Part shown: piece by piece, positions 1-64,000 of the stretch
Layout: each line of letters begins with the position of its first letter
Position numbering within the stretch: position 1 is the stretch's first letter
Assembly (NCBI RefSeq): GCF_001011115.1
Contig: NZ_CP008874.1
Span: 744,001 to 808,000, forward strand
DNA length: 64,000 nt
Direction: 5' to 3'
Origin: Halanaeroarchaeum sulfurireducens
GTDB lineage: Archaea; Halobacteriota; Halobacteria; Halobacteriales; Halobacteriaceae
Position numbers and translations under genes: made by a program
The notes under the pieces: generated by a model
Told to the model about the DNA's origin: nothing
The model's database searches: none
The model's input: only the letters and a program-made list of their open reading frames with translations

Positions 1-2625
1 TACGAGGATGCCGACGTCTCCCTGGGCCGGGGCGTGACCGTCATTCACGGCCTGAACGGGAGTGGCAAATCGTCGCTGCTCGAGGCGATATTCTTCGCGC
101 TCTACGGGACGACGGGGCTCGACCGGACACTCGAGGAGGTGGTCACGATCGGGCAGGACGAGGCAGAGATCGAGCTCTGGTTCACCCACGACGGGGACGA
201 CTACCACCTCCGGCGCCGCGTCCGGGCTACCGGGGAGCGCGCCACGACCGCCGACTGCGTGCTCGACGGGCCGGCAGAGACCTTCGACGGCGTGAGAGAC
301 GTGGAGGACGCCGTCACGGGAATGCTGCGGATGGACGCAGAGGCGTTCGTCAACTCGGCGTTCGTGCGTCAGGGCGAGATCAACAAGCTCATCAACGCAA
401 CTCCCCGGTCCCGCCAGGAGATGATCGACCGCCTCTTGCAACTCGGCACGCTCGAAACCTATCGTGAGCGGGCCGCTGAGGCGAGATTAGGCGTCGAAAG
501 CGTCCTGGATCACTGGACGGGACGACTCGAATCACTGGACGACCAGATCGACGAGAAAGAAGACCGAGACCTCTTCGAAGTGCGATCGCGGTTGCAAAGC
601 GAGTTGAACGAAGTCCAAGCCGAGATCGAGCGCCTGGAGACGAACCGATCGGAGGCGGAATCCACGCTCACGGAGGCCGAGTCCGTTCTGGAGTCCTACG
701 AGGATGCCCAATCCGACCTCGAGGAGGTCAAAGAACGGATCACGTCGATCCGCGAGGCTATCGCGGAGACCGAAGCCGAGCGGGACGACCTCTCGGAGGC
801 GATCGCCGAGCACCGGGAGGCCATCGCGGATCTCGACGAGCGTATCGAGTCGCTCACGGGGACGACTATCCTGGAAGAGGCGACGGAAACGGCTGTCGCG
901 GACCGGCGGGCGTCCCTGGTCAGGGAACGCGAATCCCTTCAGGAGGAGATCGCGACGATCCGCGAAACGGTCACGGCGAACGAGCAGACCATCGAGCGGC
1001 TGCGCGAGAAGGCCGACGACCACGAAGAGCGCGCGGAGGCGAAACTCGAGGAGGCGTCGGCGCTGGAATCCGAAGCTGAGGAGGCGGCGGCCCGGGTCGA
1101 CGAACTCGAGTCACGCCTGTCATCGATACGGGAGGATATTGCGGCCCTCCGCGAACGATTCGAGGATGCCCCCGTCGACGTGGGGGAGGCCGACGAACTG
1201 GTGACGTCGGCCGAGGCCGAACTCGAAACCCTGGAAGCGGAACGGAGCGAGATCCGTGAATCACTGGCGTCGGCGCGTTCGCGCGTCGACGATGCGAGAG
1301 CCCTCATCGAGGAGGGGAAGTGCCCGGAGTGTGGCCAACCTGTCGAGGGATCGCCCCACGTCGAATCGCTGTCGGAGTACGAGACGACCGTGGCGGAACT
1401 TGAGGCCGATCTGTCCGATGTCGAGTCGGAAATCGAAGACGCCGAAGAACGTCTCGATACCGCCGAGTCCCTCGTGGAGGCCGAACGAACACTCGACCGC
1501 CTCGAGGGAGAGCGCGAGGACGTCGAATCGTTGCTCGAGGAGCGGCGCGCGGCCGTGGAGGAAAAACGGGAACGAGCCGCGTCGCTGCGCGAAACGGCGG
1601 ACGAGCTCGCGATCTCTGCCGCCGAAGCCCGCGACGAGGCTGCGGCCGCTCGAGGGGATATGATGGAAGCGCGCGAGTGCATCGGCTTGATGAACGACAG
1701 GCGCGAGCGCATACAGTCTACGATCGAAACCCTGGACGAGATCGACCAGGCGCTCGAACGACGGAGCGACCACGAGGAGGCGATCGAACGGGCGCGGGAC
1801 GAACGCGAATCGCTCGCCGACCGCAACGATGAGCGCCGCGACCACCTGGCCGCCGCGCGGGACCGAAAACAGGAACTGGAGGAATCGTTCGACGATACGC
1901 GCATCGAGGCGGCCAGGGAAAAACGAGAACGGGCGACGGACTACCTCGAGGAGGTCGAGGGTGAACTCGAGGAACTGACCGAACGGCGGGACAGCCTCCA
2001 GGGACAGGTTGGTGCCGTCGAGAACGCCATCCAGGAACTGGAATCGCTTCGTGAGGAACGCACATCGGTCGCAGAGCGGGTCGAAGCCCTCGAATCGCTC
2101 CTGCAGGAGGGACGCGACCTCGAAGAGGTGTATGGCGACCTGCGTGCGGAACTTCGCCAGCAGAACGTGGCCCGCCTCGAGCGCCTGCTCAACGAGACCT
2201 TCGAGTTGGTCTACCAGAACGACTCCTACGACCGGATCGAGTTGAACGGACAGTACGAGCTGACGGTCTATCAGAAAGACGGGGAGCCGCTCGAACCGGA
2301 GCAGCTCTCCGGTGGCGAACGGGCGCTGTTCAACCTTAGCCTGCGGACCGCGATCTACCGACTGTTGGCCGAGGGAATCGACGGTGCTGCCCCGATGCCA
2401 CCGCTCATCCTCGACGAACCGACGGTCTTCCTCGACTCCGGGCACGTTTCCCAGCTGGTGTCGTTGGTCGAATCGATGCGTCGGATCGGCGTCGAGCAGA
2501 TCATCGTGGTCAGTCACGACGAGGAACTGGTGGGCGCGGCCGACGACGTGATCCGGGTCGAGAAGGACGCGACCACGAACCGATCGTACGTCGAACGTGG
2601 TCGCCAACCGACCGACGGGACCTGA
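1..2625 (+). CDS. rad50: DNA double-strand break repair ATPase Rad50 (5' end outside window)
   Basis: Rad50 is the ABC/SMC-type ATPase of the Mre11-Rad50 complex that tethers and processes DNA double-strand breaks. The reading frame is open from base 1, so the true start lies upstream; about 10-20 residues are probably missing. Visible in order: Walker [10 protein letters not shown] (codons 17-25 of the window frame), a long acidic heptad-rich coiled coil, the zinc hook CPEC at codons 441-444 in the middle of the coil, a second coil, the signature LSGGERA and Walker B LILDEPT near the C-terminus, then the D-loop and a SHDEE switch. The size (more than 870 aa) fits the family. Mre11 is normally the upstream partner and should lie just outside. 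The gene ends flush against a convergent small gene. Identification is secure. Confidence 0.97.
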
Positions 2626-2889
2626 TCAGGCGGTCGCTTCGAAAACCTCGTGCCTGGAGCGGTATCGTCGGTAGGCGTCGGCCAGGACGACCGCACCGGC
2701 ACCGACGAGGACCGCCCCGGTACCGTATTGCCCCCGGAAGCCGGCGAGCATGAGGCCGAGACTGACGGCCAGGATGCCGGCGTTCAGGAGGATGACGATG
2801 GCCCAGAAGAGTTTCCGGACCTCGTCCTGTGGAACCGCCACGTCGTCCGCATCGTTTTCGTCGATCGATCGATCCCGTCCAAAGGGCAC
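2626..2889 (-). CDS. Small membrane protein, two predicted TM helices
   Basis: An 87-residue protein with an acidic N-terminal 25 residues (MPFGRDRSIDENDADD), then two hydrophobic segments (about residues 28-50 and 55-70) and a basic C-terminal tail beginning YRRYRSRHE. This suggests a hairpin of two transmembrane helices with a cytosolic tail. Its stop codon abuts the rad50 stop with no gap. I recognise it only as a haloarchaeal-type small conserved membrane protein of unknown function. It lies between rad50 and the small gene upstream of polB, on the opposite strand to both DNA-repair genes. No function can be inferred. Confidence 0.7.
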   Translation of the reverse strand: MPFGRDRSIDENDADDVAVPQDEVRKLFWAIVILLNAGILAVSLGLMLAGFRGQYGTGAVLVGAGAVVLADAYRRYRSRHEVFEATA

Positions 2890-2943
2890 GTAGACAGCTC
2901 CGTATCGCAGTTCGAAAAGGATTGTGGCTCGCCTGGTCTCCGC

Positions 2944-3117
2944 TCAGCGCAGTCGATCGATGCGCTTCGAGACGTCCGATTTGATCCACGCGAGCGGATT
3001 TCCCGTGTCGACAAGTATCAGGTCATCGTCGGACCGGTGGGCCTCAACTCGATCGATCGGTTCCGGCAACTCGGGCTCATCGTTCGGGCGTCCGTCGCCC
3101 CTCGCAGTGTCGTTCAC
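2944..3117 (-). CDS. Small acidic protein, DUF7331-like
   Basis: I place the start at a GTG (3117-3115) because a purine-rich GGAGAG sits about 8 bases before it; a longer in-frame ATG at 3198 would add an unlikely basic extension. The 57-residue product is hydrophilic and ends with the pattern DDLILVDTGNPLAWIKSD, which I associate with short haloarchaeal proteins annotated DUF7331 (recalled from memory, so moderate certainty). It has no signal or TM segment. It is divergent from the polymerase gene and shares the short intergenic region. Function unknown. Confidence 0.6.
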   Translation of the reverse strand: MNDTARGDGRPNDEPELPEPIDRVEAHRSDDDLILVDTGNPLAWIKSDVSKRIDRLR

Positions 3118-3198
3118 GGTAATTCTCTCCGAACTGTGGTATGTCAGGCCATGGTATAGGTCTTTCCGTGGCGCGGGGGTCCGAACCGTGACGGCCAT

Positions 3199-3205
3199 CT
3201 TTTAG
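3199..3205 (+). promoter_or_regulatory. TATA box of polB
   Basis: CTTTTAG centred about 28 bases before the ATG at 3230, the spacing expected for an archaeal TATA box driving a leaderless transcript. This supports the ATG rather than the upstream in-frame GTG at 3206, which lies inside the promoter. Confidence 0.55.
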
Positions 3206-3229
3206 GTGCGCAACCACAATGCGGTGGTA

Positions 3230-5908
3230 ATGAGCAATGCGGACCTCTCGACGTACGCCGAGACGGACGAGGGGAACTCGACGACGGACGAACGAACGGC
3301 AGAGGCGGCCGCGGTAGCGGGCGAAGGCGATCCGGTCGTCGACGAGATTCTGACCGCGGAGGCGGAGGCGTTACCGCCTGCGACGGAGACGGTCGACATC
3401 GCGGTCACGCAGGTCAACTACACCGTGGAGGCCACGGGGGACCGGGAGCGACCAGTCATCCACGTCTTCGGTCGCACTGCCGATGATGAGGCAAAACACG
3501 TCCGGGTCCACGGATTTCGACCGTATTTCTACGCCCCAACCGATTCGATCACCGAAGAGGACCTCTCCCGCGAGGGCCTGACCGGTAGCGAGGAGGGCTA
3601 CGAGAGTATTCGGGGCAAACCGCTTACGAAAATCTACGGCCGGACACCACGGGACGTCGGGAACGTGCGCGATTACTTCGAGCACTACGAGGCGGACATC
3701 CTCTTCCCGAATCGCTTCCTCATCGACAAGGACATCACGACCGGCATTCGGGTCCCCGATCGACGGGCGGACGACGGGGCCGTCTACGCCCACCATGCGG
3801 AGGTCGAGGCGGTCGAGGCGGACGCCGCCCTCCGGGTCAATACGTTCGACATCGAGGTCGACGACCGCTCCGGCTTCCCGGAGGACGGCGAGGAGCCGAT
3901 CGTCTGTCTGACGAGCCACGACAGTTACCGCGACGAGTATGTCGCGTGGCTCTACGAAGCCCCTAACGGGGAGGCCCCGTCGCCGACGGCCATCACGGAT
4001 CTGGACCTGCTCGACGGCGATCGGGAGATCGACGTCCGTGCCTTCGAGGAGGAGACGGCCATGCTGGATGCCTTCCTCGAATACGTTGGCGAGACGGACC
4101 CGGACGTCCTGACGGGCTGGAACTTCGCGGACTTCGACGCGCCCTACCTCCTCGACCGTCTCGAGATGCTCGGGATGGACCCCGAACGCCTCTCCCGCGT
4201 CGACGAGGTCTGGCGCAGCGACTGGCAGGGGCCGAACGTGAAGGGACGGGTCGTCTTCGATCTCCTGTATGGGTACCAGCGCACCCAGTTCTCCGAACTC
4301 GACTCCTACCGCCTCGACGCCGTGGCCGAGGAGGAACTCGGCGTCGGCAAGGAGCGCTACGCGGGCGACATCGGCACCCTCTGGGAAGACGACCCACAGC
4401 GACTCCTGGAGTACAACGTGCGCGACGTCGAACTGTGCGTCGAGATCGACAGGAAACAGGCTATCGTGGAATTCTGGCGCGAGGTCGCCGGCTTCGTCGG
4501 CTGTAAACTCGAGGACGCGACGACCCCGGGGGACGCTGTGGACATGTACGTCCTGCACAACGTGTACGGTGACTTCGTCCTGCCCTCCAAGGGGCAACAG
4601 GAGGGCGAGGCGTACGAGGGCGGGGCGGTCTTCGATCCGATAACGGGGGTCCGCGAGATGGTGACGGTCCTCGACCTCAAGTCGCTGTATCCCATGTGTA
4701 TGGTGACTGTCAACGCCTCCCCCGAGACCAAGGTCGATCCGGAATCGTACGATGGCCCCACCTATCGCGCCCCGAACGGGACGCACTTCCGGAAAGAGCC
4801 AGACGGCGTCATTCGGGCGATGGTCGACGAACTGCTGGCCGAACGCGAGGAGAAAAAGGCGATCCGCAACGAGTACGATCCCGACAGCGACGAGTACGAC
4901 GTCTACGACCGTCAACAGGCCGCCGTCAAGGTTATCATGAACAGCCTCTACGGCGTGCTGGGCTGGGAACGGTTCCGCCTCTACGACAAGGAGATGGGCG
5001 CGGCCGTCACGGCCACCGGTCGGGAGGTCATCGAGTTCACCGAAACCGCGGCGAACGAACGGGACAAACAGGTCATCTATGGCGACACCGACAGCGTCAT
5101 GTTGGAACTCGGACATGACGTCGACCGCGAGACGGCCATCGAGCAGTCCTTCGACATCGAGGAGTACATCAACGACGCCTACGACGACTTCGCGAGCGAT
5201 CGGTTGAACGCCGAGGAGCACCGCTTTCAGATCGAGTTCGAAAAGCTCTATCGACGATTCTTCCAGGCGGGGAAGAAAAAGCGCTACGCGGGCCACATCA
5301 TCTGGAAGGAGGGCAAGACGGTCGACGACGTCGACATCACGGGCTTCGAGTACAAACGCTCGGACATCGCGCCCATCACGAAGGACGTCCAGAAAACGGT
5401 CATCGAGCGCATCGTCAAGGAGGGCGACATCGAAGGGGTCAAAGACTACGTGCACGAGGTCATCGAGGACTTCCAGTCCGGCGAGGTCGACCTCGACGAC
5501 GTCGGCATTCCGGGTGGCATCGGGAAGCGACTGGACAACTACGAGACCGACACGGCCCAGGTGCGCGGAGCGAAGTACGCGAACACCCTCCTCGGGACGA
5601 ACTTCCAGCGTGGGAGCAAGCCCAAACGACTCTATCTCGAGAAGGTCCACCCCGAGTTTTTCCGTCGGATCGAGGCCGAACGACCCGACATTGCGGAAGA
5701 CCCGCTGTATCTCGATTTCAAGCGCGACCCGGACGTCATCTGCTATGAATACGCCGATCAGGTCCCCGACGAGTTCGAAATCGACTGGGAGAAGATGCTG
5801 GACAAGACGCTCAAAGGACCGATCGCCCGGGTTCTCGAGGCCCTCGACATCTCCTGGCAGGAGGTCAAGACCGGACAGACCCAGACCGGCCTCGGGAGTT
5901 ACATGTAA
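3230..5908 (+). CDS. polB: Family B DNA polymerase (PolB), intein-free
   Basis: A replicative family B DNA polymerase of 892 residues with 3'-5' exonuclease. Exonuclease motifs: ExoI DIEVD near residue 207, ExoII NFADFD near 298, ExoIII YNVRD near 395. Polymerase motifs: A DLKSLYP near 482, B KVIMNSLYG near 567, C YGDTDS near 617; all catalytic Asp residues are present. Motifs A, B and C are continuous, so none of the intein sites often occupied in haloarchaeal polB genes is filled. The start is placed at ATG 3230, 25-30 bases after a TATA box. The N-terminal 50 residues are acidic and of low complexity. It is monocistronic and followed by a short tandem-repeat tract. Confidence 0.97.
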   Translation: MSNADLSTYAETDEGNSTTDERTAEAAAVAGEGDPVVDEILTAEAEALPPATETVDIAVTQVNYTVEATGDRERPVIHVFGRTADDEAKHVRVHGFRPYFYAPTDSITEEDLSREGLTGSEEGYESIRGKPLTKIYGRTPRDVGNVRDYFEHYEADILFPNRFLIDKDITTGIRVPDRRADDGAVYAHHAEVEAVEADAALRVNTFDIEVDDRSGFPEDGEEPIVCLTSHDSYRDEYVAWLYEAPNGEAPSPTAITDLDLLDGDREIDVRAFEEETAMLDAFLEYVGETDPDVLTGWNFADFDAPYLLDRLEMLGMDPERLSRVDEVWRSDWQGPNVKGRVVFDLLYGYQRTQFSELDSYRLDAVAEEELGVGKERYAGDIGTLWEDDPQRLLEYNVRDVELCVEIDRKQAIVEFWREVAGFVGCKLEDATTPGDAVDMYVLHNVYGDFVLPSKGQQEGEAYEGGAVFDPITGVREMVTVLDLKSLYPMCMVTVNASPETKVDPESYDGPTYRAPNGTHFRKEPDGVIRAMVDELLAEREEKKAIRNEYDPDSDEYDVYDRQQAAVKVIMNSLYGVLGWERFRLYDKEMGAAVTATGREVIEFTETAANERDKQVIYGDTDSVMLELGHDVDRETAIEQSFDIEEYINDAYDDFASDRLNAEEHRFQIEFEKLYRRFFQAGKKKRYAGHIIWKEGKTVDDVDITGFEYKRSDIAPITKDVQKTVIERIVKEGDIEGVKDYVHEVIEDFQSGEVDLDDVGIPGGIGKRLDNYETDTAQVRGAKYANTLLGTNFQRGSKPKRLYLEKVHPEFFRRIEAERPDIAEDPLYLDFKRDPDVICYEYADQVPDEFEIDWEKMLDKTLKGPIARVLEALDISWQEVKTGQTQTGLGSYM

Positions 5909-5916
5909 TCGTTCGT

Positions 5917-5982
5917 GCTGATCGATGAAAACCGTCCCGTTGATCGACGGAATTTGCCCCGCTGATCGACGGAATCCGCCCC
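5917..5982. repeat. Three tandem copies of a 22-bp unit
   Basis: Exactly contiguous 22-base copies at 5917-5938, 5939-5960 and 5961-5982, consensus beginning GCTGATCGACGGAAT and ending GCCCC. Copies 2 and 3 differ at only 3 positions; copy 1 is more diverged. They lie just after the polB stop and before the promoter of the next gene. No spacers, so not CRISPR. Confidence 0.85.
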
Positions 5983-6028
5983 CGAACATTATGTCGACTG
6001 GGCAATAACTGTTCGACGGGATCGACCC

Positions 6029-6625
6029 ATGACAGCCAAGAGAATCCTCATGCTCGTCGGGGACTTTGCCGAGGACTACGAAACGATGGTTCCGTTTCAG
6101 GCACTCCAGATGGTCGGCCACGAGGTCGATGCAGTATGCCCGGAGAAGGAGGCCGGCAGCACGATCAAGACCGCCATCCACGACTCGCGGGGTGATCAGA
6201 CGTACATGGAATCGCGGGGTCACGACTTCGCGATCACCGCATCGCTCGAGGCCATCGATCCGGTCGACTACGACGCCCTCGTGGTCCCGGGCGGCCGGGC
6301 ACCGGAGTACCTTCGCACCGACGAGGAGGTGCTATTCACCGTCCGTCACTTCTTCGAGGCCGACAAACCGGTGGCCACGATCTGTCACGGGCCACAGATT
6401 CTCGCGGCTGCGGGCGTGCTCGACGGCTACGAAATCACGTCGTACCCTGCCGTGAGGCCCGAGGTCGAGGCCGCAGGCGGTACCTGGGTGGACGAGGTGA
6501 CAAGGGACAGAAATCTCGTGACCGCTCAGGCCTGGGTGGATCACCCCGAGTGGCTGGCCGAGTTTCTGGACCTGCTCGGGACGACCGTCGAGCACTCCTC
6601 CGATGGCCCATCGGTGGCGGACTGA
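6029..6625 (+). CDS. DJ-1/PfpI family protein
   Basis: A 198-residue class I glutamine-amidotransferase-fold protein of the DJ-1/PfpI superfamily, whose members act as glyoxalases/deglycases, stress proteins or peptidases. The nucleophile elbow ICHGPQ puts the reactive cysteine at residue 119 with the adjacent histidine. The conserved acidic residue is in AEDYE (E15), and the VVPGGRAPEYL segment precedes the elbow as in PfpI. The length is slightly above the 165-190 typical of PfpI because of an insert (about residues 50-65) and a short acidic tail. It has its own promoter region (AT-rich near 6003) and is monocistronic. The substrate cannot be told from sequence. Confidence 0.85.
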   Translation: MTAKRILMLVGDFAEDYETMVPFQALQMVGHEVDAVCPEKEAGSTIKTAIHDSRGDQTYMESRGHDFAITASLEAIDPVDYDALVVPGGRAPEYLRTDEEVLFTVRHFFEADKPVATICHGPQILAAAGVLDGYEITSYPAVRPEVEAAGGTWVDEVTRDRNLVTAQAWVDHPEWLAEFLDLLGTTVEHSSDGPSVAD

Positions 6626-6675
6626 GTGGTAGAGGCGCCGGTCGAGATCCTTTTGGAAGGTCGGCAGGCGGTCGG

Positions 6676-7419
6676 TCAGAAGAAGTCGAATTTGTCGCGC
6701 CGGTACAGGTCCATTTCGGAAACCATGGACTGGTCTTGCTCGACCGCGAAGACGACGGCGTCGGCGATTTCCTCCGGTTCGGTCACCTCGCCCGCCCCGA
6801 ATCGCTCTTCGAAGGCGGTGCCGTCTTCGGACCCGAACTCCGTGCGGACCTCGGAGGGATTGATCACCGTCACCGCTATATCGTCTGCGCCGACCGCCGC
6901 GGAGACGCTCTTCGCGAATCCGCGGGTCCACCACTTCGTGGCCGCGTAGACGGGGTTGAACGGTCTGGGGAACTTCCCGGCGAAACTCCCGATGAACACC
7001 AGGGTACCGGCCGTCTCCCGGAGGTGGGGAAGCGCCGCTCGAGTGGTAAAGAACATCCCGTCCGTGTTGACGGCCATCATTTCCCGATACTGGTCGGTCG
7101 AGAGGTCCTCGATGTTGCTACCGCGTGCGAGGCCGGCGTTGTTCACGAGGGCGTCCAGGCCGCCGAACACGTCGATGGTTCGTGAGAGTAGGGTTTCGAC
7201 GTCGCCCTCGTCCGTCACGTCCGTCGGGACGACCAGCGTCTCCACGTCGTGCACCGCCTCGGCGGTGGCGGCGACATCTTCGAGTCGATCCTCCCGTCGG
7301 GCGGCGAGGACGACGTTCGCCCCCGACGCCGCGAGCGTGCCGACGGTCGCGGCTCCGATGCCGGCCGACGCACCCGTGACGATGGCGGTATCCCCCTCTA
7401 GCGGTGTTCGCTCGGTCAT
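6676..7419 (-). CDS. Short-chain dehydrogenase/reductase (SDR)
   Basis: A classical SDR of 247 residues, an NAD(P)-dependent oxidoreductase with a Rossmann fold. Visible motifs: TGASAGIG cofactor loop near residue 15, NNAG near 90, catalytic Ser in IGSFAG near 143, and YAATK with Tyr and Lys near 156-160. An Arg-Arg (AARREDR) after beta-2 suggests a preference for NADP. The start is the ATG at 7419; an upstream extension to 7548 is basic, low quality and overlaps the sufC promoter region. It is convergent with the DJ-1 gene and divergent from sufC. Substrate unknown. Confidence 0.85.
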   Translation of the reverse strand: MTERTPLEGDTAIVTGASAGIGAATVGTLAASGANVVLAARREDRLEDVAATAEAVHDVETLVVPTDVTDEGDVETLLSRTIDVFGGLDALVNNAGLARGSNIEDLSTDQYREMMAVNTDGMFFTTRAALPHLRETAGTLVFIGSFAGKFPRPFNPVYAATKWWTRGFAKSVSAAVGADDIAVTVINPSEVRTEFGSEDGTAFEERFGAGEVTEPEEIADAVVFAVEQDQSMVSEMDLYRRDKFDFF

Positions 7420-7545
7420 ACCTGTCTCGAACCGCGTGTCTGCCTTGTGTTTTGCGATAGTATCTCCCGATTGGCCCTGCTTTCGATTGGTAAAACGGAA
7501 ATGATTTCTGGCGAAAAACAAAAACAGGACCGCCGGATGCGGAAG

Positions 7546-7552
7546 CATTAAA
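7546..7552 (+). promoter_or_regulatory. TATA box of the suf operon
   Basis: CATTAAA about 35-41 bases before the sufC ATG, predicting transcription start near 7575, inside the palindrome at 7570-7583. Confidence 0.45.
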
Positions 7553-7569
7553 CGTCGCTCGCCCCAGGT

Positions 7570-7583
7570 TTAGGATGACCTAA
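7570..7583. promoter_or_regulatory. DtxR/IdeR-type operator palindrome at the suf promoter
   Basis: A perfect inverted repeat TTAGG-ATGA-CCTAA (5-base arms, 4-base spacer) ending three bases before the sufC ATG and overlapping the predicted transcription start. The arms match the TTAGG/CCTAA half sites of the DtxR/IdeR operator consensus. A repressor bound here would block transcription. A metal-dependent regulator of this family is plausible because the Suf operon is commonly iron-controlled. The binding protein is inferred, not seen. Confidence 0.6.
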
Positions 7584-7586
7584 TCA

Positions 7587-8483
7587 ATGGCCACTTTAGA
7601 GCTCAAAAACGTCCACGCGACGGTCGAAGACGCGGACGAACAGATCCTCAACGGCGTCGATCTGGCCGTCTCGAGCGGCGAGATTCACGCCCTGATGGGT
7701 CCCAACGGGAGCGGCAAATCGACGACGGCCAAAGTCATCGCCGGCCATCCCGCGTACGACGTCACCGACGGCGAGGTCCGCCTCCACCTGGAGGACGGCG
7801 ACTTCGGCGACCTCGACATTCCCGAGGATGCCCGGACGTGGGACCTCCTCGATCTGGAACCGCACGAACGTGCCGCCCTCGGCATTTTTCTTGGCTTCCA
7901 GTATCCCGCAGAGATCGAGGGCGTCACGCTGACGAACTTTCTTCGCACCGCGCTCAACGCCACGATCGAGGAGCGTGACGCGCTCCTGTACGGCGACGAA
8001 GCCGAGGATGACGAGGAGGGGTACGATACCGACCCACGACAGGGGCTGCAGGACGACGGCGAGGTCGACGTCGCCGAGTTCCAGCAAATCCTCCAAGAGA
8101 AGATGGAGCTTCTGGACATGGACGCGGCGTTCGCCCAGCGGTACCTGAACTCTGGTTTCTCCGGCGGCGAGAAAAAACAGAACGAGGTCCTCCAGGCGGC
8201 GCTGCTGGAACCGGTCGTGGCCGTCCTCGACGAGATCGACTCGGGTCTCGACATCGACCGCTTACAGGACGTCTCCAAGGGGATCGAGGCCCTGCGGCAG
8301 GAACAGGACACCGGCATCCTCCAGATCACGCACTATCAGCGCATTCTGGATTACGTCGAACCCGATACGGTTCACATCATGCTCGACGGCAAGATCGTGA
8401 AGGAAGGGGACGCCAGCCTCGCGGAGAAACTCGAGGATCGGGGCTACGACTGGGTGCGCGAGGAAGTGTACGGTACCGCCTGA
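7587..8483 (+). CDS. sufC: Fe-S cluster assembly ATPase SufC
   Basis: The cytosolic ABC-type ATPase of the SufBCD scaffold that builds Fe-S clusters. Walker A GPNGSGKST is near residue 38, the signature SGGEKK near 192, Walker B VLDEIDSG near 212 and the switch THYQR near 249. At 298 residues it is about 45 longer than bacterial SufC because of an acidic insert (about residues 130-165, rich in Asp/Glu), which appears to be a haloarchaeal elaboration. First gene of sufCBD; the ATG follows a TATA box and a palindromic operator. No SufS, SufU or SufE is encoded nearby, as usual in archaea. Confidence 0.95.
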   Translation: MATLELKNVHATVEDADEQILNGVDLAVSSGEIHALMGPNGSGKSTTAKVIAGHPAYDVTDGEVRLHLEDGDFGDLDIPEDARTWDLLDLEPHERAALGIFLGFQYPAEIEGVTLTNFLRTALNATIEERDALLYGDEAEDDEEGYDTDPRQGLQDDGEVDVAEFQQILQEKMELLDMDAAFAQRYLNSGFSGGEKKQNEVLQAALLEPVVAVLDEIDSGLDIDRLQDVSKGIEALRQEQDTGILQITHYQRILDYVEPDTVHIMLDGKIVKEGDASLAEKLEDRGYDWVREEVYGTA

Positions 8484-8503
8484 TCAAGGGGACTAAGATA
8501 TAC

Positions 8504-9931
8504 ATGAGCTCAGAGGACGACCTACACGAGACCGACACCGAATCCCAGTTCGGATTCAAGAAGGACGAGGCGTCGGCCTTCGAGTCAGAGAAGGGGCTGA
8601 CCGAGGAGACCGTTCGCGTGATCTCCGAGGACAAAGACGAACCCGAGTGGATGCTCGATCGTCGTCTCCGTGCCCTCGAACAGTACCACAAGATGCCCAT
8701 GCCAACGGACTGGCCGGGCCAACCCGACCTGTCCGACCTCGACGTGGAGGAGATCATTCCGTACATCCGCCCCGACACCGACACCCGGGGCGAGGCCGAA
8801 TCCTGGGAGGACCTCCCGGACGACATCAAGGACACGTTCGACAAACTCGGCATTCCAGAGGCCGAAAAAGAGGCGCTCTCCGGCGTCGGCGCGCAGTACG
8901 AATCGGAGGTCGTCTATCAGAACATGAAAGAGCAGTGGGAGAAAAAGGGGGTCATTTTCATGGACATGGACAGGGCGGTCCACGAGCACCCCGAGATCGT
9001 CAGGGAGTACTTCATGACGAAAGCGGTGCCCCCGAGCGACAACAAGTTCGCCGCCCTCCACGGAGCCGTCTGGTCCGGCGGCTCGTTCGTCTACGTCCCC
9101 GAGGACGTCAGCGTCGAGATGCCCGTGCAGGCGTACTTCCGGATGAACTCGGCGGGGATGGGGCAGTTCGAGCACACTCTCATCGTCGCGGAGCCGGGCG
9201 CCGAAGTCCACTACATCGAGGGCTGTTCGGCCCCGCAGTACGCAACTCACAATCTTCACTCCGGCGCCGTCGAGGTCTTCGTCAAGGAGGACGCCCACGT
9301 GCAGTATTCGACCGTCCAGAACTGGTCGAGGAACACGTACAATCTGAACACGAAACGCGCAATCGCGGAGGCGGGCGGGCGGATGGAATGGGTCTCCGGG
9401 AGCATGGGGTCGAAAGTGACCATGCTCTACCCCATGACGGTCCTGAACGGCCGTGGCGCCTCCGACAACCACATCACCATCGCCTTCGCGGGCGAGGGAC
9501 AGGACATCGACACCGGGGCGAAGGTCTATCACAACGCTCCGGAGACGAAATCCACCATCGAGTCCAAGTCCATCAGCAAGGACGGCGGTCGCACCAACTA
9601 CCGGGGGCTCGTCCACATCAGCGACGGCGCCAGGAACTCCTCGACGAGCGTGGAGTGTGACGCGCTGATGTTCGACAACGAATCCACCTCGGATACCATG
9701 CCTTACATGGAGATCGGGGAATCGACGGTGGACGTCGCTCACGAGGCGACGGTCGGCAAGATCGGCGACGAGGACGTCTTCTACCTCCAGAGTCGCGGCC
9801 TCGACGACGACGACGCCAAACAGATGATCGTCGCCGGCTTCATCGAGCCCATCACCGACGAACTGCCAATCGAATACGCCGTCGAGCTCAACCGCCTCAT
9901 CGAGCTCGAGATGGAGGGGAGCCTCGGGTAA
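8504..9931 (+). CDS. sufB: Fe-S cluster assembly protein SufB
   Basis: SufB, 475 residues, scaffold subunit of the SufBC2D complex. The beta-helix core has the family pattern CSAPQYATHNLHSG (near residue 245) and SKSISKDGGRTNYRG (near 352). The late segment SSTSVECDALMFD carries the cysteine that in studied SufB proteins takes part in cluster assembly, and EATVGKIGDEDVFYLQSRG follows. It lies 20 bases downstream of sufC in the same operon and 2 bases before sufD. The N-terminal 25 residues are acidic and poorly conserved. Assignment is secure. Confidence 0.95.
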   Translation: MSSEDDLHETDTESQFGFKKDEASAFESEKGLTEETVRVISEDKDEPEWMLDRRLRALEQYHKMPMPTDWPGQPDLSDLDVEEIIPYIRPDTDTRGEAESWEDLPDDIKDTFDKLGIPEAEKEALSGVGAQYESEVVYQNMKEQWEKKGVIFMDMDRAVHEHPEIVREYFMTKAVPPSDNKFAALHGAVWSGGSFVYVPEDVSVEMPVQAYFRMNSAGMGQFEHTLIVAEPGAEVHYIEGCSAPQYATHNLHSGAVEVFVKEDAHVQYSTVQNWSRNTYNLNTKRAIAEAGGRMEWVSGSMGSKVTMLYPMTVLNGRGASDNHITIAFAGEGQDIDTGAKVYHNAPETKSTIESKSISKDGGRTNYRGLVHISDGARNSSTSVECDALMFDNESTSDTMPYMEIGESTVDVAHEATVGKIGDEDVFYLQSRGLDDDDAKQMIVAGFIEPITDELPIEYAVELNRLIELEMEGSLG

Positions 9932-9933
9932 GC

Positions 9934-11145
9934 ATGAGCACCCAACTACACGCAACCATCACGGAGGAAACGGTCAGGGAGATATCGGAAACCCTCGGGG
10001 AACCGGAGTGGCTCCTCGAAACTCGCCTCGACGCACTGTCGGTACTCGACGACCTCGAGTATCCCTCGGTCATTCAGACGCCGGGTCGGCGCTGGACGAA
10101 CCTCGAGGATCTCGATTACGAGGCGATGATCGATCCCCGCTCGCAGTCAGAGGAAAAAGATCAGATCGGTTCCGAACAGATCAGGGTCCTTTCGTTCAAG
10201 GACGCCATCGACGAGGTTCCGGACCTGCTCGAGGCCCACTTCGGGTCGCTCGTCGATCCGCAGGAGAACCGGCTCATCGCACTCTCGACGGCGCTGTTCA
10301 CGACGGGAACGGTCGTCGTGATTCCCGCGGGCGTCGACGCCGAGGACGTAACGATCAGGACGACGATGAACGGACGCTCGCTGTTCAACTACACGCTCGT
10401 CGTCGCCGAGGAGAACGCCTCGGCGACCATCCTCGAACGACAGGAGAGCGGGGAGTCCGTCGACGACGAGCGCTATTACAGCGGCATCGTCGAAGTCGCT
10501 GCGGGGGAGAACAGTACCGTCCAGTACGGTTCCCTCCAGGAGTTCGACGAGCAAACGTACAACTACACGGTCAAGCGGGGCGAGGCGGGTCGGTACGCCA
10601 CCGTCCACTGGATCGAGGGCAATCTGGGCTCCAGGTTGACCAAGACCCAAGTCAGCACGCTACTGGAGTCGGACAACGCGGAGACCCGGATCGTCGGCGC
10701 CTTCTTCGGTCACAACGACCAGCACTTCGATCTCGATTCGAGGGTCTGGCACAGGGCCGAGCACACGACGGCCGACCTCGTCACCCGCGGCGTCATCGAC
10801 GACCGATCCCGCTCGGTGTACGAAGGAACCCAGGAGGTCAGCCAGGAGGCCTGGGACACCAGCTCGTATCAGCGTGAGAATACGCTGATGCTCTCCGACG
10901 AGAGCGAGGCCGACGCCTCGCCGAAGTTGCTCATCAACAACCACGACACCGAGGCGTCACACTCGGCGACGGTTGGCCAGATCAACCGGGAGGACCTCTT
11001 CTATATGGTCTCTCGCGGCCTCCCCGAGGAGACCGCGAGCAACATGCTCGTCGAGGGCTTTTTCGTTCCAGTTCTTGAAGAGATCGACGTCGAAGAACTA
11101 CGCGAGGACCTCGAAGCAGGCATCGCGGCCCGTCTGACGGACTGA
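9934..11145 (+). CDS. sufD: Fe-S cluster assembly protein SufD
   Basis: SufD, 403 residues, a paralogue of SufB forming the heterodimeric platform bound by SufC. Shared features include the N-terminal LGEPEWLLETRL helix (also seen in SufB as DEPEWMLDRRL), the beta-helix core and the C-terminal NNHDTEASHSATVGQINREDLFYM-type block, where the conserved His of ASHSATVG sits in place of the SufB EATVG motif. It starts two bases after the sufB stop, implying tight coupling. Last gene of the operon. Assignment is secure. Confidence 0.94.
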   Translation: MSTQLHATITEETVREISETLGEPEWLLETRLDALSVLDDLEYPSVIQTPGRRWTNLEDLDYEAMIDPRSQSEEKDQIGSEQIRVLSFKDAIDEVPDLLEAHFGSLVDPQENRLIALSTALFTTGTVVVIPAGVDAEDVTIRTTMNGRSLFNYTLVVAEENASATILERQESGESVDDERYYSGIVEVAAGENSTVQYGSLQEFDEQTYNYTVKRGEAGRYATVHWIEGNLGSRLTKTQVSTLLESDNAETRIVGAFFGHNDQHFDLDSRVWHRAEHTTADLVTRGVIDDRSRSVYEGTQEVSQEAWDTSSYQRENTLMLSDESEADASPKLLINNHDTEASHSATVGQINREDLFYMVSRGLPEETASNMLVEGFFVPVLEEIDVEELREDLEAGIAARLTD

Positions 11146-11218
11146 CTCCCCCGCCTTCGAAACAGCCGACCGTCATAACGAGAGAATCCCTTAACAGTAT
11201 CCAGGTCAGATAGTGCCT

Positions 11219-11266
11219 ATGATGAGAAAACCGCGACTCCGACTGCCTGGGGGCGGCCCGTCGTGA
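11219..11266 (+). CDS. Possible leaderless 15-residue upstream ORF
   Basis: Two ATGs in a row (11219, 11222) open a frame MMRKPRLRLPGGGPS, whose TGA (11264-11266) overlaps the GTG start of the ferritin-like gene (11263) as GTGA. A TATA-like CTTAAC at 11190-11195 is about 26 bases before the first ATG, so the mRNA would begin at this ATG. The arrangement looks like termination-reinitiation coupling. It may simply be chance; no homologue is known to me. Confidence 0.35.
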   Translation: MMRKPRLRLPGGGPS

Positions 11267-11754
11267 GCACCACCCAGGTCGTGGAGTCTGACGAACAGCT
11301 CGCGCGCCTGCTCCAGATCGCCGTCGTCTTGGAGGAGGTTGTCGAGGCCCGCGCCTACGAGCAGTACCGTCGACTCCCCGATGCGGAGCGCGACGAGGAC
11401 ATCCAGTCGCTGCTCGAATCCGTGAGCGAGGAATCGGCCCGACACCGGGATCGCATCGAAGCGCTCATCGCGGACCTCGACGCCCGAAGTGTGGCCTTCG
11501 ACGAGATCGAGACCCTCGTCGGCGAACGATATGCCAAGACGAGCGCCGAGGACTTCGACGGCGTCCTCTACGACCAGTTGCACGGCGTCGAGACGGCCTA
11601 CAAGTTCTACGACGACCTCATTGGCGCCATCGAGGCGTCCGAGGGGTCGCTGTCGATCGACCGCCGTCGGCTCCTCGACGTTCTTCGGGAGATTCGGGCC
11701 GACGAGGCCGAGGGGGTCGAACGGATCGCGACGCTCATGGGGGGCCGGACGTGA
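11263..11754 (+). CDS. Ferritin-like / rubrerythrin-like four-helix protein
   Basis: A 163-residue, highly helical acidic protein. Spaced Glu/His patterns (EEVVEARAYEQY near residue 24, EESARHRDRIEAL near 56, LYDQLHGVETAYKFYDDL near 105) fit a ferritin-like di-iron four-helix bundle with E...ExxH-type ligands, as in haloarchaeal rubrerythrin-like proteins. I see no rubredoxin domain (no CxxC). It starts at GTG, overlapping the stop of a 15-codon upstream ORF. It is followed 49 bases later by a DtxR-like regulator on the same strand and lies just after sufD, so a role in iron handling or oxidative stress is likely but inferred. Confidence 0.6.
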   Translation: MSTTQVVESDEQLARLLQIAVVLEEVVEARAYEQYRRLPDAERDEDIQSLLESVSEESARHRDRIEALIADLDARSVAFDEIETLVGERYAKTSAEDFDGVLYDQLHGVETAYKFYDDLIGAIEASEGSLSIDRRRLLDVLREIRADEAEGVERIATLMGGRT

Positions 11755-11803
11755 TCGCGCAGTCGGCACTCCCCGCTCGTACTCGTCACCGGAGGTGGGT
11801 CGT

Positions 11804-12241
11804 GTGAACACGGCAGATCAGTACCTCAAAGCCATTTACGTGGTCCAGCAGGTCGAGGACGGTCGCGTATCGACCGGCGCGCTCGCAGAACACCTCGAGG
11901 TGAGTCCGGCGAGCGTCAACGAGATGATCGGCAAACTCCAGGAGGAGGGGCTCGTCGAACACGAGAAGTACAAGGGGGTTCGGTTGACGACCGACGGCGA
12001 ACACCGGGGTCGTGACGCCCTGCAGACCTACTGCATCCTCGAGCGGTTCTTACAGAACGTCCTCGGGGTCGAGGACTACCGACGCGAGGCCCGCCAGCTC
12101 GAACCAGTCATCGACGAGACTGTCGCCGATCGACTCGACATGATCATCGACCGCAATCCGGAGTGTCCGGCGTGTTTCGACGCCGAAAACGACTCGTGTG
12201 CACACCTCGACGGATCGAACGCCGCCGTGGCCGAGGAGTGA
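11804..12241 (+). CDS. DtxR/SirR-family metal-dependent-type regulator, diverged metal site
   Basis: A 145-residue regulator with an N-terminal winged helix (residues 1-60; recognition helix around VSPASVNEMIGKL) typical of DtxR/MntR/SirR, then a short dimerisation domain (LERFLQNVLGV...), with no SH3 domain. The start is GTG, chosen because a clear GGAGGT lies 7 bases before it. By eye the usual ligands are replaced: the His before LERFL is Tyr, and the HxxxC..EH block reads RREARQLEP. Instead the C-terminus has CPACFDAENDSCAH, a possible Zn or Fe-S site. It is probably cotranscribed with the ferritin-like gene and sits beside the suf operon, which suggests iron- or redox-linked control; the effector is uncertain. 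Confidence 0.8.
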   Translation: MNTADQYLKAIYVVQQVEDGRVSTGALAEHLEVSPASVNEMIGKLQEEGLVEHEKYKGVRLTTDGEHRGRDALQTYCILERFLQNVLGVEDYRREARQLEPVIDETVADRLDMIIDRNPECPACFDAENDSCAHLDGSNAAVAEE

Positions 12242-12421
12242 CGTTTCGAAGGGTGTTCGGTTTGAAGGGTAACGCTATTGTACGTCTACCGGGTACGACT
12301 TGGTAGCATCCGGTGTCCGGGGCCGTGTGATCGAAAGCAGGGCCCGGGATCTGGAGTGCTGGGACGTTCCGTGATGGCTCAAATCCAGATGGATTCGCGC
12401 TGCTCACGAGACCAATGATGC

Positions 12422-12494
12422 AGTCCCGTGGTGTAGTGGCCAATCATAGCGGCCTTTGGAGCCGCTGACGGCGGTTCGAATCCGCCCGGGACTA
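12422..12494 (+). tRNA. tRNA-Gln (anticodon UUG)
   Basis: A 73-base cloverleaf: acceptor AGTCCCG/CGGGACT with discriminator A at 12494, anticodon stem GCGGC/GCCGC enclosing loop CTTTGGA (anticodon TTG), and T arm GGCGG-TTCGAAT-CCGCC. CCA is not encoded. About 180 bases before and 280 bases after it hold no gene I can support. Confidence 0.95.
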
Positions 12495-12775
12495 TTCTGC
12501 GAGGAACACCCAGTGAGCCGCAAATATTCCGCGTTTCGGGCCCGGAAAGCGACCGGATTTGGGTCCTCGCGGAACTCCCTCCGCCGTTCGACGTCGGGTT
12601 TCTGGAGATAGAGCAGATGCCGCGAGTGTTTTTCGATTTGGCCCGCATCCGAGTGCGAGTGTGTGCGAGGCCCCGATTCTCTCATGCACCCGGGAGGAAG
12701 GCATTCGCGAGAGGTAACGACCCCTCGGCTTTGGCCGTAGTTAACCTCATGACCCTTCGGCCTTCGAGAAGGTAT

Positions 12776-14311
12776 ATGGAAACGCCGGTGGACCTCGTGG
12801 CCCGGTCGGTCGCCGAGGAGACGCGAGCGGAATTCGAAGAGCGGGTCAGGGCAAACGCAGCGTTTCTTCGCGAGGAACTCGAGGACGGAAGGCTCGATAA
12901 CGCCGATCCGACGATCGGTCTCGAACTCGAGTGTTATGCGGTAACCGAGGACGGACGTCTCGTCGGGATTCCCGAGGGGACCTTCGAGACGACCCCGGTC
13001 AATCGTGAACTCGGGCGTCACAACATCGAGGTGAATACGACGCCACAGGTGCTCGGAGAGGAGGGTGTGACCGAACAGGCAGCGGAGATAGCCGATCACC
13101 TCGCGACAGCGCGAAACCGGCTCGAAGACGAGGGGCTGCAAATCGCCCTCGACGCGATGTGGACGGTTCCTCCTGCTCAGGGGAGCTGGCAGTATCTCGA
13201 AGCGGTCGAGGAGAAGGAGGGCCTGGTATTTGCCGAGAACATGTACCCCAGCGCCCGATACTACGCTCTCGACAACGACATTCTTCGAGATGTCGGCGGT
13301 GAGATCGACCTCGATGTCCCCGGCGTCCGGCGCTCCTTCCCGACGATACTCCTCGAGTCCTTGGCCACCTCGATGCAGCCACATCTCCAGGTCTCCTCCG
13401 TGGATACGTTTCCGGCCTACTACAACGCCAGCCTCCGGACGCTCGCCCCGGTGCTCGCTTTGGCGACCAATTCCCCGTTCCTCCCGGGAGACCTGTACGG
13501 CGACGCTGATCCCGATCGACTGCTCGCCGAGACGTTTCACGAACTCCGCGTCCCCGTCTTCGAGCAGTCGATCAATGCTGGCCGCGACCCCGGGAAGGTC
13601 CGTTTTCCCAGGGATATCCACGGGGCGGAGGACGTCATCGACCGCGTCGTCGCTGACCACACCGTCGCGCCGTTCTTCCAGGAGTGGGTCGAAACCGGTG
13701 ACGACGAATACGGAGACGACTACGCCGACGAATTCTGGGAGTTCGATCACAAGCACGGAACCTACTGGCGGTGGGTGCGGGGCGTCATCGGTGGGGAGTT
13801 CGTCGACCCGAACAACGATGAGCGGTCTCTCCGCATCGAGTATCGCCCGCTCCCGACCCAACCGAGTGTCCGTGACGTCGTCGGCTTCCAACTCCTCGTC
13901 GTCGGTCTGTTGCGAGGGTTGGTCGCGGCCGATCACCCGGTGTCGAATCTTGGATGGGAGCGCGCCAGAGCGGACTTCTACGCCGTGGTCGAGGATGGCC
14001 TCGACGCAGAAATCCACTGGGTGACCGAGGCGGGCGAGCACACGACCGACCTGGACGTGATATACGGGGAGCTATTTGCGTTCGCCCGGCGCGGACTCCG
14101 GGAGGCCGACGTGTCGGGGACCACGATCGATCGATATCTCGACCCGATCGAACGCCGGTGGACGGACCGAACGACGCCGAGTCGATGGAAGATCGAACGA
14201 GTTCGTGACGAAATTTCGGCGGGAAAGCCACTGACGGAGGCGATTACGAGTATGCAACGGGCGTACGTCGAACACGCCAGCAACGGCGAGCCGTTCTCCG
14301 AGTGGGGCTGA
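12776..14311 (+). CDS. Glutamate-cysteine ligase-like (GCS2 superfamily) protein
   Basis: A 511-residue protein of the carboxylate-amine ligase / glutamate-cysteine ligase type 2 superfamily. The hallmark is TIGLELECYAV near residue 45 (the metal/ATP-binding Glu pair), followed by HNIEVNTTPQVL and a C-terminal LRIEYRPLPTQPS segment resembling the RLE(Y/F)R..D block of the family. It is longer than typical GshA/YbdK (350-430). Haloarchaea make gamma-glutamylcysteine as their thiol, so thiol synthesis is possible, but this subfamily may form another amide bond. The ATG at 12776 is chosen because a TATA box (GTTAACC) is about 30 bases upstream and the longer frame from 12617 starts with low-quality sequence. 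Monocistronic. Confidence 0.65.
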   Translation: METPVDLVARSVAEETRAEFEERVRANAAFLREELEDGRLDNADPTIGLELECYAVTEDGRLVGIPEGTFETTPVNRELGRHNIEVNTTPQVLGEEGVTEQAAEIADHLATARNRLEDEGLQIALDAMWTVPPAQGSWQYLEAVEEKEGLVFAENMYPSARYYALDNDILRDVGGEIDLDVPGVRRSFPTILLESLATSMQPHLQVSSVDTFPAYYNASLRTLAPVLALATNSPFLPGDLYGDADPDRLLAETFHELRVPVFEQSINAGRDPGKVRFPRDIHGAEDVIDRVVADHTVAPFFQEWVETGDDEYGDDYADEFWEFDHKHGTYWRWVRGVIGGEFVDPNNDERSLRIEYRPLPTQPSVRDVVGFQLLVVGLLRGLVAADHPVSNLGWERARADFYAVVEDGLDAEIHWVTEAGEHTTDLDVIYGELFAFARRGLREADVSGTTIDRYLDPIERRWTDRTTPSRWKIERVRDEISAGKPLTEAITSMQRAYVEHASNGEPFSEWG

Positions 14312-14404
14312 ATCTCATACTCCCAGCAAAACCCGGCAAACTCCCGGGCCCGATTGTACCGTGCTGAAAACTGGGAATTCCACGACGGTAGCCGAGGGAA
14401 AACC

Positions 14405-15109
14405 TCACCCACCGAGATACAGTTTTCCGACCTCGGGGTTATCGAGCAGGTCGTCGGCGTCGTCTTCGAATTCGACGGACCCCTGATCGAGGACGTATCC
14501 GCGATCGGAAATCGAGAGCCCCTGCCGGGCGTTCTGTTCGACCATCACAATCGAGGTGCCCAGATCGTTGACGGCCTTGACGTGGTCGAAGACCGATTTG
14601 GCGGTGTTCGGCGCCAGTCCCGCACTGGGTTCGTCGATGAGTAACACGTCCGGTTCCATGACGAGGGCCCGGGCGAACGCGAGCACTTGCTGTTGACCGC
14701 CGGAGAGCGAGCCGGCTTTGCTTCCCTTTTTCGCCTGGAGAATATCGAACCGGTCGTAGAGGTCAGCGATGATCGGGTCGATGTCGTCCGATCGGGCGAC
14801 ACCCCCCATTCGGAGGTTTTCGTCGACCGACAGGGTTCCGAAGACGTTGTCGATCTGGGGGACGTACCCGATGCCCTCCCGGACCACGTCCTCGGGATCC
14901 ATGCCGGTTATCTCTTCGCCTCTGAACCGGACCTCCCCGCTCCAGGGTTTGATGAGTCCGAAGATGGCGCGAAGAACGGTACTCTTGCCGGCGCCGTTCG
15001 GGCCGATGAGACAGACGATCTCCTCGTCGTCGAGATACATCGATACGCTTTCGAGTACTTTCACCTCGCCATACCCCCCGTCGACGTCTTCCATTTCGAG
15101 AACGCTCAT
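14405..15109 (-). CDS. livF: Branched-chain amino acid ABC transporter ATPase LivF
   Basis: A 234-residue ABC ATPase of the LivF class, one of two ATPases of the HAAT-type transporter. Walker A GPNGAGKST near residue 37, signature LSGGQQQVLAFARAL near 134, Walker B VLLIDEPSAGLAP near 158. The ending is short, as usual for LivF, and lacks the extra region seen in LivG. Last gene of a five-gene minus-strand operon (binding protein, LivH, LivM, LivG, LivF). Its start overlaps the livG stop by 4 bases (ATGA). Confidence 0.9.
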   Translation of the reverse strand: MSVLEMEDVDGGYGEVKVLESVSMYLDDEEIVCLIGPNGAGKSTVLRAIFGLIKPWSGEVRFRGEEITGMDPEDVVREGIGYVPQIDNVFGTLSVDENLRMGGVARSDDIDPIIADLYDRFDILQAKKGSKAGSLSGGQQQVLAFARALVMEPDVLLIDEPSAGLAPNTAKSVFDHVKAVNDLGTSIVMVEQNARQGLSISDRGYVLDQGSVEFEDDADDLLDNPEVGKLYLGG

Positions 15110-15921
15110 TGATCGGCCCCTCCGAGATAGGCGTCGAGAACCCGCTGGTCGTTCTGTACCGCTTCCGGGTCACCCTCGACGAGGATCTCCCCCTGGTCGA
15201 GGACGATGATCGGATCGGCAATCTCCATGAGGAATTCCAGGTCGTGCTCGATGATGAGGAACGTGATTCCCTCCTCGTTCAGGTCGGTGATGAACGTCGA
15301 CAATTTGTTCGCGAGGGTCGGATTGACGCCGGCGACCGGTTCGTCGAGTAGCAGGATGTCGGGTTCGGCCAACATGGCACGCGCGAGTTCCACGAGTTTG
15401 AGCTGTCCGCCGGAGATCTCCGTCGCGGGTGATCGGGCCAGATCACTGATCTCGAAGCGTTCGAGCATCTCCTCGGCTTGCTCCAGGTTCCGCCGTTCCT
15501 GTTCGCCGACGCGATCGGGCGCGCTGAACAGGGCCGTGATCGATTCGCCGATCTGCTCCTGTGGACCCAGTAACATCGCTTCCCTGACCGTCATTCCCTC
15601 CAGCTTTCGAGGCGTCTGGAACGTGCGGATGAGCCCTTCACCGGCGATCTCGTGGGGTTCCATATCCGTGACGTCCGTGTCGTTGACGTAGACCGAGCCG
15701 GCGTCCTCCTCGTAGAATCCGCTGATGATATTGAACAGCGTCGACTTTCCAGCTCCGTTCGGGCCGATCATCCCGGTGATCGACCCGCGTTCGACCTCGA
15801 TGCTGACGTCGTTGTTGGCGCGCAGTCCACCGAAGGACTTCGTCACGCCATCCGTTTTGAGGACCACGTCGTCCTTGCCAGTAATGGCTCCAGGATCGAG
15901 GCGTTCAGTCGATTCACTCAT
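15106..15921 (-). CDS. livG: Branched-chain amino acid ABC transporter ATPase LivG
   Basis: A 271-residue ABC ATPase of the LivG class: Walker A GPNGAGKST near residue 52, the LivG-type insert with LIRTFQTPRKLEGMTV, signature ISGGQLKLVELARAM near 165, Walker B ILLLDEPVAGVNP. I take the ATG at 15921, which overlaps the livM stop as ATGAGTGA; an in-frame GTG nine bases upstream is the alternative. It partners LivF on the cytosolic face of the permease. Confidence 0.9.
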   Translation of the reverse strand: MSESTERLDPGAITGKDDVVLKTDGVTKSFGGLRANNDVSIEVERGSITGMIGPNGAGKSTLFNIISGFYEEDAGSVYVNDTDVTDMEPHEIAGEGLIRTFQTPRKLEGMTVREAMLLGPQEQIGESITALFSAPDRVGEQERRNLEQAEEMLERFEISDLARSPATEISGGQLKLVELARAMLAEPDILLLDEPVAGVNPTLANKLSTFITDLNEEGITFLIIEHDLEFLMEIADPIIVLDQGEILVEGDPEAVQNDQRVLDAYLGGADQ

Positions 15922-17035
15922 CGTCCTCACCCCTGGTCGCGGACGGCCAGATGAGTTCCGCCTGGGGCGGCAAGATCCCCTGCGGACGGAACTTCATGAT
16001 CAGGACGATCAGGAGGCCGATCAGGAACAGTCTGAGTGGCGCGATGTCGAAGGGGATCGCCGCGATCCCGTTGATGAACCGCGTCCCCTCGATGATGAGA
16101 ACGATCACGAACCCACCGAGCACCGCCCCGCGGTTCGATCCACTGCCACCCAGGATGACCGCCACCCAGACGTAGAACGTGCGGATCGGGTTCAGGTCCC
16201 CGGGCGCGATGAAGAGATTGAGGTGTGCGTAAAAGGCACCCGCGATGGCCATGATGACGCTCCCCAGGACGAACGACTGCATCTTGAAGGAGTAGGTGTC
16301 CTTGCCCAGGGCCTCAGCGAGGTCCTGGTCGGAACGAATGGTGCGCTGGACCCGTCCCCACGGAGACCGGTGGAGTCGCTTGAGGATGGCGTAGACTGCG
16401 ATGATCAATACCACGACTAGGAGGAAGTTGAGAAACGCCGTCTGAAGGGCGTTCAGAGACGTCGTGAATAGCGGATCCAGAGCGCTCGGTGCCCAGTCAG
16501 GAGACGATCCCGAAAACAGCGGGTACCAGAATCGGGGGATCGCCGAGATTCCCTGGCTGCCGGCGGTCCACTCCCGTTCGTTGAGGATGAGCAGTCTGAT
16601 GACCTCGGCGAGTCCCAGCGAGGCGATCGCCAGGTAGTCGGCTCGAAGACGAAGGGTGGGGATACCGATGAGAACGGCGACCAGAGCCGCGCCGAGGATG
16701 CCAATGCCGAATCCGAGTATCGGCGGATACATGCTGGACGCGAGCGGTGAACCACTGGCGGTCAGCAGGGCCGTCCCGTACGCACCGATCCCGAAGAACG
16801 CGGCGACGCTGAAGTTGATCAGTCCCGTGTATCCCCAGTGAACGTTCAGCCCCATCGAGAGGAGGAGATACATGCCCGCGAGCGAGAGCAAGAAGAGCAG
16901 GTACGTCGGCTCGATGATCCCTGCGACCACTGCGACGGCCAGGAGCGCGACGAACCCGACGACCCCACCAGCGACCAACTGCTCTTCTCTGTTCAACTCC
17001 CCGACCAACGGAACGGAAAGAGACAACCCGCTCAT
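15914..17035 (-). CDS. livM: Branched-chain amino acid ABC transporter permease LivM
   Basis: A 373-residue polytopic membrane protein of the LivM class, about 9-10 hydrophobic segments. Family-typical patterns include LNVHWGYTGLINFSVAAFFGIGAYG near residue 65-85 and RSDQDLAEALGKDTYSFKMQSFVLGS near 255, then the VILGGSGSNRGAVLGG loop. It has a longer soluble loop (about 170-195) than bacterial LivM. The start overlaps the livH stop by 4 bases. It transports branched-chain or related amino acids with LivH, LivF, LivG and the lipoprotein upstream. Confidence 0.88.
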   Translation of the reverse strand: MSGLSLSVPLVGELNREEQLVAGGVVGFVALLAVAVVAGIIEPTYLLFLLSLAGMYLLLSMGLNVHWGYTGLINFSVAAFFGIGAYGTALLTASGSPLASSMYPPILGFGIGILGAALVAVLIGIPTLRLRADYLAIASLGLAEVIRLLILNEREWTAGSQGISAIPRFWYPLFSGSSPDWAPSALDPLFTTSLNALQTAFLNFLLVVVLIIAVYAILKRLHRSPWGRVQRTIRSDQDLAEALGKDTYSFKMQSFVLGSVIMAIAGAFYAHLNLFIAPGDLNPIRTFYVWVAVILGGSGSNRGAVLGGFVIVLIIEGTRFINGIAAIPFDIAPLRLFLIGLLIVLIMKFRPQGILPPQAELIWPSATRGEDDE

Positions 17036-17961
17036 GTGTTAGACCCCCCGAGGATTCCCTGCGGTCGCCAGAGGAGTATCCCGACCATGAGCAGGAATGC
17101 TATTGCAGGTGCGTATTCGGTTCCGATGGGGATCCCGAGTCGGGTCTGGAAGAGTGGCGTGAGTTCGTGAATCATCCCGATGACGAACCCGCCGAGCATC
17201 GCGCCGTAGACGGAACCGATTCCGCCGAGGATGACGGCAGCGAACACGAGCAGGAGAATATCGAATCCCATCCGCGGGTAGATATTGGCGTTCAATCCGA
17301 TGAACACCCCGCCGGCAGCAGCGAGTGCGGCACCGATCACCCACATGGAGACCAGGACGCGCCCGGTCCGAATACCGCTTACCTTGGCGAGCGATCGGTT
17401 GTCAGCGGTCGCTCGCATTTTTCGTCCTAGTGTCGTATACTGGAGGAGCAGATGGAGCCCGACCACGAGTGTCAGGGAGACCGCCACGATCAATAGATCG
17501 CGTCGCGTGACGGCGATGCCCAGTGCCGCCTGGAGTTCTGGAATGGGACCGAATCGCTGGACGCCGAAGGACTGCATGATCGCGCCAAACCTCATTTGGA
17601 TCACGGATCGGTACAGGAAGGCGATCCCGATGCTGGTAATCAACATCCCGATCGAACCGACGTCCATCGGCTCGTAGACGATCTTGTGTGTGAGTACGGC
17701 GACCACCGCGGCCACGGCCATTCCCACGAGCAACGCGACGAAGAAGGCGACCGGGAACCCCCAGATCGTCGCGGTCAGCCCCATCGAGGTAAGGACGCCT
17801 ATCGTCGCGAAGGCGCCATACGCTCCAACGGCCATGGTATCGCCGTGGGCGAAGTTCGCGAAGTCCGCGATGCTGTACACCAGGGACAGCCCGACGCTCG
17901 CGAGGACGATGATCCCACTGTAGACGATACCGTTCGCGATGAGCTGAAGCAGTAAAGACAT
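17032..17961 (-). CDS. livH: Branched-chain amino acid ABC transporter permease LivH
   Basis: A 309-residue membrane permease of the LivH class with about 8 hydrophobic helices. Recognisable blocks are GIVYSGIIVLASVGLSLVYS at the N-terminus followed by FANFAHGD, which is the LivH hallmark, TTLGRKMRATADNRSLAKVSGI (the coupling-helix region) and FAAVILGGIGSVYGAMLGGF. It lies 20 bases after the binding-protein gene and overlaps livM by 4 bases. Confidence 0.9.
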   Translation of the reverse strand: MSLLLQLIANGIVYSGIIVLASVGLSLVYSIADFANFAHGDTMAVGAYGAFATIGVLTSMGLTATIWGFPVAFFVALLVGMAVAAVVAVLTHKIVYEPMDVGSIGMLITSIGIAFLYRSVIQMRFGAIMQSFGVQRFGPIPELQAALGIAVTRRDLLIVAVSLTLVVGLHLLLQYTTLGRKMRATADNRSLAKVSGIRTGRVLVSMWVIGAALAAAGGVFIGLNANIYPRMGFDILLLVFAAVILGGIGSVYGAMLGGFVIGMIHELTPLFQTRLGIPIGTEYAPAIAFLLMVGILLWRPQGILGGSNT

Positions 17962-17981
17962 TAGTAGAGATCAGGCTCGGA

Positions 17982-19244
17982 TCAAGCCTTCTTGAGCGTA
18001 CTCCTGACGAACTCGTGATCCTCGACGGTGAAAACCTGTAAGAATGGCCTGGGGTCACCATTTTCGTCGAGGTCGATGGGACCGCTTACCCCCTGGTAAT
18101 CGACATCAGAAGGCGATCCACCATCTTCGAGGATCGCTTTGGCGTCGGAATAGGAGGTCACCTTCTCACCTTCGGGCCGCGTTACGTCCCGAACGACCTC
18201 GCTGAGCGCGGTTCCGGTAAACTCATCGGCCGCCTCGATGGCGAGAGCCGCCGTGACGACCGCGTCGTAGGTGTACGTTGCCCAAGAGGTGGGTTGGTCG
18301 CCATATTCATCTTCGAACCGGCTCGCGAATTCTTTGTAATTGTCCTCTGTTATTGGCGCGCTCGGCTCAACGGCTTTCATTCCGTTGATAGTGCCTTCGG
18401 GTACTTGCTCGAGGACTTCACCCCTGACACTATCGCCGCCATACCAGTTCTCCGCGTCCACGACGCCCAGATCGTAGGCCTCCTGAGCCATCTGAGCGAA
18501 TTCAGACTGGTAGGTTACGAACAGCCACGCGTCGGCACCCGAATCGTTCATCGACGTGATCACATTGCTATACGAGGACTGACCCTGGTCATGGGGATTG
18601 TTATATGCGATCTCGCCGTCGAACTGTTCGGTGAACGAATCCGTAATCCCTTGTCCATAGTCGTTGTTCACCCAGGCGATGGCCACCGAGTCGTGACCAT
18701 CCTCGGCGATCGTCTCCGCGATGACCTTCGCCTGTCCGACCCCACCTGGACAGATCCGAAGGAGGTCCGGATACTTGGTCAGTTCGGGACTCGTACTGTT
18801 CTGGCTGATCTGGACCACGTCCGAGTCCTGGATCACACTAGTGTGGATCGCGGTGCTTACCCCGCTGCCCACTGCGCCGATCATCAACGGCACCTCGTTC
18901 TGGTTGATGAGCTTCTGGGCCGCAGAGACGCCCTGTTGAGATTCGCTTTGGGTGTCTTCGACGATGATGTCGAGGGTGCCGTCCTTTACCCCGACGTCGT
19001 TGACGTCCTCGAGCGCCATTTCCTTCCCCCGCTGGTTGCGCTCGCCGAACGCCGAGAGTGATCCGGTGAGGGCATCGGCCATCCCGATGGAATATTTCGT
19101 CCCGCCCGACGCCGTCGTCCCTGCATCGGTCGTCTGGTCTGCGTCATCGCCATCGCCAGAGCAGCCAGCGAGCCCAGCAAGTAGTGTGACGCCCGTTGCC
19201 TGTAGAAACCGCCGTCGGTGTTGGGAATGGCTGTCAGTCGCCAT
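17982..19244 (-). CDS. Substrate-binding lipoprotein of the Liv ABC transporter
   Basis: A 420-residue periplasmic-binding-protein-like receptor (Leu/Ile/Val-binding family). The N-terminus has a Tat signal RRRFLQ followed by a hydrophobic stretch and a lipobox LAGC, so it is exported folded and lipid-anchored outside the cell, as usual in haloarchaea. A Ser/Thr/Asp-rich linker follows the cysteine. The core contains GMADALTGSLSAFGERNQRG near residue 52 and DTQSESQQGVSAAQKLI, typical of LivJ-type receptors. First gene of the liv operon. The ligand is a branched-chain amino acid or a related compound such as a short amide or urea; sequence does not settle it. Confidence 0.88.
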   Translation of the reverse strand: MATDSHSQHRRRFLQATGVTLLAGLAGCSGDGDDADQTTDAGTTASGGTKYSIGMADALTGSLSAFGERNQRGKEMALEDVNDVGVKDGTLDIIVEDTQSESQQGVSAAQKLINQNEVPLMIGAVGSGVSTAIHTSVIQDSDVVQISQNSTSPELTKYPDLLRICPGGVGQAKVIAETIAEDGHDSVAIAWVNNDYGQGITDSFTEQFDGEIAYNNPHDQGQSSYSNVITSMNDSGADAWLFVTYQSEFAQMAQEAYDLGVVDAENWYGGDSVRGEVLEQVPEGTINGMKAVEPSAPITEDNYKEFASRFEDEYGDQPTSWATYTYDAVVTAALAIEAADEFTGTALSEVVRDVTRPEGEKVTSYSDAKAILEDGGSPSDVDYQGVSGPIDLDENGDPRPFLQVFTVEDHEFVRSTLKKA

Positions 19245-19269
19245 GTGCTAGAACCATCATAGTTGATAG

Positions 19270-19277
19270 CATATATC
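19270..19277 (-). promoter_or_regulatory. TATA box of the liv operon
   Basis: GATATATG on the minus strand, 26-33 bases before the ATG of the binding-protein gene. The remaining bases to 19475 contain no gene; a weak CCCCC/GGGGG hairpin at 19425-19442 is the only structure seen. Confidence 0.55.
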
Positions 19278-19475
19278 TTTCGGAAGGGTGCGTTTAGGGG
19301 GGAGTTCTCGTGACAGATTCCGAGCGTTTCCCTCCCGCACATCGTCGAAAGGGCACCGAGGCCGTTTTCTCGGGACCGCTCCACGGGGATGGCGCTCCAG
19401 TACGGTACATTCGGACCGATTTCGCCCCCTTCTTTTCGGGGGACCGTTCGGCCGATCGAACGATCACCATTCCTT

Positions 19476-21257
19476 TCACTCGGCGAGTGGGAGTTCGATG
19501 TCGAAGATCGCCCCGTCCGGGTCGTTGTCCCTCACGTGGACGGTACCGCCGTAGCGGTCGACGAGCGTATTGACCAGATAGAGCCCGAGACCCGTGCTGT
19601 CGCTTTTGAGACCGGTCTCGCCGGCGCCGAAGACATCGTCTTTCATGTCCTCCCGAACTCCGGGACCGTTGTCGGCGACGTGAACGGTGGCAACGTCGTC
19701 GACTGTGGCAGAAATTTCCACTCTCGGGACGGCCTTGTCGTTGTGTTGGACGGCGTTCTGCAGGAGGTTACGGAAGACCGATTCCAGCATCTCGTCCGCG
19801 GCGACCGCTACGTCCGGAATCGCGCCATCGACGACGAACACCGCGTCGCTGTACGCCGATCGGACCTGCTCGAGCGGTGACTCGACCGCGTGTCGCAGGG
19901 AAATGCTCGCGACCCTCTCGTCGGCGATCATCGTGGCAGCGAGATCGCGTGCAGTTCTGGTCACCTCGATCGCGTTCTGCCCGCTTTCCCGAATGGTAGC
20001 CGCATACTCCTGGTTTTCCCCCTCGAGGTCCCCTTCCAGCATCCCCGCGTACGCGGTCACCAGTTGCAACTGGTTGCGGATGTCGTGGCGGACGACCTCG
20101 TTGAGGACCTCTAGTGCGTCGCGCTGGTGTGCGAGTTCACGTTCGTATTCCTTGCGCTCGGTTATATCTCGGAGGATGGCGATACCGACGTCGTCGGATC
20201 CACCGCCCCGACAGCCGGTACAGATAGCTTCCACCCAGATCCACGTGCCGTCCGACCGCTGGAATCGGAATTCCCGGGTGACGTCGTCTCCATCGCCGTC
20301 GACGGTCGATCGGAGTCCGGATTCGGCCTCGGATTTCTCCTCCGGGTGGACGTAGTCGAGCGCCGACGTCCCCCTGAGATCGTCCGGATCGTAGCCAAGA
20401 ACGCTGTTCGACGCCGGACTGACGTAGCTGAAGAACCCGTCGTCGTCGATGGAGAGAATGACGTCCTTTGCGCTCTTTACGAACGATTCGTACCGTTCGA
20501 GCTCGTCCTCGTTTCGCTTGCGTTCCGTAATGTCGATCCCGGAAGAGAGAATGCCGACCACCTCATCGCCCTCGTGTATCGGGGTGTTGTGCCACTGGAC
20601 GAACCGTCGTGTGCCATCCTTGGTCTCGACGTAGTTCGTATGCCCGTCGACGCCGCCGCGCTCTCCGGTGGTGATTCCCTCGAAGATCGATTGTACTTCG
20701 GGTTCGACGTCGTCGGGAACGACCGTCTCGAACCAGTGCTCACCGACCAGCTCACCGCGCTCGTATCCCAATCGTTTGCTGCCTCGGTCGTTGATCCGCT
20801 CGATGAATCCCTCCTCGTCGAGTACCACCATGATCGTTCCGGCCGTTTCGAAGAGTTGCTCGAAGCGCTCCTTCTGGCGGCGCAGTTCGGATTCACGTTC
20901 CTTTCGCTCGGTGATGTCCCTGACCAGTACGACGATATAGTCCTCCCCATCTCGTGTGGTGCGCGAAACCGAGGCTTCGACCGGGATTCGCTCCCCGTCC
21001 GACCGGACGAACTCGTTTTCGCCCCGGTGGTCGGCATCCTCGTCCTGCGGTAGGTGTTCGGCCCACGACTCGACGTCATCAAAACCGGTGACGGTCGTTA
21101 TCGACGTTCCAAGAAGGTCCTCCTCGTCGTATCCGAGTACGTCCATCGCGGTCGCGTTTCCATAGACGATCTCGCCGGTGTCGGGATCGAGAACGAGGAC
21201 GATCTCGTTCGATTGATCGAGGAGATCTGCGCGAAATTCGAAATCCGGTGCTCCCAT
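19476..21257 (-). CDS. PAS-domain sensor histidine kinase (three PAS domains)
   Basis: A 593-residue soluble histidine kinase. It has three PAS/PAC units, each ending in a DITERK motif (residues about 10-120, 130-247 and 255-370), then a dimerisation/phosphoacceptor helix with H391 (VVRHDIRNQLQ). The HATPase domain has N-box NLLQNAVQHN (about 497-506), G1 DNGPG (about 529) and G2 STGLGLYLV. No TM segments, so it senses a cytosolic signal (redox, light, gas or ligand) through PAS. There is no receiver domain and no partner regulator next door; haloarchaeal kinases are often orphans. It is divergent from hemAT with only 109 bases between, suggesting shared control. Confidence 0.92.
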   Translation of the reverse strand: MGAPDFEFRADLLDQSNEIVLVLDPDTGEIVYGNATAMDVLGYDEEDLLGTSITTVTGFDDVESWAEHLPQDEDADHRGENEFVRSDGERIPVEASVSRTTRDGEDYIVVLVRDITERKERESELRRQKERFEQLFETAGTIMVVLDEEGFIERINDRGSKRLGYERGELVGEHWFETVVPDDVEPEVQSIFEGITTGERGGVDGHTNYVETKDGTRRFVQWHNTPIHEGDEVVGILSSGIDITERKRNEDELERYESFVKSAKDVILSIDDDGFFSYVSPASNSVLGYDPDDLRGTSALDYVHPEEKSEAESGLRSTVDGDGDDVTREFRFQRSDGTWIWVEAICTGCRGGGSDDVGIAILRDITERKEYERELAHQRDALEVLNEVVRHDIRNQLQLVTAYAGMLEGDLEGENQEYAATIRESGQNAIEVTRTARDLAATMIADERVASISLRHAVESPLEQVRSAYSDAVFVVDGAIPDVAVAADEMLESVFRNLLQNAVQHNDKAVPRVEISATVDDVATVHVADNGPGVREDMKDDVFGAGETGLKSDSTGLGLYLVNTLVDRYGGTVHVRDNDPDGAIFDIELPLAE

Positions 21258-21335
21258 GCGTTACGATATTTTCCCCCGGGAATGTAAGCCGCCGGGTGCT
21301 TACTTGTCAAATACCCGTCCATATGCGAAGCCTAC

Positions 21336-21342
21336 ATTTATT
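21336..21342 (+). promoter_or_regulatory. TATA box of hemAT
   Basis: ATTTATT 25-31 bases before the ATG at 21367, supporting a leaderless start there instead of the longer frame from 21256. Confidence 0.55.
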
Positions 21343-21366
21343 CGAATCCGATTCCAAAATTCGACA

Positions 21367-22920
21367 ATGTCACATCCCTCTTCGATGTTCGGCAAGGGCA
21401 AACTCAACGATAAGGTCGACGTCGATTCGCTTCTCGACGACATTGGCCTGGACGAGAACGAAATCGCGTGGCGCAAGGATTTCATCAACTTCGACGAGGG
21501 AGACGTCGAACGGCTCTCACGGTACCAGGGGCTCTTCGAAGAGCACGGCGAGGATGTCGCCGACCTGTTCTACGAGAACCTCACGCAATACGAGGAGACC
21601 AGGGAGGTCATCTCCCGATCGCCGAAGGGCATCGAACAGTTGAAAAAGACCCAGGAGGCGTACCTCATGACCCTCGCCGATGGAGAGTACGGTTCCGATT
21701 ACTTCCGGAATCGGGCCCGTATCGGCAAACTTCACGACATTCTCGAAATGCCGATGAAGCAGTACATCGGCCAGTACGGCGTCTATTACGATCTGCTCGT
21801 CCCGCTGATTACCGAGCGCGTCCAGGAGAACGTCTCCGAGGCCCTGGCCGAGGCGGGTGAGGACGCTGCGAGCGGCGGCGTCACCATTGAGGAGGGGGAG
21901 ACGGGCGATGGCGACCGGTCAGCGGTCGAGCGTGCCGCCCACGAGGCCATCGAAGAGGGATTCGATGAATTTCACTCGATTTTGAAAATCATCAATCTCG
22001 ACATGCAGGTGGTCGCGGATACCTACATCCATTCGTACACCCAGGAGATCGAGGAGACACTCGACCAGCAACAACGGATCGCCTCGCAGCTCAAAGGCGC
22101 GGTGACCGAACTGTCGGCTGCATCGGAGAACGTCGCGGGGAGCGCATCTGAGATCAGCACCCTGGCCAACGAGCAGTACGAGAGCATGGACGAGGTGGCG
22201 AACGAGGTAGCGAACCTCTCGGCAACCGTCGAGGAAGTCGCCTCGTCGGCCACCGAGGTCGAACGGCAGAGCAACCAGACCCGCGATCTCGCCGAGGACG
22301 GGATGGAGGCTGCCGAGGAGGCGACCGCCGAAATGGGCGAACTCGACGGGGCACGCCAGATCATCGAGAATCGCGTCGACGACCTGGAATCGAAGGTCGA
22401 CGAGATCAACGACGTCATCGACGTCATCAACGACATCGCCGATCAGACCAACCTCCTCGCACTCAACGCCAATATCGAGGCAGCGCGTGCTGGCGAGTCC
22501 GGAAAGGGCTTTGCCGTGGTCGCGGACGAAATCAAATCGCTGGCCGAAGATACCCAGGACCACGCGGACGACATCGAGACGATGATCGCGGAAGTCCGCA
22601 ACGCGGCCGCAGAGACGATCGACACTCTGGGAGAGATCGAGGAGGGGATCCAGGAGGGCACCCGAGACGTCCGTGAGACGGAGGCGCTACTCGACGACAT
22701 CGTCGGAGAGGTCGACGAGACCGTCCACGGCGTCGCGCAGATCTCCGACGCGACGGACGAACAGGCGGCAAGCGCCGAGGAGATCGCCGCCATGGTCGAC
22801 GAAGCCCGCGATCAATCTCGCGAGGTGGCCGACGAGATCGAGGACGTGGCCGCGAGCACCGAGGAACAGGCGGCGAGCATCAGCGAAATAGAGGACTCGG
22901 CCGACCGACTCCAGGGATAG
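21367..22920 (+). CDS. hemAT: Globin-coupled aerotaxis transducer HemAT
   Basis: A 517-residue soluble chemotaxis transducer. Residues about 15-170 form a globin-coupled sensor domain; the proximal heme histidine is H123 in RIGKLHDILEMP, with the YIGQYGVYYDLL helix following, as in HemAT proteins. After a linker (about 215-245) comes a methyl-accepting signalling domain with the conserved hairpin tip DQTNLLALNANIEAARAGE (about 359-377) that binds CheA/CheW, flanked by Glu-rich methylation helices (VDEARDQSREVADEIE). No TM segments. In studied homologues heme-bound oxygen drives aerophobic or aerophilic behaviour. No che genes are in the window. It is divergent from the PAS kinase. Confidence 0.93.
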   Translation: MSHPSSMFGKGKLNDKVDVDSLLDDIGLDENEIAWRKDFINFDEGDVERLSRYQGLFEEHGEDVADLFYENLTQYEETREVISRSPKGIEQLKKTQEAYLMTLADGEYGSDYFRNRARIGKLHDILEMPMKQYIGQYGVYYDLLVPLITERVQENVSEALAEAGEDAASGGVTIEEGETGDGDRSAVERAAHEAIEEGFDEFHSILKIINLDMQVVADTYIHSYTQEIEETLDQQQRIASQLKGAVTELSAASENVAGSASEISTLANEQYESMDEVANEVANLSATVEEVASSATEVERQSNQTRDLAEDGMEAAEEATAEMGELDGARQIIENRVDDLESKVDEINDVIDVINDIADQTNLLALNANIEAARAGESGKGFAVVADEIKSLAEDTQDHADDIETMIAEVRNAAAETIDTLGEIEEGIQEGTRDVRETEALLDDIVGEVDETVHGVAQISDATDEQAASAEEIAAMVDEARDQSREVADEIEDVAASTEEQAASISEIEDSADRLQG

Positions 22921-22964
22921 CACGGTTCGCGCCGGCATCGTCGCCCTGCTTTCGCTTGTCTCGA

Positions 22965-23066
22965 CTACCCGTTGCAGGACGAACAGACGGCGTGTCGCCG
23001 GTAGACGGTCGTTCGTTCGAGCGCTCGACCACACTGTTGACAGGTGTCGTATGATTCGACGTACAT
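22965..23066 (-). CDS. 33-residue two-CxxC zinc-ribbon microprotein
   Basis: A short complete ORF from ATG 23066 to TAG 22965 encoding 33 residues with two CxxC pairs (CQQCG at 9-13 and CSSC at 29-32) separated by a basic stretch, exactly the layout of a single zinc ribbon. Haloarchaea are known to make many such very small zinc-finger proteins. Codon use looks coding (GC at third positions). The promoter is not obvious. It lies in the 330-base gap between hemAT and the next gene, which otherwise holds only the promoter of the 23251 gene. Confidence 0.6.
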   Translation of the reverse strand: MYVESYDTCQQCGRALERTTVYRRHAVCSSCNG

Positions 23067-23250
23067 GATCGTTCCGGGTGCACACGTCCCCGTGACACCG
23101 CTAGATGAGCCGGAGGCACTCGACTAGTTTAGGCGTACCGAAAACCATGGTGCTCGCTGGTATTTTTGCCGCCGGCAGTATCGACGGAGGCGTCCAGAGT
23201 GCCGGGATGGATGTTTTTATGTCGGTTCACGGTACTAGTGCAAACGTACT

Positions 23251-23472
23251 ATGGAACCCAGTGACCTCGAGGCGATGCTCGAAGAGTACGGTGAACTGAT
23301 GGTCGCGGTGAGCGAGTTCGACCAACCCCTGGAACTGCACCTCCACGACACGGAGATCGGCGACGACTTCGTCCGTCTGGAACTCACCGACGGCGTATTG
23401 AAATTCGACGTCGACGAGGTGTCGGGTGCCTGGCAGCACACCCACTCGCTCGAGGATCTCGGGCTCGAATAG
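23251..23472 (+). CDS. Small acidic hypothetical protein
   Basis: A 73-residue acidic protein (pI very low) that I do not recognise. It reads as alpha then beta: a short helix EPSDLEAMLEEYGEL followed by alternating hydrophobic residues (LELHLHDTEIGDDFVRLEL) that suggest a small beta sheet. A TATA-like TTTTTATG lies about 30 bases before the ATG (23213-23220), supporting an independent leaderless transcript. No cysteine, TM segment or signal. It is convergent with trmO. Confidence 0.6.
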   Translation: MEPSDLEAMLEEYGELMVAVSEFDQPLELHLHDTEIGDDFVRLELTDGVLKFDVDEVSGAWQHTHSLEDLGLE

Positions 23473-23522
23473 GAACGGTCGCCTGCGGTCGTTGCTCCTG
23501 GCCATTTAAGCCGTTCGTGGGA

Positions 23523-23972
23523 CTACGAGTCCGTGAGCGACTCGTCCATCCAGCCGATGTCGAGTGTGGAAACGTCGACCTTCGGTGCGAACGGTTTGAC
23601 GTCCAGGATCGGCGTGTCGTCGACGAGATCGAGGTTCGCCACCGAGAGCCGAGTGCCGTCGATCGATTCGAGGGCGACGACCGAGAGGCCGATGGGATTT
23701 GGACGCAGGGGTCCGGAGGTGGCGAAGATTCCCACCTCGAGGTCGTTTCCCTTCGGGTGTACCTGGAGTCGATGGCCCTCCGTCTCGTGGAGGTGCGAGA
23801 CGAGGACCACGTGTGAGAAGTCAGCGAGTCCCTCCAGGCCCGCCTCGTATTCGTCCTCGATGACGACTGCGCCCGAGGCCTCAACCTGATCCGACGCCGG
23901 TCGGGGCACGGCCGCTGGATCGACAAACGGCGACTCGACGTACCCGATCGGTTCGTACACGACGCGTGACAT
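23523..23972 (-). CDS. trmO: tRNA methyltransferase TrmO (TsaA/YaeB family)
   Basis: A 149-residue member of the UPF0066/TsaA family, which uses SAM to N6-methylate t6A37 of threonine tRNAs. Hallmarks: YEPIGYVESPF at the N-terminus, SGPLRPNPIGLSVV (about residues 85-98) and DLVDDTPILDVKPF (about 115-128). The ATG at 23972 is used; an upstream extension to 24110 would run into the cspA promoter and lacks conservation. It is slightly shorter than bacterial YaeB, which has an extra C-terminal domain. Divergent from the cold-shock gene. Confidence 0.88.
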   Translation of the reverse strand: MSRVVYEPIGYVESPFVDPAAVPRPASDQVEASGAVVIEDEYEAGLEGLADFSHVVLVSHLHETEGHRLQVHPKGNDLEVGIFATSGPLRPNPIGLSVVALESIDGTRLSVANLDLVDDTPILDVKPFAPKVDVSTLDIGWMDESLTDS

Positions 23973-24088
23973 AGCGGCGGTTCGCACCACGGCCCCAAAA
24001 CGGTTCGTCCGTGACACCTCGCCGGTCCCGACGTGCAACGGAGCCATTAAGTAGCTTCGGAGTATCGTGTAACGTGGAGTAACTGTAA

Positions 24089-24283
24089 ATGGCAACCGGT
24101 ACGGTCGCATTCTTCAACGAGCGGAAAGGGTACGGTTTCATCGAGACAGAGGACGCCGACGACGACGTGTTCTTCCACATGGAAGACGTCGGCGGTCCGG
24201 ATCTCGAAGAGGGACAGGAAGTCGAATTCGAAATCGAAGAGGCGGATAAAGGTCCGAGAGCGACGAATCTCACGCGCCTGTAA
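24089..24283 (+). CDS. cspA: Cold-shock domain protein
   Basis: A 64-residue single cold-shock domain. RNP1 appears as KGYGFIET (about 13-20) and RNP2 as DVFFHM (about 26-31), the aromatic residues that stack on single-stranded RNA or DNA. It acts as an RNA chaperone. AT-rich sequence (ATTAAGT at 24046) and a GGAG before the ATG point to its own promoter with a short leader. Haloarchaea usually carry several such genes. Confidence 0.93.
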   Translation: MATGTVAFFNERKGYGFIETEDADDDVFFHMEDVGGPDLEEGQEVEFEIEEADKGPRATNLTRL

Positions 24284-24377
24284 TCTGCCCCGTTCCGCTC
24301 GGTAGCGGCACGGCATTTTTTGGTGCGACATCGGAACACAGCAAGGGCTATCTCCAGCGAGCGACTGCCACCAGTGG

Positions 24378-24683
24378 ATGAGACTCTCCTCGCTGCCCGA
24401 CCGCCCAGTCACGCAGGCGGAAGTGGCCGCGCTCAACGAATCGGACCGTCTGGCGATGGCAGTGCCGGTCGCCCAGGAGGACGCCACGCGAGCCGACGAC
24501 GGGCGACCGGTCACCATCACGGATCAGCTCATTCTCGCGACCGACGCGTGGGTCGTTGGTCTCGTCTACGGGGCCGAGTGGCAAACGGTCGAACGCGTCG
24601 AGATCGACGATCCCAAAACGGAGCGATTCGAGGCCCTACAGACCTGTGAGGGCGCCATCGAGGGCCACGTCGACCAGTCGTAA
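24378..24683 (+). CDS. Conserved-looking hypothetical protein
   Basis: A 101-residue acidic protein that I do not recognise. It starts MRLSSLPDRPVTQAEVAALN and contains one cysteine near the C-terminus (QTCEGA). The segment ITDQLILATDAWVVGLVYGAEW is hydrophobic and could be buried core rather than membrane. Codon bias is strongly coding and the overlapping frame 24320-24649 is not. It lies upstream of the HD-hydrolase gene on the same strand, 47 bases before a small upstream ORF. No function inferred. Confidence 0.55.
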   Translation: MRLSSLPDRPVTQAEVAALNESDRLAMAVPVAQEDATRADDGRPVTITDQLILATDAWVVGLVYGAEWQTVERVEIDDPKTERFEALQTCEGAIEGHVDQS

Positions 24684-24730
24684 TCCCTGCAAAAGGCTAA
24701 AGAGCGAACCAGGCGTTCTATTACATAACA

Positions 24731-24784
24731 ATGACGACGAAAGACCGTCCCGGAATGGAGGTGATACCGTGGGCGTCAAGGTAA
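24731..24784 (+). CDS. Possible 17-residue upstream ORF overlapping the HD gene start
   Basis: ATG 24731 opens MTTKDRPGMEVIPWASR and stops at TAA 24782-24784, overlapping the GTG start (24769) of the HD gene and covering its GGAGGTGA ribosome site. A TATA-like GCTAAAGA at 24696-24703 puts transcription start just before this ATG. It may be a translated leader or chance. Confidence 0.25.
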   Translation: MTTKDRPGMEVIPWASR

Positions 24785-25458
24785 CCGCTGCGTCCGTCTC
24801 CGAATCCGATATGGAGACGATGGCCACGTTCGTCTTCGACTATCTCGATGCGAGCATCGAGAACGAAGCGAACGGGGGCCGGATGCGCTGGTATCCGTGG
24901 CACTCCGCGGAGTATCGGTTCAACCACATCATGAACGTCGTGGAACTCGCAACCGAGATCGCCGAACGCGAGGGTGCGGATGTCGACGTCGTTACCGTGG
25001 CCGCGCTGTTCCACGACATCGCGAAACTCGAGGTTGAGCAGGACCGGCACGCGGAGGAAGGGGCCACCATCGCGCGAAAGTACCTGGAGACGCATGGCGA
25101 CTATCCCCCGTCGTTCGTCGACCGGGTCTGCGAGTCGATCGAACGGCATTCACACCAGGGGGACCTGACCGATCTGTCACCCGAGACGCGATGTCTCGTC
25201 GAGGCGGACATGCTCGACAAGATCGGTGCGAACGGTTCTACCCTGATGATCCTCCGGATGGGCTACGAGGCCCGGACCCACATGGACGCCGGCGAGATGG
25301 TCGAACGGGTGCTCGAACGTGGTCGGAACGCCCGAGACCGGATCGAGAGCGACACCGCCAAGAGCATCCTCCATCAGCGCCTCAAGCGCGTCAAATGGTT
25401 CCGCGAGTGGCTGGATGACGAGATCGCCGAGATGGACCTCACAGGGGACGAGGACTAG
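24769..25458 (+). CDS. HD-domain phosphohydrolase
   Basis: A 229-residue HD-superfamily metal-dependent phosphohydrolase. The metal ligands are visible as H in FNHIMNVVELA (about residue 48), the HD pair in ALFHDIAKLE (about 79-80), and later H (SIERHSHQGDL) and D (VEADMLDKIG). The GTG start is chosen because GGAGGTGA lies 4 bases before it; an upstream frame is basic and non-coding. Related proteins hydrolyse nucleotides or (p)ppGpp-like molecules, but the substrate here is unknown. Its stop overlaps that of the convergent LysE gene by 4 bases. Confidence 0.8.
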   Translation: MGVKVTAASVSESDMETMATFVFDYLDASIENEANGGRMRWYPWHSAEYRFNHIMNVVELATEIAEREGADVDVVTVAALFHDIAKLEVEQDRHAEEGATIARKYLETHGDYPPSFVDRVCESIERHSHQGDLTDLSPETRCLVEADMLDKIGANGSTLMILRMGYEARTHMDAGEMVERVLERGRNARDRIESDTAKSILHQRLKRVKWFREWLDDEIAEMDLTGDED

Positions 25459-26099
25459 ACCAGCCCCAGCGTCCCGGCGGCGTCGAGCACGAACACACCC
25501 GCGAACCAGACGAGGACGAGCGCACTGACGTACGCGATGCCGGTTCCCAGTGCGTCGACCCGGTCGCCAGCGGCGCGCAGCGCAGCCGGAAAACTCGTCA
25601 CCCAGAGGAGGATGCCGAGGAAAAATCCGCCGATCGTCAACAGCCCGTTCGCCGCCGAGAGCGAGACGCCGAAGGCCTCGATCTGCCCGGGGTTCAACAA
25701 TCCGATTCCAGCGGTTAGCCACCACGTTATTTGATACGGATTCGTCAGCGCGAGGGCGAACGCTTTGCCAAAGCCCGCAGCATCACCGTGTTCACTCTCG
25801 GAAAACGACCCCGCGTTCGCCACGGCCCCGTAGGCGAAGTACAGCATCAGGAGCCCACCGATCCCCACCATCACGCCCCTGAGAGTGGGCGCATTTTCGA
25901 CGACCGTGACCAGCCCGGCGAGCGCGAAGACGAAAAAGAGGGCATCCGCAGACATCGCCCCGAGACCGGCTGCGAATCCCGCCCGCCAGCTCCGATTGAC
26001 GCTCTCTTCGGCGATGACCGCGTTCATGGGGCCCGGTGGCGCGGCCAGCGAGAGGCCCAGGAGGAGTCCAGCGACGATCGAGAGCAGCGCTGTCAGCAT
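25455..26099 (-). CDS. LysE/RhtB-family amino acid exporter
   Basis: A 214-residue membrane protein with six hydrophobic segments and the family signature SLAAPPGPMNAVI near residue 20 and ALTNPYQITWW near 118. LysE/RhtB proteins export amino acids such as lysine, homoserine or threonine. It is on the same strand as, and downstream of, the threonine-synthase-like gene (51 bases apart), so a link to threonine or homoserine handling is possible but inferred. Convergent with the HD gene, overlapping by 4 bases. Confidence 0.85.
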   Translation of the reverse strand: MLTALLSIVAGLLLGLSLAAPPGPMNAVIAEESVNRSWRAGFAAGLGAMSADALFFVFALAGLVTVVENAPTLRGVMVGIGGLLMLYFAYGAVANAGSFSESEHGDAAGFGKAFALALTNPYQITWWLTAGIGLLNPGQIEAFGVSLSAANGLLTIGGFFLGILLWVTSFPAALRAAGDRVDALGTGIAYVSALVLVWFAGVFVLDAAGTLGLV

Positions 26100-26150
26100 C
26101 TGAACGTGAGTAGCGGGTGAGAGCGGGAAAAATCCGTCGGCAGCCGTCGT

Positions 26151-27344
26151 TCAGATCCCTTTTTTCATGAGATGACTGCGAAGGACGTCCGACTGCCTGT
26201 TCCCGGTTGCGGTGTTCACGAGGACGACGGTATCGTTCTCGCCGAGAGTGCCCCGATTGGCGAGTTCCTGGGCGCCGCTCACGGCCGCGCCGGCGGACGG
26301 TGACATCTCCACCCCCACCGACTGGGCGACGTCGACGGCCGCTTCGAGGATCGCGTCGTCCACCGTGGAGACCGCACCGCCACCCGTCTCCCGGACGGCC
26401 TCGAGTGCCCACTGGCCCGCGTTCGGATCGGGAATCTCGATGCCGCCACAGATGGTGTCGGGTTGTTGCCACGGTTCCGGGGTGGGTCGGTCTTCCTCGA
26501 TCGCTCGAACGATCGGCGCACAGCCGTCGGCCTGTGCTGCGTACAGGGCTGGCACCTCGTCGATGAGGCCCATTTCGTGAAACTCCGTCGCCCCTTTGTA
26601 CGAGCCGACGAGTTCGGTCCCGTCTCCGGTCGGGACGACGATGGCGTCCGGTACCGTCCAGTCGAGTTGCTCGACGATCTCGTAGAACAACGTTTTCTCC
26701 CCCTCGTGACGGTAGGGGGTCTGGAAGGGTTGGACGGGGTACCAATCGGCTGCGTTCGTGAGATCGTCCTCGAAATCGCCAACGGCGTCGTCGATCCGGC
26801 CCTCGACGACGGTCATCTCTCCACCGTGGACGGTTACCATCGCCTTGTTCGTGTAGCCGGTCCGCGAGGGGACGTACACCTGTGAGGGGAGTCCGGCGGC
26901 CCCAGCGTACGCGCTCGTCGACTGCCCCCCGTTCCCGGTCGACGCGAGCGCGAGGGTCTCCGCGTCGTGGCCCAGCGCTGCGGTCGCCGTCACTGAGAGG
27001 CCCCGGTCCGCTACGGTGCCCGTCGGATTCCCTCCCTCGTCTTTGATCAGTACCCTTCCGACGCCCACCGTCTCGGCAAGCTGCGGAGCCTCCACGAGCT
27101 GGGTCGCACCTTCACCGATCGAGACAGCGCTTTCCCTCGGAAACGGAAGCAGCTCCTCGTAGCGCCACATCGAATCCATGCGGCGGTCGGTGAACGTTTC
27201 CCGATCGAGATCCAGTTCGCTCTCGTCGTACGTCGGATCGAGTTTTCCTCCACACTCGGGACACCGATGGGTGCCGGCGTCCACGTCGACCGTCGCCTCG
27301 CAGTCCCGGCAGGTAAGTCCGACGAACGCTCTGGTCGTGTCCAT
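26151..27344 (-). CDS. Threonine-synthase-like fold II protein lacking the PLP lysine
   Basis: A 397-residue protein with the full fold of threonine synthase: an N-terminal zinc ribbon (CRDC and CPEC, about residues 12-31), the phosphate loop STGNGGQS, and the C-terminal SPSAGAAVSG and TATG segments. At the site where the Schiff-base lysine should be (NPTGSFKDRG) this protein reads NPTGTVADRG, with Ala at 112 (codon GCG at 27009-27011). It therefore probably cannot form the usual internal aldimine. The ATG at 27344 gives the zinc ribbon at the N-terminus as in archaeal homologues; the longer frame is not supported. It could be a non-catalytic or regulatory paralogue. Confidence 0.8.
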   Translation of the reverse strand: MDTTRAFVGLTCRDCEATVDVDAGTHRCPECGGKLDPTYDESELDLDRETFTDRRMDSMWRYEELLPFPRESAVSIGEGATQLVEAPQLAETVGVGRVLIKDEGGNPTGTVADRGLSVTATAALGHDAETLALASTGNGGQSTSAYAGAAGLPSQVYVPSRTGYTNKAMVTVHGGEMTVVEGRIDDAVGDFEDDLTNAADWYPVQPFQTPYRHEGEKTLFYEIVEQLDWTVPDAIVVPTGDGTELVGSYKGATEFHEMGLIDEVPALYAAQADGCAPIVRAIEEDRPTPEPWQQPDTICGGIEIPDPNAGQWALEAVRETGGGAVSTVDDAILEAAVDVAQSVGVEMSPSAGAAVSGAQELANRGTLGENDTVVLVNTATGNRQSDVLRSHLMKKGI

Positions 27345-27450
27345 GCGCGGGGACACGGTGGGGGGATGAAAAACCGTGTCGATGTGCGAGACGGTCACGT
27401 ATCGGACCCAACAATTTTTGCCGCCGCTCGCCGTCTGTTCGCCCGTGACT

Positions 27451-28791
27451 ATGACTCGACGAACCCTCATCATGGGCGCGGCCGGCCGCGATTTTCACGA
27501 CTTCGTCTCGACGTTTCGGGGGAACGACGAGCGCGAGGTCGTCGCGTTCACCCAGAGTTTCGCCCAGAACATCGGCGAACTCGACGAGATTCCCGAGCGG
27601 ACCTTCCCGGCCTCGATCGCCGGCGAGGGGTACCCCGACGGCATCCCCATTCTCCCCGAATCCGAACTCGAATCCATCGTCGAGGATCGCGACGTCGACG
27701 AGGTCGTCCTCTCGTACTCCGATCTCGCACACGAGTACGTCATGCACCAGGCGTCGCGGGCACTCTCCGCGGGTGCTGATTTCCGTCTCATCGGGACGGA
27801 GATGATGCTCGAAAGCGACACCCCGGTCGTCGCCGTCGACGCCGTCCGCACCGGCTGTGGGAAATCCCAGGCCTCCCGGAAACTGGCCGGCGCACTCGAC
27901 GACCGCGGCGTCGACGTGGTCGTGGTTCGTGAACCGATGCCGTATGGCGACCTCGAGGCACAGCGGGTTCAGCGCTTCGAGTCGGTCGACGATCTCGAGG
28001 CGGCCGGCGTCACCATCGAAGAGCGCGAGGAGTACGAACATCACATCGAGCGGGGCCACGTGGTCTACGCCGGCGTCGATTACGAGGCGATCCTGGACGA
28101 GGTCGAAGCGGAGGCCGAGGTCATCCTCTGGGACGGTGGGAACAACGAACTGCCGTTTTTCGAGCCAGACGTCCACTTCGTCCTGGCGGATCCTCACCGA
28201 CCGGGCCACGAACTGACCTATCATCCCGGCGAGACGAACCTCCGGATCGCGGATTACGTCGTGATCAACAAGGAGAACACGGCGGAGGAGGCGGACGTGC
28301 GAACCGTCGTCGAAAACGTCGGATCGGCGAACCCCGAGGCGGAGATCATCCACGCCGATTCCGTGGTATCGGTCGACGACCCGGGCGCAATCGAGGGAGC
28401 ACGCGTCCTCGCGGTCGAGGACGGTCCGACGCTCACTCACGGCGGAACGGCGACCGGCGCGGCGAGTATCGCCGCCGAACAGTATGGCGCGGATTGGGTC
28501 GTCGATCCGCGGAAAGGGGCGGTCGGGTCGATAGCGGACCTCTACGACGAGTATCCGCACCTCGGGAAGGTGATTCCCGCGATGGGGTACAGCGACGAAC
28601 AGGTCGCCGAACTCGAGCGATCCATCAACAACGTCGACTGTGACGTCGTGCTGGCCGGGACGCCGATCGACCTGTCACAGATCGTCGACGTCGAGAAGCC
28701 GGTCGTTCGCGTCCGATACGACATCGAGGAGCGCGGAGAACCGACCTTCGAGGACGTCCTCGACGAGCACGCCGACGTGCTCGGTCTCTAG
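27451..28791 (+). CDS. Cyclic 2,3-diphosphoglycerate synthetase-like NTPase
   Basis: A 446-residue protein resembling cyclic 2,3-DPG synthetase and related GTPases. The N-terminal 125 residues form a Rossmann-like domain (MGAAGRDFHDF...). A P-loop follows, TGCGKSQ with Lys 138, then a Walker B-like VILWDGGNN and INKENTAEE (an NKxx-like guanine-type motif). The C-terminal GYSDEQ and DVVLAGTPIDL segments are family typical. True cPGS makes cDPG in methanogens; haloarchaea are not known for it, so the activity is likely different. It is convergent with ornithine carbamoyltransferase and carbamate kinase, hinting at a role around carbamoyl phosphate. ATG at 27451 follows a T-rich TATA region at 27412-27419. 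Confidence 0.75.
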   Translation: MTRRTLIMGAAGRDFHDFVSTFRGNDEREVVAFTQSFAQNIGELDEIPERTFPASIAGEGYPDGIPILPESELESIVEDRDVDEVVLSYSDLAHEYVMHQASRALSAGADFRLIGTEMMLESDTPVVAVDAVRTGCGKSQASRKLAGALDDRGVDVVVVREPMPYGDLEAQRVQRFESVDDLEAAGVTIEEREEYEHHIERGHVVYAGVDYEAILDEVEAEAEVILWDGGNNELPFFEPDVHFVLADPHRPGHELTYHPGETNLRIADYVVINKENTAEEADVRTVVENVGSANPEAEIIHADSVVSVDDPGAIEGARVLAVEDGPTLTHGGTATGAASIAAEQYGADWVVDPRKGAVGSIADLYDEYPHLGKVIPAMGYSDEQVAELERSINNVDCDVVLAGTPIDLSQIVDVEKPVVRVRYDIEERGEPTFEDVLDEHADVLGL

Positions 28792-28838
28792 TCGATCGGC
28801 AATCGGTGATCGGTCTCTAGTCGGCAAGCAATCGGTGA
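28781..28838. repeat. 29-bp tandem duplication at a convergent gene junction
   Basis: Two contiguous 29-base copies (28781-28809 and 28810-28838) share TCGGTCTCTAGTCG and end AATCGGTGA. Copy 1 supplies the TAG of the NTPase gene and copy 2, read on the other strand, supplies the stop of the carbamoyltransferase gene. Confidence 0.7.
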
Positions 28839-29695
28839 AGGACCGCTTTCTGGACGTGTTGGCGATTCTCCGCCTGGTCGTACACGATGGAGTTCGGGCC
28901 ATCCATTACGGCAGCGTCGACCTCTTCGCCCCGGTGTGCGGGCAGACAGTGCATGAATTTCGCGTCGTCGGAATGGTCCATCAGCTCGGGTGTCACCTGG
29001 TATCCCTCGAAGGCGTCCGTTTTCTCCTCGGATTGGCCCATGCTCACGAAGACGTCCGTATAGACCGCTTTCGCCCCTGACACCGCCTCGACCGGGTCGT
29101 TCGTGACCGTCACGTCGGCGTCGGCGACTCGGTCCTGGATGATGGCATCGGGTTCGTACCCCGATGGCGTGGCGATTCGACAGGGAATGTCCATCGTCGC
29201 ACAGAGTTGCATGAGCGATTGGGCGACGTTGTTCCCGTCACCGACGAAGGCCAGCGGCCCGTCGTCGATGCCGTGCTCTCGCAGAGTGTACACGTCCGAG
29301 AGCGCCTGGCAGGGGTGGAGGAGGTCCGTGAGTCCGTTGATTACCGGCACGTCCGCGTACTCGGCCAACTCGACCATCGTTTCGTGGTCGAACAGCCGGG
29401 CCATGATGGCGTCCGTGTATCGCGAGAGCACTTTCGCCGTGTCCTTCAGTGACTCCCCACGGGACATCTGTGATTGATCTTCGGGAAAATAGATGGCGTG
29501 ACCGCCGAGCTGGGTCATTCCCGCCTCGAACGACACGCGCGTTCGTGTCGACGGTTTGGCGAAAAACATCAACAGCGTCTCGTTCGAGAGCGAATCGTGG
29601 TAGGCCTCCGGCGACGCCTTTATGTCGTCGGTCAGTTCGTAGACGTCGCGTATCTCCGCTGCCGTGAGGTCGTCGATGTCGATTACGTCGTGCAT
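28817..29695 (-). CDS. argF: Ornithine carbamoyltransferase
   Basis: A 292-residue transcarbamylase that joins carbamoyl phosphate and ornithine to citrulline, or runs in reverse in arginine fermentation (ArcB). Motifs: carbamoyl-phosphate loop PSTRTR near residue 48, HPCQ near 126, and the ornithine-binding HCLPAHR near 256. The ATG at 29695 starts one base before (in transcription order, after) the carbamate kinase stop, so the two are cotranscribed with arcC first. No arginine deiminase is present here, so anabolic versus catabolic use is not settled by the sequence. Confidence 0.93.
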   Translation of the reverse strand: MHDVIDIDDLTAAEIRDVYELTDDIKASPEAYHDSLSNETLLMFFAKPSTRTRVSFEAGMTQLGGHAIYFPEDQSQMSRGESLKDTAKVLSRYTDAIMARLFDHETMVELAEYADVPVINGLTDLLHPCQALSDVYTLREHGIDDGPLAFVGDGNNVAQSLMQLCATMDIPCRIATPSGYEPDAIIQDRVADADVTVTNDPVEAVSGAKAVYTDVFVSMGQSEEKTDAFEGYQVTPELMDHSDDAKFMHCLPAHRGEEVDAAVMDGPNSIVYDQAENRQHVQKAVLHRLLAD

Positions 29696-29696
29696 G

Positions 29697-30611
29697 TTAT
29701 GGTAGTACCTGCGTGCCGGCGTCACCGGCGAGTGCGTCGTCCATCACGTCGGTGGACGTTATTATGGCCCGTTCCCCCTGGGACTCCACGAAGTCGATCG
29801 CGGCCTCGACCTTCGGTTTCATGCTTCCCTCGGCGAACTCCCCGTCTGCGAGCAGTTCGCGTAACTCCGTCACCGACGCCTCCTCGATGGGTGCCTGATC
29901 TGCGGATCCGAAATCCGTGTAGGCGGCGTCGACGTCGGTCAATAACAACAGCATCGTCGCGTCGATTTCGTCCGCGACGAGCGCACTTGCCCGATCCTTG
30001 TCGATGACTGCCTCGACACCGCGGAGCTGTCCACGCTCACGGACGACCGGGATTCCGCCGCCGCCCGCGCAGATGACCGTCTTGCCGTCCGCGACGAGCG
30101 TCTCGATCCGGTCGGCCTCGACGACTTCGATTGGATCGGGCGAGGGGACGACTCGCCGGTATGTCGTTGTGCCATCGGGTCGAGTCACCTGTTTCGTCTG
30201 GAACGGCTTGGAGCGTCCCTCAGATTCGGAGTAGTGGGGACCGACCGGTTTCGTCGGGTGTTCGAAGGCCTCGTCGTGTGCGTCGACGCGTACTTGTGTG
30301 ATGACCGTGGTGACCGACTCCTCGAGGACGTTTCCCAATTCCTGCTGGAGGATGTACCCGAGTTGTGCCTGCGTCTCGGCGACCAGGACGTCCAGGGGAA
30401 ATCGCGGGCCCGCGTCCGACTGTTCCTGTTGGAGCATCAGGTTGCCGACCTGTGGGCCGTTACCGTGGGTCAACACGAAGTCGTGTCCGGCCTCGTCGAG
30501 GCGGGCGAGGTTCTCGACGGCCGCCCTGACCCGACGGCGTTGTCCCGCCATCGTCTCGTCGTCCATCGGGAGGAGGGTGTTTCCGCCCAGAGCGACGATG
30601 ATTCGACCCAT
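29697..30611 (-). CDS. arcC: Carbamate kinase
   Basis: A 304-residue amino acid kinase family protein that interconverts carbamate plus ATP and carbamoyl phosphate plus ADP. It starts MGRIIVALGGNTLL, the ATP-loop signature, followed by LTHGNGPQVGNL near residue 48, CAGGGGIPVV near 199 and VIDKDRASALVA near 216. The ATG at 30611 gives the standard length; the longer frame upstream is not coding. First gene of the arcC-argF pair, which fits arginine fermentation or carbamoyl-phosphate supply. Confidence 0.94.
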   Translation of the reverse strand: MGRIIVALGGNTLLPMDDETMAGQRRRVRAAVENLARLDEAGHDFVLTHGNGPQVGNLMLQQEQSDAGPRFPLDVLVAETQAQLGYILQQELGNVLEESVTTVITQVRVDAHDEAFEHPTKPVGPHYSESEGRSKPFQTKQVTRPDGTTTYRRVVPSPDPIEVVEADRIETLVADGKTVICAGGGGIPVVRERGQLRGVEAVIDKDRASALVADEIDATMLLLLTDVDAAYTDFGSADQAPIEEASVTELRELLADGEFAEGSMKPKVEAAIDFVESQGERAIITSTDVMDDALAGDAGTQVLP

Positions 30612-30702
30612 TGAACCTGACCGTTGGCGGGCGTGGGTAAAAGTCGTTGCGACGAGGGGTCGTTGCCATAGATTTATACTTTCCATTGCCCATCGAACGA
30701 TC

Positions 30703-31497
30703 ATGGAAGGAAATCGCGGGGTCCTGAACCGGCGGGCGTACCTGAAGACGGTGGGGGCGAGTGGAGCCATCGCGCTCACGGCCCAGGCCGGCTGTCTGGG
30801 GGGCGATGGCGATGCGGCGACGCTCACGGCTGCCACTGCGCCTGGGTTCCCTCCGTTCGAGCTGAAAGAGGGTGGTGAACTGGTCGGCTTCGATATTGAC
30901 CTCCTGGAGGCGGTCATCGAGGAGACCGACTACACGCTCGGGTCGTGGGAGGAGTTCGAATTCGATTCGCTGATCCCTGCCCTGAAAAACGAGAACGTCG
31001 ACGTCGTCGCCGCAGCGATGACCATCAACGACGAGCGCGATCAGACCATCGACTTCTCCGATCCCTACTACTCGGCCGACCAGTCGATACTGGTGGCCGA
31101 GGACGCCGAGTTCGAGCCAGCAACGCTCGACGACCTGGCCGATCGCCCGGTCGGCGCCCAGTCGGGGACGACCGGCGAAGACGTCGTCGAGGATCAGCTC
31201 ATCGCGAACGAGATCATCTCCGAGGGGCAGTACAACAGCTACGGAAATTACGTCCTCGCCGTCGAGGACCTCCTCGGCGGCAACATCGACGCCGTCGTTC
31301 TCGACACGCCGGTCGCCCAGACGTTCGCATCGAATCGACCGGTCACGGTCGCCTTCGTGTACGAGACCGGCGAGAACTACGGCTTCGGCATTCGCGAAGG
31401 GGCCACCGAACTGCAAACCGGGCTCAACGAGGGGCTCCAGGCGGTCCGCGACGATGGCACCTACGAGGACATCACCGCAAAGTGGTTCACGGAATAA
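30703..31497 (+). CDS. Polar amino acid ABC transporter substrate-binding lipoprotein
   Basis: A 264-residue family 3 extracellular solute-binding protein. A Tat-type signal (NRRAYLKTVG) is followed by a hydrophobic stretch and lipobox AGC, then a Gly/Asp linker, so it is a lipid-anchored external receptor. The core has PPFELKEGGELVGFDIDLL near residue 50 and DFSDPYYSADQSILV near 118, hallmarks of the glutamine/histidine/arginine receptor family. A TATA box TTTATACT (30673-30680) precedes the ATG by about 25 bases. First gene of a four-gene transporter operon. Confidence 0.9.
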   Translation: MEGNRGVLNRRAYLKTVGASGAIALTAQAGCLGGDGDAATLTAATAPGFPPFELKEGGELVGFDIDLLEAVIEETDYTLGSWEEFEFDSLIPALKNENVDVVAAAMTINDERDQTIDFSDPYYSADQSILVAEDAEFEPATLDDLADRPVGAQSGTTGEDVVEDQLIANEIISEGQYNSYGNYVLAVEDLLGGNIDAVVLDTPVAQTFASNRPVTVAFVYETGENYGFGIREGATELQTGLNEGLQAVRDDGTYEDITAKWFTE

Positions 31498-31509
31498 GGC
31501 TCGACGGCA

Positions 31510-32202
31510 ATGAATGGGCTTTTCGGCGTTCTCGCGCAGGCACAGATTGGTGACTGGGGATTCGTTCTCCAGAACTGGGACTATCTCGCCGGCGGCCTCT
31601 GGCTGACGGTTCAGTTGACCCTCCTCAGCATCGTGCTGGGGTTCGTCGTGGGCTTCCCCGCCGGCGCCGTCGAGGTGTACGGCAACAAATACGCTGCGAC
31701 CCCGGTCAAGGTCGCCGGCACGGTGCTGCGAGGAACGCCGCTACTCGTTATTTTGATTTTCGCGTACTTCGTGGCCCCTATCGGGTCCGCGTTCCTGGCA
31801 GCCATTCTCGGACTCGGACTGCGGAGCGCCGCCTATCAGACGCAGATCTTTCGGGGTTCATTACAGAGCGTGGGCGAGGGACAGATGAACGCCGCACGGG
31901 CTATCGGTATGACGAAACTCGAAGCGATCTATCACGTCGTGGTCCCACAGGCGCTCAGACGGAGCGTTCCCTCGTTTCAAAACGAATTCACCATCGTTCT
32001 CAAGGACACGTCTCTGGCTTTCGCCATCGGGTTCGCCGAGCTATTGACGCGCAGCTACGACCTGTTCGTCCAGCGCACGACCGCCGTTCTGGAAGTGATC
32101 CTCTTCGTGAGCGCGATCTACTTCGTGCTCACCTTCACCACGAATCGGGCCCTCGACCGCCTCTCGGATCGGTACGAAATCCCATCCGGTGAATCCCAAT
32201 GA
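31510..32202 (+). CDS. Polar amino acid ABC transporter permease (first)
   Basis: A 230-residue His/Glu/Gln/Arg-type permease with about five TM segments. The N-terminal block LAGGLWLTVQLTLLSIVLG and the EAA-like loop GEGQMNAARAIGMTKLEAIYHVVVPQAL (about residues 120-148) are family typical. It begins 12 bases after the receptor gene and ends overlapping the ATPase start by 4 bases (ATGA). It forms a heterodimer with the second permease or a homodimer. Confidence 0.9.
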   Translation: MNGLFGVLAQAQIGDWGFVLQNWDYLAGGLWLTVQLTLLSIVLGFVVGFPAGAVEVYGNKYAATPVKVAGTVLRGTPLLVILIFAYFVAPIGSAFLAAILGLGLRSAAYQTQIFRGSLQSVGEGQMNAARAIGMTKLEAIYHVVVPQALRRSVPSFQNEFTIVLKDTSLAFAIGFAELLTRSYDLFVQRTTAVLEVILFVSAIYFVLTFTTNRALDRLSDRYEIPSGESQ

Positions 32203-32957
32203 CTGAACCACTCCTCCGGGTCGAAAACCTACAGAAGAGCTACGGTGACGAAACGGTTTTGACCGACGTTACCTTCGAAATGGACGAGCAGGACGCCAAC
32301 GTGATCATCGGTCCGAGCGGGTGCGGGAAGTCGACGCTGTTGCGGTGTATCAATCGGCTGACCGCAGTCGATGGCGGCGACATCTACCTCGACGGCGAAC
32401 GAACGACCGCCCCTGGGTACGATGTGAACGACCTCCGCCGAAACGTCGGGATGGTCTTTCAGGACATCAATCTGTTCGCGCATCTGACGGCCCTGGAGAA
32501 CGTGACGCTGGGACTCAAACGCGTTCTCGGCATGGACTCGAAGGCAGCTCAGGACAAGGCGATGGCCGAACTCGAACAGGTGGGACTGGGGGACAAAGCC
32601 GACTCCTATCCCGCAGAACTCTCCGGCGGCCAACAGCAGCGCGTCGGCATCGCGAGAGCCCTGGCGATGGACCCGAAGCTCATGCTCTTCGACGAACCGA
32701 CGAGCTCCCTCGATCCGGAACTGACCGGTGAGGTCGTCGAGGTGATGCAGCAACTCGCCGAGGAGGGGATGACGATGCTCGTGGTCACACACGAGATGGG
32801 GTTCGCCCGGTCGGCAGCGACGAACGTCATGTTTCTCGAAGGCGGGGGATTCGTCGAGGTCGGCCCCCCCGAACAGATATTCACAGACCCCGAGCAAGCC
32901 CGCACGGCAGAGTTCCTGGAACGCATCACGGAAGCCGAGTTGGAGGGGACACGGTAA
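32199..32957 (+). CDS. Polar amino acid ABC transporter ATPase
   Basis: A 252-residue GlnQ/HisP-type ATPase: Walker A GPSGCGKST near residue 39, Q-loop VFQDINLFAHLT, signature LSGGQQQRVGIARAL near 143, Walker B LMLFDEPTSSLDP near 164 and switch VVTHEMGFAR. It is coupled by overlap to the upstream permease and is followed 3 bases later by a second permease. The linker just before the Walker A (EQDANVIIGPSG) is slightly unusual but all catalytic residues are present. Confidence 0.94.
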   Translation: MTEPLLRVENLQKSYGDETVLTDVTFEMDEQDANVIIGPSGCGKSTLLRCINRLTAVDGGDIYLDGERTTAPGYDVNDLRRNVGMVFQDINLFAHLTALENVTLGLKRVLGMDSKAAQDKAMAELEQVGLGDKADSYPAELSGGQQQRVGIARALAMDPKLMLFDEPTSSLDPELTGEVVEVMQQLAEEGMTMLVVTHEMGFARSAATNVMFLEGGGFVEVGPPEQIFTDPEQARTAEFLERITEAELEGTR

Positions 32958-32960
32958 CCG

Positions 32961-33857
32961 ATGGTTTCATCGCGGGAGGCTCTCGACGCTGGCATCTCGG
33001 TCTCGACGGGGGGCTGGGCCTGGCGTGCGTTTTACCTGCTCTTCTGGGGGTGGCTTCTGGCCCGCTGGCTGAACGGGTGGTTTCTCTCGTCGATAACCGG
33101 CATTGCGCCGGGTCAGCCGTTCGTCGATCCTGCCCTGGTCGAACCGATATCCGATTCCCTCGCGTTCGCGCTCACGCACTTGCCCGCACTCGCCCATGGG
33201 GCGTGGGTGACGATCGTCCTGACGGCCGTCGCCATCGCGCTGGGATTCGTCATCGCCGTTCCGGTGAGTGTCGCCCGCGTGTACGGCGGCTACTCGAAAT
33301 GGCTCTCACTGGCATTTACCGAACTCATCCGGGGCACACCGCTTCTGGCTCAGCTGTTCGTTCTGTACTACGGTCTCGGCCTCTCCTCGTGGATCCGAGG
33401 ACTGCCACTGGTGGGCGTCGGACCGGTTCCCGGCCAGGCGTTCTGGGTCGCCATCGTCGGATTCACGATCAACAGCGCGGCCTATCAGGCCGAATACATC
33501 AGGTCGGCGCTCCTCTCAGTGGAATCCGGGCAGTTGACTGCCGCGCGAGGGATCGGATTGAGTCGATTCGAGGGGATCCGGTACGTCGTCTTGCCACAGG
33601 GGCTCCGGTACGCTATCCCCGCCTGGTCGAACGAGCTGATCTACCTGATAAAGTACTCCTCGCTGGCGGCGTTCATCACCGTCCCGGAACTCTTCAAGGT
33701 AGCCCAGCGGATCGCGTCGTCGAACTTCCGGTACACCGCCATCTTCTCGCTCGTGGCCGTCGTCTACCTGGGGATCATCATCTCCGCATCGAACGTGATG
33801 GACTTCGTCGACGAATCGGTGGCAATCCCCGGACTCGGCCAGAAGCGATCGCGGTGA
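32961..33857 (+). CDS. Polar amino acid ABC transporter permease (second)
   Basis: A 298-residue permease of the same family as the gene at 31510. It has an extra N-terminal hydrophobic segment (about residues 18-38) before the conserved LAHGAWVTIVLTAVAIALG, and the EAA-like loop SGQLTAARGIGLSRFEGIRYVVLPQGLRY at about 193-220. With two permeases, an ATPase and a receptor, the operon is complete. The substrate is a polar amino acid; the nearby arginine-related genes make a basic amino acid or citrulline possible, but this is inference. Confidence 0.88.
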   Translation: MVSSREALDAGISVSTGGWAWRAFYLLFWGWLLARWLNGWFLSSITGIAPGQPFVDPALVEPISDSLAFALTHLPALAHGAWVTIVLTAVAIALGFVIAVPVSVARVYGGYSKWLSLAFTELIRGTPLLAQLFVLYYGLGLSSWIRGLPLVGVGPVPGQAFWVAIVGFTINSAAYQAEYIRSALLSVESGQLTAARGIGLSRFEGIRYVVLPQGLRYAIPAWSNELIYLIKYSSLAAFITVPELFKVAQRIASSNFRYTAIFSLVAVVYLGIIISASNVMDFVDESVAIPGLGQKRSR

Positions 33858-33897
33858 CGTGAGAGGTTCTTTGAGGCCCGGCGTCGAAGGAGACCGT

Positions 33898-35172
33898 ATG
33901 TCTTCGCCCACAGTCGCGATCGCAGGCGGGGGGCTCGCCGGACTGCGAACGGCCGAACGCCTCGCGTCGGCCGACGTCGACGTCCGCCTGTACGAGCGCG
34001 AACCCACGATCGGCGGCCGCGTCAAAACCGAACGGGAGGGGGCGTACCAGTTCGATCGGGGCTTTCAGGTACTCTTGACAGCGTATCCGGCGGTTAGGGA
34101 TGCTCTGGATTTGGACGCCCTCGACCTCCGTCGGTTCCCACCCGGTGCCACGGTCTGTCGGCCCAACCACCGGTCCACCATCGCCGACCCGATTCGCGCA
34201 CCTCGAAAACTGTTCGAAACGGCCTTCAGTCGAGACGTGACCGTCGGTGACAAATTCCGCATCGTCTCCTTGCGACGCGATCTCAGACGACGAACGGTCG
34301 GGGACATTTTCGGCGACGGTGACCGGACGATCCGCGAATATCTCCACGACCGCGGATTCTCGGATCGATTCGTGCGCCAGTTCGCGGCGCCGTTCTACGG
34401 CGGGATCACCCTGGACCGGTCGCTCTCCACGTCGAAACGGGTCTTCGAGTTCACGTTCAAGATGTTTGCCGAGGGTCACGCGGCCGTTCCGGCCGACGGT
34501 ATGGGCGCCGTCGCCGAGCAACTGGCCGGTGGGGCCCGGGACGCTGGCGCGACGCTCGAGACCGAAGCGACGGTCGAGCGAGTGGAGGCGACGGATGGGG
34601 GCGCGAACGTCGTCGTCGACGGAGACCGGATCGAGGCGGACGCGGTCGTGGTCGCGACCGACCCGCCGACGAGTGCACAACTGACGGACGTCGCGTCGAT
34701 CCCGACCAGCGGGAACGGGTGTGTCACCCAGTATTTCACCCTCTCCGAGGGACCGCCGCTCGAATCACAGCGATACATCATGTTGAACGCCTCGGGCGAG
34801 ATTCCCAATCAGATCGCGCCGATCGGCGTCGTGGCGCCCGAGTACGCGCCGGACGACGAGACGCTGTTGAGTGCAACGACCCTCGGCGATCCGTCGCTTT
34901 CCGAGGAGGAACTCGCCGACCGGACGCGGGAGACGCTCGCGAGCTGGTATCCCGAGGCGTCGGTCGAATCCATCTCTCTCGAGAAGACCATTCGCTGCTC
35001 ATTCGCGCAGTTTGACCAGCCACCCGGAATTCACGAATCGTTGCCGGCCGTCGACGACCCCGACGGGATGGTCTATCTCGCCGGTGATTACACCCGCTCA
35101 TCGTCGATCAATGGCGCCCTGGAGAGCGGGGCAACTGCCGCACGGGCCGTCCGCCGCGACCTACAACAGTGA
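33898..35172 (+). CDS. FAD-dependent amine oxidase/phytoene-desaturase-like oxidoreductase
   Basis: A 424-residue flavoprotein. It has an N-terminal dinucleotide loop GGGLAGLRTAERL (about 9-20) with ERE..IGGRVKTE (about 36-50), the amine oxidase/carotenoid desaturase signature, and a C-terminal FAD-binding AGDYTRSSSINGALESG (about 393-410). It is shorter than CrtI-type desaturases. Substrate unknown; it could be a protoporphyrinogen oxidase-like, amine oxidase or desaturase-like enzyme. A clear AAGGAGA lies about 8 bases before the ATG at 33898. Its last 12 bases overlap the end of the convergent phosphoesterase gene. Confidence 0.82.
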   Translation: MSSPTVAIAGGGLAGLRTAERLASADVDVRLYEREPTIGGRVKTEREGAYQFDRGFQVLLTAYPAVRDALDLDALDLRRFPPGATVCRPNHRSTIADPIRAPRKLFETAFSRDVTVGDKFRIVSLRRDLRRRTVGDIFGDGDRTIREYLHDRGFSDRFVRQFAAPFYGGITLDRSLSTSKRVFEFTFKMFAEGHAAVPADGMGAVAEQLAGGARDAGATLETEATVERVEATDGGANVVVDGDRIEADAVVVATDPPTSAQLTDVASIPTSGNGCVTQYFTLSEGPPLESQRYIMLNASGEIPNQIAPIGVVAPEYAPDDETLLSATTLGDPSLSEEELADRTRETLASWYPEASVESISLEKTIRCSFAQFDQPPGIHESLPAVDDPDGMVYLAGDYTRSSSINGALESGATAARAVRRDLQQ

Positions 35173-35853
35173 GCGGAGGGTTCCGAGCGGCGGGAACTCG
35201 AGCGGTCCGTCGTCCGTGGAGATGATGGGCCGACAGCGATCCAGGTCCGTAAGAAGGGGGGAGACGCTGTCCGCGGCGTCGAGGTCGTTGACGAGCGTTC
35301 CCCTGGCCAGTCGGGTGAACGCGGGGACGACGATCACCTCGGAGCCGTCGAACTGGTCGGCGCACGCGAGGGCGCAGGGATGCCGGGCGCCCTCCACGAG
35401 AATCGTCGGGTGTTCATGGCCGACGACGTAGCGCTTCGCGGCCACCGTTGGACGCCGATGTCCATGTGCGACGATCACGTCGTCCGACAGTCGGTATTCG
35501 GACTGGGTCGGCCCGCTCAGGAGTGTCGACAACATCGTATCGTGGTTCCCCTGGAGGACTGTGACCGTCGCGCCCGCGTCGTCGATGCGATCTTTCACGC
35601 CCCGCAGCGATTCGGAGACTCCGGTCGGAACCCGGTCGAAGGAGTGCAGAAGGTCGCCGGCGAGGACGACGTGGGACGGCGAAATGAGCTCGAGGTGAGT
35701 CGCGATCCTCTCGTGAATGTCGTCCCGCTCACCGACGGGCAATTCGACGGCGGACGAGCGATCGCGACCCAGGTGCAGGTCGGCGAGGACGAGCGTGTCG
35801 GCAGCCGGCAGGTAGAGTGTGCGATCCACCAGTTCGAAGTCTGCCGTCTTCAC
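35161..35853 (-). CDS. Calcineurin-like metallophosphoesterase
   Basis: A 230-residue metallophosphoesterase with all metal motifs: LADLHLG (about 23-29), LAGDLLHS (about 64-71), GNHD (about 101-104), and the late VAHGH and VGHEHP (about 129 and 143). This matches the archaeal YfcE/COG1407 group of DNA ligase-associated or nucleotide phosphoesterases. It is convergent with the FAD gene and divergent from the HTH regulator. The cellular substrate is unknown. Confidence 0.88.
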   Translation of the reverse strand: MKTADFELVDRTLYLPAADTLVLADLHLGRDRSSAVELPVGERDDIHERIATHLELISPSHVVLAGDLLHSFDRVPTGVSESLRGVKDRIDDAGATVTVLQGNHDTMLSTLLSGPTQSEYRLSDDVIVAHGHRRPTVAAKRYVVGHEHPTILVEGARHPCALACADQFDGSEVIVVPAFTRLARGTLVNDLDAADSVSPLLTDLDRCRPIISTDDGPLEFPPLGTLRSLL

Positions 35854-35933
35854 GATCGGAAAAAGGGCGTGGACGCCGAAAGCGGTGTCGGACGACCGAT
35901 GGGGGTTTGTGGATCCCGGACTATGCCGGAGGT

Positions 35934-36716
35934 ATGACCGAGGTCCTGGAGGACAAACGGACGGCGACGCGGTTTCGCATCCTGGTCGAGATAGCCGACC
36001 GGCAACCTGCCGTGAGTCAGGGCGAGATCGCCACCGCTGTCGGCGTCACAAGCCAGGCCGTCTCGGAGTACATTCGCGACCTCGTCGACGAGGACTTCGT
36101 CGAGAAGGAGGGGCGATCGCGGTACCGCGTCACCAACGAAGGGGTCGACTGGTTACTCCGTACGGCGAGCGACGTTCGGCGATTCGCGGATCACGTGACC
36201 GACGACGTTCTGGGCGGTGTCCACGAGGACGCCGCCATCGCGACCGGCGATATCGAGGTCGGAGACGTTGTCACCCTCTCGATGAAGGACGGACTGCTCC
36301 ACGCGACGCCCGGAGATAGGGGACCTGCGACCGGGGTCGCGACGACCGACGCGACGGCCGGCGAGGACGTTGGCGTCAGTGGGTTCGAGGGCGTCATGGA
36401 CTTCGACCCGGGGTCGGTTACCCTCTACCAGGTACCCCCCGCCAGGTCGGGCGGGAGCGACGCGGTCGACGCCCAGGCGCTTGCTGACCCCTGCGAGAAC
36501 GCCCCCGTCGTTCTCGCGGAGGGCGTCGAAGCCGTCGTTGCGGTTCGGAAAGCCGGCCTCGAACCGCAGTCCACGTTCGCCGCAGGCGACATAGCGGCCG
36601 CCGCCGCACAGCGGGGGGTGCGGGTGGTGGTCGTGGTGACGGCCGACGAGGTCGGTCGCGTGACGGATCCGCTTCGCGACGCTGGGACCTCCTACGAAGT
36701 CGCCGACTGGCCGTGA
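35934..36716 (+). CDS. Winged-helix transcriptional regulator (MarR-like) with C-terminal domain
   Basis: A 260-residue protein. Residues about 20-75 are a winged helix (VSQGEIATAVGVTSQAVSEYI recognition region, RYRVTNEGVDWLL wing). The rest (90-260) is a separate alpha/beta domain with repeated glycine-rich turns and a VRVVVVVTADEVGRV segment that could bind a ligand. Such two-domain proteins recur in archaea and I recall the C-terminal region being called DUF7839, but I am not certain. ATG 35934 has GGAGG just before it, closer than usual. Regulon unknown. Confidence 0.72.
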   Translation: MTEVLEDKRTATRFRILVEIADRQPAVSQGEIATAVGVTSQAVSEYIRDLVDEDFVEKEGRSRYRVTNEGVDWLLRTASDVRRFADHVTDDVLGGVHEDAAIATGDIEVGDVVTLSMKDGLLHATPGDRGPATGVATTDATAGEDVGVSGFEGVMDFDPGSVTLYQVPPARSGGSDAVDAQALADPCENAPVVLAEGVEAVVAVRKAGLEPQSTFAAGDIAAAAAQRGVRVVVVVTADEVGRVTDPLRDAGTSYEVADWP

Positions 36717-36749
36717 AACACGAAATCAGGAGAAGCGTCGTCGACCTGC

Positions 36750-37505
36750 CTATCCGATATATCGAAGGTCGTCTTCGCCGCCGGGGCTCGGGCCGTCGTC
36801 CATCTCTTCGAGTCGACCGAGGACCTTTTCCATCTCTTCAGCCCGGTCGTCCAGTGCGTCGTACGCCACGTCGATATCGAGGAGATCCTCCAGCACCTCG
36901 AGGACCGCGCGAGCACTCATCGGATCCACGACGTAGCCGCTGGTCTCGCCCATGACACAGGCCGCGTCCAGCCCGCGCCGACCACCCATGCCAAGCAGGA
37001 GACCGCTCGTCCCCACGATGCCGCCTTCCGGTTCCTCTTCCCGAAACTCGACACCGACGTTTTCGAGGGCCGTCTTACGATCCTCGTTCGAAACCGCTCC
37101 GAGGACCGAGTAGTCCTCGATGAGTTCTCCCGTCGGAACCCCGCCGAGAGCGATCACCTCCTCAGCGCCAACGGACTCGGCGATGTCGAGAAATACGTCC
37201 GTGAGTCGGTAGTGGCCAGCGCCGTCACTCGCCTGGTGGTTCCCTGTCAAGACGAGCAGATCCCGTCCCTCGGTTTCGATGGCGTAGAATTTCGAGTGGG
37301 CCAGGGTCCCGGTGCCATTCTCGTCGATGACCACCTGTGGCGGGAAGTGTTCGGAGTAGACCTGCCTGACGAGCTGACTCTCCATCTCCTCGACGAGATG
37401 TTCGGCGACGAGTTTCCCCACGTGACCGACCCCCGGCAACCCCTCGATGAAGACGGGGTAGTCGAGTTCCACGGCCTCGACCTCCTCGACTTCGATTTCG
37501 TTCAT
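36750..37505 (-). CDS. PAC2-family proteasome assembly chaperone-like protein
   Basis: A 251-residue PAC2 (COG2047/PF09754) protein. Markers are FIEGLPGVGHVGKLVAEHL near residue 17, LVLTGNHQASDGAGHY near 87, a LGGVPTGEL segment near 123 and GTSGLLLGMGGRRGLDAACVMGETSGY near 165-190. Archaeal homologues are related to eukaryotic proteasome assembly chaperones. It lies 4 bases downstream of nop10 in the same-strand cluster eL44-eS27-aIF2-alpha-Nop10-PAC2, a conserved archaeal translation neighbourhood. The C-terminus is acidic and helical. Confidence 0.88.
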   Translation of the reverse strand: MNEIEVEEVEAVELDYPVFIEGLPGVGHVGKLVAEHLVEEMESQLVRQVYSEHFPPQVVIDENGTGTLAHSKFYAIETEGRDLLVLTGNHQASDGAGHYRLTDVFLDIAESVGAEEVIALGGVPTGELIEDYSVLGAVSNEDRKTALENVGVEFREEEPEGGIVGTSGLLLGMGGRRGLDAACVMGETSGYVVDPMSARAVLEVLEDLLDIDVAYDALDDRAEEMEKVLGRLEEMDDGPSPGGEDDLRYIG

Positions 37506-37509
37506 ACCG

Positions 37510-37692
37510 CTATTCGCGAACGCGCCGCTTAAGAGCGCGTCGGTACTCGCCGTAGGGGTCTGCGGGATCGAACGGTGCGGGAGCGCTGTTAGCTGTGGGG
37601 CCGCCACACTCGGGGCAGTGAGAAGAGAGCGTGTACACCGGGCGGTCGTGTTCGGTTTCCCACGACGCACACACCCGGATGTCGGCTTTCAT
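37510..37692 (-). CDS. nop10: H/ACA ribonucleoprotein Nop10
   Basis: A 60-residue Nop10, a component of the H/ACA RNP that guides pseudouridylation of rRNA. It shows the family signature [19 protein letters not shown] followed by DPYGEYRR. The N-terminal cysteines usual for a zinc ribbon in other archaea are reduced to one (RVCASW), so one zinc pair may be altered here. It overlaps the aIF2-alpha stop by 4 bases and precedes the PAC2 gene by 4. Confidence 0.92.
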
Positions 37693-38489
37693 TCCGTGTC
37701 CGTCTGACGATCGCGATGGAAGGTGCCGGTACCGCCCGCCTCGTCGATGGACGTGATGGCGCGGTCGGCGGCCGCCTCGAGTTCGTCCTCGGCGGTCTTG
37801 TAGTTCGGTGCCTGAACCCGAATGCGGTACTCCGGCGAACCGACGTAGGTGACGTCCAGATCGATCTCATCGGGAACCTCGCCGTCCCCTTCCGCGGCCT
37901 CGAGGGCGCCGCGCACGTCGTCGACGCCGCTCGGGTTGGGCGATTCGAGCTGTACGTACCCGGTCACCGTCACGTACGGAACGGAGACGTTCTCACGGGC
38001 GGTTTCGATGATGCGATCGCGCTCGTCGTCGGAGAGATCGACCGGTTCGAGTGCCTCCTTGCCGTGAATGGCGGCCTGCTCGAAACCGTCGTACAGGCTG
38101 CCAAATTCGGAAAGGAGCGCGTTTGCGACGCGGCCGAACGTCTCGTCGTCCATATCCTCGCCGAAGGCGAGCGAGAGCCATTTATCGGCCTTCTGTTCGT
38201 TCTTCCACTCCTGAATCTTGTCGGACCGCTGGTGGTCGTTGACGTCCTTGATCGAGAGATCGATCTGCTGGGAGGACTCGTCGACGTCGAGGACCTTCGC
38301 GACGACGGTCTGCCCCTCGCTTACGTGGTCGCGAACGTTCTTGATCCACCCCGAGGCGACTTCGCTGACGTGGGCCAGCCCGCGCTTGTCCTCGTACTCC
38401 TCGAGGTCGATGAAGACCCCGAAATCCTCGATCTCGTCGACCTTTCCGACGACCAACTCGCCCTGCTCGGGCCACCCCTCGTATTTCAT
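37689..38489 (-). CDS. eif2a: Translation initiation factor aIF2 alpha subunit
   Basis: A 266-residue alpha subunit of the archaeal ternary complex that brings Met-tRNAi to the ribosome. The N-terminal S1 domain has [22 protein letters not shown] and the typical [17 protein letters not shown] near residue 40; it is followed by a helical domain and a C-terminal alpha/beta domain. The regulatory Ser of eukaryotic eIF2-alpha is not obvious. It overlaps eS27 upstream and Nop10 downstream by 4 bases each. Confidence 0.95.
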
Positions 38490-38659
38490 CGCGCTTCGAC
38501 GACCTCGGTCACGTCGGCGTCGATGTCGGCCAGGCCACCGGTCGGCCGGGCGAGCGTGTTACCGCAGACGGCGCAGGCGACCGTTGTCGACGCCTTCTCG
38601 AAGAGCGTCTGTTCGTTCTCACAATCTGGGCACTGAACAGTGATGAATCGTCCTGCCAT
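38486..38659 (-). CDS. rps27e: Ribosomal protein eS27
   Basis: A 57-residue zinc-ribbon small-subunit protein: [20 protein letters not shown] with CPDC and later CAVCG supplies the four zinc ligands. ATG 38659 is chosen by homology ([10 protein letters not shown]); an upstream extension overlaps eL44. It lies 2 bases after the eL44 stop. Confidence 0.95.
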
Positions 38660-38661
38660 GG

Positions 38662-38943
38662 TTATTCCTGGAATTCGACTTTGCCGGCGCGCCATCCCTC
38701 GCGGAGGTGGGCGTTGCCGCACTCGCTGCACCGATACTTGAAGTCCGTTTTCTTGGTGGGCTTATCGCCACCTGGCACCTTGGAGAACTTGCCCGCGTTC
38801 CCGATGGTGGACTTGCCGCGTCGCTCCTGACGGGCAGCCCATTTCATCCCGGTCTGACGGCCCGTTCGGACCTTTTCGATCTCGATCTCCGTGTGCGTAT
38901 CGCAGTTCGGACAGTAGCTTGTGATGCGTCGTGGAATCTGCAT
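38662..38943 (-). CDS. rpl44e: Ribosomal protein eL42 (L44e)
   Basis: A 93-residue large-subunit protein with two CxxC pairs (CPNC at 11-14 and CSEC at about 72-75) and the basic [18 protein letters not shown] ending. It is the first gene of the translation cluster; AT-rich TTTTAAG at 38983-38989 and TTAATT at 38951 upstream suggest the promoter. Confidence 0.95.
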
Positions 38944-39116
38944 AGCGAATTAACCCGTTAGCAAGTGCTTCGGGAGGGGTGCTTAAAATCAATTTGGTTC
39001 CGACCCGGCATACAGCGGTCTCACCGGAATGGGCTGGTCCCTCCAGCCGGGCCCCCGCCCGACGACCGTCGATGCCGTCCGAAACGTTTACTCCCATTTA
39101 CGCAAAAGTCCGGTGT

Positions 39117-39383
39117 ATGAAACGGATCATCATCCACGGCGACCCCGATGTCCGGAAGGAAGGCGTCGTCGAGGTCGAGGGCGAGGAATACACGTTGTTT
39201 CAGGTCACCCGGAACGGCGACTGGCACGGTCCCGATCGTGTCCAGCTCTGGTGTATCGCCGGTTCGCCCGATGAGCGTGAGGATTTCGAACGCCGCAACT
39301 TCGTCCCGCAGTTCCTCGAGGTCGACGCCGTGGACGCCGAGGACGTCACCGTGAAAAAGCGCGCCGGCGACCTCGCGATCTAA
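39117..39383 (+). CDS. HAH_0734-family small protein
   Basis: An 88-residue acidic protein starting MKRIIIHGDPDVRKEGVV with the segment NGDWHGPDRVQLWCIAG. I recall this as the haloarchaeal HAH_0734 family, of unknown function. ATG 39117 is supported by a TATA-like GTTTACT at 39085-39092. It is divergent from the ribosomal cluster and convergent with the DUF2298 gene. Confidence 0.72.
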   Translation: MKRIIIHGDPDVRKEGVVEVEGEEYTLFQVTRNGDWHGPDRVQLWCIAGSPDEREDFERRNFVPQFLEVDAVDAEDVTVKKRAGDLAI

Positions 39384-39401
39384 CGACGAGAATCGATCCG
39401 G

Positions 39402-41678
39402 TCACGCGGTCAGCTCCGATTCGTCCACGCGGTAGATCGTCACCCACTCGTCCTCGTACGCGACCGAGATTCCCGGTTCGTCGCCGTACGAGTGACGCTC
39501 GTATCGTTCGCGTTCGACGGGGCCGACGTACATGTACGTGACGTCGTAGCGGTCCAACAGGTTGGCGCGCGTCCGCTGATCGGACGTCTCGAAGATGGCG
39601 TCGACGTCTCTGACTCGTGAGCGGTACGCCTCACCCCCCCGATAGCCGATCTCGTGTGACCAGCCCGCCACCGTCGGAACGCCGGTCATGCTCGACGGCG
39701 CGTTCACCCACTCGTAGATCGACTCGCCCGGTGCGGAGACCATGGTTGGCTGCCCGCTCCGGTCGCCGACCCACTCGATCGCCGCGGCCTCGTGTGGATG
39801 ATCGGCCTCGATATACGCGTGCGCGTCGAGTGTCGGGCTCCCGGATTGCCCGCCGACCGTCGTTGCGATGGCGAACCCGGCGTAGATGGACGTGGAAACG
39901 AGAAGTACAACGAGCAGGACCGTGGCCACGCTTCCCGCAGTCTCCGTATCCCGCCCCGTTCTCCCCCGAAGCGTTCGACCGAACCGTCGGACACTTGGTT
40001 TGATTGGGGGCAGCCCCGCGGTCATTGCTCCGACGGCGACGGTCCACAGCGCCCACACCTGGGCGTACACCTTGAAGACCGTGTTGAGCCGCCCCGGCCC
40101 TGCCTGCTCGATAACGTAGACGAACTCGACGAGGACGAGCAACCCCATGACGCCAACGACCAGAACGGTCTCGAAGTTCACGTCACCGCCCGTTCGCAGG
40201 AGATACCAGGCACCGAGTAATACGGGCCCGAACAGGCCGACTGCGGGGACTCCGAGGGCGGAAGTCACCCCGATCGCAGCGATTGCGAGGAGTCCCACTA
40301 TCGCGAGGCGGTCGCGTGAGTGCCCGCGCCCGAGGTAGGGTACCGTGATGGCCAGGAACCCACCGTGGACGACGAGCAAACCGGCCAGCCGGCTCGGCGA
40401 CTCCGGAAACAGGCCGATGGATCGGCCGGTCGCCGGCCCCAGGAGGAACGGGGCAACCGAGATTGCTCCGAGGGCTGCGATGACTCCGGCAAGGACCGTT
40501 GCAACAGCGATACGCGCACTTTCCTGGCGGAGGATACCGGCATCGGCGACCCGATCGAATCTTGCTGCCACCCGCGTCGGGAGGAGCCGCCAGGGCGGCG
40601 TCGGCGCGAAGAGTAGGGTCAACCACGTGATCCCAACCAATGCGGGGGCGCTCCAGGTGTTCACGACGAGCAGCAGTCCGACCACGGGCGGGATCGCGAG
40701 AAACACGAGTCCCGCCCGTCGAAACGCGTCCTCCTCGGTGGTCCGCCAGTACGCGTAGGCCAGTCCCACGCCGAGCAGGAGGAACACCGGACTCATCATG
40801 TGACCGTGGAGGTCGCCGTTGAGGAACGCGAAGAAGGGGAACTCCGTGATGAAGGTGCCGTCCGACGCCCCCCGCTCCATCACCCGGCTCGCAAACCAGT
40901 AGTGAAAATTCGACGGTCCGGTCGCGAGCCATTTCACGTCGATCGACGCGAGATCGGCGAGCCTATCGCCAAGGGTCGTCGGCAGCGCCCAGACGAGCAG
41001 TCGGATCGGTGGCGAGAGGTTGCTCGCCAGTGCGACGAAGAACGCGGCGACCGCGCCGCCACGCCCGTAGGAACCACCACGTCCCGCGCCCATCGCACCG
41101 CCGATCCCCCACGCCGCGGTCACGAACGCCGCGTAATAGCCAGCGAGCGCGAGGTTGTAGGCGTATTTCGCCGCAGTGTCAGTGAGCTGAGCGAACATCG
41201 CCGCGAGCATGTGTCCGCCGTAGTAGTACTGAACGGGCTCGTTCGCGAACCACATGTCCTCCGGCGGGAGGCTCCCTGCACGGAGCAGGGATGCGAGCAA
41301 TCCGAAATCCAGGAATTTTTCGCCACCGACCGGATGGACGGCCGGGTCGTAGGCTCTAATACCCACCAGCAAAAGGAATGCGAGCGTGAACACGAGCGCA
41401 GCGTCGCGGTAGCGCCGCCAGTGAACCTCGACGCCGTGGCGCATCGCCAGCCCGGAACCAACGACGAGGGAGACCAGCGCCGCGATCGCCGTTTCCGGCC
41501 CGAAGGTCGCCTGGCCGATCCAGTAGCCCACGAACGCGAGCCACGCGAATGCGAACGGGATCGCGAGACCTGCTCCCCGGTCCGGGAGCGTCGCGAACAC
41601 GGCGCTTCCCGCCGGAAGCGCGACCGCGCCGAGGGCGAGGAAGAGGCCAAGCCAGACGACGACCAGTCCGTATTCCAC
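39402..41678 (-). CDS. DUF2298 polytopic membrane protein (YYY domain)
   Basis: A 758-residue membrane protein with many hydrophobic helices and the signature VQYYYGGHMLA near residue 145, matching DUF2298 (a domain shared by Chloroflexi and archaea). A second marker is NGDLHGHMMSPV near 255. These proteins resemble membrane glycosyltransferases of the GT-C type; the extra-membrane tail after the last helix (about residue 620 on) is soluble. The GTG start at 41678 is chosen because a TATA box (GTATATC at 41701-41707) lies about 25 bases before it and the protein then begins with its first TM helix. It is divergent from a GT2 glycosyltransferase and GtrA, suggesting glycolipid or glycan assembly. 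Confidence 0.85.
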   Translation of the reverse strand: MEYGLVVVWLGLFLALGAVALPAGSAVFATLPDRGAGLAIPFAFAWLAFVGYWIGQATFGPETAIAALVSLVVGSGLAMRHGVEVHWRRYRDAALVFTLAFLLLVGIRAYDPAVHPVGGEKFLDFGLLASLLRAGSLPPEDMWFANEPVQYYYGGHMLAAMFAQLTDTAAKYAYNLALAGYYAAFVTAAWGIGGAMGAGRGGSYGRGGAVAAFFVALASNLSPPIRLLVWALPTTLGDRLADLASIDVKWLATGPSNFHYWFASRVMERGASDGTFITEFPFFAFLNGDLHGHMMSPVFLLLGVGLAYAYWRTTEEDAFRRAGLVFLAIPPVVGLLLVVNTWSAPALVGITWLTLLFAPTPPWRLLPTRVAARFDRVADAGILRQESARIAVATVLAGVIAALGAISVAPFLLGPATGRSIGLFPESPSRLAGLLVVHGGFLAITVPYLGRGHSRDRLAIVGLLAIAAIGVTSALGVPAVGLFGPVLLGAWYLLRTGGDVNFETVLVVGVMGLLVLVEFVYVIEQAGPGRLNTVFKVYAQVWALWTVAVGAMTAGLPPIKPSVRRFGRTLRGRTGRDTETAGSVATVLLVVLLVSTSIYAGFAIATTVGGQSGSPTLDAHAYIEADHPHEAAAIEWVGDRSGQPTMVSAPGESIYEWVNAPSSMTGVPTVAGWSHEIGYRGGEAYRSRVRDVDAIFETSDQRTRANLLDRYDVTYMYVGPVERERYERHSYGDEPGISVAYEDEWVTIYRVDESELTA

Positions 41679-41771
41679 ATCGGGAGTACCACACCTCTCC
41701 GATATACTCCTTGTGGAGTCGAGCGCGCCGATTCGAATGGCTTTACCTCGTGGATCCGCGTACCGTACACA

Positions 41772-42545
41772 ATGAGTTCGAGCGTGGGCGTCGTCGTGCC
41801 GGCCTATCGCCCGGACGTCGACGTCCTTCGGCGGTACCTGGGGGAACTCCACGCGGTCCTGGACCCTGCGGTTCTTCGCGTGGAACTGGACGCTCCATCG
41901 CCCGAGACGGTGACGGCGCTGTCGGACACCCCGGCGGAGGTCTCAACCGCCGACGAACGCCGGGGAAAGGGCGCCGCGATTACTGCGGGATTCGAGGCTC
42001 TCGAAACCGACGTGCTCGCGTTCGCCGACGCGGACGGAAGTACCCCTGCGGAATCCATCGAGGCCGTCGTCACCCCGGTTCGGGCCGGCGAGGTGGACCT
42101 CGCAGTCGGATCGCGCCGCCATCCGGACGCGGACGTCCGGTCACATCAATCGCTCCTGCGGCGCCGACTGGGAGATGCCTTCGCCTGGCTGGCCCGCCGG
42201 GCGCTCGACGTGTCGCTGTTCGATTACCAGTGCGGCGCGAAGGCGCTGTCCCGGCCGACCTGGGAGTCGATCCGATCGCATCTCTACGAACCCGGTTTCG
42301 CCTGGGATCTGGAACTCGTCTCGATGGCCGCGGCGACCGGTGCTCGCATCCGAGAAGTGCCGGTCACCTGGATCGACCACCCGGAGAGTACCGTGGCGCC
42401 CCGTACGGTCGTGCCCGAGATGATCGCCGGCCTCGTCGCTACCCGTCACCGAGCCCGACTGCTCGACGACGACCCGCTGTCCGAGGCTCTGGACGTGTAT
42501 CGAAACCGATCCTCACCGCTCGTCGCCCGCATGGACCGAAAATGA
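41772..42545 (+). CDS. Family 2 glycosyltransferase (dolichyl-phosphate-sugar synthase-like)
   Basis: A 257-residue GT2 enzyme. It starts with SVGVVVPAYRPD, has ERRGKGAAITAGFEAL near residue 59 and the metal-binding FADADGST near 86, then QCGAKALSRP and FAWDLELV (about 155-185), a layout close to dolichyl-phosphate glucose/mannose synthases of the AglD or AglJ type. It lacks the C-terminal TM helices of AglD. It overlaps gtrA-like by 4 bases (ATGA), so the pair likely synthesises and flips a polyprenyl-linked sugar. Confidence 0.85.
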   Translation: MSSSVGVVVPAYRPDVDVLRRYLGELHAVLDPAVLRVELDAPSPETVTALSDTPAEVSTADERRGKGAAITAGFEALETDVLAFADADGSTPAESIEAVVTPVRAGEVDLAVGSRRHPDADVRSHQSLLRRRLGDAFAWLARRALDVSLFDYQCGAKALSRPTWESIRSHLYEPGFAWDLELVSMAAATGARIREVPVTWIDHPESTVAPRTVVPEMIAGLVATRHRARLLDDDPLSEALDVYRNRSSPLVARMDRK

Positions 42546-43018
42546 CGGGTCCGGACGCCCCGATGACGGCGATCCAGAGACGGTTGCGCGCCCTCGCGTC
42601 CGGTGTTCGATTTGGGCAGTTCCTCTCCGTCGGCATCGTGGGCGCCGTCCTCGATACGACGGTCACGCTGACACTGACGAACACTGTGGGGGTCCATCCG
42701 GACCTCTCCAAGTTCGTCGGTGCCGAAGCCGCCATCCTCCTGATGTTCCTCGTCAACGACCGCTGGACGTTCGCGGGCGAGGGCGCCGTTGGCCTCCTGC
42801 CGGCGCTCCGGCGCCTTCTCACGTCGAACGTGGTCAGGGTCGGCGGACTCACGGTCCAGTTGCTCACCTATCACGTGGTTCGACAGTTCTCGATCACGAT
42901 TCCCGTCCTCGGCGTCGACCTCTACAGTGTAATCGCCATCGGTATCGCCATCGGGGCCGGGTTCATCGTCAACTACCTCGCGGAGAGTCTGTTCACCTGG
43001 CGCGTCCACGCCGAGTGA
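42542..43018 (+). CDS. GtrA-family membrane protein
   Basis: A 158-residue protein with four hydrophobic segments and the GtrA signature FGQFLSVGIVGAVLDTTVT (about residues 23-42) and FLVNDRWTFAG (about 68-78). GtrA-like proteins are proposed to flip polyprenyl-phosphate sugars or partner GT2 enzymes. The gene is coupled by overlap to the GT2 gene. Confidence 0.88.
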   Translation: MTGPDAPMTAIQRRLRALASGVRFGQFLSVGIVGAVLDTTVTLTLTNTVGVHPDLSKFVGAEAAILLMFLVNDRWTFAGEGAVGLLPALRRLLTSNVVRVGGLTVQLLTYHVVRQFSITIPVLGVDLYSVIAIGIAIGAGFIVNYLAESLFTWRVHAE

Positions 43019-43040
43019 GCGGGCGGTAATCGGGACGCCT

Positions 43041-43167
43041 TCGCAGCCTATCGGCTGCTCGGTGGGTGGTCGCTCAGAAATATAGCGGGAGGTAGATTTG
43101 AACCAAGTCCAGACGGTCGCTCACTTCGTTCGCGCTGCGACTGGCCGGGCTCAAATCTCCTCGACAT
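43041..43167. repeat. tRNA-derived repeat, copy 1 (127 bp)
   Basis: Almost identical to copy 2 (one mismatch). It contains a hairpin GCAGCC-tatc-GGCTGC, then at 43082-43103 an exact 22-base copy of the 3' end (acceptor and T arm) of the initiator tRNA at 43376-43450, then a palindromic body ending GGGCTCAAATCTCCTCGAC, a near-inverse of that tRNA fragment. Confidence 0.9.
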
Positions 43168-43186
43168 ATTTCTTCGCTCCGACACC

Positions 43187-43313
43187 TCGCAGCCTATCGG
43201 CTGCTCGGTGGGTTGTCGCTCAGAAATATAGCGGGAGGTAGATTTGAACCAAGTCCAGACGGTCGCTCACTTCGTTCGCGCTGCGACTGGCCGGGCTCAA
43301 ATCTCCTCGACAT
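43187..43313. repeat. tRNA-derived repeat, copy 2 (127 bp)
   Basis: Second copy, offset 146 bases from copy 1, with the tRNA 3'-end fragment at 43228-43249. The real tRNA 3' end follows a further 147 bases on, giving three evenly spaced copies. The inner stretch CCAGACGGTCGC...GCGACTGG can form a long hairpin. Confidence 0.9.
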
Positions 43314-43375
43314 TTCCCCTCACTCTGACCGCCTCGGAGACTATCGTCTCCTCGGCGCGGTATCGTTCGGGAAAA

Positions 43376-43450
43376 TAGCGGGAGGTAGATTTGAACTACC
43401 GATCTCCGGGTTATGAGCCCGGCGGAATCTCCCGGCTATCCCATCCCGCT
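43376..43450 (-). tRNA. Initiator tRNA-Met (anticodon CAU)
   Basis: A 75-base cloverleaf on the minus strand: acceptor AGCGGGA/TCCCGCT with discriminator A, anticodon loop CTCATAA and the GGG/CCC base pairs of the anticodon stem that mark an initiator tRNA. A T-run on the minus strand at 43372-43375 and a GGAGAC/GTCTCC hairpin at 43336-43351 lie just downstream as a possible terminator. CCA is not encoded. The rest of 43451-43525 holds nothing I can support. Confidence 0.95.
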
Positions 43451-43525
43451 ACCCCAAGCTACCCTCCATCCGGAGTTAAGAATTGTGATTCCGCCACCGG
43501 CGTCGGGGTTCGCGTAGCTGACGAA

Positions 43526-44092
43526 TTACCCGTCGCCGTGCTCGTCGGTGATGACGACCTCGTCGTCCTCGACGGTCACGTTGATCAACGTCTTGACCTC
43601 GTACTTGGTCCCGTCGAGTTCGTTCTCGCCGGCCTTCTTGATCACGGCGACGATGTCACGGATATCGGCGTCGATCGAGTCCAGAGCCTCGGCGATCGCG
43701 AGAAGCGTTCCGCCGGTCGATAGAACGTCGTCGAGGACGAGGACCTTGTCGCCGGGATGGACATCGTTGATGTACATCTCGCTCTCCGAGTAGCCCGTTT
43801 CCTTGGAGAGGGATATCTCACCGTCCAGGCCGTACTGTCGCTTTCTGATGACCACGAGTGGAATATCCGTCATCAACGAGACGGCCGTGGAGATGTGAAT
43901 GCCCATCGCAGCGGGCGTGACGATCTTGTCGACGTCTTCGAGTTCGGCCTTGCGGATGATGCCGATCACGATCTCCCGGAGTAATCCGGGTTCCAACATC
44001 GGGACACCATCGCTGATCGGATGAACGAAATACTGATAGTCGCCCTTCTGAATGAGGGGGGCGTCGAGGAGGGACTGCCTGAGCCTATCCAT
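43526..44092 (-). CDS. Purine phosphoribosyltransferase (haloarchaeal HGPRTase/APRT-like)
   Basis: A 188-residue type I phosphoribosyltransferase that attaches PRPP to a purine base. The PRPP loop [13 protein letters not shown] (about residues 116-128) and the [11 protein letters not shown] segment near 58 are conserved, matching the archaeal hypoxanthine/adenine PRTase group. The specific base is uncertain. A TATA-like CATTAACGG (44123-44131) lies about 30 bases before the ATG. Confidence 0.85.
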
Positions 44093-44213
44093 GCCGGCAC
44101 TATTCGGTCCAGACCGTTAATGTGACGGTACCTCGTTTTCAGGAAATCTGATAGGACCTCCGCTCTCGGCAATTTTGAGAACGCTTAAGTCAAAATCTGG
44201 TTTGAATAAACGT

Positions 44214-46544
44214 GTGCAACCGAACTCTGCGGCAATCGTCGTTCTCGTCGGCCTCCCGTTTCTCGCCGCAGCAGTCGCCCCCATCGTTTATCGGTACCTC
44301 GGCGATCGCACGGCCTATTTCGCCGCCGCGATAGCCTTCATCTCACTCGGTCTCGTTTCGAGTCAACACGGCGTTCACGGCGAGGTGGTTCTCCCGTGGA
44401 TTCCGTCAATGGGTGTGACGCTGCGCTTTTACGTGGACGGGCTGGCCCTGCTCGTCGGGTACCTGGCGAGTGGGATCGGGGTGTTAGTGTTCACCTATTC
44501 GGCGAGTTATATGCACGGAGAGCCTGGGAAGGCGAAATATTACGCCACGATGCTGGCGTTCATGGGCTCGATGCTCGGAGTGGCGTTCGCTGCCGATCTG
44601 CTCGCCATCTTCGTGTTCTGGGAACTCACCAGCATCTCGTCGTTCGTCCTCATCGGCCACTACACCGACGAGCGCGATTCGCGGTACGCAGCGCGAAAAT
44701 CGATGCTCATCACCGTCGGTGGCGGCCTGTTCATGCTCGTGGGCTTTCTGATCCTCGCGAGTCATGCCGGGACGTACGACCTCGTCTACATGCTCGAACA
44801 CGCAGACGAGGTTCGATCCGGTCTCGCCTCTGCAGGGCTCCTGTGGCCGGTCGTTGGACTCCTGGGGATCGGGGCCGCGGCGAAATCGGCTCAGGTTCCC
44901 CTCCATATCTGGCTCCCGAACGCGATGGAGGCGCCGACCACCGTGTCGACGTTCCTCCACTCGGCGACGATGGTGAAGGCGGGCGTCTATCTCGTGGGCC
45001 GCTTCCGCCCGTTGCTCCTCTCCGACGAGTGGATGGCGCTGTTCGCCGCACTCGGTCTGATCACGATGACCGTCACGGCCATATTGGCCGTCTCGGCCAC
45101 GGACATCAAGGAACTGCTCGCGTATTCTACCGCCTCCCATCTCGGGCTCATCATCGCCGGGTTCGGGTTTCAGAACGCGTATGGCGCGGAGACCGGCGCC
45201 TTCCACATCCTCAATCACGCGCTGTTCAAGGCCGCGCTGTTCCTGGTCGCCGGCATCGTCGCCCACGAGGCCGGCACTCGGGCCATCGACGAACTGGGCG
45301 GGATGTGGCGTGATCTCCCCATAACGGCCGGCATCACGGTCGTTGCGGCTCTCGGGATGGCTGGCGTCCCCCCGTTCAATGGGTTCTACTCGAAGGAACT
45401 GCTCTTCGAGGCTGCCTACGAGACGGCCGTCCATCTCGGTGGGCTGGCGTGGCTCTATCCTGCCGTCGCCGTCTTCGGGAGCATTTTCACCTTCCTGTAC
45501 TCGATCCGCTTCCTGCAGTTGTTCTTCGGTGATCGCCCGGATGCCCTCGGGGAGGTTCACTCGCCGCCGGTCACGATGATCGCGCCGCCGTTGCTCCTCG
45601 CAGTGCTCGCTGCCATCGTGGGTGCAATGCCCCAGCTGGCAGTGGATACCCTCATTCAGTCGGTCGTCGGGAGCGCAACGAGCGGCCACGCGCACGCGTT
45701 CCACGTCGGATTGCCTACCTCGCTGACGCCGCCGTTCGTCATGAGTCTCATCGTCATGGGTACTGGTGTCATCACCTACCCCTTCTACGGGAGGATCCAC
45801 GCGGCCCTGAACAGGCTGTTCGAAGTGGTGCCACCGATTACAGCGAACTGGTGGTACGACTCCATCGTTTACGGAGTCAATCGCAGGAGCGTTCAGGTGG
45901 CCGAACGCGTGCACAACGGGCTGCTCAGGACGTATGCGACCTGGACCTTCTTCGGTGTCGCGGCACTCACCATCAGCGGATTCGTGGCGACGACCGCCAC
46001 CCTGCCAGCGGAACTTCCCATCACCCTGGCACCGGCCCTCATTCTCGTGCTATTGGTCGCGGTCGTCGCTGCCGTTGCCATCACGATCGCACCGTCCCAC
46101 GTCGCCGGGGTGCTCACCCTGTCGATTCTCGGATTCATGGTCGCCATCTTCTACATCCTCGCGAGCGCACCCGACCTCGCCTTGACGCAGCTGACCATCG
46201 AAACGTTGACGCTCGTCATCTTTTTGCTCGTCCTGGACCGCCTCCCTGCCTTCTATGGCGAAATCGACCGTATGAGGGCGATCCGCGACGGTGTTCTTTC
46301 GATCGCCGTGGGGATGACGGTCACCGTCACTGTCCTCCTGTCGACTGCGGCGACCCCGACGATGAAAATCGCGGAGTATTTCGTCGAGGAAGCGATTCCG
46401 CAGGGTGGCGGTGGGAACATCGTGAACGTCATACTCGTCGACTTCCGGGCCTTCGATACGCTGGGTGAGATCAGCGTCATCGCGATGGCGGCGCTGTCGG
46501 TGTTGACGCTCGTTGCCCTGCGAAACGGAGGTGAAACGGCGTGA
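44214..46544 (+). CDS. mnhA: Na+/H+ antiporter subunit MnhA (MrpA)
   Basis: A 776-residue large proton-translocating subunit, NuoL-like, with about 20 TM helices. It includes FWELTSISSFVLIG near residue 150, the LHSATMVKAGVYLV and FHILNHALFKAALFL segments, and a C-terminal DUF4040/MnhB-like region (LILVLLVAVV..., SAPDLALTQLTIETLTL). The GTG start at 44214 is chosen because CTTAAG at 44183-44188 fits a TATA box about 28 bases before it. First gene of the complete mnhABCDEFG operon, which exports Na+ in exchange for H+ and suits a halophile. Confidence 0.93.
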   Translation: MQPNSAAIVVLVGLPFLAAAVAPIVYRYLGDRTAYFAAAIAFISLGLVSSQHGVHGEVVLPWIPSMGVTLRFYVDGLALLVGYLASGIGVLVFTYSASYMHGEPGKAKYYATMLAFMGSMLGVAFAADLLAIFVFWELTSISSFVLIGHYTDERDSRYAARKSMLITVGGGLFMLVGFLILASHAGTYDLVYMLEHADEVRSGLASAGLLWPVVGLLGIGAAAKSAQVPLHIWLPNAMEAPTTVSTFLHSATMVKAGVYLVGRFRPLLLSDEWMALFAALGLITMTVTAILAVSATDIKELLAYSTASHLGLIIAGFGFQNAYGAETGAFHILNHALFKAALFLVAGIVAHEAGTRAIDELGGMWRDLPITAGITVVAALGMAGVPPFNGFYSKELLFEAAYETAVHLGGLAWLYPAVAVFGSIFTFLYSIRFLQLFFGDRPDALGEVHSPPVTMIAPPLLLAVLAAIVGAMPQLAVDTLIQSVVGSATSGHAHAFHVGLPTSLTPPFVMSLIVMGTGVITYPFYGRIHAALNRLFEVVPPITANWWYDSIVYGVNRRSVQVAERVHNGLLRTYATWTFFGVAALTISGFVATTATLPAELPITLAPALILVLLVAVVAAVAITIAPSHVAGVLTLSILGFMVAIFYILASAPDLALTQLTIETLTLVIFLLVLDRLPAFYGEIDRMRAIRDGVLSIAVGMTVTVTVLLSTAATPTMKIAEYFVEEAIPQGGGGNIVNVILVDFRAFDTLGEISVIAMAALSVLTLVALRNGGETA

Positions 46545-47005
46545 CGACCGTCATCTTCCGAACGGCGACGAAGTTCGTCGTCCCGATCATCATGCTGGTG
46601 TCCATCGCCCTGTTCCTCCAGGGTCACAACGCGCCCGGTGGGGGCTTCATCGGTGGCGTACTGACGGCCAGTGCGTTCGCTCTCATTTACATCGCGTATG
46701 GGCTGGACTTTCTCGAAGACGGCGTGCTCGGGCGGGATGCTCAGACGATGATCGAGCACATCAGCCACGGGGTCGTCTCCGACTATCGGCACCTGTTCGC
46801 GATCGGACTCGGTATTGCCGCAGGCTCCGGCCTGCTCGCGATCCTGCTCGGCGTTCCGTTCCTCACGCAGGGGTACGTGATTCTGGAGCACGTGCCGATA
46901 TATGGCGAGGTCGAACTGGCCAGCGCCGTCGTCTTCGACCTGGGGGTCTACGCCGTGGTCATTGGTGCGCTCTTGACCATTCTCTCGGTGGTGGGGGCAG
47001 AATGA
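46541..47005 (+). CDS. mnhB: Na+/H+ antiporter subunit MnhB
   Basis: A 154-residue membrane protein with four hydrophobic segments and the MnhB signature FLQGHNAPGGGFIGGVL (about residues 26-42). It overlaps mnhA by 4 bases and mnhC by 4 bases. Confidence 0.93.
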   Translation: MTTVIFRTATKFVVPIIMLVSIALFLQGHNAPGGGFIGGVLTASAFALIYIAYGLDFLEDGVLGRDAQTMIEHISHGVVSDYRHLFAIGLGIAAGSGLLAILLGVPFLTQGYVILEHVPIYGEVELASAVVFDLGVYAVVIGALLTILSVVGAE

Positions 47006-47364
47006 CGGGGAGCGCAGTCCTGCCGGAGACGGTCCTCGCCATCGTCCTTGGCGTCCTGTTCTCGCTGGGGACCTTCCTCGTTCTCCGACGGGACGTCGTC
47101 AGGGTGGTCTGGGGTGTCGCGATCCTCAGTCAGTCGGCGAACGTCTACCTCGTTACGATGGGTCACATCGGCGGGAGCGTCCCCGTCCTCTCCCACCACG
47201 GTGGCGGTGGCCACGGGGCGGTCACGGATCCGCTCGTGCAGGCACTCGTCCTGACCGCCATCGTCATCGGATTTGGGACGACTGCATTCGCCCTCGTGTT
47301 GACCTATCGGGTGTACGAGGAGCACGGTACGATAGATACCGCCGAGATCAGGGAGGTCCGCTGA
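47002..47364 (+). CDS. mnhC: Na+/H+ antiporter subunit MnhC
   Basis: A 120-residue NuoK-like protein with three TM helices, VWGVAILSQSANVYLV and DPLVQALVLTAIVIGFGTTAFALVL typical of MnhC. The His/Gly-rich loop LSHHGGGGHG (about 66-75) replaces the usual short loop. It ends two bases before mnhD. Confidence 0.92.
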   Translation: MTGSAVLPETVLAIVLGVLFSLGTFLVLRRDVVRVVWGVAILSQSANVYLVTMGHIGGSVPVLSHHGGGGHGAVTDPLVQALVLTAIVIGFGTTAFALVLTYRVYEEHGTIDTAEIREVR

Positions 47365-47365
47365 T

Positions 47366-48946
47366 ATGCCTGTAAATCACCTCGTCGCCGTACCGATGCT
47401 GATCGCCATCTCGACTGCCATCGTGACCCTCCTCACGAAAGGTGCGCCGCGTGTGCAACGTGGCCTCAGCTTCCTGGGTGTTCTGGGGTACGCGGCGTCC
47501 GTCGCCGTGCTCGTGACGGCGGTCGTTCCTGGAAACGTCCTCACGTACCAGCTCGGCGCGTGGCCGGCGCCGTTCGGCATAACGCTGGTTGCGGATTCGC
47601 TGTCGGTGTTCATGCTCGCCATCTCGGCGACCGTGGCGGTCCCGGCACTCGTGTTCTCAGTCCGTTTCGTCGACGAGTTCGGGCAGCGCCTCTCTTACCA
47701 CCCGCTCTTTCACTTCATGTTAGTGGGCGTCACGGGCTCGTTCCTCACTGGCGATATCTTCAACCTGTTCGTCTGGTTCGAGGTCATGCTCATGTCCACG
47801 TACGTGCTCGTGGTCTTCTATGGCGGCGCCGAGCACACCCGTGCGGCCCTCAACTACGTCGTGTTGAACCTCGTCGGGAGCGCCGTCATGTTGCTCGCCA
47901 TCGGCGGTCTCTACGCCACCACGGGGACGTTGAACATGGCGGACATCGCGACCCGGCTGGCCGACCCGGCCGCGTACGGCGTGGACGTCGCGCCCGTGCT
48001 GGGGCTGTCAGCACTGCTCTTCGTGGTCTTCGCGTTGAAGGCCGGCATCGTTCCGTTCCAGTTCTGGGTGCCTGCCGCGTACAAAGCAGCGCCAGCACCA
48101 GTCACCGCCATGCTGGCGGGCGTGGTCAAAAAAGTCGGCGTCTACGCCATCATCAGGCTGTACTTCGGCGTGTTCGCGGCCGCCACCGTCCCGGTCTCGC
48201 TCCCGGGAATCTCCGGTGACAGCGTCCTCGCGTTTTACGGCCCAGTCATGTTCGTGTTGGCGACGGTCAGTGTCGTCTTTGGCGGCGTCGCAGCGATCGG
48301 CCGGGATGACCTCGACGGCCTCCTCGCGTACTCGAGCATCGGGCAGATCGGGTTCATCATCCTGCCGCTCGCCATCGCTGCGACGATCCCGGACCTGCGC
48401 GGCATCGCCATCGTCGCGGCTCTGGTCTATACGCTCAACCACGCCCTCGCGAAGGCCCTGCTATTCCTGGTCGCAGGGACCGTCGAAGAGGTCGCAGGGA
48501 CGACCGATTTCCACGCCGTGAGTGGACTCTCCCGTGTGGCTCCCGTCGTCACGGGGTCGTTCCTCGTGGGTGGCCTCGCACTCGTCGGTATCCCACCGCT
48601 CACCGGTTTCTTCGGCAAACTGTTCGTTTTCCAGACGGCGGTGGACGCCGGGAGTACCGGGGGGCTGATCGTCGCCCTATTCGGTGCGATATTGACGATC
48701 ATGTACATCTCTCGGGCCTGGAACCGGGGATTCTGGGGTGAGCCGACGACCGCGACCGAGTCGATCGATCCGGACCCGACCGAGGTGGCGATGTTGGTCG
48801 TTCTCGCGCTCGCCATCGTACTCCTCGGCGTCGGGTTCGATCCGGTGTATCGGTTCGCCGACGCCGCCAGTCAGGCGGCGCTCGACCAACAGGCGTACGT
48901 CGATGCCGTGCAACTGCAGGTCTTGTCCGGAGGTGAACACGCATGA
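47366..48946 (+). CDS. mnhD: Na+/H+ antiporter subunit MnhD
   Basis: A 526-residue NuoN/NuoM-like proton-pumping subunit with about 14 TM helices. Markers: FEVMLMSTYVLVVF near residue 140, KAGIVPFQFWVPAAYKAAP near 225, GLLAYSSIGQIGF and LNHALAKALLFLVAG near 355. It overlaps mnhE by 4 bases. Confidence 0.93.
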   Translation: MPVNHLVAVPMLIAISTAIVTLLTKGAPRVQRGLSFLGVLGYAASVAVLVTAVVPGNVLTYQLGAWPAPFGITLVADSLSVFMLAISATVAVPALVFSVRFVDEFGQRLSYHPLFHFMLVGVTGSFLTGDIFNLFVWFEVMLMSTYVLVVFYGGAEHTRAALNYVVLNLVGSAVMLLAIGGLYATTGTLNMADIATRLADPAAYGVDVAPVLGLSALLFVVFALKAGIVPFQFWVPAAYKAAPAPVTAMLAGVVKKVGVYAIIRLYFGVFAAATVPVSLPGISGDSVLAFYGPVMFVLATVSVVFGGVAAIGRDDLDGLLAYSSIGQIGFIILPLAIAATIPDLRGIAIVAALVYTLNHALAKALLFLVAGTVEEVAGTTDFHAVSGLSRVAPVVTGSFLVGGLALVGIPPLTGFFGKLFVFQTAVDAGSTGGLIVALFGAILTIMYISRAWNRGFWGEPTTATESIDPDPTEVAMLVVLALAIVLLGVGFDPVYRFADAASQAALDQQAYVDAVQLQVLSGGEHA

Positions 48947-49512
48947 AGATTCGTCGCTGGCAGTTCGCCGCGATCATCCTGACGATCATCTGGCTGTTCG
49001 TCAGAGGCGTTCCACTCGACCCGCAGGTCATTTTCGGCGAACTCCTGTTGGGCTTCATCCTCGCGATCTTCGTCACCTGGGGATTCCGCCGCATGTACGA
49101 GGGCCAGACGAATCTGTCCCATGGCGCTCGAGTGCTCCCATACGCACTCGTCTACGTGGGGACCTTTCTCAGGGAGTTGATCGTCGGAAACGTCGACGTG
49201 GCGTACCGTGTGTTGTGGCCATCGATGCCCATCGAACCGGTGACCGTGTACATGCCGCTTCGAGTCGAACGCCCGACTGCGATAACGACCATCGCGAACT
49301 CCATCTCGCTCACTCCGGGGACGCTATCGATGGATTACGACGACGAGGCGAACGCGCTGTACGTCCATACCATCAACGGCAGGGATCCCGCGTCCATCGT
49401 CGCGCCGATCCGACGGTGGGAGGATCTCGCGATCGTCATATTCGGCGAGGAGGCCGATCCGTCCGACCCGGCACCCGACATCCAGATCGGAGGTGATATC
49501 GATGGCGAGTGA
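48943..49512 (+). CDS. mnhE: Na+/H+ antiporter subunit MnhE
   Basis: A 189-residue membrane protein with two N-terminal TM helices and a soluble C-terminal part containing the MnhE pattern NSISLTPGTLSMDYDD and LYVHTINGRD. A longer acidic C-terminal tail is present. It overlaps mnhF by 11 bases. Confidence 0.92.
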   Translation: MKIRRWQFAAIILTIIWLFVRGVPLDPQVIFGELLLGFILAIFVTWGFRRMYEGQTNLSHGARVLPYALVYVGTFLRELIVGNVDVAYRVLWPSMPIEPVTVYMPLRVERPTAITTIANSISLTPGTLSMDYDDEANALYVHTINGRDPASIVAPIRRWEDLAIVIFGEEADPSDPAPDIQIGGDIDGE

Positions 49513-49786
49513 TCTCATCGGAACGGTCGTCTCGTGGGCGCTGATCATCTCGGCGGGGTTGACGCTGTTGGCAGCGTACCGCGTCATCCGGGGACCGTCG
49601 ACACCCGACCGCGTCGTCGCGCTGGATACCATTGCGACGAACGTCGTGGCCATCGCCGTGCTCTTCGCCATTCAGACCGACGAGTCGCTGTTCGTCACCG
49701 TGGGTCTGGTGTTGGCCATCATCGGGTTCATCAGCACCGTGACCGTCGCGAAGTACGTCATCGAGGGGGACATCATCCAACCATGA
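49502..49786 (+). CDS. mnhF: Na+/H+ antiporter subunit MnhF
   Basis: A 94-residue protein with three TM helices and the family motif RVIRGPSTPDRVVALDTI (about residues 30-47). ATG 49502 lies within the end of mnhE; an in-frame GTG nine bases earlier is less likely. It overlaps mnhG by 4 bases. Confidence 0.92.
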   Translation: MASDLIGTVVSWALIISAGLTLLAAYRVIRGPSTPDRVVALDTIATNVVAIAVLFAIQTDESLFVTVGLVLAIIGFISTVTVAKYVIEGDIIQP

Positions 49787-50136
49787 GTCTACTCACAACC
49801 GTCACCGAACTGGTCATTGTCGCGCTCCTGATCGTGGGGACCTTTTTCCTCGCGGTCGGCACGATCGGACTGCTCCGTCTGCCCGACGTGTACAATCGGA
49901 TGCACGCGACGACGAAGGCGGCGACGCTCGGAGCGGCCTCGATCTTTCTCGCCGGAACGGTCTACTTCGGGCCCATGGGCGACGGTCTCCCAGCGCTCAT
50001 CGGGATCGTCTTCCTGTTCCTGACCGCACCGACCGGCGCTCACATGATCTCGCGGTCTGCACAGAAGATGGGCGTCGAATTTTCCGGGCCGGCGTCGTGG
50101 CCCGACGACTCCTCCGACGCCGATATTGAGGACTGA
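49783..50136 (+). CDS. mnhG: Na+/H+ antiporter subunit MnhG
   Basis: A 117-residue protein with three TM helices and the motif LRLPDVYNRMHATTKAATLG (about residues 31-50), typical of MnhG/PhaG. The C-terminal 25 residues are acidic. Last gene of the antiporter operon, one base before the convergent coaBC. Confidence 0.93.
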   Translation: MSLLTTVTELVIVALLIVGTFFLAVGTIGLLRLPDVYNRMHATTKAATLGAASIFLAGTVYFGPMGDGLPALIGIVFLFLTAPTGAHMISRSAQKMGVEFSGPASWPDDSSDADIED

Positions 50137-50137
50137 G

Positions 50138-51292
50138 TTACTCCGCCAGTTCCGACCCCAGCTCGATCGCGACCTGGTGGCCCAGATCCCGTTTCGTCCC
50201 TTCGAAGAGGATTTCGTCGTCCGCTCTGACGACGTAGGCCCGCGTCTCCTCGGCACCCATGACGTCGGCGTCGTTGGCGACCACGAACGCCAGGTCGACA
50301 CGTTCCCGCAGGTCGTGGGCGTGTTCGAGCATCGAGCTGTCGTCGCCGGTTTCGGCTTTGAATCCGACGATGGGGAGGTCGGCGAACTGCTCGCGAACCG
50401 TGTCGATGAGTTTTGGGGTTGTATCGAGGTCGAGCGTGAGGTCTTGACCGGACCGGAGCTTCGCCGACGAGGCCTCGACGGTGTAGTCCGAGATTGCGGC
50501 CGCCGACACGAGCGCATCGGCGTCGGCGACTGCCTCCAGGACGGCCTCCAGCATCTCATCGCTCGTGGTTACGTCGTGAACCGTCGCGTACGGGACGTCC
50601 GGGCCGTCGTGGACCAGTTCCACGTCCGCTCCCCGTGCGTAACACGCCTTCGCGACGGCACGGCCCGTCTTTCCGGACGCCCGATTCGTCAGCACACGGA
50701 CCGGATCGACGGGCTCCGATGTCGCCCCGCTCGTGACGACGATGCGCTCGCCGGCCAGCGGCGACTCGCCGGCAGCGCGCGCCGTTTCGAGAGCGATCGC
50801 CTCGTCGGTCGCGATTTTCGCTTTTTCCTCCTCGATTCGAGGGTCGACGAACTGCACGCCCCAGTCCTCCATCGTCTCGATCGAGTCGAGGACGCCCGGG
50901 TGGTCGTACATCGGTTCGTGCATCGCCGGGGCGACGACCACGGGGACGTCCGCTCCGAGCGCGGTGGTCGCCGTCGTCGTCACGGGCGTATCGTCGATGG
51001 CGGCGGCCATCTTCCCGACCGTGTTCGCCGTGGCCGGCGCGACCAGGAAGACGTCGGCCCATCCGTCCCGACCACAGAGTTCGACGTGTTCGACGGCGCC
51101 CGTGATCTCCGTAACGACCGGGTTGTCGGTCGCGAATTCGACGGCCCAGGGATGAATAATCGACCGAGCACTTTCGGTCATCACCGCCCGCACCGACGCG
51201 CCCCGACGACGCAACTCGTGTGCGAGTTCGACGACTCTCACCGCGGCGATGCTCCCGGTGACGCCCAGTGCCACGTTCGTACCCTCGAGCAT
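50138..51292 (-). CDS. coaBC: Coenzyme A biosynthesis bifunctional protein CoaBC
   Basis: A 384-residue fusion. The N-terminal CoaC domain (phosphopantothenoylcysteine decarboxylase, FMN) has GVTGSIAAVRVVEL, APATANTVGKMAAAI with a His-containing HPWA segment, and PAMHEPMY. The C-terminal CoaB ligase domain (from about residue 180) has VTSGATSEPVDPVRVLTNRASGK, AISDYT and IVGFKAET. Together they convert phosphopantothenate plus cysteine to 4'-phosphopantetheine. TTTAAAG at 51319-51325 fits a TATA box about 30 bases before the ATG. Confidence 0.94.
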   Translation of the reverse strand: MLEGTNVALGVTGSIAAVRVVELAHELRRRGASVRAVMTESARSIIHPWAVEFATDNPVVTEITGAVEHVELCGRDGWADVFLVAPATANTVGKMAAAIDDTPVTTTATTALGADVPVVVAPAMHEPMYDHPGVLDSIETMEDWGVQFVDPRIEEEKAKIATDEAIALETARAAGESPLAGERIVVTSGATSEPVDPVRVLTNRASGKTGRAVAKACYARGADVELVHDGPDVPYATVHDVTTSDEMLEAVLEAVADADALVSAAAISDYTVEASSAKLRSGQDLTLDLDTTPKLIDTVREQFADLPIVGFKAETGDDSSMLEHAHDLRERVDLAFVVANDADVMGAEETRAYVVRADDEILFEGTKRDLGHQVAIELGSELAE

Positions 51293-51379
51293 TCGTCTTG
51301 AGGTTCTGTGCGACGTGCTTTAAAGGTGAGTACATTCGTCCGGCGACACCCTCTTGATCGGTCCGGAAGAAATGCCCCC

Positions 51380-51880
51380 GTGGACACGATCGAGGTACGT
51401 ACGACCGTCGAGCGCGCCCCCGACGTGGTCTTTCCGTTTCTTGCGGACTTTACTGGCTACGCGGAGTACTCCAAACACCTCCGGCGGGTGTCGGTGGACG
51501 GCGACGGGGGCGTCGGCACGACCTATCGGCTCACGTTCGGGTGGTGGAAACTCACGTACGACGCACACGCTCGGGTCACTGCCGTCGAAACGCCGCGGAC
51601 CATCGAGTGGGAGGTCGTCAGCGATCTCGACGCCCACGGCCGCTGGGTCGTCGAACCGCTCGATGACGGAAACCGGACGCTGGTGCGTTTCGTCGTCACG
51701 TACGATCCGGAATCGGTATCGTCGGGGATTCTCGATGTTCCTCGTTTCGTCTCGCTCGACTGGGTCGTTCGGAAGGCGATTGGACTCATCGAGGCGGAGG
51801 GTCGTCGGGTCGTCCGGCGGGTCGTCGCCGATCTCGAGGGCGAATCACGACCGGTCGACCTCGAGGTCGAGTACCGGTGA
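51380..51880 (+). CDS. SRPBCC/polyketide-cyclase-like lipid-binding protein
   Basis: A 166-residue START-fold protein of the SRPBCC superfamily. It begins TIEVRTTVERAPDVVFPFLADFTGYAEYSKHL, the characteristic first strand and helix, with EWEVVSDLDAHGRW in the middle. Such proteins bind quinones or other hydrophobic ligands; the function is unknown. The start is GTG 51380; an ATG at 51372 is out of frame. It is divergent from coaBC and abuts the convergent M42 peptidase gene. Confidence 0.75.
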   Translation: MDTIEVRTTVERAPDVVFPFLADFTGYAEYSKHLRRVSVDGDGGVGTTYRLTFGWWKLTYDAHARVTAVETPRTIEWEVVSDLDAHGRWVVEPLDDGNRTLVRFVVTYDPESVSSGILDVPRFVSLDWVVRKAIGLIEAEGRRVVRRVVADLEGESRPVDLEVEYR

Positions 51881-52933
51881 CTACAACGTGTAGTCGTTCT
51901 CGCCGTCCTCCGCGTCGAGGAATGCAGCGAGCAAGTCCACGACCGCGGTGACGTCCGTTTCCCGGACGACTTCCGTGGGCGTGTGGAGGTACCGCGTCGG
52001 AACGGAGATCGCACCCACCGGTTTGGCCCCGGCGGATTGCTGGAACCCGCCGGTGTCCGTTCCACCACTCGGCAGGACCTCGATCTGATAGGGCAGTTCC
52101 TCGGTTTCCGCAATCCTTCGCAGACGGCGGTGGACCTTCGGGTTCGTGATGACGCTCGAATCCTTGAGCTTGATAGCGGCTCCCTCCCCGAGCTCCGTCA
52201 CGTAGTCGGCCTCGTCTCCGACCTGCGGAACGTCGTTCGCGACCGTCGTGTCCACAGCGATGGCGAGGTCGGGGTCGAGGTCGACGCCCAGTGCCCTGGC
52301 ACCGCGGAGTCCGACCTCCTCCTGAACGGTGGCCGCGAAGTGCACGGTGACCGCCGGATCGACCATCTTGGCGGCCTGGAGCATGGCATAGAGGCTCACC
52401 CGGTTGTCGATCGCCTTGCCCGTTATCGTCGACCCGACCCGCTCGGTTCGCTGATCCACGGTCACCAGGTCGCCCGTCGCGACCTGGTCTGTCACTGCCG
52501 CTGGGTCAATGCCCATGTCGATATAGACATCCTCGACGGCGTCCTCCGCCTCGAGATCCTCCTCGTCGAGCGTGTGTGGTGGCGGAGAACCGATCACCCC
52601 CGGACGGTCGCCATCGGCGGCGTGGACCGTCACGCGCTGAGCGCGGAGGACGCGTGGATCCCACCCGCCGAGCGGGTCGACCTGGAGGAAGCCGTCGTCG
52701 GTAACGTGGCGGACCATGAACCCGATTTCGTCCATGTGTGCCGCGACGGCAACCTCGTACTCCGGGTCGCGCCGTCCCTCGACGGTGCCCACGACGTTTC
52801 CCATCGCGTCGGTTCTGACTACGTCGACGACCCCCTCGAATTCCCGGCGGACGACCGTTCGGATCCGGTCCTCGTAGCCGGGGGCGCCGCTCGTCTCGGT
52901 CAACTCCCGAAAGAGATCGAACTCGCGTACCAT
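51881..52933 (-). CDS. M42-family glutamyl aminopeptidase-like peptidase
   Basis: A 350-residue M42 peptidase with the dinuclear zinc residues visible: H in AAHMDEIGFMV (about 70), D in GKAIDNRVSLY (about 175), EE in QEEVGLRGA (about 210), D in AVDTTVAND (about 232) and H in YLHTPTEVV (about 320). M42 enzymes form dodecameric tetrahedral cages that trim peptides. An M28 peptidase lies 2.3 kb away. Identity is secure; the cleavage preference is not. Confidence 0.92.
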   Translation of the reverse strand: MVREFDLFRELTETSGAPGYEDRIRTVVRREFEGVVDVVRTDAMGNVVGTVEGRRDPEYEVAVAAHMDEIGFMVRHVTDDGFLQVDPLGGWDPRVLRAQRVTVHAADGDRPGVIGSPPPHTLDEEDLEAEDAVEDVYIDMGIDPAAVTDQVATGDLVTVDQRTERVGSTITGKAIDNRVSLYAMLQAAKMVDPAVTVHFAATVQEEVGLRGARALGVDLDPDLAIAVDTTVANDVPQVGDEADYVTELGEGAAIKLKDSSVITNPKVHRRLRRIAETEELPYQIEVLPSGGTDTGGFQQSAGAKPVGAISVPTRYLHTPTEVVRETDVTAVVDLLAAFLDAEDGENDYTL

Positions 52934-52964
52934 GGCGGTCTATCGTGTGCCGTCTCGCATCAAA

Positions 52965-54029
52965 TCAGCGCTCTCGCTCGATGACGAACCTGGTGAACTC
53001 ACGCAGGTCGTCCTCTACGGCCGGGACGAGATCGAGATCGTCGAGATGTGATCGGGCGTCGGCGGCAAACTCGAGTGCGCGCTCTCTTGCGTACTCCACG
53101 CTGTCCGTGGTCTGCAGAATCTCGATGACCTCCCGTATCTCGTCGTCCGCTACGGCGTCGGCGGTGAGGATTTCTTCCAGCCGTTCCGATTGCGCCTCGG
53201 TCCCCTCCTGAACGGCGTGAATGGTCATGAGCGTCCGTTTCCCCTCACGGATGTCGTTGCCGAATGCTTTCCCGAATGCTCCCGCCTCGTCGAGGCTGTT
53301 TTTCACGTCGAGGATGTCGTCGCCGATCTGAAATGCGATCGACAGCGACTCCGCGTATCCCGCCAGGGCGCCCTCCACGGCGGTCGGCTGGTTCGTGACG
53401 AGCGCCGCCAGTCGCCCGGCGATGCGGCCGAGACAACCGGTCTTGCACGCGCTCATCTCCAGGTACTCGTCTTCGCTGATGTCGATATTGCACTGATTGT
53501 GCCAGACGATATCCGTCCCCTGTCCCAGGTGGGTGCGGTTCAATTCGAAGGTCAGCATCTCGTAGACGGCGAGTTGCTGTTCGGACGAGAGGTCGGCCGG
53601 ATTGGCAGAGACGATCTTCAGTGGGACGAAGTACAGGGCGTTCCCGGCGTTGAGCGCGACGTCGGTGCCGTAGCGGTGGTGGATGGCCTCCTCTCCCCGG
53701 CGAAGCGACGCCCCGTCCTCGACGTCGTCGACGACGATAGTTCCCGTGTGGAGTATCTCCGGAATCGTCGCGTACGGGAGGTATTCGTGGGGGTCGTAGC
53801 CGAGTCCTTCGACGATTTTCAAAAAGAGGACCGGTCGCCAGCGCTTCCCGCCTCGGTCAAGCAGATCCCAGGTCGGTTCGATGAGTGCCTCGTTCAACGC
53901 GTCCGTGTCGTACGCGAATCGCGGCTCGCCGAACAGGTTCGCGAAGTCGTCATCCGTCATCTCGCGGGCCAGTAACCGCTCGATCTCCTCGTCGACCAGC
54001 GGACGCCACTCGGACAGCGCTTCCCGCAT
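52965..54029 (-). CDS. Isoprenyl diphosphate synthase (GGPP/FPP-type)
   Basis: A 354-residue trans-prenyltransferase with GGKRWRPVLFLKIV near residue 62, the first Asp-rich motif DDVEDGASLRRG (about 102-113) and the second IGDDILDVK (about 232-240). These define short-chain isoprenyl diphosphate synthases, which make the C15-C20 units for archaeal lipids and carotenoids. A phosphomevalonate-pathway gene cluster lies 3 kb away in this window. ATG 54029 follows a T-rich TATA region (54055-54062) at about 30 bases. Chain length is not deducible with confidence. Confidence 0.88.
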   Translation of the reverse strand: MREALSEWRPLVDEEIERLLAREMTDDDFANLFGEPRFAYDTDALNEALIEPTWDLLDRGGKRWRPVLFLKIVEGLGYDPHEYLPYATIPEILHTGTIVVDDVEDGASLRRGEEAIHHRYGTDVALNAGNALYFVPLKIVSANPADLSSEQQLAVYEMLTFELNRTHLGQGTDIVWHNQCNIDISEDEYLEMSACKTGCLGRIAGRLAALVTNQPTAVEGALAGYAESLSIAFQIGDDILDVKNSLDEAGAFGKAFGNDIREGKRTLMTIHAVQEGTEAQSERLEEILTADAVADDEIREVIEILQTTDSVEYARERALEFAADARSHLDDLDLVPAVEDDLREFTRFVIERER

Positions 54030-54122
54030 ATACCCGAGAAGACGCCTGCTGACGGTAAAAAACTTCCATTCTCCTTTTCCCGTTTCACAATACTTTTCGG
54101 TCGCCCTGTCGAGAATGAGCGT

Positions 54123-54377
54123 ATGTCCGCAAAAGAGGAATTGCGCGAGCAATTCGTCGCGGCGTTCGAAGGCGCAGACTACCCAGTCGACGACCCGATG
54201 GACCTGCTTCCCGCATTACCGGACGGACCGTCGACGAAGTTCTCCGCGGACGACGTCACGCTGACGGCGATGGATCTCGCGACGAACCTCGGCGACAAGG
54301 CCAATTTTCCGTACGATACCGTCGACGCTCTCGTCGACGACGTGATCTCGTCGCTCGAAGACGAAAACTATCTCTAA
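54123..54377 (+). CDS. MTH865-family small protein
   Basis: An 84-residue acidic protein with SAKEELREQFVAAFEGADYPVDDPMDLLPALPDGP at its N-terminus, which I recognise as the MTH865-like family (PF07747), a small helical archaeal family of unknown function. It is divergent from the isoprenyl diphosphate synthase gene and convergent with the NAD-kinase-like gene. Confidence 0.78.
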   Translation: MSAKEELREQFVAAFEGADYPVDDPMDLLPALPDGPSTKFSADDVTLTAMDLATNLGDKANFPYDTVDALVDDVISSLEDENYL

Positions 54378-54391
54378 ATCGACCAACTGGT

Positions 54392-55159
54392 CTACTGTTC
54401 TCCGGCGAACGACGACCGCGACTGTTCGGTCAGAACGAGGGTGAGCGGTTCACCCCACGTCAGTTCGACCGGCTCGTCGGTCGGGACGGGAGCGACCTCC
54501 GCGTCGTCGACCAACAACGAGACCGCCGCTCCCTCACGTGCAACCGTAAGCGTCACGGGTAACTCGAGCGTCCAGTGTGTCTGTTCGATCCGAAACGGCC
54601 CGACGGGAACGACCGATACCGCCGAGGAGGCGGGATCGATCACGGGACCCCCGGCCGCGGTGGCGTAGCCCGGCGTTCCCGCCGCCGTCGCGACGACGAC
54701 GCCGTCCGCGCGCACACGGTCGACGGTGCGTGCCCGGTCGCGCACGCGCGTTTCGATGGTGAATTCGGATATTTTCGCGGGCTCCTCGGTGACGGTCATG
54801 ATGTCCATCAACGCGACGTAGTGATCCGTTCCGACCGACGCCCTGAGAAGGGGCTGATCGGTCGTCCCGACGTCCTCGTTCAGGAGTGATTCGATCGCCC
54901 CGTCCAGCCTCGACTCCTGGACGCCAGGGACACTCCCGTCGACTCCCACCGGGAGAACCGGTCCCGTCACACCCTCCCGAACGAGCGAGATGAGTGCCTC
55001 CTTCCCCACCGCAATCGTCGTATCGACCTCGGCGGCTCCGGCGGGCTCGACGACGGCCGCGCTGGCGCCCGCGGCACGGACCCGGTCCGCAATCGCCGCC
55101 TCGTCCTCGCCGACGACCCCGATTTCGGACTGGGGATCGGCCCGGTTCTCGCTGGTCAT
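54392..55159 (-). CDS. NAD kinase-like protein lacking the GGDGT motif
   Basis: A 255-residue protein with the C-terminal NAD-binding fold of ATP-NAD kinase (SVGTDHYVALMDIMTV; VVVATAAGTPGYATAAGGPVIDP, the counterpart of the usual NDE/TGSTAY loop). The catalytic GGDGT loop expected near residue 50 reads AVGKEALIS, so catalysis is probably lost or altered. Similar divergent paralogues accompany a true NAD kinase elsewhere in haloarchaea, as far as I know. Role unknown: possibly nucleotide sensing. Confidence 0.7.
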   Translation of the reverse strand: MTSENRADPQSEIGVVGEDEAAIADRVRAAGASAAVVEPAGAAEVDTTIAVGKEALISLVREGVTGPVLPVGVDGSVPGVQESRLDGAIESLLNEDVGTTDQPLLRASVGTDHYVALMDIMTVTEEPAKISEFTIETRVRDRARTVDRVRADGVVVATAAGTPGYATAAGGPVIDPASSAVSVVPVGPFRIEQTHWTLELPVTLTVAREGAAVSLLVDDAEVAPVPTDEPVELTWGEPLTLVLTEQSRSSFAGEQ

Positions 55160-55200
55160 TGGCTATGGAATGGCGGGCGGGGACAAAAAGTGCGGTGGGT

Positions 55201-56508
55201 TCAGTACGGCCAGTTGCCGATCACTTTCAATCCCTCGGCCTCGTCCTCTGCTTCGAGGGCCGCGGCGATCACGTCGGGCGAGACGTGGGCGACGTCGAAC
55301 CCGTCGTCGGCGAGACGGCGGACCAGTTCGACGAGCAGTACGGCCTGTTCGCGGAACGTTCGACGCTCGAGTTTGTCGAATGTATCGCCGTAGGTGTGTC
55401 CCCACCCCCGTCCCTCGTCGCCCGTCTCGCTGGTGACGTGGTACCCGGGAACGCCCCACTGAACGTACGGCCAGTGGTCGCTGTGGGTGCTCTGCCGTGG
55501 TGTCGTGTGAACTGGATGGCCGAAGTCCTCGGCGAGGTCGGTCACGGCATCGCCCAGCGCGTCGAAGCCATGCGTGTGAACGGACAGCGTCCTGGCCTGG
55601 ACGATTCCGTCGATGTTGACAATCGCCCGGACGGTCTCTCGATCGCGCGTTGCGGCGTCGTGGCTGGATCCGACCAGACCCACCTCCTCGGCGCCGTAAG
55701 TGACGAAGTGAACTCTGGTATCGAGTTCGTCCTCCCGCTCGGCGAGCACGCGGGCGATTTCGACGACCATCGCGGTGCCCGCCCCGTTGTCCATCGCTCC
55801 TTCCGCGATATCGTGGGCGTCGACGTGACTCGTCACGAGGAGTTCCTCGTCGGTGTCGGGGCCGAGTTCCGCGTGAACGTTCTGACTGGTCGCATCGGAC
55901 ACATCCGCCTCGACGGCGACGTGGATCATCTGGCCCTCGAACCGACGGCGCAATCGCGCACCGACTTCCTTCGAAACGCCGACGGCCGGTATTTCGCCGA
56001 TCGGATCGTCGGCGTTACCGACGCTCCCGGTCGGTGGCAGACAGCCCTCGTAGTGGTTCGCGAAGACGAACCCGGCGGCGCCGTCACGGACCGCGTAGTA
56101 GTACTTCTCCTTGCGGTGGACGAACCGGTCGTACCAGTCGGGGACGTCCGAAGAAACCATGACGATCGCATCTTCGACGTCCGTTTGCTCGAAATCCTCG
56201 GGAAGCCCGTGTCCCAGATCGACGAATCGACCGGTGACATCGTCGGCTGGGCTTCGCGGGAGGGCGATGCCGTCCGCTGTGCCCGCCGGCGTTTCGATGG
56301 TGGTCGAGCCCCGCTCCCAGCCCTGGATGGCGAATTCGTCGAGACGGGCGTCCCGTGCGAACTCGTCGAGTGCGCCACGAGTTCTCGCTGCGCCCTCGCG
56401 TTCGCCCGCCGTCCCGGCCATTCTATTGGGGACGTCAACGAGTGTTTCCAGGTGGTTCCAGCCGACGTCGCTCCGGAAGAGGTCGCCGATCCACGCGGTC
56501 ATGGCCAT
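55201..56508 (-). CDS. M28-family aminopeptidase (PA domain insert)
   Basis: A 435-residue M28 zinc peptidase. Residues about 110-225 look like a PA-type insert. Zinc ligands: H and D in SHVDAHDIAEGAMDNGAGTAM (about 244-262), EE in YGAEEVGLVGS (about 291-292), D in IVNIDGIV (about 317) and H in GWGHTYGDTFDKL (about 384). It has no signal peptide, so it is probably cytosolic. I take ATG 56508; ATG 56502 in the same frame is as likely. It lies 43 bases downstream of nth. Confidence 0.88.
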   Translation of the reverse strand: MAMTAWIGDLFRSDVGWNHLETLVDVPNRMAGTAGEREGAARTRGALDEFARDARLDEFAIQGWERGSTTIETPAGTADGIALPRSPADDVTGRFVDLGHGLPEDFEQTDVEDAIVMVSSDVPDWYDRFVHRKEKYYYAVRDGAAGFVFANHYEGCLPPTGSVGNADDPIGEIPAVGVSKEVGARLRRRFEGQMIHVAVEADVSDATSQNVHAELGPDTDEELLVTSHVDAHDIAEGAMDNGAGTAMVVEIARVLAEREDELDTRVHFVTYGAEEVGLVGSSHDAATRDRETVRAIVNIDGIVQARTLSVHTHGFDALGDAVTDLAEDFGHPVHTTPRQSTHSDHWPYVQWGVPGYHVTSETGDEGRGWGHTYGDTFDKLERRTFREQAVLLVELVRRLADDGFDVAHVSPDVIAAALEAEDEAEGLKVIGNWPY

Positions 56509-56551
56509 ACAGACTGTCACCGGGGTGCAAAGTCGTTCCGCCGGGATACTG

Positions 56552-57235
56552 TTACCACTGCTCGCCGCTCGCGAGATCGATTTCCTCGTCCACCTTCGAG
56601 GACGGGCAGATGTCCGCGAGTCGGCAGTTCTCACAGTCAGGATTCCGTGCAGTACAGGTGTCGCGTCCGTGCGAAATGAGCCAGTGCGTCCACGGCTTCC
56701 AGTGTTCCCGCGGTACGATTTCCATGAGGTCGTTCTCGATGGCCGCTGGCCGCTCCTCTGCCGTGATGCCGAGGCGACGGGAGATGCGCTGGACGTGCGT
56801 GTCCACGACGATCCCCTCGGTCAGATCGTGTCCGTGCTGGAGTACAACGTTGGCTGTCTTTCGTCCGACGCCCGGGAGGTCGGTGAGTTCGGCCATGGTG
56901 TCGGGGACCTCGCCGTCGTGTTCGGTGACGAGCGTCTCGCCGACGCCAACCAGATACTCAGCCTTGCTGTTCGGGTACGTGATGGATGAGATGACCTCCC
57001 GTATCGCGTCCTCCTCTGCGTCGGCGTACGCCTGCGCGTCGGGGAACCGCTCGAAGAGCGTCGTGGTAACTCGGTTGACGCGCTCGTCCGGACACTGCGC
57101 GGAGAGGATGACCGCGACCAGCAATTCGAGGCGGTTCGAGAAGTCGAGGGAGATCGTCGCGTCGGGATACGCCGTCGAGAGCCGGTCAATGACCTCGGCG
57201 ACCTGTTCCTCGCGGGTCTCGCGCGGCATGCCCAT
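56552..57235 (-). CDS. nth: Endonuclease III (Nth) DNA glycosylase/AP lyase
   Basis: A 227-residue base-excision repair enzyme for oxidised pyrimidines. Helix-hairpin-helix LPGVGRKTANVVL (about residues 115-127) with the catalytic Lys, the catalytic Asp in VVDTHVQR (about 142-149), and a C-terminal [4Fe-4S] cluster loop with Cys spacing C-x6-C-x2-C-x5-C (CTARNPDCENCRLADIC, about 193-209). All functional residues are intact. The start could also be two residues in, at the second Met. Confidence 0.95.
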   Translation of the reverse strand: MGMPRETREEQVAEVIDRLSTAYPDATISLDFSNRLELLVAVILSAQCPDERVNRVTTTLFERFPDAQAYADAEEDAIREVISSITYPNSKAEYLVGVGETLVTEHDGEVPDTMAELTDLPGVGRKTANVVLQHGHDLTEGIVVDTHVQRISRRLGITAEERPAAIENDLMEIVPREHWKPWTHWLISHGRDTCTARNPDCENCRLADICPSSKVDEEIDLASGEQW

Positions 57236-57295
57236 ATCCGTCGGTCACGGTCGCGGGATTTCAGCCCGTCGAAGCCGGCGAGCGAGAACCAAGAA

Positions 57296-57304
57296 CCGTT
57301 ATAC
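57296..57304 (+). promoter_or_regulatory. TATA box of the UbiD-AcnX operon
   Basis: CGTTATACC 24-32 bases before the ATG at 57328, fitting a leaderless or very short-leader start. Confidence 0.5.
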
Positions 57305-57327
57305 CACGCGCTCCCGGAAACGTTCGT

Positions 57328-58632
57328 ATGGGACTGCGACAGCTGCTGGCCGACCGGGGGGACGCCACCGTCCTCACGGAATCGGTGGACCCGCGATTCG
57401 AACTCCCGGCGCTCGCGGCCGCAGACGAGTCCGCGCCGATGGTATTCGAGGAAGTCGCGGGCTACCCCGACGTCCGGGGTGTCTCGAATCTCGTCTCCAC
57501 CCGCGATCTGCTCGCCGACGCCCTCGGCGTGGAGCGCGATGGGGTGATCGGGGCGATGAGCGCGGCGATGGATCAGCCGCGGGCACTCGACGATTCCGTC
57601 TCGCCGCGCTTCGACGCCGTGGTCACTGACCCGGACCTGGACGAACACATCCCGATCCCCGTCTTCTACGACGAACACGAACGCCAGTACTTCGCGTCGA
57701 GTATCGTCGCGGTCGAGGATCCAGAGACGGGCGTCGGGAACCTCTCCTTTCACCGGATGATGTACGATGGCGGCGACGAACTCGTCGTTCGGATGGTCGA
57801 ACGCCACCTTCACGACATCTACTCGCGAACCGACGGTCCGCTCGAGGTCGCCATCGTGATGGGCGTTCACCCGGCGGTCGAACTGGCCGCCGCCACGTCG
57901 TTCTCGCCCGAGATGAGCGAACTCGAGATGGCGAACGCGCTGCTCGACGGCGACCTTGCAGTGACCGAGATCGACGGTATTCGCGTTCCGGCGGACGCAG
58001 AGGTGGTCCTCAGGGCGACCATCACGAAGGAGCGTCGGGAGGAAGGGCCGTTCGTGGATCTCTCGCGCACGTGGGATCGCACCCGAGAGCAACCGGTCGT
58101 CTCGGTCTCCGATCTCTACATGCGCGAGGATCCCTACGTCAGAATCATCGTGCCGGGCCGAACCGAACACGCCCATCTCATGGGCGTTCCCCAGGAACCT
58201 CGCATCTACACGATCGTCGAGAATACGATTCCGACCGTCCAGTCGGTCGTGCTCACGCCCGGGGGCTGTTCCTGGCTCCACGGCGTCGTCCAGATCGACA
58301 AACGTCAAGCGGGCGATCCGAAGAATGCCGGGATGGCCGCCCTCGCTGGCCATCCGTCGATGAAGAAGGTGACCGTCGTGGACGCGGACGTCGACCCGGC
58401 CGATCCCCAGCAGGTCGAGTGGGCCGAAGCGACGCGGATGCAACCGGATCGGGACATCACGACCATCGAGCACGCGAAGGGCTCCTCGCTCGACCCGTCC
58501 CAGGACTACGAGACGGGCGTACTCACGAAGTGGATCGTCGACGCGACGATCCCCGCTGACCGCGATCCCGCGGACTTCCGAGAGGTACCGGTCCCAGAAG
58601 CCGACGAGATCGACGTGGACGACTACCGGTGA
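57328..58632 (+). CDS. UbiD-family prenylated-FMN decarboxylase (anhydromevalonate phosphate decarboxylase candidate)
   Basis: A 434-residue UbiD-family enzyme, which uses prenylated FMN supplied by UbiX. Markers are VGNLSFHRMMYDGGDELVVR (about 139-155), MGVHPAVELAA (about 178) and the acidic loop EGPFVDLS (about 239-246) where UbiD enzymes carry the Glu of the E-R-E triad; the second Glu is Asp here (D244). The length fits archaeal UbiD paralogues. It is cotranscribed with both aconitase-X subunits and ubiX, the set needed to convert phosphomevalonate through anhydromevalonate 5-phosphate to isopentenyl phosphate. Its role in that route is inferred from context. Confidence 0.88.
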   Translation: MGLRQLLADRGDATVLTESVDPRFELPALAAADESAPMVFEEVAGYPDVRGVSNLVSTRDLLADALGVERDGVIGAMSAAMDQPRALDDSVSPRFDAVVTDPDLDEHIPIPVFYDEHERQYFASSIVAVEDPETGVGNLSFHRMMYDGGDELVVRMVERHLHDIYSRTDGPLEVAIVMGVHPAVELAAATSFSPEMSELEMANALLDGDLAVTEIDGIRVPADAEVVLRATITKERREEGPFVDLSRTWDRTREQPVVSVSDLYMREDPYVRIIVPGRTEHAHLMGVPQEPRIYTIVENTIPTVQSVVLTPGGCSWLHGVVQIDKRQAGDPKNAGMAALAGHPSMKKVTVVDADVDPADPQQVEWAEATRMQPDRDITTIEHAKGSSLDPSQDYETGVLTKWIVDATIPADRDPADFREVPVPEADEIDVDDYR

Positions 58633-58636
58633 TATC

Positions 58637-59821
58637 ATGGCTATGCATTTGACCGCCGACGAAGAGGCACTGCTCGACTCCGACAACCCGGCCGTCCGGA
58701 AGGCCATGGAGTTGCTCGTCCGGCTGGGGGACATCTACGGGGCCGACGAGATGGTCGAAATCGCGTCGGCCCAGGCCTCCGGTATCTCCTACAAGTCGAT
58801 CGGGGATCCCGGGATGGAGTTCCTCGAGGGGTTCGCCGAGGAGGGCGCCGAGGTTCGCGTCCAGACCTTCGCGAATCCGGCCGGCATGGACATTGACCGC
58901 TGGGAGGAGATGGGCGTAAGCCCCGAGTTCGCAAAGAAACAGCGCCGCATCCTCCAGGCGCTCCGGGAGATGGGCGTTACCCTCTCGTTTACCTGTACGC
59001 CCTATCTCGCCGGCAACCTCCCGCGCCGCAATCAGCACATCGCCTGGGCGGAGTCCTCGGCCGTCTCCTTTGCCAACTCCGTGATTGGCGCGCGAACCAA
59101 CCGCGAGGGCGGTCCCTCGGCGCTCGCCGCGGCCATCACGGGTCGCACGCCGAAGTACGGCCTCCATCTGCCGGAAAACCGGACGGCGACCCATCGCATC
59201 CACGTCGACCCCTCTCTGGACACGCAGGCCGATTTTGCAGCGCTGGGGTCGTGGACGGGGAGCATCGTCGAGGACGAGGTGCCGTACTTTACGGGCGTCG
59301 AGGATGCCACGACCGACGACCTGAAAGCGCTCGGCGCGGCGATGGCCGCGACGGGTGCGGTCGCGCTCTACTTCGTCGAGGACATCACGACAGACGAGAC
59401 GCCTCCGATCGACGCCGAGACGCTCGCCTTCGAGTCGGGCGATCTGGAATCCGAGTACGCCGACCTGACCGATACGGAGGACACGGATCTGGTCGTCTTC
59501 GGGTGCCCCCACTCCTCCGTCGAGGAGATCGAACGGATTGCGGATCGCCTCGAGGGCGAGTCCATCCAGGGTGACATGTGGGTCTGCACGAGCCGCTCGA
59601 ACAAGACGTGGTCCGACCGGCAAGGCTACACGGATACCATCGAGGCGGCCGGCGGAACGGTACTGAGTGATACCTGCAACGTGGTCGCCCCCATCGAGGA
59701 GATGGGCTACGAGTCGACCGCGACGGATTCGGCCAAAGCCGCCACCTATCTCCCCGGATTCGGCAATCAACGGGTCAAATTCGACGACAAGCTCTCGCTG
59801 CTCGAGGAGGTGACCGAATGA
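58637..59821 (+). CDS. Aconitase X large subunit (phosphomevalonate dehydratase large subunit candidate)
   Basis: A 394-residue aconitase-X catalytic subunit (PF04412). It has the N-terminal LTADEEALLDSDNPAVRKAMELLV block, LSFTCTPYLAGNLPRRNQ (C120), FGCPHSSVEEI (C290) and LSDTCNVVAPI (C347), the three cysteines expected to hold a [4Fe-4S] cluster, and an AESSAVSFANSVIGARTNREGGPS core. In the archaeal mevalonate pathway this protein with its small subunit dehydrates phosphomevalonate. It starts 4 bases after ubiD-like and overlaps the small subunit by 4 bases. Confidence 0.92.
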   Translation: MAMHLTADEEALLDSDNPAVRKAMELLVRLGDIYGADEMVEIASAQASGISYKSIGDPGMEFLEGFAEEGAEVRVQTFANPAGMDIDRWEEMGVSPEFAKKQRRILQALREMGVTLSFTCTPYLAGNLPRRNQHIAWAESSAVSFANSVIGARTNREGGPSALAAAITGRTPKYGLHLPENRTATHRIHVDPSLDTQADFAALGSWTGSIVEDEVPYFTGVEDATTDDLKALGAAMAATGAVALYFVEDITTDETPPIDAETLAFESGDLESEYADLTDTEDTDLVVFGCPHSSVEEIERIADRLEGESIQGDMWVCTSRSNKTWSDRQGYTDTIEAAGGTVLSDTCNVVAPIEEMGYESTATDSAKAATYLPGFGNQRVKFDDKLSLLEEVTE

Positions 59822-60222
59822 GCCACACCACACACGACGGCCGCACTATCGCAGACGGCGAGGCCACGGGAGCGGTCCTTCGCTCGACGGAGCCCATCAG
59901 CTTCTACGGGGCCGTCGATATCGAGTCGGGCGAGTTCATCGAAGAGGGCCATCAACTCGAGGGCGAGAACGTCTCCGATCGGGTCCTCGTCTTCCCGCGC
60001 GGCAAGGGATCCACGGTCGGATCGTACGTCCTCTACGGCCTCGCCCAGCGTGGGAACGCGCCCGCGGCGATCGTCAACGCCGAGACGGAGACCATCGTCG
60101 CCACCGGCGCCATTCTGGGCGAAATCCCATGTGTCGATGGCATCGACGTGACCGACCTCGAGGACGGCGATCGCGTCAACGTCGACGCGGACGAGGGCAC
60201 CGTGACGGTGCTGGAGGACTAA
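59818..60222 (+). CDS. Aconitase X small subunit (DUF126 swivel domain)
   Basis: A 134-residue DUF126/AcnX small subunit with the swivel-domain fold. The active loop FPRGKGSTVGSYVLYGL (about residues 59-75) carries the conserved Ser at 65. Separate AcnX subunits, as here, are the archaeal form. It overlaps the large subunit (ATGA) and ends two bases before ubiX. Confidence 0.92.
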   Translation: MSHTTHDGRTIADGEATGAVLRSTEPISFYGAVDIESGEFIEEGHQLEGENVSDRVLVFPRGKGSTVGSYVLYGLAQRGNAPAAIVNAETETIVATGAILGEIPCVDGIDVTDLEDGDRVNVDADEGTVTVLED

Positions 60223-60224
60223 CC

Positions 60225-60791
60225 GTGGATCCCATCGTTCTGGGCGTGTCCGGAGCCTCGGGGACGACGCTGGCGACCAGGACGGCGGAAGCACTCGCCG
60301 AGCACGCGGACGTCTACACCGTGGTGACCGACGGGGCGAAGTCGGTGATGGATCACGAGACGGACGCCCGCTCGCACACGATAGACCGCCTGGAGACCGT
60401 TTCGGAATCGGTCTACGACGAGGACGACTTCGGTGCCGCGATCGCGTCGGGCACTTTCCGGACCGCGGGGATGGTGATCGTTCCCTGCTCGATGAACACG
60501 CTCGCAAAACTCGCGACCGGCCTCTCCGACTCGCTTCTGACGCGGGCCGCCGACGTCACGTTCAAAGAGGATCGACCCCTGGTCGTCGTTCCCAGGGAGT
60601 CCCCGTTGGGTGAAATTCACCTCGAGAACATGCAGACCGTCGCCGGCCGCGGTGCCACTGTCGTTCCGCCGGTGCTCGGATTCTATTACGATCCCGAGGA
60701 CCTCGATGACGTCGTCGACCACGTGGTCGGCAAGATACTCGACCGGTTCGGGCTGTCGTACGACGGCTTCGAGCGCTGGTCTCCGGACTGA
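60225..60791 (+). CDS. ubiX: UbiX flavin prenyltransferase
   Basis: A 188-residue UbiX that prenylates FMN with dimethylallyl (di)phosphate to give the cofactor of UbiD enzymes. Markers: LGVSGASGTTLATR at the N-terminus, PCSMNTLAKLATGLSDSLLTRAADV (about 87-110) and VVVPRESPLGEIHLENM (about 123-138), all typical. The start is GTG 60225, two bases after the AcnX small subunit, completing the ubiD-acnX-ubiX operon. Confidence 0.92.
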   Translation: MDPIVLGVSGASGTTLATRTAEALAEHADVYTVVTDGAKSVMDHETDARSHTIDRLETVSESVYDEDDFGAAIASGTFRTAGMVIVPCSMNTLAKLATGLSDSLLTRAADVTFKEDRPLVVVPRESPLGEIHLENMQTVAGRGATVVPPVLGFYYDPEDLDDVVDHVVGKILDRFGLSYDGFERWSPD

Positions 60792-60825
60792 TCCGGCGGA
60801 TCTCGCCGCCATGTGGGATGCGTGA

Positions 60826-60832
60826 CGTTTAT
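60826..60832 (+). promoter_or_regulatory. TATA box of the phosphomevalonate decarboxylase gene
   Basis: CGTTTAT, about 26-32 bases before the ATG at 60858, indicating a separate promoter in the 66-base gap after ubiX. Confidence 0.5.
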
Positions 60833-60857
60833 GCGCCGCACGCGCCCGCCCTGTGAT

Positions 60858-61829
60858 ATGAAAGCCACCGCGCGCGCCCACCCCATTCAGGGGCTCGTGA
60901 AGTACCACGGCATTCGCGAGGAGGAGCTGCGGGTGCCCTATCACGACAGCATCAGCGTCTCGACGGCCCCCAGTGTCACGGTGACGACGGTCGAATTCGA
61001 CCCGGCGTTCGACGAGGACGTCTACGTGGTCGATGGCGACCCCCTTTCGGGGAACGGGGCCGACCGGCTCGATACGGTGGTTGACCACGTTCGGGAGCGT
61101 GCCGGTATCGACGCGCCGGTCAGACTCGAGAGCGAGAACTCCTTTCCCTCGAACGTAGGGCTGGGGTCCTCTTCGTCGGGCTTTGCAGCCGCTTCGATGG
61201 CGCTCGTCGAGGCTGCGGGCCTCGATCTCACGCTGCCCGAGATCTCCACGATCGCCCGGCGCGGATCCACCTCGGCGGCGCGGGCGGTGACCGGCGGCTT
61301 CTCCGATCTGCGGGCGGGCATGAACGACGAGGACTGTCGGTCCCATCGCATGGAGACGTCCCTCGAGGACGATCTCCGCATCGTCATCGGCCTGGTGCCG
61401 GCCTACAAGGAGACACAGCAGGCCCACGAGGAGGCCGAGGCCAGTCACATGTTCCAGGGTCGCCTCGCCCACGTGCACGGCCAGCTCGCCGACATGCGGG
61501 ACGCGATCCGATCGGGAGACTTCGATCGGACCTTCGCGCTCGCGGAACACGACACGCTCAGTCTGGCCGCCACGACGATGACCGGGCCCGCCGGGTGGGT
61601 CTACTGGAAGCCGGAAACGCTCGCCATCTTCGAGGCCGTCAGAGAACTCCGGGAAGACGGGGTGCCGGTCTACTTCTCGACCGACACGGGTGCGACGGTC
61701 TACGTGAACACGACGGTAGGGTACGTAGACCGCGTGGAGGAGACCGTCTTCGACCAGGGTGTCGAGACGATGACCTGGGAGGTCGGCGGTCCGTCCGAGG
61801 TCCTCGACGAGAGCGACGCGCTCTTTTAG
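60858..61829 (+). CDS. Phosphomevalonate decarboxylase (GHMP family)
   Basis: A 323-residue GHMP-family mevalonate decarboxylase. HPIQGLVKYHGIREEELRVP (about 8-27), FPSNVGLGSSSSGFAA for ATP (about 96-111), ARRGSTSAARAVTGGF (about 133-148) and the catalytic Asp in YFSTDTGATVYV (D276) match the (di)phosphomevalonate decarboxylase layout. In haloarchaea the studied member acts on phosphomevalonate, giving isopentenyl phosphate for isopentenyl phosphate kinase. ATG 60858 is supported by a TATA box. Lying right beside a complete AcnX-UbiD-UbiX operon is unexpected because both make the same product. Confidence 0.9.
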   Translation: MKATARAHPIQGLVKYHGIREEELRVPYHDSISVSTAPSVTVTTVEFDPAFDEDVYVVDGDPLSGNGADRLDTVVDHVRERAGIDAPVRLESENSFPSNVGLGSSSSGFAAASMALVEAAGLDLTLPEISTIARRGSTSAARAVTGGFSDLRAGMNDEDCRSHRMETSLEDDLRIVIGLVPAYKETQQAHEEAEASHMFQGRLAHVHGQLADMRDAIRSGDFDRTFALAEHDTLSLAATTMTGPAGWVYWKPETLAIFEAVRELREDGVPVYFSTDTGATVYVNTTVGYVDRVEETVFDQGVETMTWEVGGPSEVLDESDALF

Positions 61830-61987
61830 CGGATCGGTGGATCGTCAGCCAGAACGTTCGTCATGCCCCGTTCGCGGGCGTACTCCACGACCTAGTGATA
61901 CTCGTCGGGGGTCACTCGTCTGTTGATGTCGTCGAAACGGTCCTCCCGACCCACCCGGTAGGCCGGCCGGTACTGCGCCATCTTGAT
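61826..61987 (-). pseudogene. C-terminal remnant of a radical SAM gene, separated by an IS insertion
   Basis: On the minus strand this region encodes KMAQYRPAYRVGR...RVTPDEYH-stop-VVEYARERGMTNVL... ending TAA at 61826, which overlaps the PMD stop. It is the last about 50 residues of the radical SAM protein whose N-terminal part is at 63444-64000, cut off by the TnpB element. An in-frame TAG at 61892-61894 (probably from GAG) shows decay after the insertion. Confidence 0.85.
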
Positions 61988-63443
61988 ACAGCGAGGGAAT
62001 CCCGCCCTTCCCGTGAGAGACGAGTGTTCTCACCTAGTCAGAACCGAGGAGCGAACAGGGCGGGAGGGAATCGCGTACGCTCCATAGAGCAATCCACTGG
62101 CTACGCCACGGCCGACTTCCAACGTTTTTCCGCTATATGACTAACTTTTATAGTAACTCGAATACATATGGATACGGTGGAGCTTCGACGTACTGCCGTC
62201 GTGAAACTTGACGTAGACGACGATGCTCACCACCTTCTCCAAGAGACGATAGACCGCTTCAAACAGTCCGCTCAGATGGTTGCGGACGACGGCTGGAACG
62301 GTACGGAAGACGGCTACATCGTCACGTCGAAAACTGAACTCCACGACCGGACATACGACGAAGTACGTGAAGCGACCGACGAACTCAACGCAGACCTCGT
62401 GTGTGCCGCGCGGAATCGAGCTGCCGACGCACTCGATTCCTGTGCTGAAAAACGCAAAGATGGCGAGAATCCCTCGAAACCACAGTTCACGTCGGATTCG
62501 GTCGTCTACAATCTCAACGCAATCACCTACTACGACGAGTACGCCACGCTTGCCACTGTGGACGGACGTATTGAAGCCGAGTACGTCCTGCCCGAGAAGG
62601 ACGTACCACCGACGACGTACTTTGCTGACGAGTGGGAGAAACGCGAAGCAACATTGCATCACCGTGACGGCGACTACTACCTCCACATCGCTGTCGTCAA
62701 AGAGACGGACACAGAGCCGGAAGATGCCGAGAACGGAGCGGTTCTCGGCGTCGACTTGAACGTGGATGGACACCTTGCCGTCACTTCGAGTGGTGCGTTC
62801 ATCGGCAACGCCGACTACCTCAACCACAAGCGGCGTGAGTACGAGGTGCGGCGTGGAAAAATGCAACAGGCCGGAACGCGGTCGGCTCATCTGACGATGC
62901 AATCACTCGGTGGGCGATTCGCCAACTGGAGCGAAGACTACCTGCATCGTGTCTCGAAAGCACTCGTGCAAGAAGCTCTCGCACACGACTGTACGCACAT
63001 CGCGTTTGAGAAGTTGGACCACATCCGCAAGCGCATCTCGAACGCGTCGAAGTTCCAGCAGTGGGCGTTCCGGCGCATCCAAGAGCACGCCGAGTACAAG
63101 GCCGCCGAATACGGCGTAGTGGTCGAGAAAATCGCGCCACAGTACACCAGTCAACGATGTAGTCACGTTGACTGTAGTTTTACCCACGAAGACAACAGAG
63201 ACGGCGACGAGTTCGAATGTCTGAAATGTGGGCGAGAGTATCACGCTGACTACAACGCCGCGAAGAACATCGCTCGGAAACGACTCCAGAACTGGCACAA
63301 GTCTGGTTCTGGAGGGGCAACCAGTCACCTTGCCCTGAAGTCGGGGACGTTGAACGTGAACGGCATTTACACGCCTACCACCGTTTAGTGGTCAGAACGG
63401 GAGCCCACCGACAAGCTCCGCCCTTCAGGGCGGAGAAGGTGAC
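61988..63443 (+). mobile_element. IS605/IS1341-type insertion element with tnpB only
   Basis: A 1456-bp element deduced from the two ends: removing it joins the radical SAM gene in frame (CNV-IKMAQY). The left end begins after TTGAT (61983-61987) and has hairpins CCCGCCCT/AGGGCGGG (62001-62008 with 62057-62064) and GTGAGA/TCTCAC (62013-62033). The right end carries a CTCCGCCC-TTCA-GGGCGGAG hairpin (63416-63435). No terminal inverted repeats or target duplication, as in this family. There is no tnpA, so mobility would need one in trans. The exact ends are uncertain by a few bases. Confidence 0.8.
62168..63388 (+). CDS. tnpB: TnpB RNA-guided endonuclease (IS605 family)
   Basis: A 406-residue TnpB, ancestor of Cas12. 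All three RuvC acidic residues are present: D196 (GVDLN), E281 (FEKLDH) and D361 (HADYNAA). The zinc finger has C331 and C336 (CSHVDC) and C351/C354 (CLKC). The N-terminal half (up to about 190) is the recognition and wedge domain. The protein looks intact and full length. A TATA-like TTTTATAG lies about 20-25 bases before the ATG (62144-62151). It probably uses an RNA made from the element's right end to cut DNA at TTGAT-flanked targets. Confidence 0.93.
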   Translation: MDTVELRRTAVVKLDVDDDAHHLLQETIDRFKQSAQMVADDGWNGTEDGYIVTSKTELHDRTYDEVREATDELNADLVCAARNRAADALDSCAEKRKDGENPSKPQFTSDSVVYNLNAITYYDEYATLATVDGRIEAEYVLPEKDVPPTTYFADEWEKREATLHHRDGDYYLHIAVVKETDTEPEDAENGAVLGVDLNVDGHLAVTSSGAFIGNADYLNHKRREYEVRRGKMQQAGTRSAHLTMQSLGGRFANWSEDYLHRVSKALVQEALAHDCTHIAFEKLDHIRKRISNASKFQQWAFRRIQEHAEYKAAEYGVVVEKIAPQYTSQRCSHVDCSFTHEDNRDGDEFECLKCGREYHADYNAAKNIARKRLQNWHKSGSGGATSHLALKSGTLNVNGIYTPTTV

Positions 63444-63463
63444 GACGTTGCAGTACGTGTCGG
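63300..63463 (+). ncRNA. Predicted reRNA (omega RNA) of TnpB with host-derived guide
   Basis: In this family the guide RNA covers the 3' end of tnpB and the right end, and its guide is the host sequence just beyond. Here the right-end hairpin (63416-63435) is followed by the host bases 63444-63463 (GACGTTGCAGTACGTGTCGG), part of the broken radical SAM gene. The 5' boundary is a guess; the RNA is inferred, not observed. Confidence 0.4.
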
Positions 63464-64000
63464 GTGAGATTTCGTCGACGAGGAAATCGACGATTTGCTT
63501 CGCGTTCTCCACGAACCCGGGCATCACGAGATGGCGGACCAGCAGTCCCTGGGTGGCGAGTCCGTCAGCGTCGGTGCGAAGGTCGCCGACCTGTCGATGC
63601 ATCTCGCGCAGCGATGAGCGCGCCGCGTCCCAGTAGCCACTCGCCTTCGAGTAGTTTCGAGCGGCCTCGTCGTCGGCCCATTTGACGTCGGGCATGTAGA
63701 TGTCCACCAGTCCGTCGAGGTCGCGGATGGCCGTCTCGTTCTCGAATCCGCCACAGTTCCAGACGACCGGAACGGACAGTCCCTCCTCACGGGCGAGGAG
63801 AACGGCTCGCGCCAGACTCGGGGCGACGTGGGTCGGTGAGACGAAATTGACGTTGTGACAGCCCTGCGCCTCGAGATCGAGGGCGATGTCGGCGATCTCC
63901 CTGGGCGTTCGGTCGGTCGTGCCGCGGGCGTGCTGGCTGAGTTGCCAGTTCTGGCAGAAGACACAGCCAAGATTGCAGCTTCCAAGAAAGACGGTGCCAC
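63444..64000 (-). pseudogene. Radical SAM protein, N-terminal/core part truncated by TnpB element (5' end outside window)
   Basis: On the minus strand this encodes a radical SAM core: the CxxxCxxC cluster motif SCNLGCVFCQNW near its visible start, then PREIADIALDLEAQGCHNVNFVSPTHVAPSL and DIYMPDVKWADDEAARNYS, resembling the pyruvate-formate-lyase-activating-enzyme-like COG1313 proteins. The frame continues past the insertion point through the IS right end to a stop at 63375, giving a foreign tail of about 24 residues instead of the true C-terminus (now at 61826-61987). The upstream start lies beyond 64000. The shortened protein may be inactive. Confidence 0.85.

Follow-up and report, generated by a model that had tools for sequence, protein, structure and literature searches.

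The window analysed here, a stretch of 64,000 nucleotides from the Halanaeroarchaeum sulfurireducens genome, encodes a protein (hereafter P0001) which resembles threonine synthase and carries an alanine at the position of the lysine that forms the Schiff base with PLP, and this raises the question of whether such a gene is still functional and in what capacity. An earlier reading made from the DNA letters only, the sequence-only reading, had noted the K to A replacement with clear GTA and GCG codons, and had claimed that the threonine synthase fold, the zinc ribbon and the phosphate loop are kept. The replacement was borne out, with residues 106-115 reading NPTGTVADRG, GTA at V111 and GCG at A112, and the protein of the one congener available (G346), 74% identical to P0001, likewise has alanine at 112. 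The fold was also found as claimed: the AlphaFold2 model, built with an alignment that took in 59 of the 80 named loci, had a mean pLDDT of 90.8, and its best structural matches were solved threonine synthases (Z 45.4 to 2c2b and 42.3 to 1v7c). All four cysteines of the zinc ribbon (C12, C15, C28 and C31) are present. The claim for the phosphate loop was wrong, since residues 240-244 read GDGTE in comparison to GGGVG in the lysine-bearing orthologues. The coordinates of the features are collected in Table 1.

Table 1. Features in the window (positions count from its first letter; residues are those of P0001; K+, lysine-bearing; non-K, lysine-less)
Feature	Position	Strand	Basis or remark
HD-domain protein	24811..25458	+	Pfam HD
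LysE-type exporter, downstream of P0001	25455..26099	-	Pfam LysE 75.1 bits
Lysine-less threonine-synthase-like protein P0001, 397 aa	26151..27344	-	Open reading frame; Pfam PALP; NCBIfam NF006050
C-terminal tail DVLRSHLMKKG, residues 386-396	26157..26189	-	Specific to P0001's haloarchaeal family, by sequence comparison
PDTICGGIEIPDP, residues 295-307	26424..26462	-	D296, G300, E303 invariant in non-K rows
Degenerated PLP phosphate loop GDGTE, residues 240-244	26613..26627	-	GGGVG in lysine-bearing relatives
PYRHEGEK, residues 210-217; R212 = R160 of Thermus threonine synthase	26694..26717	-	R212 in 81/81 non-K and 70/70 K+ rows
Second conserved set PSRxxYxNKAMxxVHGGxMxVVxGRxxDA, residues 159-187	26784..26870	-	R161 in 81/81, R183 in 80/81 non-K rows
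Asparagine loop STGNGGQ, residues 135-141	26922..26942	-	Mostly SAGNAGQ in lysine-bearing relatives
Codon GCG, Ala112 at the PLP Schiff-base lysine position (NPTGTV-A-DRG)	27009..27011	-	Aligned with K61 of Thermus threonine synthase
Zinc ribbon C12-x2-C15 ... C28-x2-C31	27252..27311	-	Four cysteines; kept in most K+ and non-K relatives
Block between P0001 and flavoprotein: P-loop protein, ornithine carbamoyltransferase, carbamate kinase, amino-acid ABC transporter	27472..33857	.	Beside the gene in this genus only, among 77 loci
FAD-dependent amine-oxidase-family protein	33898..35172	+	Pfam Amino_oxidase 157.7 bits

A single PALP domain (Pfam 204.8 bits, cut-off 35) together with the fold places P0001 in the fold type II superfamily of PLP enzymes, and it is similar to threonine synthase ThrC (TIGR00260) in its fold (Z 38-45 to solved threonine synthases), to the archaeal threonine synthases in its zinc ribbon, and to the Thermus enzyme in R212. 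It differs from ThrC in lacking the PLP lysine of NPTGSFKDRG, the GNAGN and STGNTS loops, and the NS pair before the arginine, and in having an extra tail at the C-terminus; its TIGR00260 score is 151.3 bits, below the cut-off of 167.1, in comparison to 285.8 for the canonical enzyme of the same genome. It scores 328.2 bits with NF006050 (PRK08197, "threonine synthase"), above the cut-off of 303, so databases using this model will name it threonine synthase, a name implying a catalysis which, judged from the residues, would be impossible for P0001 by the usual route. The same equivalog model, which accepts the lysine-less P0001, rejects the canonical enzyme of its genome (270.7 bits, cut-off 303) and so is likely to be one source of wrong annotation in haloarchaea; metabolic models in which such genes are entered as threonine synthases deserve caution.

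A second, intact threonine synthase does exist in the genome (2.21 Mb, 99.9% complete, six PALP genes). The protein search with P0001 returned one other relative, G000:C1:2058587-2059696, which is 37% identical, contains NPTGSFKDRG and carries the signatures of methanogen homologues STGNTS, LLNS-NP(Y/F)RLEGQKT and PVGNAGN; the genome also encodes homoserine dehydrogenase and homoserine kinase. The canonical threonine synthase was found at E<=1e-120 in all 59 haloarchaeal genomes searched, and as a control it was compared at 37 loci, every one of which has the lysine (29 newly added, 6 from the search of one genus, and L002 and L038). P0001 is therefore not the threonine synthase of the cell, and the possibility that it is the only one was rejected. 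An active-site motif search over the six PALP genes gave nothing useful beyond the canonical enzyme. The NS, GNAGN and STGNTS signatures are absent even from the lysine-bearing orthologues of P0001, so that the lysine-bearing form probably has a substrate other than that of threonine synthase. Another threonine-synthase-like gene in the congener (L040, G346:C1:333489-334565) contains an internal TGA and is perhaps a broken copy.

To see how residue 112 varies, relatives were collected from the class, all 391 searched genomes of which match P0001 at E<=0.001 if remoter homologues, the canonical enzyme among them, are counted. The fetched loci were reduced to 250 distinct proteins, or 246 without the outgroup relatives L002, L038, L039 and L040. 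Residue 112 is lysine in 142 of these 246 family proteins and another residue in 104, a proportion which is not a class-wide frequency, since the 250 proteins were chosen by hand for spread from similarity-ranked P0001 matches. The 104 lysine-less proteins have T (32), A (26), L (18), V (12), R (7), G (2), Y (2), and N, E, F, H and I (1 each). In the closest relatives, 27 of the 80 named loci are without the lysine, among them those of Halobacterium salinarum DSM 3754 (arginine), Natrinema, Natronorubrum and Halospeciosus. Loci L368-L387 were added after the counting, and the further lysine-less members L378-L381, with arginine in another haloarchaeal family (G021) and valine in three genomes of P0001's own family (G007, G001 and G039), therefore stand outside the 246; L368 yielded a fragment of 8 residues and was left out.

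The lysine-less genes are as constrained as the lysine-bearing ones, and purifying selection on them persists. The median dN/dS was 0.175 for 166 lysine-less pairs in comparison to 0.172 for 991 lysine-bearing pairs, the pairs in each set sharing sequences and hence not being independent, and for the P0001 gene against its congener the dN was 0.176 and the dS 0.957. The absence of the key catalytic residue could by itself come from a decaying pseudogene or a sequencing error, an explanation which we regard as practically ruled out by the intact frames in many genomes, the dN/dS of about 0.17, the same alanine in the congener, the large number of lysine-less proteins and the parallel losses in many genera. 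A catalytic residue that is gone while purifying selection continues is what characterises a pseudoenzyme, and both are seen in the P0001 family.

The number of losses was counted on two trees. The first held 154 of the 250 proteins (an 88% reduction) with the active-site columns masked, and the lysine/non-lysine label needs 10 changes on it by parsimony, 9 of them forced by the starred branches. A more careful tree of 50 hand-chosen rows also gave 10 changes, with at least 8 forced, and a single origin was found in 0 of 200 bootstrap trees; if the lysine is never regained (Dollo), the losses number 17, or 14 after weak branches are collapsed. P0001 and its congener formed one group in the 50-row tree with full support (100/100), and their loss was counted as a separate one because other members of P0001's own family in the trees (L054, L010 and L031) bear the lysine. 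A single ancient loss is ruled out by these changes, Dollo losses and bootstraps, and the PLP lysine was lost many times in parallel in this haloarchaeal family.

The rest of the cofactor site decays in step with the lysine. Across 395 columns, 81 lysine-less rows were compared with the 49 lysine-bearing rows in which the second residue set described below is also found, and the largest gains of variability in the lysine-less rows fell on positions 112 (1st), 241 (2nd), 244 (3rd) and 243 (10th), in a background where these rows are more diverse throughout (column means of 1.44 in comparison to 0.74 bits); positions 240 and 242 of the phosphate loop were little relaxed (134th and 376th). The full complement of loop glycines (240, 241, 242 and 244) is kept by 66 of 70 lysine-bearing rows in comparison to 2 of 81 lysine-less rows. 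In nine independent pairs the glycine loop was lost along with the lysine in five to six and the reverse was never seen, a borderline result by the sign test (p 0.03-0.06). The order of events varies, since some lysine-bearing proteins (L066, L069, L220, L227 and L229) have loops that are already changed; in L176 and L180 the lysine is gone and the loops are intact. PLP binding has thus presumably been lost in the lysine-less proteins, although some cofactor contacts may remain in P0001, where N138 and T378 are still present.

These two residues could also be taken to mean that P0001 is still a PLP enzyme, which holds PLP without the lysine or uses another lysine instead. Natural PLP proteins without the lysine are known in the ColD-type sugar dehydratases, an engineered PLP protein without it (beta-K87T TrpB, 2tys) is among the structural matches, and L176 and L180 have kept their loops; we nevertheless consider this explanation improbable, as the phosphate loop is degenerate in most lysine-less rows, with D241 and E244 in P0001, and a compensating lysine elsewhere was rejected. 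In the alignment of 81 lysine-less rows no column gained a lysine, and none of the only seven lysines of P0001 (34, 101, 167, 217, 250, 394 and 395) falls in such a column.

What the lysine-less proteins keep is a second set of conserved residues. In their rows 38 of the 395 columns are near-invariant, including R161, K167, H173, G174, R183, R212, Q271, P295, D296, G300, E303 and D329, and the C-terminal tail adds D386-x2-R389-S390-x-L392-M393-x2-G396; P0001 itself deviates from the set at 164 (Y) and 171 (T). When 23 of these residues were scored, all 104 lysine-less proteins reached at least 20, a high score which is partly by construction, as the residues were picked from the lysine-less rows. 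The 146 lysine-bearing proteins (142 of the family and the four outgroups) divided into 98 that score at least 20 and 48 that score lower, namely the four outgroups and 44 in separate lysine-bearing paralogue clades. The lysine-bearing orthologues and the paralogue clades belong to the same family as P0001, mostly with 50-64% identity to it, and differ from it in having the lysine and the GGGVG loop intact; the orthologues share its locus and its second residue set. Part of this set may simply mark the clade.

In the paralogue clades (L059, L143-L171, L186, L188, L192, L228 and others) the cofactor site is intact and R183 and E303 are mostly missing, these two being among the 9 of the 38 near-invariant columns that differ in over half of the 21 paralogue rows. 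The clades are possibly a purely catalytic branch of the family.

The DSSP assignment of the model places R161, R183 and R212 each just after a strand (154-159, 176-180 and 201-203, respectively), and in a parallel alpha/beta domain the loops that follow the strands share one side of the domain, where the active-site cleft is. The clustering of the three residues is deduced from secondary structure and the known fold topology. R212 corresponds to R160 of the Thermus threonine synthase, which we take to be a ligand of the substrate phosphate, and we infer from the model and these three positions that the anion-binding half of the cleft has been kept and the PLP half lost. In general, the analysis suggested that P0001 is a functional, PLP-free pseudoenzyme which keeps the anion-binding half of its cleft and is probably a ligand-binding or regulatory protein, a reading to which we give a probability of roughly 0.6. 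A pseudoenzyme was among the suggestions of the sequence-only reading, and it is well supported by the recurrent loss of the lysine, the decay of the phosphate loop, the absence of a compensating lysine column and the purifying selection.

A set of polar residues that all 81 lysine-less rows, or 80 of the 81, have in common is typical of an active site, and the retained cleft would also fit a PLP-independent enzyme in which it was re-used for a different reaction, with residues such as E303, D296, H173 or D186 as catalysts. We consider this unlikely, since the same residues occur in the lysine-bearing copies (the 98 proteins, most with an intact cofactor site) and so are not new to the lysine-less ones, and since the neighbouring genes point to no reaction.

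The neighbourhood was counted in 77 stretches where the gene was called, with the P0001 locus included and L059 and L266 dropped (22 lysine-bearing and 55 lysine-less), the neighbour genes coming from our own simple codon-usage gene caller and not a published one. An amine-oxidase-family flavoprotein gene, divergently oriented, was found at 50 loci (11 lysine-bearing, 39 lysine-less), the LysE-type exporter at 29 (7 and 22) and the HD protein at 21 (7 and 14), and since these neighbours are common to both kinds, the lysine-bearing and lysine-less copies are positional orthologues. None of the six paralogues with readable surroundings lies beside the flavoprotein gene; they are located away from the conserved locus. 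The eIF2-alpha and PAC2 genes border the region at many loci and are found here at 36750-38489. The flavoprotein gene adjoins the threonine-synthase-like gene in most relatives; here the two are 6.5 kb apart, separated by what appears to be an insertion, the block at 27472-33857, and the place of divergent neighbour is taken, in P0001's genome and in the congener, by a P-loop gene of 439 aa. The link to threonine or homoserine that the sequence-only reading saw in the downstream exporter was not supported: the exporter, though a recurrent neighbour, scored 34.5 bits, far below the cut-off of 183.95 for the homoserine/threonine exporter, and the family has no canonical signatures.

The recurrent flavoprotein neighbour could also argue for a structural or regulatory subunit that needs no active site of its own, forming a heteromer with a lysine-bearing paralogue, the canonical threonine synthase or the flavoprotein. 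The conserved, family-specific tail could serve as the interface, and plant threonine synthases are described as allosteric homodimers (PMC9081730). This explanation appears rather unlikely, somewhat more so than a re-used active site, because the genome has no lysine-bearing paralogue of this family, the two threonine-synthase-like hits being P0001 and the 37% identical enzyme, and because the conservation extends to the presumed cleft, beyond any possible interface.

For the pseudoenzyme we propose the following course. The ancestor would have been a haloarchaeal PLP-dependent enzyme of fold type II, related to threonine synthase and distinct from the threonine synthase of the cell, and it may already have had a second, PLP-independent role while it bore the lysine. 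With the Schiff-base lysine and the phosphate cup lost, the PLP chemistry would be gone; the catalytic half could be dropped repeatedly because the second role was already there and was kept. Topology places R161, R183 and R212 on the cleft side of one alpha/beta domain, where they, D296, E303 and the tail at the C-terminus would go on binding an anion that resembles a substrate. Most likely the protein would work as a regulator, a binding protein or a sensor of this ligand, and the genes that recur beside it, those of the amine-oxidase-family flavoprotein and the LysE-type exporter, suggest that the ligand is derived from an amino acid. In its full form, that of a once bifunctional PLP enzyme with a conserved cleft-based, PLP-independent role, whose catalytic half was dropped in some 8 to 17 independent events within the class and whose duplication in some families split a purely catalytic from a purely non-catalytic paralogue, the history is tentative, and we put it at slightly less than even odds.

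A comparable case is the bifunctional ThrC of Microcystis, in which the second role after duplication is threonine deamination, described as that of a PLP enzyme (PMC12172450). Both would be threonine-synthase relatives with a second role, which for the P0001 family is proposed; they differ in that the PLP chemistry appears to be lost in P0001. In Haloferax volcanii, a transposon mutant of thrC3 (HVO_2969) is reported to need Gly, Ser and Thr (PMC4300041), and this speaks neither for nor against the pseudoenzyme. We found no report of a lysine-less threonine synthase of haloarchaea in the open-licence literature searched, which is weak evidence of absence. Pseudoenzymes are a known kind, and the repeated loss of the PLP lysine in one positional orthologue seems to be new.

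The lysine is the defining residue of PLP enzymes, and in this family a single orthologous gene, at a single locus, has lost it many times; such repeated loss with the rest kept speaks for a second, hidden function in a gene to which a database model gives the name threonine synthase. The family lends itself to studying, in replicate, the sequence of steps by which a cofactor site is taken apart, and if the ancestor was indeed bifunctional, it would be a natural replicated experiment in the passage from enzyme to non-enzyme with several intermediate stages still living. As Halobacterium salinarum DSM 3754 has a lysine-to-arginine version, the question is open to testing in a laboratory organism.

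Some further observations concern the other genes of the window. The P-loop protein (27472-28791, plus strand) had no Pfam match, a sub-threshold score of 15.4 bits with the NCBIfam HypB model, and as its sole PDB hint a cyclic 2,3-diphosphoglycerate synthetase (E 0.31); it adjoins the ornithine carbamoyltransferase and carbamate kinase genes. These two are grouped with the amino-acid ABC transporter at 28817-33857, whose binding protein is closest to the lysine/arginine/ornithine type, under its cut-off, and the group possibly serves arginine or ornithine use. At 21385-22920 (plus strand) lies a chemotaxis-type transducer in which a protoglobin domain is fused to an MCP signalling domain, similar to the HemAT oxygen sensors.

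What the first reader, a model, noticed from the sequence alone, without database searches (positions are those of the whole stretch)
57296..61829. Two complete lower mevalonate branches side by side: AcnX-UbiD-UbiX operon plus a phosphomevalonate decarboxylase
Seen: a tight operon of UbiD-like, aconitase-X large and small subunits and UbiX, followed 66 bases later by a GHMP decarboxylase with an intact catalytic Asp (D276). Established: archaea generally convert phosphomevalonate through anhydromevalonate 5-phosphate with AcnX and a UbiD-type decarboxylase, while haloarchaea such as Haloferax volcanii use phosphomevalonate decarboxylase. As far as I know the two routes are treated as alternatives. 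Inference: this organism may run both, switch between them (for example with iron or oxygen, since AcnX needs a Fe-S cluster), or use one for another acid. An isoprenyl diphosphate synthase lies 3 kb away.
Basis: partly seen in the sequence, partly recalled or inferred. Interest (0 to 1): 0.8.

Follow-up and report, generated by a model that had tools for sequence, protein, structure and literature searches.

The report
Dual mevalonate branches in anaerobic haloarchaea
A salt-loving archaeon that lives without oxygen carries, side by side, the genes for two different ways of making the building block of its membrane lipids: the route that all its relatives have, and an oxygen-sensitive, energy-saving route of other archaea that looks like an added four-gene cassette found mainly in haloarchaea known to live with little or no oxygen.

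Summary
Confirmed. UbiD, AcnX large, AcnX small and UbiX form one tight operon (57328-60791), followed 66 bases later by phosphomevalonate decarboxylase (PMD) with K15, H17, R142 and D276. The genome is Halanaeroarchaeum sulfurireducens, a strict anaerobe; mevalonate kinase and isopentenyl phosphate kinase lie elsewhere, so both lower mevalonate branches look complete. AcnX keeps the cluster cysteines, the glutamate and nearly all phosphomevalonate contacts of Thermococcus AcnX; the UbiD has the motif of AcnX-linked archaeal UbiDs. Among 391 haloarchaeal genomes PMD is universal; the module occurs in 18 (4.6%), and its UbiD in exactly those 18. Carriers include Halanaeroarchaeum, Halodesulfurarchaeum, Halorhabdus, Halapricum and Halalkaliarchaeum, genera with anaerobic or microaerophilic members. 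In module-free relatives the same site is nth|PMD with nothing between, so the four genes are a clean insertion (or deletion) beside PMD, which keeps its own promoter-like site. All five genes are under purifying selection. Trees favour lateral gain over simple retention. Best reading: an oxygen-labile, ATP-saving branch added to PMD, not replacing it. Enzyme activity and any switching remain untested.

The parts
57299..57304 (+). TATA-like element about 28 bases before the UbiD start codon (inferred promoter, leaderless type)
   Evidence: Sequence. Most of the 18 carriers have an AT-rich patch at a similar distance, but the sequence differs between genera. Consensus reading only.
57328..58632 (+). 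[quoted passage not shown]
   Evidence: Motifs EGPFVDLSRTWD and LTPGGCSWLH resemble AcnX-linked archaeal UbiDs and differ from HmfF and UbiD paralogues. Orthologue found only in AcnX-operon carriers.
58637..59821 (+). Aconitase X large subunit, predicted mevalonate 5-phosphate dehydratase (PMDh), type IIb
   Evidence: PF04412 486 bits. Best solved relative is Thermococcus AcnX 7cnr at 350 bits against 178 for hydroxyproline dehydratase. C120, E139, C290, C347, K367, Y371, N80 and S140 conserved.
59818..60222 (+). Aconitase X small (swivel) subunit
   Evidence: PF01989 108 bits. Best solved relative 7cnr_B. Catalytic-serine motif GSTVG conserved.
60225..60791 (+). UbiX flavin prenyltransferase, predicted supplier of prenyl-FMN to the UbiD
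   Evidence: NF004685 211 bits and TIGR00421 201 bits, both over cut-off. Last gene of the operon in all 18 carriers.
60828..60833 (+). TATA-like element about 27 bases before the PMD start codon
   Evidence: The stretch gacgtttatgcg is identical upstream of PMD in the module-free loci L230 and L231.
60858..61829 (+). Phosphomevalonate decarboxylase (PMD, haloarchaeal type)
   Evidence: NF040704 590 bits, cut-off 475. K15, H17, R142, D276 present. Family found in 391 of 391 haloarchaea.
56552..57235 (-). Endonuclease III (nth), left flank of the cassette
   Evidence: PF00730. In module-free relatives of the same family nth lies directly beside PMD.
52965..54152 (-). Isoprenyl diphosphate synthase, downstream pathway gene nearby
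   Evidence: PF00348 198 bits. Also near the module in the other three carriers of the family.

Best explanation
The four-gene operon encodes the archaeal-type lower mevalonate branch. AcnX (large plus small subunit, [4Fe-4S]) dehydrates mevalonate 5-phosphate to trans-anhydromevalonate 5-phosphate, and the UbiD enzyme, using prenyl-FMN made by the operon's own UbiX, decarboxylates it to isopentenyl phosphate. The neighbouring PMD makes the same product directly at the cost of one more ATP. Mevalonate kinase and isopentenyl phosphate kinase, encoded elsewhere in the genome, serve both. The module was added to the universal haloarchaeal PMD pathway, most likely by lateral transfer, and is kept mainly in lineages that live with little or no oxygen, where the oxygen-labile AcnX can work and saving ATP pays. 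PMD is never lost and keeps its own promoter-like site. Shown here: gene content, residues, motifs, co-occurrence, the cassette's boundaries and purifying selection. Inferred: substrate, direction, use without oxygen, and any switching.
For: Enzyme identity: AcnX matches Thermococcus AcnX at 350 bits against 178 for hydroxyproline dehydratase; the cluster cysteines, catalytic Glu and Ser and the MVA5P-contacting Asn80, Ser140, Lys367 and Tyr371 are conserved (residues from PMC8184944 and PMC10040528). The UbiD has the motif of AcnX-linked archaeal UbiDs. UbiX-UbiD-AcnX clusters occur in many Halobacteriota-phylum genomes that have no PMD over cut-off. Completeness: MVK 274 bits (cut-off 163) and IPK 163 bits (cut-off 120), adjacent. 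Distribution: AcnX operon in 18 of 391, UbiD orthologue in exactly those 18 (759 bits or more; next best 213), PMD in 391 of 391. Lifestyle: carriers include Halanaeroarchaeum, Halodesulfurarchaeum, Halorhabdus, Halapricum and Halalkaliarchaeum; PMC10999741 names Halorhabdus tiamatea, Halanaeroarchaeum, Halodesulfurarchaeum and Natranaeroarchaeum as the only haloarchaea preferring microaerophilic or anaerobic conditions. NrdD occurs in 6 genomes, all carriers; COX1 is missing in 4 of 80 tested, 3 of them carriers. The archaeal pathway is oxygen-sensitive and ATP-saving (PMC10040528). Insertion: module-free relatives have nth|PMD|FAD oxidoreductase; Halodesulfurarchaeum has nth|module|PMD|FAD oxidoreductase. 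Both sets have dN/dS of about 0 to 0.24.
Against: No activity or expression data. Fifteen of the 18 carriers also have COX1, so carriers are not all strict anaerobes; one genome without COX1 (G128) lacks AcnX. Eight of the 18 carriers were named directly, two were placed by an AcnX match, seven only share a genus code with a named carrier, and one (G002) is unidentified. NrdD is confined to one genus. PMD persists even in strict anaerobes, which a pure oxygen switch does not explain. Asn53 of the Thermococcus phosphate site is Ser54 here, though it is Thr in most relatives.
Confidence: 0.75

Rival explanations
1. The AcnX-UbiD-UbiX module acts on another hydroxy acid, not mevalonate 5-phosphate, and PMD alone makes isopentenyl phosphate, as in other haloarchaea.
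For: PMD is intact and universal, so the module is not needed for isoprenoids. Functions of AcnX types IIc-f are unknown (PMC8184944). In 14 of 18 carriers the module is not next to PMD.
Against: MVA5P-contacting residues are nearly all conserved; the UbiD motif and the trees place both enzymes with archaeal AcnX-linked proteins. In the window's family the module abuts PMD.
Confidence: 0.1
2. The AcnX/UbiD branch is the main route in carriers, and their PMD has drifted to a side role or another substrate.
For: PMD scores are somewhat low in some carriers, such as G002 at 522 bits. Halodesulfurarchaeum has a second, diverged PMD paralogue.
Against: All 18 carrier PMDs keep the lysine, histidine, arginine and aspartate, pass the equivalog cut-off and, in the pairs tested, have dN/dS of 0.08-0.24.
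Confidence: 0.12
3. On origin: the module was inherited from the methanogen-like ancestor of haloarchaea and lost in the aerobic majority, with no lateral gain. This bears on history, not on function, and can hold together with the best explanation of how the enzymes work.
For: The haloarchaeal module proteins form one clade. Pairwise distances correlate with EF-2 at about 0.82-0.90. The nearest lineages by EF-2, G408 and G417, have AcnX and UbiD without PMD.
Against: The AcnX data reject grouping haloarchaea with G408 and G417 (p-AU 5e-5), also when G522 is added (p-AU 0.008). Halalkaliarchaeum, of another family, nests with Halapricum in the UbiD tree with support 95/97. Retention would need many independent losses. 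The tests rest on one gene each with long branches.
Confidence: 0.25
4. One of the two sets is a decaying relic with no current role.
For: The two sets are redundant on paper.
Against: All reading frames are intact in 18 genomes, key residues are conserved, and dN/dS is well below 1 for all five genes.
Confidence: 0.03

Closest known systems
Archaeal modified mevalonate pathway (Aeropyrum pernix, Methanosarcina mazei: PMDh/AcnX type IIb, AMPD, UbiX)
   Same: Same enzyme families, cluster ligands, MVA5P residues, UbiD motif and gene clustering.
   Different: Found here in haloarchaea, together with a complete PMD branch; gene order UbiD-AcnXL-AcnXS-UbiX instead of the UbiX-UbiD-AcnXL-AcnXS seen in many other genomes of the phylum.
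Haloarchaeal PMD pathway (Haloferax volcanii)
   Same: PMD equivalog with the expected residues, plus MVK and IPK.
   Different: Haloferax volcanii gave no AcnX hit in the control search; carriers have the extra branch.
Hodarchaeales with AcnX/AMPD markers and eukaryote-type PMK/DMD on one contig (PMC11052028)
   Same: Two lower mevalonate branches in one genome.
   Different: There the second branch is eukaryote-type; here it is PMD, and the organisms are haloarchaea, several of them anaerobes.
[quoted passage not shown]
   Same: Same AcnX family.
   Different: Score 256 bits against the NCBIfam cut-off of 700; the hydroxyproline-binding Asp203 and Ile206 correspond to Ser48 and Ser51 here.

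Membership tests
Phosphomevalonate dehydratase (AcnX type IIb) | Separate large and small subunits encoded in tandem | tested here: met
   58637-59821 and 59818-60222, 4-base overlap
Phosphomevalonate dehydratase (AcnX type IIb) | Three cluster cysteines at sites A, 1 and B, plus the catalytic glutamate | tested here: met
   C120, C290, C347, E139, identical in all 18 haloarchaeal sequences
Phosphomevalonate dehydratase (AcnX type IIb) | MVA5P-contacting residues of TkAcnX | tested here: met
   N80, E139, S140, S141, K367, Y371 and small-subunit S65 and T66 conserved; one exception, Asn53 is Ser54 (Thr in most relatives) (PMC8184944)
Phosphomevalonate dehydratase (AcnX type IIb) | Activity on mevalonate 5-phosphate | not testable with these tools
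   Needs an anaerobic enzyme assay
trans-Anhydromevalonate phosphate decarboxylase (UbiD family) | UbiD domains with an Arg and acidic active-site motif | tested here: met
   PF01977, PF20696, PF20695; HR at 142-143 and EGPFVD at 239-244
trans-Anhydromevalonate phosphate decarboxylase (UbiD family) | Groups with AcnX-linked archaeal UbiDs, apart from UbiD paralogues | tested here: met
   UbiD tree and motif comparison; strict co-occurrence with the AcnX operon in haloarchaea. No sequence of an assayed AMPD was in the set.
trans-Anhydromevalonate phosphate decarboxylase (UbiD family) | A UbiX partner that supplies prenyl-FMN | tested here: met
   UbiX gene in the operon; supply itself is inferred
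trans-Anhydromevalonate phosphate decarboxylase (UbiD family) | Activity on trans-anhydromevalonate 5-phosphate | not testable with these tools
   Needs an enzyme assay
Phosphomevalonate decarboxylase | Equivalog model over cut-off and catalytic residues | tested here: met
   NF040704 590 of 475 bits; K15, H17, R142, D276
Phosphomevalonate decarboxylase | Activity on mevalonate 5-phosphate | not testable with these tools
   Needs an enzyme assay
[quoted passage not shown]
   256 bits against a cut-off of 700; Asp203 and Ile206 replaced

The most novel reading that the evidence does not exclude
Some anaerobic haloarchaea regained the ancestral, oxygen-labile archaeal mevalonate branch by lateral transfer of a four-gene cassette, in one family placed directly beside PMD, and now run two separately controlled lower branches, chosen by oxygen or energy supply.
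Probability: 0.45. Interest if true: 0.75.

Novelty: new variant of a known kind. Interest (0 to 1): 0.62.

Why it matters
The surveys and reviews read here describe haloarchaea as users of the PMD branch and treat the branches as alternatives (PMC10040528, PMC11052028). Here both are complete in one genome, and the identity of the carriers points to oxygen and energy as the reason. That makes a standing idea directly testable in culturable organisms: that PMD suits haloarchaea as an adaptation to oxygen at the price of one ATP. The carriers also offer salt-adapted AcnX and UbiD enzymes for pathway engineering.

Tried and rejected
AcnX hits below cut-off in 35 genomes (about 18-28 bits) were set aside: they cover only part of the model and probably belong to other proteins; their identity was not checked. 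G271's AcnX (357 bits, 33% identity to the window's, no UbiD beside it) was set aside as a different AcnX. PMD-like genes in G437 and G443 looked like a second case of both branches but have Gln in place of the catalytic Asp, so they were dropped. NrdD as a marker of anaerobic life was too narrow (one genus); COX1 absence gave only a weak signal (Fisher p 0.03). The plasmid match used to name genomes failed for G001. Papers by Hayakawa 2018, VanNice 2014 and Sorokin 2022 were not held. Paper searches for haloarchaea with AcnX, or for Halanaeroarchaeum with mevalonate, found no report of the dual set. Structure prediction was not run, since solved relatives and residue checks sufficed.
Full report
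WHAT IS THERE. Five genes run on the + strand: UbiD 57328-58632, AcnX large 58637-59821, AcnX small 59818-60222, UbiX 60225-60791 and, after 66 bases, a GHMP decarboxylase 60858-61829. Family searches agree: UbiD domains, AcnX (486 bits), AcnX swivel, UbiX models, and the phosphomevalonate decarboxylase equivalog NF040704 (590 bits, cut-off 475). The first four genes are spaced by at most 4 bases or overlap, as in one operon.

WHICH ORGANISM. The window is G000:C1:744001-808000 of a 2.21 Mb genome in two contigs. The second contig, 124,256 bases long, matches the plasmid NZ_CP011565.1 of Halanaeroarchaeum sulfurireducens at 99.9% over the 6,000 bases compared, and the record has the same length. 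[quoted passage not shown] No heme-copper oxidase subunit I was found in the genome.

BOTH BRANCHES ARE COMPLETE ON PAPER. Mevalonate kinase (TIGR00549 274 bits, cut-off 163) and isopentenyl phosphate kinase (NF040647 163 bits, cut-off 120) lie next to each other at about G000:C1:1406235-1407622. HMG-CoA synthase and reductase were not searched for.

THE AcnX. Its best solved relative is Thermococcus kodakarensis AcnX (350 bits), against 178 bits for hydroxyproline dehydratase. The residues mutated in Aeropyrum PMDh (PMC10040528) correspond to C120, E139, C290 and C347, present in all 18 haloarchaeal sequences. Of the side chains that touch mevalonate 5-phosphate in the Thermococcus crystal (PMC8184944), all those compared are kept except Asn53, which is Ser54 here and Thr in most relatives. 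The small-subunit numbers printed are shifted by one from the paper's; read with that shift, Ser62, Thr63 and Val64 correspond to S65, T66 and V67. The hydroxyproline-binding Asp203 and Ile206 of the Agrobacterium enzyme are replaced.

THE UbiD. Its active-site stretch EGPFVDLSRTWD and the stretch LTPGGCSWLH resemble those of UbiDs from AcnX-bearing archaea and differ from HmfF and from two UbiD paralogues. AcnX and UbiD give concordant trees. The clade was not anchored by the sequence of an assayed AMPD.

DISTRIBUTION. In 391 haloarchaeal genomes drawn from the class, PMD is found in all (387 over the curated cut-off). An AcnX over the cut-off is found in 19, of which 18 have the full UbiD-AcnXL-AcnXS-UbiX operon. 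A full-length orthologue of the UbiD is found in exactly those 18; the next best score is 213 bits against 759 or more. Haloferax volcanii, a control genome, has no AcnX hit. PMD adjoins the module only in the four carriers of the window's family.

WHO CARRIES IT. Eight carriers are named this way: Halanaeroarchaeum sulfurireducens and sp. HSR-CO, Halalkaliarchaeum sp. AArc-CO, Halapricum desulfuricans and H. hydrolyticum, Halorhabdus tiamatea, H. salina and H. amylolytica. Two (G001, G007) are taken as Halodesulfurarchaeum because a named metagenome contig of that genus has a 78% AcnX match with the window's, as they do. Seven share a genus code with a named carrier; G002 is unidentified. [quoted passage not shown] Three of these four genera are carriers here; Natranaeroarchaeum could not be checked. 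The link is not absolute: 15 of 18 carriers have COX1, and one genome without COX1 (G128) lacks AcnX. NrdD occurs in six genomes, all carriers, but all of one genus.

INSERTION SITE. In two module-free genomes of the same family (G023 and G067, genus g3, probably Halobacterium, a name taken from memory and not matched), nth and PMD are neighbours, transcribed apart, with no gene seen between. In the four carriers of the family the four genes sit exactly there. In the two Halodesulfurarchaeum-group carriers the gene after PMD is a relative of the FAD-dependent oxidoreductase that follows PMD in the module-free genomes (46% identity), so both flanks match and the cassette is the difference. Synteny alone does not decide which state came first. 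The stretch gacgtttatgcg before PMD is identical in the window and in both module-free loci, so PMD probably keeps its own promoter.

SELECTION. Nine pairs of related carriers give dN/dS of about 0 to 0.24 for all five genes (Nei-Gojobori). Catalytic residues of PMD are intact in all 18 carriers. Neither set looks like a relic.

ORIGIN. By EF-2 the nearest relatives of haloarchaea in the set are G408 and G417, but the AcnX data reject grouping haloarchaea with these two (p-AU 5e-5). In the UbiD tree Halalkaliarchaeum, of another family, groups with Halapricum (95/97). Lateral gain, with at least one further transfer among haloarchaea, is therefore favoured. The tests rest on single genes with long branches.

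HOW IT LIKELY WORKS. AcnX and UbiD turn mevalonate 5-phosphate into isopentenyl phosphate without ATP; PMD does it with one ATP (established pathway knowledge). The archaeal route is oxygen-sensitive, and when rebuilt in bacteria it works only under nearly anaerobic conditions (PMC10040528). An anaerobe with little energy would gain from the cheaper route; PMD, never lost in the survey, may cover oxygen exposure, iron shortage or high demand. These last points are inference.

WHAT IS NEW. The surveys read here place haloarchaea in the PMD type (PMC11052028, PMC10040528), and the open-access searches found no report of both sets in haloarchaea. Subscription papers were not searchable. Two branches in one genome have been reported for Hodarchaeales with a eukaryote-type second branch (PMC11052028).

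Noticed in passing
window 62168-63388 (+): A TnpB-like gene (PF07282 71 bits) lies about 340 bases downstream of PMD; no such gene was seen at this place in the close relative Halanaeroarchaeum sp. HSR-CO (L037).
   Followed up: partly
L075 and L076 (G001:C1:863936-864871, G007:C1:1800469-1801404): Both Halodesulfurarchaeum-group genomes have a second, diverged PMD paralogue (about 53% identity to the window's PMD) that keeps the catalytic Lys, His, Arg and Asp.
   Followed up: partly
L090, L093, L096: AcnX proteins of three Euryarchaeota MAGs (isolates EA_3, EA_11, EA_4) have Ser in place of the site-1 cluster cysteine while keeping most MVA5P residues; possibly a variant cluster.
   Followed up: no
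L054 (G271:C6:30500-49500): One genome of family f3 has a different AcnX (33% identity) with a small subunit and no UbiD within the stretch; function unknown.
   Followed up: no
L236 and L237 (G437, G443): PMD-like GHMP genes with Gln in place of the catalytic Asp, in genomes that also have AcnX and UbiD; in G443 the open frame holds one TGA.
   Followed up: partly
L135 (G000:C2:1-6000): The 124 kb plasmid of the window's genome carries BREX-type genes.
   Followed up: no
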